Part shown: positions 1 to 20,037 of the stretch, one piece after another | Layout of the letters: every line of letters begins with the position of its first letter | How positions within the stretch are numbered: position 1 is the stretch's first letter | DNA from: a virus | IMG/VR virus record: IMGVR_UViG_3300024520_002077 | Span: 1-20,037 of that record | Length of the DNA stretch: 20,037 nt | Strand: one strand, 5' to 3' | The notes under the pieces: model-generated | What the model saw: the letters and a program-made list of their open reading frames with translations, nothing else | What the model was told of the DNA's origin: nothing | Database searches by the model: none | Position numbers and translations under genes: made by a program

Positions 1-287
1 AGCGCGTCTCGTTCGACAAATTCCGCTCCCAGCCCAGTGTATCCGGCTTTATCCACCCACGAATCCTCGTGGCCTATCGTTTCTAACAAACGACTTGTTT
101 TAACCCAGTCCATCATCAACGTGACGTGGGACGGGGTTACATAACCGTGACTTGTAAGAGCCCCGCGTATGATGACGTTCCAACCATCCGCGATACGAGC
201 ATGATTATCGTAAGCATCGCCGTAATCTTTGGCCCGTTCCCCGTTAATCAGGGATTTTGCTGCATCCAGCACTTCATCTCGTTTCAT
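1..287 (-). CDS. DUF6378-like phage protein, C-terminus cut by window edge
   Basis: An open frame begins at ATG 287-285, directly after the stop of the upstream gene (TAGATG), and runs off the left edge after 95 codons. A strong ribosome site (GGAGG) lies 7 bases before the ATG. The visible protein starts MKRDEVLDAAKSLINGERAK, then has a DYGDAYDNHARIADGW stretch, a THVTLMMDWVK-like stretch (here SHVTLMMDWVK) and a HEDSWVDKAGYTGLGAEF stretch near residues 75-92. This order (GxRAxxYG, then NxxRIAxxW, then HxDSWVDxAGYxALGAE) is what I remember for DUF6378, a small phage family of unknown biochemical function that may be MazG-like. The family call is from memory and the function is unknown. It is the last visible gene of the leftward block. 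Confidence 0.72.
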   Translation of the reverse strand, partial: MKRDEVLDAAKSLINGERAKDYGDAYDNHARIADGWNVIIRGALTSHGYVTPSHVTLMMDWVKTSRLLETIGHEDSWVDKAGYTGLGAEFVERDA

Positions 288-938
288 CTAATCCTCCAAC
301 AAATCTTGACCAAGAGGTTTAAGAGATAATTTAAGCCGCCAGTGGCGAGCCTTCCCCGTTTCCCAATCATACCGGTCCCACTTAGGGTTCTTAACATCCA
401 TATACCCCAAATCAGACGCAACCTTGCGCATCTTCCGAAAAGCCTTAGCCTCTATCTGACGAACCCGCTCCCGAGAAATCCTCAAAGATACCGCGCACTC
501 TTCCAAACTCTGGTCCTGCGCAAACCGCCGAGCTAAAACATCCCGTTCCCGAGGAGACAGTTTCTGAGAAAACTGACTTATTGCACTCAACTGTGATATA
601 GTCTTTTCCGACGAACCCTCCTGAACTAACTTCTTTACGTCGTCCAAATCAAGATTAACCTCCGATGTAGATTTATTTAAACGAAGCTCACGCATGTGAT
701 TCGGCCACAAATCCTCCGGATCACGGCCAACCATCCCCGCAACATCCAAAGCTAAATCCGTCCAACCCTTTGAATTATATGGAACCGACTTCATCGTTAT
801 TAACTTGTTTACCGTCTGCTGCGAACGACTCATCTTTCGGCACATGTCCGCAACAGAAGAATACCGCTCGCGTATTGCACGAAGTAACCTCCCATTGCGA
901 ACAGTTACCTTTAAATTAAAATCTTCATCTTTATTCAT
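288..938 (-). CDS. Phage sigma-70 region 4 protein with XRE-like N-terminal domain
   Basis: The protein has 216 residues. Residues 127-175 match sigma-70 region 4, the -35-binding helix-turn-helix. They contain LSPRERDVLARRF, LEECAVSLRISRERVRQIE and a KAFRKMR tail, as in RpoD. Residues 12-80 (RNGRLLRAIRERYSSVADMC, then QQTVNKLITMK and GRDPEDLWPNHM) look like a small XRE/Cro-type domain. The sigma region 2 needed for core binding and -10 melting is not seen, so it is not a complete sigma factor. It may bind -35 elements together with host polymerase, as T4 gp33-like proteins do. The start at 938 is supported by AAGGAG 9 bases upstream. Its ATG overlaps the stop of the upstream helicase gene (ATGA), suggesting coupled translation. 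It likely switches or tunes phage transcription; that role is inference. Confidence 0.8.
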   Translation of the reverse strand: MNKDEDFNLKVTVRNGRLLRAIRERYSSVADMCRKMSRSQQTVNKLITMKSVPYNSKGWTDLALDVAGMVGRDPEDLWPNHMRELRLNKSTSEVNLDLDDVKKLVQEGSSEKTISQLSAISQFSQKLSPRERDVLARRFAQDQSLEECAVSLRISRERVRQIEAKAFRKMRKVASDLGYMDVKNPKWDRYDWETGKARHWRLKLSLKPLGQDLLED

Positions 939-2455
939 AGGTTATAGCTCCTTGTGAAGTCTTGTGGTTCGACGATGAATAAATTCTCTTTGGTTCTAGT
1001 TACACCGACGTAAAATACGCGGTGCATGTCATCAGAGTTAACATTCATCTGTTGCTCGGCTGCGGGTGATAAATCGGTAAACAATACGACGTTATCCGCT
1101 TCCCCACCTTTTGCCCCGTGGATGGTAGAGACCGTTATTCTGGGCTCACCATTAAACTTTTCGCCCCGACGCAGAAGCGCCGTTACATATGCCCTATCGT
1201 TGTCCGGTATTTTGTTCATCGCCTCAGACCAGATCATGCTGTCGTCGGCTAAAAGCCCGTGGTGCGCGGTCAGCGATTGCATGTTTACGATGTCTTGGTC
1301 TTCCAGACCGGGCAGTTTTTTAAATCCTCGGGTGATACGATCCCCCACGGACATGTATGCGTAGATTTTTCTAGCTGTTGCGCCGGGGATGTCTTTACCT
1401 TTGCGCAGTTGCTCCCAGCCGTTCACGGCGTCACTTAGTTTTTCTGAGATGGACCGATGGCCGCGATATTCGTACAGGTATCCGCTGGACTTTAGTTCGG
1501 TAGCTACGGGCTGAAGTTGGTATCCGGCTTGAGCAAGCACGAGCCATGAGCCTTCGGACATGTCCATTTCTTCGATACTAAAGATGCGGCGCACTGATCC
1601 GAGGCTGTCTACTCGGGGTTCGTAGTCTTTTAGGAATCTTTTATCTATGCGTCCTACGACCCGTTCTGCGAGGCGGTGTACTTCTAGCGGTATGCGATAG
1701 GACTGAGACAGGGTTTCCGACCCACCGTCGAGGTTAATGAAGTGATCTACGTCTGCCCCAGCCCACCTATAGATAGCTTGGTCATCGTCCCCAGCGCAAT
1801 ACATACGGTCCGATTTTTCATCTAAAATATGAGCAATGTCCCACTGAATAGGTGACAAGTCTTGCGCCTCATCTACAAAGCACAGCTTGAACGATGGGCA
1901 TGATCGGAAGCCCTCTTCTGGAAAGCTTTCGAGCATGTCTGTGAAGTCGTACATCTCTAGGTTTTCTTTGTAGCTGCGCAAGCATTCGTCCACATACTTG
2001 ATGATGTTCCACTCAATCGGGCTATCCATAGAGTTGTACTGGTCCCGCAGGGACACTTTACGCATTCTGGCGAGGTTTATCATGCCTAAGATAGGGTCTG
2101 TAGCTTTTGTTATTTCTGGCAGATCGTCGTCAAAGTTGTTTGAGCGGGTGATCTGAAGTTCTACGCCCATCTTTTCAGAAAGTTCTCTGTAGTTTTCGTC
2201 TTGCATGACTTGCTCTGTCCGGATGTCGGAACAGGTCAGCGCCAGACTATGCAGGGTTCTGAAGTAAAACAGGTCTTTCTTTGGGTCTAGGTTAAAGCGT
2301 TTAGCCGCGCGTTCTTTGGCCTCGTTGGCCGCTTTGCGGGTAAAGGCTAGGAAAGCAATGCTGCGAGGTTCGACACCCTTCTGGAGAGCGTCATCGACCA
2401 TATTAAGAAGTCGAGTTGTCTTCCCCGTCCCCGGTGGGCCGAATATCCTGAACAC
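935..2455 (-). CDS. UvrD/PcrA-like superfamily 1 DNA helicase
   Basis: The protein has 506 residues with a full set of SF1A motifs. Walker A GPPGTGKTT is at 6-14, motif II VDEAQD at 194-199, motif III AGDDDQAIYRWAG at 221-233, motif IV QSYR at 251-254, motif V STIHGAKGGE at 443-452 and motif VI VFYVGVTRTKENLF at 480-493. These predict an ATP-driven 3'-5' translocase acting in replication or recombination. The start is GTG at 2455-2453, chosen because AAAGGGAG lies 7 bases upstream and Walker A follows at once. The usual UvrD Q-motif before Walker A is therefore absent, which is odd, though I recall phage relatives starting the same way. Its first 53 bases lie inside the upstream HTH gene, and its stop overlaps the next gene by ATGA. 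At 506 residues it is shorter than cellular UvrD (about 720), so the 1B/2B subdomains are reduced. Confidence 0.9.
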   Translation of the reverse strand: MFRIFGPPGTGKTTRLLNMVDDALQKGVEPRSIAFLAFTRKAANEAKERAAKRFNLDPKKDLFYFRTLHSLALTCSDIRTEQVMQDENYRELSEKMGVELQITRSNNFDDDLPEITKATDPILGMINLARMRKVSLRDQYNSMDSPIEWNIIKYVDECLRSYKENLEMYDFTDMLESFPEEGFRSCPSFKLCFVDEAQDLSPIQWDIAHILDEKSDRMYCAGDDDQAIYRWAGADVDHFINLDGGSETLSQSYRIPLEVHRLAERVVGRIDKRFLKDYEPRVDSLGSVRRIFSIEEMDMSEGSWLVLAQAGYQLQPVATELKSSGYLYEYRGHRSISEKLSDAVNGWEQLRKGKDIPGATARKIYAYMSVGDRITRGFKKLPGLEDQDIVNMQSLTAHHGLLADDSMIWSEAMNKIPDNDRAYVTALLRRGEKFNGEPRITVSTIHGAKGGEADNVVLFTDLSPAAEQQMNVNSDDMHRVFYVGVTRTKENLFIVEPQDFTRSYNL

Positions 2456-2600
2456 TTTCTTTCTCCCTTTGGTAAATCTGCCAGACGCGCTGCTTGCTAA
2501 TGTTGAACCATTTAGCCACGGCTGTTTTTGTCATGTGCCTTTGATCGATCATGTGAACGATTTCGGCGTTACGCATTTCTTTAAAAACGTTCTTACTCAA
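2403..2600 (-). CDS. Small helix-turn-helix DNA-binding protein
   Basis: The protein has 65 residues. Residues 10-47 form a predicted HTH, with NAEIVHMIDQRHMTKTAVAKW as first helices and FNISKQRVWQIYQREK as turn and recognition helix. The recognition helix resembles sigma region 4 (RVWQIYQREK against RVRQIEAKAF in the downstream sigma-like gene). The tail from residue 52 is short and acidic. I chose the TTG start at 2600-2598 because GGGAG lies 6 bases upstream and the TTG overlaps the primase stop (TTGA). An ATG at codon 9 has no comparable ribosome site. The last 53 bases overlap the helicase gene in another frame. It is probably a transcriptional regulator; its target is unknown. Confidence 0.75.
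   Translation of the reverse strand: MSKNVFKEMRNAEIVHMIDQRHMTKTAVAKWFNISKQRVWQIYQREKESVQDIRPTGDGEDNSTS
2463..2470 (-). promoter_or_regulatory. Ribosome binding site deciding the GTG start of the SF1 helicase
   Basis: On the minus strand AAAGGGAG stands 7 bases before GTG 2455-2453. It lies inside the upstream HTH gene, so the helicase initiates within that reading frame. Confidence 0.7.
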
Positions 2601-4135
2601 AACGGGCTCCCATGTTTTGGCGCAAAGTCCGGTGTAGATATATCCATGTCTCCTACATTGTAGGCTGGTATCTGCCAGACGCGGACGGCTCGACCTTTGA
2701 TCTTGAGCACAGTGCTGTCACCATTAATGTCCCGCAGACGTTGGGCAATGCGGTGCGACTTATACTCAAAGAATTTATTCTTCTTTAGAAAGTTCTCAAA
2801 GTCCTTGAGGCGGAAGTAAGTGACCATTGCTTCCTCGTCGGTCCAAGGGCGGCGGAGCAAGATTTCCTCTTTGTCCTGCGCTTGCTGTAGGAAACGACAG
2901 AACTCTTCTAGGTAATCGTAGAACTGCCCGCTGATGCTGGCGTCTACGGCTACTTCCATGATGGCGCTTTCGTTCTCGCGCATTTCTGTAAGCAGGGCGC
3001 TGATCCGACCTTCCCACTGTTGCTTTGCCACGCTACGCGGCATGAAGTTCAGTTGCTCCATACAGGCTTTTTGAAACATGGGCTGGCTCATTAGGGCGTC
3101 TGTGTCTAGCTCCAGAGGCTCGCCGTTAACGTCCATAAACCAAACCGGGGGTGTTGAGTTATACTTACGCAGATTAGCTACTGTAGCGTTCTGTATGGCG
3201 CTCCCAATGCCAAACTTGCGAGTTTGGCAGAGCTCCTTGTTACAGTGTGCGTTAATCGGCGCATCACTGCACCTGTAGGCGTAATCCTTGCGGTCAAGCT
3301 GCTTTGCCACCACGGTAACTTCTGACAGAGGCAGGGGCGGCTCTAAGTACTGCATGTTGTACGTTAGGATTTCTGTTTCCCAGCTATCGGGGTACGCTTT
3401 GCGCAAATAGACGCCGATATTAAACAGACCGTTATTGCGCCCACCTTCTGAGATTTTCTCTTTGACAAGGTGCTGTATGCACGGCGGACCGTCTCTAACA
3501 GGCGTACCTTCGGCGCTTTCTGTAATCTGTAACTTTTGTATCTGTTCTGGGGTCTGAGCATACTTTTCGTAAAGCTCAAAGAACTCTTCAAGCGAAGCAG
3601 ATGTGCCGTCGTCCAAGATGCCGTAGCGTAAACCTTCTTCCGCGTTATAATACGGTAGGTTTAGAAAGTTTCCTACATCTCCGCGGTCCAAGTGCAGTTT
3701 GATCTGCTTTGGAAATATCTCGCTCTCACCGTAGCCCAGCGCAGCGGCCACGCTCTTCAATGATTTCTGCATGTCCTTTGCTTCAACCCAATCTGTAGAG
3801 AAGAGGAAGCAGTGAGCCCCACCGGACTTAGAACGGCATACAACCAGAGGTATATTTAATTTTCTAATCTTTTCCAACAAAAGCTTGTGGTCTAGCGGAT
3901 ACTGATCGATATCAACGCAGCCCCATTTGCACATGTTGTCGGCATTAATCGGTATGATGCCGATAGAGTTGCCCTTACCGGACAGGTGGCCTTCCCATAG
4001 ACCCGCGTTCCGCGGTTCACGAACGATGCCCGCTTTACCTGTGTTCTTACCGTTGGACTGCGTTTTGTCTACGCGATATGTACCGTAAGCTTCTTTTAGT
4101 CCATCAAAGATAGACGAGAACTTTTTAACTGTCAT
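2597..4135 (-). CDS. Archaeo-eukaryotic-type DNA primase (AEP, TOTE-like) with PriCT-like and Cys/His region
   Basis: The protein has 512 residues. The N-terminal half looks like an AEP primase/polymerase. CVDIDQY at 73-79 holds the DxD metal pair (D75, D77), SGGAH at 104-108 is the SxH nucleotide-binding motif, and FPKQ at 141-144 is followed by NFLNLPYYN at 156-164. Residues 230-288 (GGRNNGLFNIGVYLRKAYPD, then PPLPLSEV) resemble the PriCT helical domain. A Cys/His cluster follows (C289, H297, C298, C303) and could bind zinc. The last 170 residues are helical and end in a possible winged helix. No helicase domain is fused, so unwinding would come from the separate SNF2 and UvrD genes. The start at 4135 has AAGGA 7 bases upstream. 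The assignment to an AEP is firm; the TOTE subfamily name is from memory. Confidence 0.82.
   Translation of the reverse strand: MTVKKFSSIFDGLKEAYGTYRVDKTQSNGKNTGKAGIVREPRNAGLWEGHLSGKGNSIGIIPINADNMCKWGCVDIDQYPLDHKLLLEKIRKLNIPLVVCRSKSGGAHCFLFSTDWVEAKDMQKSLKSVAAALGYGESEIFPKQIKLHLDRGDVGNFLNLPYYNAEEGLRYGILDDGTSASLEEFFELYEKYAQTPEQIQKLQITESAEGTPVRDGPPCIQHLVKEKISEGGRNNGLFNIGVYLRKAYPDSWETEILTYNMQYLEPPLPLSEVTVVAKQLDRKDYAYRCSDAPINAHCNKELCQTRKFGIGSAIQNATVANLRKYNSTPPVWFMDVNGEPLELDTDALMSQPMFQKACMEQLNFMPRSVAKQQWEGRISALLTEMRENESAIMEVAVDASISGQFYDYLEEFCRFLQQAQDKEEILLRRPWTDEEAMVTYFRLKDFENFLKKNKFFEYKSHRIAQRLRDINGDSTVLKIKGRAVRVWQIPAYNVGDMDISTPDFAPKHGSPF
2607..2611 (-). promoter_or_regulatory. Ribosome binding site supporting a TTG start
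   Basis: GGGAG on the minus strand is 6 bases before TTG 2600-2598. It is embedded in the end of the primase gene and supports the TTG start of the 65-aa HTH protein. Confidence 0.6.
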
Positions 4136-4152
4136 GGTGATGTCCTTGCGGT

Positions 4153-4174
4153 GGGGACTGCCGTAGCAGCCCCC
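4153..4174 (-). other. RNA hairpin with UACG tetraloop between SSB-like and primase genes
   Basis: In the leftward transcript the arms GGGGGCUGC (from 4174-4166) and GCAGUCCCC (from 4161-4153) pair in 9 base pairs, one of them G-U. They close a UACG loop with the C-G pair typical of the very stable UNCG tetraloops. The G-U pair is wobble only in the leftward RNA; the opposite strand would have an A-C mismatch, so the structure belongs to this transcript. No U-tract follows on either side, so it is not a standard terminator. It sits 9 bases after the stop of the SSB-like gene and 17 bases before the primase start. It likely affects mRNA stability or processing. Confidence 0.75.
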
Positions 4175-4183
4175 GAGTAAAAC

Positions 4184-4966
4184 TTAAAACGGGATGTCGT
4201 CTGAGTTTGCGTTCTCAGATTTTTCGTTTTCATGTTTCACAACGACATCGCCGCTCAGTACGCTTTCAGAGAAAGCTTTAGCCTGTGCGTAGATGCTGGC
4301 ATCTTGGATTGGCTCTTCACGCGACATTTCCCAGCCGTGCCAAGAACCCTTGGAGTTTTCTTCTGCTACCGATTTAATGCGGTAGATGTGAGAGAAGCGC
4401 GGCGGGTTAAACGGACCGTTCTTCCCCTGCATGGTCACAGATTGGATCATGCTGTTCCACTTGCGTGACTTCTTCAACTGCGTGGACTTCATTGCAATCA
4501 AAGCGGTCTCGGTTGAGCCATCTTCTTTGACTACCAGAACATAGTGCTGGTGTGTCTCTTCGATATAGTCCCCGTCGCCGCCAACAACATACTCTTTGTT
4601 GTCTTCGCTGCTACGCTCGGTCTTAGGCCGGGTGGAGTCATTAGGCTGATAGATAGCCACTGGTGCGCCCGATCCTGAGCCCCGTGGAAGCCACTGAATG
4701 AATACACGCTGATAGGCGCATGGAATGACCAACAGGCCGTCCTTACCGCTTACAGCCTCTCCTGAGACGGTGTTATAGATGTCACCTTTACGAGCGGTCT
4801 CATGGGTGTCCAGAACTGAGTCCAAGCCACTTAGAAGCTTTAGAAACGGCAGAGCCAGATCATCGCTGCTAATGTTTTGGTTACCCTGACCAGCGTCCTG
4901 TTCAAACATAGCCCCATCAAACTGTACTACGTCCGACTTTTTTGTTTTTGCAACTGCATTCGCCAT
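4184..4966 (-). CDS. Probable phage single-stranded DNA-binding protein
   Basis: The protein has 260 residues. I recognise the type from marine phage replication blocks (MFEQDAGQGNQNISSDDLAL at 20-39, then PFLKLLSGLDS and IPCAYQRVFIQWLPRG), where it is usually left hypothetical. The strongest functional hint is the C-terminus. After a charged, low-complexity stretch it ends SDDIPF, matching the acidic tip of bacterial SSB (DDDIPF) that recruits replication and repair partners. The middle is rich in beta-type alternation and Gly, consistent with an OB-like fold, but I see no diagnostic OB motif. The start at 4966 has AAAGGAG 7 bases upstream. Its ATG overlaps the previous stop (TAATG). The position next to primase and helicases fits ssDNA binding. 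Function is inference. Confidence 0.68.
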   Translation of the reverse strand: MANAVAKTKKSDVVQFDGAMFEQDAGQGNQNISSDDLALPFLKLLSGLDSVLDTHETARKGDIYNTVSGEAVSGKDGLLVIPCAYQRVFIQWLPRGSGSGAPVAIYQPNDSTRPKTERSSEDNKEYVVGGDGDYIEETHQHYVLVVKEDGSTETALIAMKSTQLKKSRKWNSMIQSVTMQGKNGPFNPPRFSHIYRIKSVAEENSKGSWHGWEMSREEPIQDASIYAQAKAFSESVLSGDVVVKHENEKSENANSDDIPF

Positions 4967-5535
4967 TATTTTGCTCCTTTGATTATAGCGCGTTGGCCCA
5001 CATAGGCCCCAAACAATTCCATAGGGAAATCATCCCCAGCTTCGACACGTTCTCGCACAAAAGCTTTAAGTGTACCGGAGTGAACACTTTCGCTTTGATC
5101 GGCAGGAAAGCCTTCTTTTGAAGCAAACGCTTTGAACGCGCTTGCCTGTTCGTCTTCGCCACGACCAAACTCACAAGACACAACGTTCTTGATAATATCG
5201 TCGTAACCGTTTTCACGCAGCCACTCATAGGCAAGCGGGCGGTTAGCCACTAATATACTGGCTCCATATGTAGGCTTAACGTCTACAGTAGAACCGTCGT
5301 CCAACGAGAATGAAGACATACCCAGTTCCTGCATAGCAGAAGGCAGTTCTTCGTCTGTAAGCTTCAACAAGTCTTTCTTCCGAGACTTGAGGTCTTTCTC
5401 AATCTCTTCGACTTCTTGTTGCGCTTGTCGGATTTTTCGGGCTAGGGTGGAAATCTCACCGAGGTTACCCCTTTCGACGGAGTTAGCGACTGTATCTTCA
5501 AAGTCGGATTCCATCATTGATAGTATATCGTTCAT
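4966..5535 (-). CDS. Conserved phage protein with N-terminal coiled coil (DUF7173-like), function unknown
   Basis: The protein has 189 residues. Residues 28-60 (LARKIRQAQQEVEEIEKDLK and on) form a clear coiled coil. A compact domain follows: LPSAMQELGMSSFSLDDGS at 64-82, YGASI at 90-94, PLAYEWLRENGYDDIIKN at 100-117, and FGRGEDEQASAFKAFASKEG at 122-141. The tail VHSGTLKAFVRERVEAGDDF at 150-169 and MELFGAYVGQRAIIK at 172-186 completes the domain. The pattern is common in phages upstream of the SSB-like protein; the DUF7173 name is a tentative recollection. It is the first gene of the leftward block, about 44 bases after the predicted transcription start. A weak purine-rich ribosome site (AGAGAG) precedes ATG 5535. 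A role in recombination or ssDNA handling is only suggested by context. Confidence 0.7.
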   Translation of the reverse strand: MNDILSMMESDFEDTVANSVERGNLGEISTLARKIRQAQQEVEEIEKDLKSRKKDLLKLTDEELPSAMQELGMSSFSLDDGSTVDVKPTYGASILVANRPLAYEWLRENGYDDIIKNVVSCEFGRGEDEQASAFKAFASKEGFPADQSESVHSGTLKAFVRERVEAGDDFPMELFGAYVGQRAIIKGAK

Positions 5536-5556
5536 GTTTTCTCTCTTTCGTTGTTA

Positions 5557-5575
5557 AAGACCCTTTTACGGTCTT
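5557..5575. repeat. Short inverted repeat AAGACC / GGTCTT in the divergent gap
   Basis: AAGACC (5557-5562) and GGTCTT (5570-5575) are perfect inverted copies with a 7-base loop. On the leftward transcript this falls at the 5' end of the leader and could form a small protective hairpin. On DNA it overlaps the start of the rightward -35 box, so an operator is the alternative. Confidence 0.5.
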
Positions 5576-5601
5576 GACAAAGACGCTTATATTCTTATAC
5601 A
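5574..5601 (+). promoter_or_regulatory. Sigma-70-like promoter for the SNF2 helicase
   Basis: A perfect -35 TTGACA (5574-5579), 16 bases of spacer and -10 TATACA (5596-5601, four of six matches). The predicted start near 5608 leaves a leader of about 26 bases before the TTG start codon at 5634. It is the only promoter seen ahead of the sole rightward gene. Confidence 0.6.
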
Positions 5602-5619
5602 TTCCTATAGTCAAGCGTC
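5582..5619. repeat. Inverted repeat GACGCTT / AAGCGTC spanning both promoters
   Basis: GACGCTT (5582-5588) and AAGCGTC (5613-5619) are perfect 7-base inverted copies separated by 24 bases. They cover the -10 of the leftward promoter and the edge of its -35. This suits a dimeric or looping repressor, perhaps one of the HTH proteins encoded nearby, though no binding is shown by sequence alone. Confidence 0.45.
5586..5614 (-). promoter_or_regulatory. Sigma-70-like promoter for the leftward replication block
   Basis: On the minus strand -35 TTGACT (5614-5609), exactly 17 bases of spacer and -10 TATAAG (5591-5586), each five of six matches. The predicted start near 5579 gives a leader of about 44 bases to ATG 5535. 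The elements interleave with the rightward promoter, so one polymerase would exclude the other. Confidence 0.62.
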
Positions 5620-5620
5620 A

Positions 5621-5627
5621 AAAGGAG
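5621..5627 (+). promoter_or_regulatory. Ribosome binding site deciding the TTG start of the SNF2 helicase
   Basis: AAAGGAG lies 6 bases before TTG 5634-5636. No comparable site precedes the upstream in-frame ATG at 5517, which would also place the start inside the divergent gene and upstream of the promoter. Confidence 0.75.
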
Positions 5628-5633
5628 AAAACT

Positions 5634-7073
5634 TTGTACCAGTTCAAAACAGAACCGTTCGACCATCAGCGTAAAGCTCTTGAAGGCTCGTGGTCCGCGA
5701 AGTTTCATGCGTACTTCATGGAGATGGGAACTGGTAAGAGCAAGGTAGCCATTGATAACATGGGTATTCTTTACGACAAAGGTGAAATCAACGCCGCTTT
5801 GATTGTTGCACCCAAGGGTGTTTACGACAACTGGGCACTTGGCGAGATACCGTTACACCTGTCTGAGGCCGTCAACCGAAAAGTTTTAAGCTGGAAGCCT
5901 ACGCTTAGTAAGCGGTACGCTGCCGAGCTTGAAGAGATGATTATGGAAGACTTTGACGGGCTGAAGATATTTGTCATTAACGTAGAGGCGTTTTCCTCGC
6001 CCCGCGGTGCGCGGATGGCGGGACGCTTTTTGGTACAGAACCCCGACAACATGGTGATAGTAGACGAAAGCACTGCCATCAAAAACCGCAAAGCCCAGCG
6101 CACAAAGAATCTCATGGTGCTTACTAAGTATAGCAAGTACCGCCGCATTCTTACGGGGTCTCCTGTCACAAAAAGCCCTATGGATTTGTTTAGTCAGTGT
6201 AATTTCTTGGATGAGCGCGCTCTTGGGTACAACAGTTTCTTTGCCTTTCAAAACCGTTATGCTATAGTTCAGAAGCGTATGATGGGAGCGCGCAGTTTTC
6301 AGGAGATAACAGGGTATAGACGATTAGATGAGTTGAACGAACGCTTGTTTAACTTCTCCACCCGCATCCTGAAAGAAGAGTGCTTAGACCTTCCTGAAAA
6401 AATATATACGCGCCGGAATGTAGAACTAACGGACGAACAGGCCAAGGTTTACATGCAAATGAAGAAGCTGGCTTTGGCCCAGCTTGATGGGGAGCTTGCA
6501 ACTACAGAAAGTGTGCTGACGCAGATCATGCGTCTACAACAGATTTGTTGCGGTTTCTTCCAACCGGACGTTGGAAAGATACAACCGCTAAAGAACAACC
6601 GTCTGAGTGAACTAACCAGCATTACAGACGAGCTATCAGGGAAGGCAATCATTTGGGCGTCGTATACCCACGACATTCAACAGATTTGTCAGACCCTGCG
6701 CGACCGTTTCGGGCCCGATTCGGTCGCACTTTATTACGGGGAAACGCCCCAAGACGAACGGCAGGAGATTGTTAACCGTTTTCAAGACGTTAACGATCCC
6801 CTGCGCTTCTTTGTTGGTCAGCCTAAAACAGGTGGGTATGGAATTACTCTGACAGCCGCCAACACGGTTATATATTACAGCAACTCTTACGATCTTGAGA
6901 TACGTTTGCAGTCCGAGGACCGCGCTCACCGGATCGGGCAAAAGAACGCCGTCACATATATCGACTTGGTTTCACCTAATACCATTGATGAAAAGGTCTT
7001 AAACGCCCTGCGCAGCAAGATTGATCTCGCTGGGCAGGTTCTCAAAGAGGATGTTAGCGGGTGGCTGACATAA
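5634..7073 (+). CDS. SNF2-like superfamily 2 helicase/translocase
   Basis: The protein has 479 residues from a TTG start. The motifs in order are HQRKAL at 11-16, motif I MGTGKS at 31-36, motif Ia VAPKGVYDNW at 58-67, motif II DEST at 144-147, motif III LTGSP at 173-177, motif V around GGYGITL at 400-406 and motif VI QSEDRAHRIGQ at 426-436. The last is the hallmark of SNF2-family ATPases. Phages often carry such proteins in replication blocks, where they may open the replication bubble or remodel DNA-protein complexes. It is short, without accessory domains. It is the only rightward gene, divergent from the replication block, and its 3' end overlaps the 1234-aa structural gene head-on by 20 bases. 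Confidence 0.9.
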   Translation: MYQFKTEPFDHQRKALEGSWSAKFHAYFMEMGTGKSKVAIDNMGILYDKGEINAALIVAPKGVYDNWALGEIPLHLSEAVNRKVLSWKPTLSKRYAAELEEMIMEDFDGLKIFVINVEAFSSPRGARMAGRFLVQNPDNMVIVDESTAIKNRKAQRTKNLMVLTKYSKYRRILTGSPVTKSPMDLFSQCNFLDERALGYNSFFAFQNRYAIVQKRMMGARSFQEITGYRRLDELNERLFNFSTRILKEECLDLPEKIYTRRNVELTDEQAKVYMQMKKLALAQLDGELATTESVLTQIMRLQQICCGFFQPDVGKIQPLKNNRLSELTSITDELSGKAIIWASYTHDIQQICQTLRDRFGPDSVALYYGETPQDERQEIVNRFQDVNDPLRFFVGQPKTGGYGITLTAANTVIYYSNSYDLEIRLQSEDRAHRIGQKNAVTYIDLVSPNTIDEKVLNALRSKIDLAGQVLKEDVSGWLT

Positions 7074-10000
7074 TTCCAACGGGTTCCTGTTGAGTCAAAG
7101 CTTCCGCCATGTTTGCCAAAGAGTACTTTTCCATCAAGTTTTGGCGACTTGGCTGTAATGAAACGTCTATTTGTTCCAACTCGGGTTCTATCAACTCTTC
7201 CGGTCTAGCCATAGGACGCAAGCTAGTTGCAGGAGCCGAAAACTCTATTTCAGGGGGCCGTGACATAGGCCTAACCCCCCGCCCACGAGCCACATCTTCG
7301 GCGTTAAAAACGGGCTGGTTCATTATAAAGTTTTCCGCTCCGGTGTTTATAAGCCCTTCTACGCTGTTGCCTGTAAAAGGCTCCGCAATAATCCTCAGAT
7401 AGTTTTGAGTTTCTTCAAACGGTGGAACGCCTTGATACTCTTCTACATTACCCGGACCCGCGTTATATGCTGCTAAACCTACCTCAAGACCAAACTGGTC
7501 GGTCATTTGTTTAAGATACTTTAAACCACCAGTGTAATTATCCAGAGCGTCGTTTATGTCCACGCCTAACTCTTCGGCAGTTCCCGGCATTAATTGCATC
7601 AAACCGCGGGCACCTTTTTCGCTCCCCGCACTCTGGTTACCTTTGCTTTCCTCATACATTACCCGAAGAGCCAACTCAGGATCAATTCCTTGCTCCAAAG
7701 CTACTGCAACTGGGTCAAACCCGTAAGTCTCTCGTACCATTTTAGCTAAGTTAGCTAAGTCCTCGGTTGAAGCGCGTCTTGACGCCACTTCAGACGATCC
7801 GCCCTTTTCCATATACACAGGCCCGCCGTCCGCGAACGATTGCAGCGCGAACGATTGCAGCGTGGAAGGGTTTTTTATTTGACCGAAATGCTCATTAAAC
7901 ACGGAGCTTAAATCGGTTGAGAAATCAGGAAAATTAGTGGGCTGGTGCATCCCCGAGAAAAGACTATCTTGGAAGACGCCAGCATTATCTTGGAACGTTT
8001 GTTGTTCTTTTTGAGAAACTTCCCGCAAGAACTGATCGCGTTTCTGTTCAAAATCTGGATCGCCATACTGCCGTTCTAAATACTGGCCGTATTGTTGCAA
8101 ATGCTGGCCCATGTTTGGACGATTCATCAAATCCCCCATATGTCCTTGAAACATAGACTGTCCTGACGCAGGAGGAAGCCTTTGAAACATAGACTGTCCT
8201 AACGCAGGAGGAAGCGTCTGGCCTACGGGGGAACCCATTGGAGGACCGCCGGGGAAACCCAGGACGCCTAAACGACTCATATCTGGAAGTTGGGGCATAT
8301 ATGCTCCAAAACTTCCAGAAATGTTTACAATGCCACCTTCTGCCATACCCACGGGTAGATATTCCGGATCAGGAACCAATGTGTTACCACCCGCTGGAGT
8401 GAAATCATCGGCGTAAAGAACATCACTTGCAGAAGTAGCCGCAGTTCCTATCATCGGAACACACGCACCCGCGCCGTAATCGTAAACATACCCCGGGCCA
8501 CAGCTTCCGGGGCCACTTTCGTTGTCAGACTTGTTCATGTCCTTCATCATAGCGTCCATGCGCTCTCTAGCGGCACTGCTTAAAGACAAGTCATCCGGGC
8601 TTTCAACCATCATAGGCAACCCTGTAACGCTGTTTATAACGTAAAACGATCCAGACCCCGTTTGGTAAACGTTTTTATCGTCTGTAACCTTAACAATTGG
8701 ATCGGTTTTGCGTATTCCACCAAGATATGCCAAGCCTTTTAAACCCAAGCTTATAGGGCCGGGAAACATTGTTAGGCCCTGATTTCTTGGGTCATCTGGA
8801 TTACCCATAATTCCAGAGCCACGCATTGCTGCAGTAGCCTGAGAATTTGGATTAAAGAAATCTTTAGCTTTACCATAAGCGGCGGCCAGAATGCCTTGTG
8901 GCTCGGGTTCTGGTTTAGGCTGTACGACGTTTGCTGCTGGGGCAGATGACCCGCCCCCGTTATCAGAAGAAACAGGCGGCGCTAAGTTGGCCGGACGCAT
9001 CCGAGGTCTAATGCTTGTCTCAGGGGCGCTGCTAGACGTAAAACCTTCAAACCCTGCGCCGGGGGTGTAGTTTGAGCCCCCTGCCCAAGTACTTGGTTCA
9101 AATAACTTCCAATAGGCTGGAACGCCACCCGGACCCGGAAGTCCCGCGCCACCGTTTTCCAAGAGCATTTGCTCTTCTTCGGGATTAATATACGCCAGCA
9201 TGTGCGGCTGATTGTTAATCATTGTCTGCCGTGGAACAGCGCCGCCGTCCACGAACTGTTGATAAGCACCAATGCCCCGCGGTCCGCGAGTCATGTTCCG
9301 GGCTGTTTCGTTCAGTGTTCCAATGCCGCTCATAACTGCGCCTCCGTCTGCCATCCCGATGTTTTTCAAATCAGTAAGTCTTGGGTCAAATATGGCGGTA
9401 GGAGAACGTAGGTTTCCACCTTCAAAAGAAGTTATCTCGCCGTAATGTGTCGAATCAACTCCAGCAAACCCTTGATCCATCAGGCGCTGGTTTGCCAATC
9501 TGTCTAATTCGACTGTATCAAGGTCTGGGTTTTGTTGTAAAAGTTCTCTCCGAGCCGCCGTATAGTCGGTTGATTTAGCGAATGGCCCTCGTTGGACCAA
9601 GGGATACATCTGAGACCCTTCAGGAATTCTATCTGCCGCGCCCTTGCCCCGGTCAATAGATCGTGGGTCTGGATTATATCCCGCAAATCGGTTGGCTGTT
9701 GGATATGGAATTCCTGACGGATTTACAATTTCACCGTCTCCAAAATTCATTCCTGTGGGCTCAACATCAAGATAAACTCCACGGCCCGATTTTCCGTAAG
9801 TTGAAGGATTCAGTACGCGAATGTCATCTACCGAAACACCTTCTTGTGTGGGCATTGTCCCGTGAACGCCCACCCGTTCATAACCTTGAGCCAGCATCCT
9901 TGCTTCTCGTTCGGCATTGTCTAGAGTTATCGGAATTCCGTCGGCATCAACACCCACGTTCCCATCAATGTAATGTTGCCGTAAACGTATTTCCCCCAAG

Positions 10001-10758
10001 AAATCCAACTCTTCTAAACGCTCGTCCGTCACAAGGTCTGTATTACCCGCGCGAAGATCGGCGGCTATTTCATCGGCAAGCCTTTCTGTATCCGTCAGTT
10101 CCCTAACCGCTCCTGATACAGCGCCCTCTTGGTTGGCCGCGTAGTTTTCTACCCGGACATCAATCTCGTCGGGAGACAGATCGGTGTTTCTTTCTAGGTT
10201 CAGACGATAGTTGTTAATCTCTGTGTCAATGGATCGACGGTTTAGACCAGCGATATCGTCTGCTAAATCGGCTGGAACCCTTCGAACCATTGTTTTCACG
10301 GCAGGACCCGCAATGGGAATCAAGCCCGCAGCTTCTCCCGCTGCCATAATTCCCATTTTTAAAAGGCTCGGGTCTTCGGACTGACTTTCTTCGTAAATCT
10401 CTTGTCCCGTTCTAACGGCTGCAAGAGGAGTAAAATCTATTGCAGTTTCTGCGGCGCGCACACTTAAAGGTTTCTTTTTGCGGTAAGAACCCGTCAGAGG
10501 GTTAAACCGACTGAAAAAAGATTCGGCCTCGCCACCATCTTGAAACGAAGCAATCCCCTGTGGCACAGGACCTTTTACAGGAGGAGGCCCATATGCCTCG
10601 CCGCCACTGGCAAAAGAACCAAGGCCCGCGGTCCGCGAGTACCCGTCCGGGTTAAACATCTGTTTTCTGTAAGCCGACTTCATTGCGTCGATTGCCGCGG
10701 CTGATTTCCCGTCTCGTAACATTTGGCGTTCAGCGTCTTGAATTAGTCTGAAATCCAT
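7054..10758 (-). CDS. Giant virion protein with lytic transglycosylase domain and possible ADP-ribosyltransferase-like region
   Basis: The protein has 1234 residues. Residues 1022-1130 are a soluble lytic transglycosylase domain: VMYEES with probable catalytic E1037, GLMQLMPGTAEELG at 1052-1065 and AAYNAGPGNV at 1096-1105. It would cut peptidoglycan during DNA entry. Residues 291-467 resemble polyvalent-protein ADP-ribosyltransferases: VHGT (H299), GRGVYLDVEP (Y329), a GFAGVDST turn, GEITSFEGGNLRS (E441) and AIFDPRLTDLKNIG. The remainder is low-complexity Gly/Pro/Met linker with GG motifs at about 49-54, 72-77, 469-475, 502-508, 805-811 and 974-981. RPMxRP motifs lie near 586, 1163 and 1181. 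ATG 10758 has TTGGAG 6 bases upstream, 3 bases after the previous stop. It is probably packaged and ejected, similar in logic to T7 gp16. The transglycosylase is firm; the ART call is tentative. Confidence 0.85.
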   Translation of the reverse strand: MDFRLIQDAERQMLRDGKSAAAIDAMKSAYRKQMFNPDGYSRTAGLGSFASGGEAYGPPPVKGPVPQGIASFQDGGEAESFFSRFNPLTGSYRKKKPLSVRAAETAIDFTPLAAVRTGQEIYEESQSEDPSLLKMGIMAAGEAAGLIPIAGPAVKTMVRRVPADLADDIAGLNRRSIDTEINNYRLNLERNTDLSPDEIDVRVENYAANQEGAVSGAVRELTDTERLADEIAADLRAGNTDLVTDERLEELDFLGEIRLRQHYIDGNVGVDADGIPITLDNAEREARMLAQGYERVGVHGTMPTQEGVSVDDIRVLNPSTYGKSGRGVYLDVEPTGMNFGDGEIVNPSGIPYPTANRFAGYNPDPRSIDRGKGAADRIPEGSQMYPLVQRGPFAKSTDYTAARRELLQQNPDLDTVELDRLANQRLMDQGFAGVDSTHYGEITSFEGGNLRSPTAIFDPRLTDLKNIGMADGGAVMSGIGTLNETARNMTRGPRGIGAYQQFVDGGAVPRQTMINNQPHMLAYINPEEEQMLLENGGAGLPGPGGVPAYWKLFEPSTWAGGSNYTPGAGFEGFTSSSAPETSIRPRMRPANLAPPVSSDNGGGSSAPAANVVQPKPEPEPQGILAAAYGKAKDFFNPNSQATAAMRGSGIMGNPDDPRNQGLTMFPGPISLGLKGLAYLGGIRKTDPIVKVTDDKNVYQTGSGSFYVINSVTGLPMMVESPDDLSLSSAARERMDAMMKDMNKSDNESGPGSCGPGYVYDYGAGACVPMIGTAATSASDVLYADDFTPAGGNTLVPDPEYLPVGMAEGGIVNISGSFGAYMPQLPDMSRLGVLGFPGGPPMGSPVGQTLPPALGQSMFQRLPPASGQSMFQGHMGDLMNRPNMGQHLQQYGQYLERQYGDPDFEQKRDQFLREVSQKEQQTFQDNAGVFQDSLFSGMHQPTNFPDFSTDLSSVFNEHFGQIKNPSTLQSFALQSFADGGPVYMEKGGSSEVASRRASTEDLANLAKMVRETYGFDPVAVALEQGIDPELALRVMYEESKGNQSAGSEKGARGLMQLMPGTAEELGVDINDALDNYTGGLKYLKQMTDQFGLEVGLAAYNAGPGNVEEYQGVPPFEETQNYLRIIAEPFTGNSVEGLINTGAENFIMNQPVFNAEDVARGRGVRPMSRPPEIEFSAPATSLRPMARPEELIEPELEQIDVSLQPSRQNLMEKYSLANMAEALTQQEPVGIMSATR
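7369..7695 (-). other. Lytic transglycosylase (SLT) domain segment
   Basis: This part of the 1234-aa protein (residues 1022-1130) has the E-S pair with probable catalytic E1037, GARGLMQLMPGTA and AAYNAGPGNV in the order and spacing of the SLT family. All key residues seem intact. Confidence 0.9.
7831..7860 (-). repeat. Perfect 15-base tandem duplication
   Basis: CGCGAACGATTGCAG occurs twice in a row (7831-7845, 7846-7860). In the protein it doubles LQSFA just before the FADGGPV motif (LQSFALQSFADGG). No base differs, so the duplication is probably recent slippage. Confidence 0.95.
8145..8216 (-). repeat. 36-base tandem repeat
   Basis: Two adjacent 36-base units (8145-8180, 8181-8216) differ at only a few bases. 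They encode LPPALGQSMFQR and LPPASGQSMFQG in the Pro/Gly/Met-rich linker of the 1234-aa protein. Confidence 0.92.
9276..9291. repeat. 16-base GC-rich repeat, copy 1
   Basis: CCCGCGGTCCGCGAGT is identical to 10625-10640. Here it is read as T-R-G-P-R, in a different frame from the other copy. The core CGCGGTCCGCG is an odd-centred palindrome, and 12 bases of it recur at 18378-18389. Confidence 0.85.
9358..9888 (-). other. Possible ADP-ribosyltransferase-like (ART-PolyVal type) domain segment
   Basis: Residues 291-467 of the 1234-aa protein show the ART order: an H in VHGT, a Y in GRGVYLDVEP, a hydrophobic MYPLVQRGPF strand, GFAGVDS and an E in YGEITSF. They end in AIFDPRLTDLKNIG, close to the FDP-ending tails of ART domains in polyvalent and prophage proteins. 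The match is by eye and from memory; H299, Y329 and E441 are the proposed catalytic residues. Confidence 0.5.
10625..10640. repeat. 16-base GC-rich repeat, copy 2
   Basis: Identical to 9276-9291 but read as S-R-T-A-G. Peptide conservation therefore cannot explain the match. Confidence 0.85.
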
Positions 10759-10761
10759 AAG

Positions 10762-13700
10762 TTACTCCAATAAGCTTGCAATACCACCACGGCGCATTTG
10801 TCTTGGTTGCATCATACTAACTATCGGATCATTTGGGAATAGGGCAGCGTACCTAGTCCTGTCTACCGGACCAGAATTAACTGGGGCCGGGGCTGGACTA
10901 GGTACGGCCGACGCCCGAGTGGTGGGAGGTCCTACGGGCGAAGGTGTCGGGACCGGGGGCCGCGGAGGGGGAGCCACCGCGCCTTGCTGGTCGTTGGAGG
11001 GTAAAACATTTTGAATAAAGAAAGGTGTAGACTGAGGCGGTGTTTGACCTTCAGTATCTTCAAATACACCCTCTCGCGTAACCGCTGGAAGGGCTCGACG
11101 ACCAACGTTTGCCGCGCCTTGGCCTGCGGGAATAAGTCCCTTCTCTACCAGAAGTGCGGTCAATCTGCCACCAATGGCACTTTTCTCTCTTTCTGTGCGA
11201 CCCTTTTTAAGCATCACAGCCAACAACTCGGGGTCTCGCATCATCTGGGTCATAACATCCATTTTCATGGACTCTGGGATGTTTGCAAAAACTTTTGAAT
11301 AGGCTGTCCGAAAGGCTTTTGAACCTGCGCTGGCCGCGACAAGGGAGCCCCCTGCGGTATCGCCGGGAACAAGGCTTTGCGCTCTAGTACCAATCGATGA
11401 ACCGACAATCCGCAAATAAAAGTCCATCATGGGGCCTACGGTTTCGGCTAAATCCCCAAGATCGACACCATCTTTCATGGTGAACGACTCCATTTTAACC
11501 ATCTCACTCGTAATTCTTTTGAGACGATCGACCTCTACTTTTGGCATGACTTCTTTTTCAACAAGCCATTCTGCCAAAGTTATTTTACCCGGAGAGTTGG
11601 GGTGCGGAAGAAAGATAGCCTCGTATAACCCCTTGGGGCTGAAAGAGTTGCTGGTCTGACCGTTTCTTGTATACAGGGATTCTATCAAAGAACTTCTGAA
11701 GCCTTCCAAAGCCTCTTCTTTTGTGCGGGTCACGCCTGTGGCGTCTGTCCAAGATTCTGGGGCTTTTTCAACAACCTTCCAGAGATTATTTAAGCTCTCA
11801 ATCGGTCTTTTGTTATTTTGGTTAAACGCGCGAGCAAATGCGGTGGCAGGGTTTTCTGTTGTATTTGGAAGTAAATCCATAAACGAAATTTGACCGTTAA
11901 GCTCTTTCAGAGCTTCTTTGTTTGCCGCGGTTCCTTCTTTCAAAAGAAGGTTTGCTGTAATGCTGTTTTCTAAGTCCGCTTTGAGCGCAGGCATAGCGTT
12001 TAAGACATCGACATTTTCCGGCTTCGCCATCCACTTGTTCAAAGCATCGACGTTGACCACACCTGTTTCAGGATTGTACGCCGCGGCTCTAATGTTCCGC
12101 AGAATTGTTTCCGTAGTCCCGCGGACCGTGGTCGTTGTGTTAACAGCTTGTAGAACGTTATCTCGGGCCTGTGGAAACTGAGCCAAAGCGTCGGAATTGT
12201 CTGAAATCCAATCGGTTAGTTTCTTAGTGTCGATCATGTCATTATCTTTGTTAATGACTGTAGACATCATATCATCAAGAAGCGGCTTTAGCTCGCCTTT
12301 TGCGTTTCCAGCAAGGTTTGTCAAACTCTGTGTAAGCTCGAACTTTCCAAGACCGTCTAGCTGCAAGGACCGCAAGTATCCGGCGTCCGCATTAAATATG
12401 TCGTTTGCAATTTGTTCGGGGGCAACTTTCGGTGCTCCCGTTTTGCTTACTCCAAGAATGTCTCCGGCAAAGGTTCGAGTGTACGCATCGTTAAACGCGC
12501 GAGAATATGCTCGGGCCGTATCATAGGCGGGATCAACACCCTGCGGAAAGCTTTCCAAATCCCGCATCAACGCCTCTGCAAAACCGTAAGCAATTCGCGC
12601 ACCCGAACTGTCGCCCGCTGCGGCGAGCATACGAGCTTTGCTCAACGCCGAAGTCCGCATCTCTGTAAGCTCTCGAATAGAAACCGCGCCGTCAGTAGCC
12701 TCGTCAGTAGCTGCCAAAGCACCCTCTCGGGCCGCATCCCGGGCGGTTAAACGCTCAACATCAGCAAGCTCATCAATTGCTTTGGCCGTGCGTCTTTCTA
12801 TAAGCTTATCTTCTGCGTCAGCCGCTTCTCTGCGAACTATACTGGCCCTTTGACGTAGAAAAGTAACTCGCTCGTCTATGTCCGCAATCTGACTAGCTTG
12901 ATCTCTTACTGAATTAAAACGATCAACGTTGTACGTTACTCCACTTATGGCGTCTAAAGAATCCTCAAGACGTTCCCGAGCTTGCACTAATCTTGGACTA
13001 GCTACAACCTCCGCAGCCGCGCCTTCTTCTGGAAACAACTCGTTTCTTTTCCGAGTAACAAAAGCGTTTATTGCACTAAGTGGTTTTTTAACCTCATCGG
13101 CAGCTTCAACCGTTTCCGGTAAAGTGTTTTCCCAGTATGACATGAAGTTAGGGACATTTGTGGCATTACCGTCCGCGTCAACAAACTCCGTGAGGGTTAG
13201 ATTTGGACCCGTATTTCTCCAAAGCGTTCTTTCTTGAGCGCGACCTGCCTTAAAACGAGCGTCAATAACTTCGTATAACTTTCGCCCAAGTGTTGCCTGT
13301 CTCTCCGCGGCCCAATCTGGTCCCCGCTTGCCCGCAACCTTGTCAAAGGAGGATAATACCTCGTTCATCGCGCCTAAAAGATTATTTTCCAAGTCTGCAT
13401 CAAAAACCGCTTGAGCCAAAAGTGCGCCTTCTTGAATCGCGCCTTTGTCCCCTGTTCCATACAACGCAACAATCGTGTTCCGCAGTGCGCGGTCCGCCTG
13501 TACATTGGCAGAGTTACGCTCTTTGGAAAGACCCACGGCCATCTGTTCTAGGGACTTTTCTAAAGCTGCAAGTGTAGGTGAGCCTGATTTAAGTGCGGCG
13601 GTAAGCGCAATTGGCTTGCCGGAATCGTCCATCAACAGGGATTCAAACTCTTTAGAGCTTAGGGCTGCAATCACGGCCTCCGTATCTTCGCCGCTTTCTT

Positions 13701-14796
13701 CCAGAAGGTCTAATATGTAATTTGTAACTTGAGTTTGTCGCTTGCCTTTAAACGCGGTCGCAAGATTAACCGCACCTTCCTGAACTCGCCCTTCTTTTAC
13801 GGCACCGTATCCCGCTTTTAATGCTCCGAAAGTTGTTGGAAGTCTCTTAGTAATAAGGTTTCCAAGAAGTAGGGCGCTTACACCGCCAGCTAATTCTCCA
13901 GTTATTCTAGCGGCGGTACTTCCCTCTAAGTCGGAACTTTCTACAGCATAAGCGCCGCCTGTTGCTCCGGCTCCAGCTAAAGTCTCCACTGCGCCAAACT
14001 TTAGTTTGTTAGCTTGAGCTTGAGCGCCCATAGTGCCTACGGTGCTTTCTAGCCCCCTAGCTACTTTGAGGCTTAGAGGTATTTTCTGACCTTCTTTTAC
14101 AAGGTTCTCCGCTAACTCCACGCCGAAATTAATTTGTTTTGGAACCATATACGGCATCGGAAGCCATGCCAAAGCGCCCGCCGCGGTCTTTCCCGCCTCG
14201 TAAGCCGCGGCTGTTCCCGGCAGGAGTGGTGACTCTTCACCTTGGATCGCATCGTTTACTTGCTCTCCGACAAAATAACCAAGCCCTGCGCCGACAGTTC
14301 CTGTTACAAACGGAAGCCCAAATCTCAGAACCGCGGCGGGTCCAACAGGAGGAACACCCGCAACCGCCGCTTGTCCTAAAGCAAAACCGCCCATAAAGGT
14401 TGGAACCGATGCTGCCGCAGGAATAATCTCACGTTTTGCTCCACCAAGAAACGTCCCCGCTTGAATGGGCTCACCCTCTAAGTCTCTTGCAAAGAACTCA
14501 ATAATATCGTTGTCCGACAACCTACGTTCGGCTGGAGATAAACCCGCCAACTCAGGGATCGTGTCTAAAATCGGCGCAGTCCCGTCTCTTAAACCGCCAT
14601 ACGTTAAGTAATCGGGCCGTTCTGGAAAGTCCTCCGCCAATACCTCGACCATGCTAGAAGTAAACGCAGAGGTGTCTCCACCAAAGAGACTAAAATCCGT
14701 TTCAAACTCATCTTTGTCATACGTTAAAAAAGGAAGCGACGGAGCAACGGGTTCAACGGCTGGTTCAACAACGGGAACAGGAAAGGTGTCTGCCAT
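10762..14796 (-). CDS. Giant probable virion/ejection protein with apolar Gly-Ala segments and basic C-terminal tag
   Basis: The protein has 1344 residues and I recognise no enzyme motif. The N-terminus (1-30) is Pro/Val/Glu-rich. Residues about 124-180, 200-220 and 268-315 are Gly/Ala-rich and apolar (PTFMGGFALGQAAVAGVPP, TVGAGLGYFVGEQ), as in proteins that enter a membrane. Residues about 605-720 are charged and helical, a likely coiled coil (FLRQRASIVRREAADAEDKL). Residues about 1262-1312 are a proline-rich linker. The extreme C-terminus has RYAALFPNDPI followed by MRRGGIASLLE, which I recall as a recurring ending in marine phage proteins. ATG 14796 has AAGG upstream, 6 bases after the previous stop. 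By size, apolar segments and place before a transglycosylase gene it parallels podovirus inner-core proteins; this role is inference. Confidence 0.75.
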   Translation of the reverse strand: MADTFPVPVVEPAVEPVAPSLPFLTYDKDEFETDFSLFGGDTSAFTSSMVEVLAEDFPERPDYLTYGGLRDGTAPILDTIPELAGLSPAERRLSDNDIIEFFARDLEGEPIQAGTFLGGAKREIIPAAASVPTFMGGFALGQAAVAGVPPVGPAAVLRFGLPFVTGTVGAGLGYFVGEQVNDAIQGEESPLLPGTAAAYEAGKTAAGALAWLPMPYMVPKQINFGVELAENLVKEGQKIPLSLKVARGLESTVGTMGAQAQANKLKFGAVETLAGAGATGGAYAVESSDLEGSTAARITGELAGGVSALLLGNLITKRLPTTFGALKAGYGAVKEGRVQEGAVNLATAFKGKRQTQVTNYILDLLEESGEDTEAVIAALSSKEFESLLMDDSGKPIALTAALKSGSPTLAALEKSLEQMAVGLSKERNSANVQADRALRNTIVALYGTGDKGAIQEGALLAQAVFDADLENNLLGAMNEVLSSFDKVAGKRGPDWAAERQATLGRKLYEVIDARFKAGRAQERTLWRNTGPNLTLTEFVDADGNATNVPNFMSYWENTLPETVEAADEVKKPLSAINAFVTRKRNELFPEEGAAAEVVASPRLVQARERLEDSLDAISGVTYNVDRFNSVRDQASQIADIDERVTFLRQRASIVRREAADAEDKLIERRTAKAIDELADVERLTARDAAREGALAATDEATDGAVSIRELTEMRTSALSKARMLAAAGDSSGARIAYGFAEALMRDLESFPQGVDPAYDTARAYSRAFNDAYTRTFAGDILGVSKTGAPKVAPEQIANDIFNADAGYLRSLQLDGLGKFELTQSLTNLAGNAKGELKPLLDDMMSTVINKDNDMIDTKKLTDWISDNSDALAQFPQARDNVLQAVNTTTTVRGTTETILRNIRAAAYNPETGVVNVDALNKWMAKPENVDVLNAMPALKADLENSITANLLLKEGTAANKEALKELNGQISFMDLLPNTTENPATAFARAFNQNNKRPIESLNNLWKVVEKAPESWTDATGVTRTKEEALEGFRSSLIESLYTRNGQTSNSFSPKGLYEAIFLPHPNSPGKITLAEWLVEKEVMPKVEVDRLKRITSEMVKMESFTMKDGVDLGDLAETVGPMMDFYLRIVGSSIGTRAQSLVPGDTAGGSLVAASAGSKAFRTAYSKVFANIPESMKMDVMTQMMRDPELLAVMLKKGRTEREKSAIGGRLTALLVEKGLIPAGQGAANVGRRALPAVTREGVFEDTEGQTPPQSTPFFIQNVLPSNDQQGAVAPPPRPPVPTPSPVGPPTTRASAVPSPAPAPVNSGPVDRTRYAALFPNDPIVSMMQPRQMRRGGIASLLE
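10765..10854 (-). other. Conserved-looking C-terminal tag of the 1344-aa protein
   Basis: The last 30 residues carry RYAALFPNDPI and then QPRQMRRGGIASLLE, after a proline-rich linker. The compact, basic, GG-containing ending looks like a separate docking or packaging peptide. Its function is not known to me. Confidence 0.5.
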
Positions 14797-14802
14797 GTTA
14801 AT

Positions 14803-17800
14803 CTACCTTTTTTTCTGACGCATCGAAGCTTTTGCAGCGTCAATCGCTTCTTGGTTTATACTGGCTTCACCAAGCAGTGTAATTGGACCCAGAATACTTT
14901 CAAGACGGTCAATTTCAAACAACTTCTGATTAAGGGTAGATTTCATCGTGCTGTCCATAGGCGTTCCGCCTGCAAACATTTCTAAAATGCGAGTCTTTTC
15001 TTCTGCAAGATAGCCCACAATATCGTTGAGCTTTCTAGCTTCTGTTTTAGGACTCGCCAACAAAGCCTGTTCATTTGGAAACAACTGCTCGGTTGTTTGT
15101 AAGTCCGCAACCGCAAATCTTGGCGAGGAAGCCAGAGCAGAACGACCCATAACGCGAATCATTTTGACAAACTGACGAGCGTCAGTAGTGTCTTTAAACA
15201 AATCTCCAAAAGCCCCCGGCGCTAAACCACCCGCAACAGCGTCAAGTCCGGCATATACCTTTGACCAGAAACCTGTACCTTTGCGAGCCGCAGCAAATGC
15301 GTCTTTAACTTCGACCATTTCTGCTCTGGAAAGTGGCGAACCATCTATTTTTGTCATACCTTTAAGAAGCTCGGCGTCCAAAGCGTCCAATTGAGCTTGT
15401 GCGCCAGCCGCCATCTTCTCGTTTTTAGCCACTTCGTAAGCAATCGTGCTGGATACCTCAAAGGCCCCACCCGGAAGCGGTTTCGCGTTACCATCTTCAT
15501 CAACGTATGTTTTACCGTCGTAAGAAGTAAACACACCCTCACCCGGAACAAGAAAGCCGCGGATCGCAGTGCTTGCTGTTGGAACTTTTTGATACGAGGC
15601 AGAGCCGGGAGCCGCGGCATTTGCAGCGTTAACTTGCTCTATCAAAGCCTTGCCCTGCGGGCTTGTAATGTCGATCACGGTCGTTACAGGGACGCCGTCG
15701 GCGTTTGGAAGAGTAACCTGCGCCATAGACGGGTCTGGAACGGTCGGATCGCCGAAAATAACTTCAGTCTCTCCGGTAAGCGTGTCAACTCGAACAAGCT
15801 CACCGTTTATTTCACGCAACTCAATGGTGTCTCGGTTAGCAACAACGCGGTTTTCTGCCGCAATCTTTGCGGCTTGATCTCGTTCAAAGTTGTTTTGATT
15901 TACAATGGCTGCGCGATCCTCGGCGTTGATCTGACTTTCGTCTCTAAGCCCTTGAGCAACCAACAACCTTGCAATGTCGTTTTCTTGAATTATAGCTTGA
16001 CGAGTTACGAAAGTTGTCTGAGCCCGCTCTTCTGCACTTAGGGCTCTACCCAAAGCTCTTTCTTCTTGGGCAATCGTAGACGCAATCTGCGCAGCAATGT
16101 CTGCAAGCTCATCCGCGCGGTTCCGACCATATACGACTGTTTCACGATCCACTGCACGATCTTCCGCGGCAATTGCAGTTGCAAGAGCACGTTTTTCTGC
16201 GTCAATCTGAGCCTGTATCGCGCGGTTTTCTCTTCTAATAGCTGCAAGCTCGGCACGAGCTTCCTGCGCTTCCTGCGTTGCAAGTCTGCGATCTTCTGAT
16301 CCAAGAGTAGTTTCAAGCAGGCGAGCTTCGGTTTCGATAAGCCGTTGCTCCGCACGGCCTTCAGAAGCAATTGCCATAAGAACAGCCCGCTCTTCTCTAC
16401 TAATTGTTGTGATTTCAAGACGATTTTCTGCGGCAAGGGTAGTTGCCAAAGCTCTTTCTTCCGCCGCAATATCCCGCTCTACTGCGCGCGCTTCTTTCAG
16501 TATAGCAAACTCGTCGGTTATTGCTGCCGCTGCAACCTTATCGTCAGTCGTAAAGCCCTGTGCAAGTAGCGCGCTTACGGCGCTTCGTTCTTCCGCAGTG
16601 TTTGTTGGTTTAGTGACCGGAACTGTGGGGTTTTTCGGGTCATACATTGTAATAGTTTTAAACCCGGCATCTGTTGGGGCCGCGCCAACGTTATAAACTT
16701 TTGCGCCGTCTAATTTGGAAGCAGCGTTAAAATCTTTTCGACCGTCCGCAGTACTTAGATCAAACGTTTGCGCTTGTCCGGAGGGTGATACAACAATTTT
16801 AATGTCCGACTTGCTGCTATCCGCAGGCTCCGTACCAACGTTATACAAATTGGCGTCGGGGTTAGCTTTAAGTGCAGCCTCTAATTTAGCCACGCCGTCC
16901 GACGTTGAAACGTTAAAAGTACCCAGCTTTTCGCCGTTTGGACCTATCAGTCTTTGATATTTAGCGTCTCCGGGCTTCGCTTTAGCCGCTGCTAACAACA
17001 GAGCCTGACGAGAGGCTTCATCAGTCTGAGCCTGACCCAAACTTGCCTGTCGTGCCTGCATACGCATCTGACGCTCTTCAGCTTGTTGAGCCTGCTTGGC
17101 GGACAACATGCCCGCGGACCGCTGTCCGATCTTGTCGGTTAACTGAGTTTGCGTCGCGGCATTAGCCAAGCGTTCCGCAATAGAGTCACCCTGCGTTTGA
17201 CCAGCAAAATTCAAAGCCGTGCCCGCAATGTCAAACAACATCTGGGCCTTCGCCATCTTGTTCTGTTCTTCAAGAGCCGCGGCCCGCGCTTGTTGGTCAA
17301 AGCCCCCTGCAAAATACTTCTCGTAATCTGCAACGTCTCTCTCGGCCTGCGTTAAAATACGGCTTTCGCCGCCTTCTGAGAATCTGCGGACCTCTACAGG
17401 TCCGCCATTTCTAAAATTTACGGGTGGTGTGTTGCCCGCCCCCGCCATCATTAGGGAGCCTACACCCTCTTCCATCGGGCCTTCCATATCCACCGAGCCA
17501 GAAAGGCCTTGCATCAGTTCTCCGATGCCGCTGTCCATAGCGCCTTGTTGTGTCATCATAATAGTGGGCTGGGTCAGGGCCAAAACAGATTCTGGAGTTG
17601 CCATGGCGTCTTGCTCACCGACGAGGGTTGCAAGTTCTTCGTACCTAGCTTCCAAAGGCAGGTTGTTGCCCCGAATGCCGTCGATTAAAGTCTGGTAATC
17701 TTCCGCGCCATCCAGCTTCATCATCATGTCGTCGGCCATCTGCGTCCCGACTTGCTGGCCCATCATTTCGGCACCCGCAACCTGTTGTTCCGCCCCTTGA

Positions 17801-17907
17801 GGCGGCATCATCGCAGGAGCCGGGGGTGGCGGCATCATATCTTGAGGCATCGGTTGAGCGGGTCCACCCATTTGTCGAAACAATGGTCTGTTCATTACAT
17901 TTGGCAT
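14803..17907 (-). CDS. Large probable virion protein with hendecad-repeat rod
   Basis: The protein has 1034 residues. The N-terminus is Met/Pro/Gln-rich (RQMGGPAQPMPQDMMPPPP at 11-29). GG motifs lie at 165-171 (FRNGGPV) and 176-181 (FSEGGE). Helical segments with Ala/Gln follow to about 310. Two copies of a small domain come next (329-364 and 379-414), both ending YNVG. Residues 470-704 form a rod of 11-residue repeats with consensus xxExRAxxxxI. The C-terminal third (705-1034) is globular, with beta-type stretches (VRVDTLTGETEVIFGDP), FWSKVYAGLDAVAGGLAPGAF and a helical end. No enzyme motif was seen. ATG 17907 follows the upstream stop directly (TAAATG), with GGGGA upstream. A long straight helical bundle spanning a membrane or tail tube is a plausible role, not shown. 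Confidence 0.75.
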   Translation of the reverse strand: MPNVMNRPLFRQMGGPAQPMPQDMMPPPPAPAMMPPQGAEQQVAGAEMMGQQVGTQMADDMMMKLDGAEDYQTLIDGIRGNNLPLEARYEELATLVGEQDAMATPESVLALTQPTIMMTQQGAMDSGIGELMQGLSGSVDMEGPMEEGVGSLMMAGAGNTPPVNFRNGGPVEVRRFSEGGESRILTQAERDVADYEKYFAGGFDQQARAAALEEQNKMAKAQMLFDIAGTALNFAGQTQGDSIAERLANAATQTQLTDKIGQRSAGMLSAKQAQQAEERQMRMQARQASLGQAQTDEASRQALLLAAAKAKPGDAKYQRLIGPNGEKLGTFNVSTSDGVAKLEAALKANPDANLYNVGTEPADSSKSDIKIVVSPSGQAQTFDLSTADGRKDFNAASKLDGAKVYNVGAAPTDAGFKTITMYDPKNPTVPVTKPTNTAEERSAVSALLAQGFTTDDKVAAAAITDEFAILKEARAVERDIAAEERALATTLAAENRLEITTISREERAVLMAIASEGRAEQRLIETEARLLETTLGSEDRRLATQEAQEARAELAAIRRENRAIQAQIDAEKRALATAIAAEDRAVDRETVVYGRNRADELADIAAQIASTIAQEERALGRALSAEERAQTTFVTRQAIIQENDIARLLVAQGLRDESQINAEDRAAIVNQNNFERDQAAKIAAENRVVANRDTIELREINGELVRVDTLTGETEVIFGDPTVPDPSMAQVTLPNADGVPVTTVIDITSPQGKALIEQVNAANAAAPGSASYQKVPTASTAIRGFLVPGEGVFTSYDGKTYVDEDGNAKPLPGGAFEVSSTIAYEVAKNEKMAAGAQAQLDALDAELLKGMTKIDGSPLSRAEMVEVKDAFAAARKGTGFWSKVYAGLDAVAGGLAPGAFGDLFKDTTDARQFVKMIRVMGRSALASSPRFAVADLQTTEQLFPNEQALLASPKTEARKLNDIVGYLAEEKTRILEMFAGGTPMDSTMKSTLNQKLFEIDRLESILGPITLLGEASINQEAIDAAKASMRQKKR
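15796..16500 (-). repeat. Hendecad (11-residue, 33-base) repeat array
   Basis: Residues 470-590 of the 1034-aa protein form eleven units in perfect register: LKEARAVERDI, AAEERALATTL, AAENRLEITTI, SREERAVLMAI, ASEGRAEQRLI, ETEARLLETTL, GSEDRRLATQE, AQEARAELAAI, RRENRAIQAQI, DAEKRALATAI and AAEDRAVDRET. Weaker units continue to residue 704, with one 4-residue insertion near 657-660. E at position 3, R at 5 and I/L at 11 are nearly fixed. An 11/3 periodicity predicts a straight or slightly right-handed coiled coil. Confidence 0.9.
16666..16923 (-). repeat. Two-copy domain repeat in the 1034-aa protein
   Basis: Residues 329-364 (TFNVSTSDG, then LYNVGTEPADS) and 379-414 (TFDLSTADG, then VYNVGAAPTDA) share pattern and length, with a 50-residue offset. 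They are diverged at DNA level, so the duplication is old or maintained. Confidence 0.8.
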
Positions 17908-18903
17908 TTAGAATATCCCCGCTGTTTTTGCGCCCGATGCGGCGCTTAATCCACCTATACCCAAACCAAGCGCCGTTTGGAACGGAGAAACTTGTGGGGC
18001 AGACGCCGCAGTGAGCGTAGATGACCCCGAAGGTGTACCAGAATATATGTCTGAAAGAAAGCCGTACTGTTGATACGGCTGAGTATAACGCTGCAAGTTA
18101 GACAGTCGAGTAGCATCAAGACCCGCTTGATCCACGCCACGCTGCAAAGCACCCGTAGTCATAAGCGTGTTCAAGTCCTGAGTACCCAAAACAGAAGTAA
18201 GTTCTCCAAGGCCAGCCTGTTGAACACCTAGTTGACCGAGATTAGTCCCTAATTGACCAATGCCCTGACCAAGCTGACCGTATGCCGTTGCCATGTTCTG
18301 TTGACGACTCATGGCAGAGTCAAACGCGCCCATGCCTAGCTGTTGAGCTTGACCGTAACCAGCTGCCCGCATCTGAGCCGCGGTCCGCGCTTGTTGATCC
18401 AAGGCATTTCGGCCTTGCTCCGCCTGAACAATAGCGTCCCGCGATCCACCAAAAGCGCCAGCACCTACGGCCCGAGCGCGGTTACCCACTTGAGCAATGT
18501 CGCTGGCTCGTTGGATGTCGCCCATAGCGGACTGAACCGCGGCGTCTTCATATGGATTCATATAGGCTTGATACGAAGTAGGGTCATATTCTGCACCCGT
18601 ACCAGCCAAACTTTGAATGCCTTGCCCGAAAGTGTCGACAGCGCCAGACACCATTCCTGCGCCTTGACCCAGAGTTTGAGTGGCGGTATCAAGAAACGGC
18701 TTATAGGCTCCAACACCCTGACTAGCGCCGCTAATCGCCGCTAGTTCGTTTTCAGAAAGGTCGGCAATAGTGTAGTCCGGCGGAACAACCCCCGATTCAA
18801 TTTGATCTTTTATGTAACCTTGAACATCAGCTAACAGACCAAGGCGATATGCTTCAATTGCCGGGTCTTGGCGGTTGGTTACAATGGTTTCTTGTACAGC
18901 CAT
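17908..18903 (-). CDS. Gln/Gly/Ala-rich phage structural protein, function unknown
   Basis: The protein has 331 residues. I recognise the sequence type from marine phage genomes: YDPTSYQAYMNPYEDAAVQS near 105-124, RARAVGAGAFGGSRDAIVQA near 142-161, and DQQARTAAQMRAAGYGQAQQ near 168-187. A GQLG repeat stretch follows (YGQLGQGIGQLGTNLGQLG, about residues 207-225). The long Ala/Gln segments look helical, and the end is small and apolar (ALGLGIGGLSAASGAKTAG). The gene lies between the glycine-zipper protein and the 1034-aa protein; its ATG overlaps the upstream stop (TAATG) and its stop abuts the next start. The ribosome site is weak, so coupled translation is likely. It is probably an inner-virion or ejection component. 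No function is established that I know of. Confidence 0.72.
   Translation of the reverse strand: MAVQETIVTNRQDPAIEAYRLGLLADVQGYIKDQIESGVVPPDYTIADLSENELAAISGASQGVGAYKPFLDTATQTLGQGAGMVSGAVDTFGQGIQSLAGTGAEYDPTSYQAYMNPYEDAAVQSAMGDIQRASDIAQVGNRARAVGAGAFGGSRDAIVQAEQGRNALDQQARTAAQMRAAGYGQAQQLGMGAFDSAMSRQQNMATAYGQLGQGIGQLGTNLGQLGVQQAGLGELTSVLGTQDLNTLMTTGALQRGVDQAGLDATRLSNLQRYTQPYQQYGFLSDIYSGTPSGSSTLTAASAPQVSPFQTALGLGIGGLSAASGAKTAGIF
18378..18402 (-). repeat. DQQAR segment shared with the neighbouring gene
   Basis: The DNA coding DQQARTAA here is nearly identical to 17277-17301, which codes DQQARAAA in the 1034-aa protein, in the same frame. About 20 of 21 bases match in the core. It also carries the 12-base CCGCGGTCCGCG element. 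Confidence 0.7.
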
Positions 18904-20037
18904 TATGCTACTGCGCCCCCTTCAAAAGCTCTCATCATATCGTACATCTTTCGTACACCTTCTTTACGGCTACCGTTACCCAGCCCGCGCACGGCTTGAG
19001 CGGTCATTACAAATTCTCCGTCGGACAACATTGCAGGGATGTCATCGGAAGTCTCTGTTCCGGGGCCTGAAATAAAACCGTTGCGGCGAGGGAAGCTCAT
19101 CTCACCACCCGCGGCAGCTGCCACAGGCTGTAGATATTTCTCGTAGTCAAAGTCAAATACTGGAATCTGCGGGGAGGGCCGTGTTGGAATCATTGTATCG
19201 GCTACCGTTAGATAAGTGGGCTGCGGTGCAACGCCTGTACGGTATTTATCAGGGTTTTCTGCCAGACGTTCTTCTGATGCTGACGGGCCGTCATACGGGT
19301 CTGGAACTTCCGCTGGCTCAATAGGGTCAAACCCTCCGGCTAACGCAGCAACCCCAAGACCTGCGGCGGCTGTTGGCAACAGTTTGATGCCGCCCTGTAC
19401 CGCAGGAGTTTGTATTTTTCCTGCTAAATTTATAACATCGGTGCCAGTAAATGGTTTCCCTGTGGCCTGTAGCTGGGTGGTAGCGTCAGCCATAGCTGTG
19501 GAAATATCTCCAGCGGGGACGGGCTCAGTGTAAAAGGCACCTTGAGTTTTTTGAAGGACCGTATCCATCGTGGTCGGCGGACCTTGGATAGCCGCGTTTG
19601 CCGCGTCAACATCAATCGGACGGCTAAGAAAACCGCCGGGGTTAGTTTCACTTCTTAGTATGTTGCCGGGAGTTGGCATCGCACCTTGTTGAAAGCCCTG
19701 ACTAAACCTTTGTGCAAAATTGCCTTGAATATTCTTGTTCATCGCGCCCTGAAAACCAGAGGTAATGCCCCCAATTGCACCGCCGATAAGACCCGCTTTC
19801 AAAGAGTCTTTAAAGCTTGCACCCTGCGCCAAAGCTGTAATGCCACCGCCAATAAAGCCCGAGGCCATGGTCCCTAAACCCGGAGCAAAGAAGTTAAGCG
19901 CCATAGGTACAACAATTGGAGCCACTGCTTTCAGGACATTCTTAACGCCTTTAATAAGCTTTTTAAGGAAAAACTCTCTCTGTCCAGTATACGGGTTAAT
20001 TGAATTTGACTCGCTGCCAACAATGTAAGCACTCGGG
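18903..20037 (-). CDS. Glycine-zipper virion protein with tape-measure-like C-terminal motif, N-terminus cut by window edge
   Basis: The frame is open to the right edge, giving at least 378 residues; the true start lies outside. The visible beginning includes INPYTGQREFFLKKLIKGVK, then a basic stretch and an apolar, Gly-rich region (VVPMALNFFAPGLGTMASG, then IGGGITALAQG and LIGGAIGGITSGF). That region looks like glycine-zipper membrane helices, as in small ejection proteins. The C-terminus has GFISGPGTETSDDIPAMLSD followed by GEFVMTAQAVRGLG, a motif I know from the ends of many phage tape-measure and related proteins (SDSIPAxLSxGEFV). It ends AFEGGAVA, a GG motif. It is the first visible gene of the right-hand block and likely forms part of the ejection channel. 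The motif is clear; the role is inference. Confidence 0.78.
   Translation of the reverse strand, partial: PSAYIVGSESNSINPYTGQREFFLKKLIKGVKNVLKAVAPIVVPMALNFFAPGLGTMASGFIGGGITALAQGASFKDSLKAGLIGGAIGGITSGFQGAMNKNIQGNFAQRFSQGFQQGAMPTPGNILRSETNPGGFLSRPIDVDAANAAIQGPPTTMDTVLQKTQGAFYTEPVPAGDISTAMADATTQLQATGKPFTGTDVINLAGKIQTPAVQGGIKLLPTAAAGLGVAALAGGFDPIEPAEVPDPYDGPSASEERLAENPDKYRTGVAPQPTYLTVADTMIPTRPSPQIPVFDFDYEKYLQPVAAAAGGEMSFPRRNGFISGPGTETSDDIPAMLSDGEFVMTAQAVRGLGNGSRKEGVRKMYDMMRAFEGGAVA

Follow-up and report, generated by a model that had tools for sequence, protein, structure and literature searches.

Protein H of phage phiX174 (Microviridae, PDB 4JPP) contains three hendecads followed by eleven heptads and assembles into a decameric tube of 170 Å, the lining of which consists chiefly of Gln, Asn and Arg residues (PMC7354561). 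The first-pass annotation of the DNA analysed here called an uninterrupted 11/3 array unusual among phage coiled coils; to take hendecads as alien to the injection proteins of phages would go too far, as protein H has three of them (PMC7354561). The ejection proteins of T7 (gp14, gp15 and gp16) and P22 (gp7, gp20 and gp16) are encoded by clustered genes that include an SLT/lysozyme-type member, and the T7- and P22-type ejection proteins have been described as mosaic, with domains moving between them (PMC8954989). Ejection proteins are also described as fast diverging. For HTVC010P-type pelagiphages there is a report of a segment that is hypervariable at the population level and is said to include an internal virion protein (PMC10504331).

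The protein considered here is encoded in a 20,037-base record of an uncultured virus, the whole of which is referred to below as the window. It is a candidate ejection (internal virion) protein of 1034 residues, read from an open frame at 14803..17907 (on the minus strand, like every other gene and module of the window for which coordinates are given below), has relatives in about 110 viral loci and bears a long array of 11-residue (hendecad) units. Judged by analogy, phiX174 H is its nearest functional analogue: both are injected phage proteins (a candidate one in the case of the window) with an 11/3 segment and a helical region of envelope-crossing size. However, protein H has three hendecads (QKE...) and then heptads, whereas the array described here has 11 strict and up to 15–19 units in all, marked by Glu1 and Arg3, and the H tube is a defined conduit, whereas the segment carrying the array is exchangeable. 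No homology to phiX174 H (PDB 4JPP) was found when the protein sequence or a profile of the rod was compared with the PDB. In the window, as in T7 and P22, genes of the ejection set are clustered and one of them is of the SLT/lysozyme type, but the ejection families of these phages show no sequence match to the protein, and a repeat-cassette exchange like the one described below was not found in the available part of PMC8954989. The hypervariable region of the HTVC010P-type phages belongs to a different phage family and is defined by read coverage, not by identified repeat cassettes.

What is added here is a protein with conserved ends and a sharply bounded, exchangeable middle for which at least three unrelated repeat types exist, one of them a hendecad array far longer than the three 11/3 units of the phiX174 H tube. 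We consider it probable, at roughly 60%, that this is the second ejection-set protein of a short-tailed, HTVC023P-like aquatic phage lineage, in which conserved terminal modules flank a spacer centre made of repeats.

Gene neighbourhood and relatives

The gene directly upstream (17908..18903) encodes a protein of 331 residues that resembles phrog_4287 (E 1e-9), a family annotated as 'DNA ejection protein'. Homologues of this 331-residue protein adjoin the gene under study in 95/95 loci with upstream sequence. Downstream lies a gene for a protein of 1344 residues (10762..14796), a homologue of which in phage DSL-LC04 is annotated as 'DNA transfer protein' (E 3.5e-36) and homologues of which adjoin downstream in 64/94 loci; it is followed by a gene for an SLT transglycosylase-domain protein of 1234 residues (7054..10758; PF01464, E 2e-19). 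Since an ejection-type gene lies upstream in all of the 95 loci, the protein most likely belongs to the internal (ejection) proteins of the virion, an assignment drawn from gene order and not from homology. The protein itself has zero Pfam or PHROG matches and matched no solved structure by sequence, and its relatives returned scattered weak family matches, none of them to an ejection family. Its original description as a phage structural protein thus stands insofar as gene position makes it a probable virion (ejection) protein, but it has no match to a known ejection family. A hypervariable centre flanked by conserved ends, together with structural genes close by, would also suit an external tail component that is not ejected and whose variable centre touches the host surface. 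However, the gene is located between an ejection-type gene and the DNA-transfer/SLT genes, and Pfam and PHROG revealed neither a receptor-binding nor a fibre domain, which makes a tail component quite unlikely.

Some further features of the window deserve mention in their own right. The SLT-domain gene contains tandem repeats at 8146-8215 (36-bp unit, 1.9 copies) and 7831-7862 (15-bp unit, 2.1 copies), which are recent by their identity of 97–100%. A protein of 340 residues (18903-19925) has a C-terminal SDDIPAMLSDGEFVMTAQAVRG motif in common with PHROG tail tape measure profiles; this similarity spans only about 30–60 residues, and the phage looks short-tailed. At 2597-4135 a primase is encoded that matches the archaeo-eukaryotic primase domain of TOTE conflict systems (PF22548, E 2.5e-12). 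The gene at 288-938 specifies a small protein in which sigma-70 region 4 is recognised (PF04545, E 2e-15) and which is possibly a phage sigma-like factor.

The approximately 110 loci were gathered with N-terminal and C-terminal profiles, and some of them represent one contig twice or are near-duplicates. All close family members are metagenome contigs; a search of bacterial genomes with the family profile returned no prophage or cellular relatives, and neither the full protein nor the rods matched deposited phages. HTVC023P-type pelagiphages, Roseobacter phage CRP-901 and DSL-LC04 share with the window a P22-gp10-type stabilisation protein (relatives of phrog_3287), and HTVC023P, HTVC027P and DSL-LC04 share the gene order of an ejection-type gene, an equivalent of the protein and an opposite-strand helicase. 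In CRP-901 the stabilisation protein alone was matched, a homologue of the 331-residue protein was undetected and the equivalent was placed by position alone. The equivalents in HTVC023P, HTVC027P, DSL-LC04 and CRP-901 comprise only 279–645 residues and carry no hendecad array, so that not every lineage needs a long centre. The equivalent in DSL-LC04, the sole one compared, resembles the window protein in the N-terminal module (E 5e-9).

Periodicity and helix geometry of the hendecad array

The region that first drew attention, 15796-16500, corresponds to residues 470–704 of the 1034-residue frame and had been described as at least eleven contiguous 11-residue units followed by weaker units in perfect register up to residue 704. 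Eleven strict units of the form E-x-R-A-x-x-x-x-I-x-x are indeed present at residues 472–592 (16132..16494), with a periodicity above all shuffles: amino-acid identity is 0.31–0.38 at lags of 11n compared with 0.10 at the remaining lags, and the self-identity summed over lags 11, 22, 33 and 44 amounts to 1.35, the maximum of 2000 shuffles at any period of 5–15 being 0.75. Glu1 and Arg3 each occur in 11/11 units, Ala4 in 8/11 and Ile/Leu9 in 9/11. A position matrix (PSSM) for hendecads, built from the window protein and L007, adds four weaker units in unchanged register (residues 593–636; 16000..16131), resulting in a chain of 15 units over residues 472–636 that scores 235 against a shuffle maximum of 13.7, although the unit at residue 604, inside this chain, scores below zero. 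Perfect register does not extend to residue 704. It ends at about residue 636, past which in-register scores are negative and a few weak matches occur at an offset of +4. The out-of-register helical stretch that follows (residues 637–690; 15838..15999) can be aligned in relatives lacking the strong array, its nucleotide identity to L006 and L012 being 0.61–0.71 versus about 0.4 further upstream.

The hendecad units are only 45% identical as DNA, so the array is not a recent tandem duplication; Tandem Repeats Finder likewise sees no array there, and this origin was ruled out. A codon-level signal, Glu1 being encoded by GAA in 11/11 units, was dropped: relatives show little of this bias, and GAA is in any case the more frequent codon.

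A peak at 98 degrees is expected of 11/3 helices. The strongest frequency of the large aliphatic residues (ILMVF) lies at 98.0 degrees (power 10.5, the limit for 99% of the shuffle maxima being 8.9) and that of charge at 98.5 degrees (power 16.2, with a corresponding limit of 9.0), in agreement with the 11/3 periodicity proposed at the outset. Eisenberg hydropathy likewise has its maximum at 98.0 degrees, though under its shuffle limit, and Kyte-Doolittle hydropathy has its top peak at 65.5 degrees, the 2/11 harmonic, because Ala is then scored as apolar. On a helical wheel, the aliphatic residues (52 degrees) lie on the same face as the acidic ones (36 degrees), and basic residues (207 degrees) occupy the opposite face. 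Glu1 sits between positions 4/8 and 5/9 within the apolar face, the mid-position of which is Glu in 11/11 units, and a continuous apolar core at a, d/e and h is absent. With Glu1 inside the apolar face the array is not a standard apolar-core coiled coil and, on its sequence, is classed as a hendecad helix and not as a proven coiled coil. Furthermore, Glu1 and Arg3 have no constant i+3 or i+4 partner within the helix, so that contacts between neighbouring helices are likelier, and the wheel suggests several helices packed side by side, in a bundle or barrel, by way of Glu–Arg contacts between helices.

Amphipathic periodicity of 11 residues is also what a membrane-binding helix of the apolipoprotein or synuclein type would display, and lipid binding had been named as an alternative. 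Helices of this type are recognised by an unbroken apolar face and a large hydrophobic moment, neither of which the array has: an invariant Glu lies in the apolar face, the moment is low (0.33 on the Eisenberg and 0.21 on the Fauchere-Pliska scale) and the net charge is -7 over 121 residues. Membrane binding is accordingly disfavoured and seems highly improbable.

In an AlphaFold2 monomer model of residues 440–1034 (32 sequences, pTM 0.36), the array is predicted to be helical, with a pLDDT mostly of 70–86 and helices at residues 504–531, 537–619, 625–652 and 662–690; an earlier model based on four sequences had a pLDDT of 43 and was unusable. The C-terminal part of the model is too weak to assign a fold, and a fold search with the model of rod and C-terminal module (pTM 0.36) returned nothing at E < 0.001 in viral or PDB libraries. 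If fully helical, residues 472–690 would measure about 33 nm by arithmetic (1.5 Å per residue). The proposal of a long rod is thus borne out as far as predicted helix and potential length are concerned, but not in its being uninterrupted, since the monomer model splits it into four helices.

Exchange of the central cassette

At both ends of the protein the sequence is conserved. The N-terminal module (residues 1–309; 16981..17907) has an MxRxLFRxGG start and a helix region of the form FDIAxTALNFAG...SIAERLANA, and a phmmer query with residues 1–310 matched 81/81 proteins of the N-terminal scan. The C-terminal module spans residues 690–1034 (14806..15840). In L102, L117, L121 and L125 the N-terminal part (residues 20–50, approximately) contains FPDLSGDGKVTQKDILMGRGV, which is like a calcium loop of the dockerin/EF-hand type; this motif is missing from the window protein.

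The middle has a different character. The exchanged cassette comprises approximately residues 309–575 (16183..16983) of the window protein and is non-alignable with the corresponding part of relatives that have GIP repeats (L003/L006) or beta-like repeats (L004/L012), while residues 575–690 are divergent yet alignable. In the window the cassette includes beta-beta-alpha-beta repeats at residues 313–458 (16534..16971), delineated by low-confidence AlphaFold2 secondary structure and self-BLAST; of three predicted copies, the first and second are alike (self-BLAST, E 7e-8) and the third is recognised by predicted topology only. The exchange is seen most directly between L002 and L003, which are the same contigs as L005 and L006. 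Their DNA is 98.8% identical up to locus position 6941 and 96.3% identical beyond the segment, and about 1.0 kb between the flanks gives no BLAST match: L002 has hendecads in this place and L003 eight GIP repeats of 26–28 residues with the form KGIPxxxFxxLxxxxKxxVLLGDPQGV. The window compared with L003 gives the same pattern, and in L004/L012, with the third, beta-like repeat type, the left boundary is the same and the right one similar. A lone swap could be a misassembly, yet three cassette types with shared boundaries occur in separate contigs. L006 and L125 share 53% identity in their GIP cassettes (over 254 residues) even though, in the C-terminal module, identity between L125 and the window is only about 34%, which fits horizontal movement of the cassette. 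In L042, a further cassette type was noted at target-protein residues ~340–800, with repeats of about 28 residues (DITDPxNVKVLY/DGQLIDYTDP) that are probably of beta type.

Hendecad chains scoring above shuffles were counted in 15 of the approximately 110 loci, with 4–19 units: 19 in L007, 15 in the window, L005 and L091, 14 in L013/L017, at least 13 in the truncated L093, 10 in L008/L097, 7 in L009–L011, 6 in L012/L016 and 4 in L006. In the remaining loci no chain was counted, L022 being marginal. Repeat number, for which a comparison among related phages had been proposed, is therefore stable in the closest relatives and variable across the family, and the hendecad array is not a family-wide trait. 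Cassette length ranges from 58 to 704 residues across the family, which ruled out a fixed length acting as a ruler, an idea suggested by the 371–380 residues found in L002, L003 and the window.

Near-identical phages use different repeats, so the protein cannot depend on one exact fold of its spacer, and the centre most likely serves as an exchangeable spacer and not as a fixed rod. A rod that the protein needs finds no support, since relatives with near-identical ends lack a strong array. Homologues without 11-residue periodicity, named in the first-pass annotation as grounds for giving up the rod, were partly found, in that such relatives have GIP or beta-like repeats instead. The same exchange bears on the possibility that the hendecads form a wall segment of a DNA-conducting, periplasm-spanning tube, an alpha-helical barrel like that of phiX174 H with charged residues facing the lumen. 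The three hendecads in the 170 Å decameric tube of protein H (PMC7354561), the Glu and Arg stripes on opposite faces, which suit ring packing, and the ejection-type gene neighbourhood are all in keeping with such a tube. However, the replacement of a strong array by unrelated repeats, partly predicted to be beta-like, in near-identical phages is hard to square with one conserved conduit, and no PDB chain was matched by sequence, so that a tube wall appears unlikely.

Substitution rates differ along the protein. When the window is compared with L005, the N-terminal module has a dS of 1.78, the beta-beta-alpha-beta repeats 0.115, the array 0.125, the stretch after it 0.045 and the C-terminal module 0.30, which indicates that the segments differ in history. 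The same comparison gives a dN/dS of 0.54 for the array, 1.0 for the stretch after it and 0.05 for the C-terminal module; with L091, which is more distant, the array has a value of 0.29 and the C-terminal module one of 0.11. The array is thus constrained, though less than the ends, and the high dN/dS values may reflect relaxed constraint rather than selection for change. Such values of 0.5–1.0 among close relatives, the wide range of cassette lengths and the mere 279–286 residues of the proteins at the equivalent position in HTVC023P and HTVC027P could also be accounted for by a low-constraint centre that expands and recombines owing to its repeats and has little role beyond length. Against such a relaxed filler stand the retention of Glu1 and Arg3 in every unit despite the low DNA identity between units and the constraint on the array over the longer distance to L091, and we regard it as rather doubtful.

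Possible role of the spacer in ejection

In the reading that we prefer, that of an ejection-set protein with a spacer made of repeats, the conserved N- and C-terminal modules would do the work shared by all members, namely assembly, both within the head and as part of the injected complex. The spacer of this phage would consist of beta-beta-alpha-beta units and then a hendecad helical stalk. Going by gene order, the protein would be packaged in the virion and ejected, and the spacer probably sets a distance or shows a variable surface while passing the host envelope.

More tentatively, and with less than even confidence, we propose that the cassettes recombine inside the ejection protein. Structurally dissimilar repeat modules, namely the helical hendecad stalk, GIP repeats of alpha type and repeats of beta type, would be traded as units between conserved ends, driven by host envelope variation or host exclusion factors, and would diversify the envelope-crossing part of the phage as tail fibres are diversified. 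Near-identical phages that differ in one segment of about 1 kb amount to natural swap experiments, which may reveal whether the length of the spacer, its packing or its match to the host is what matters.
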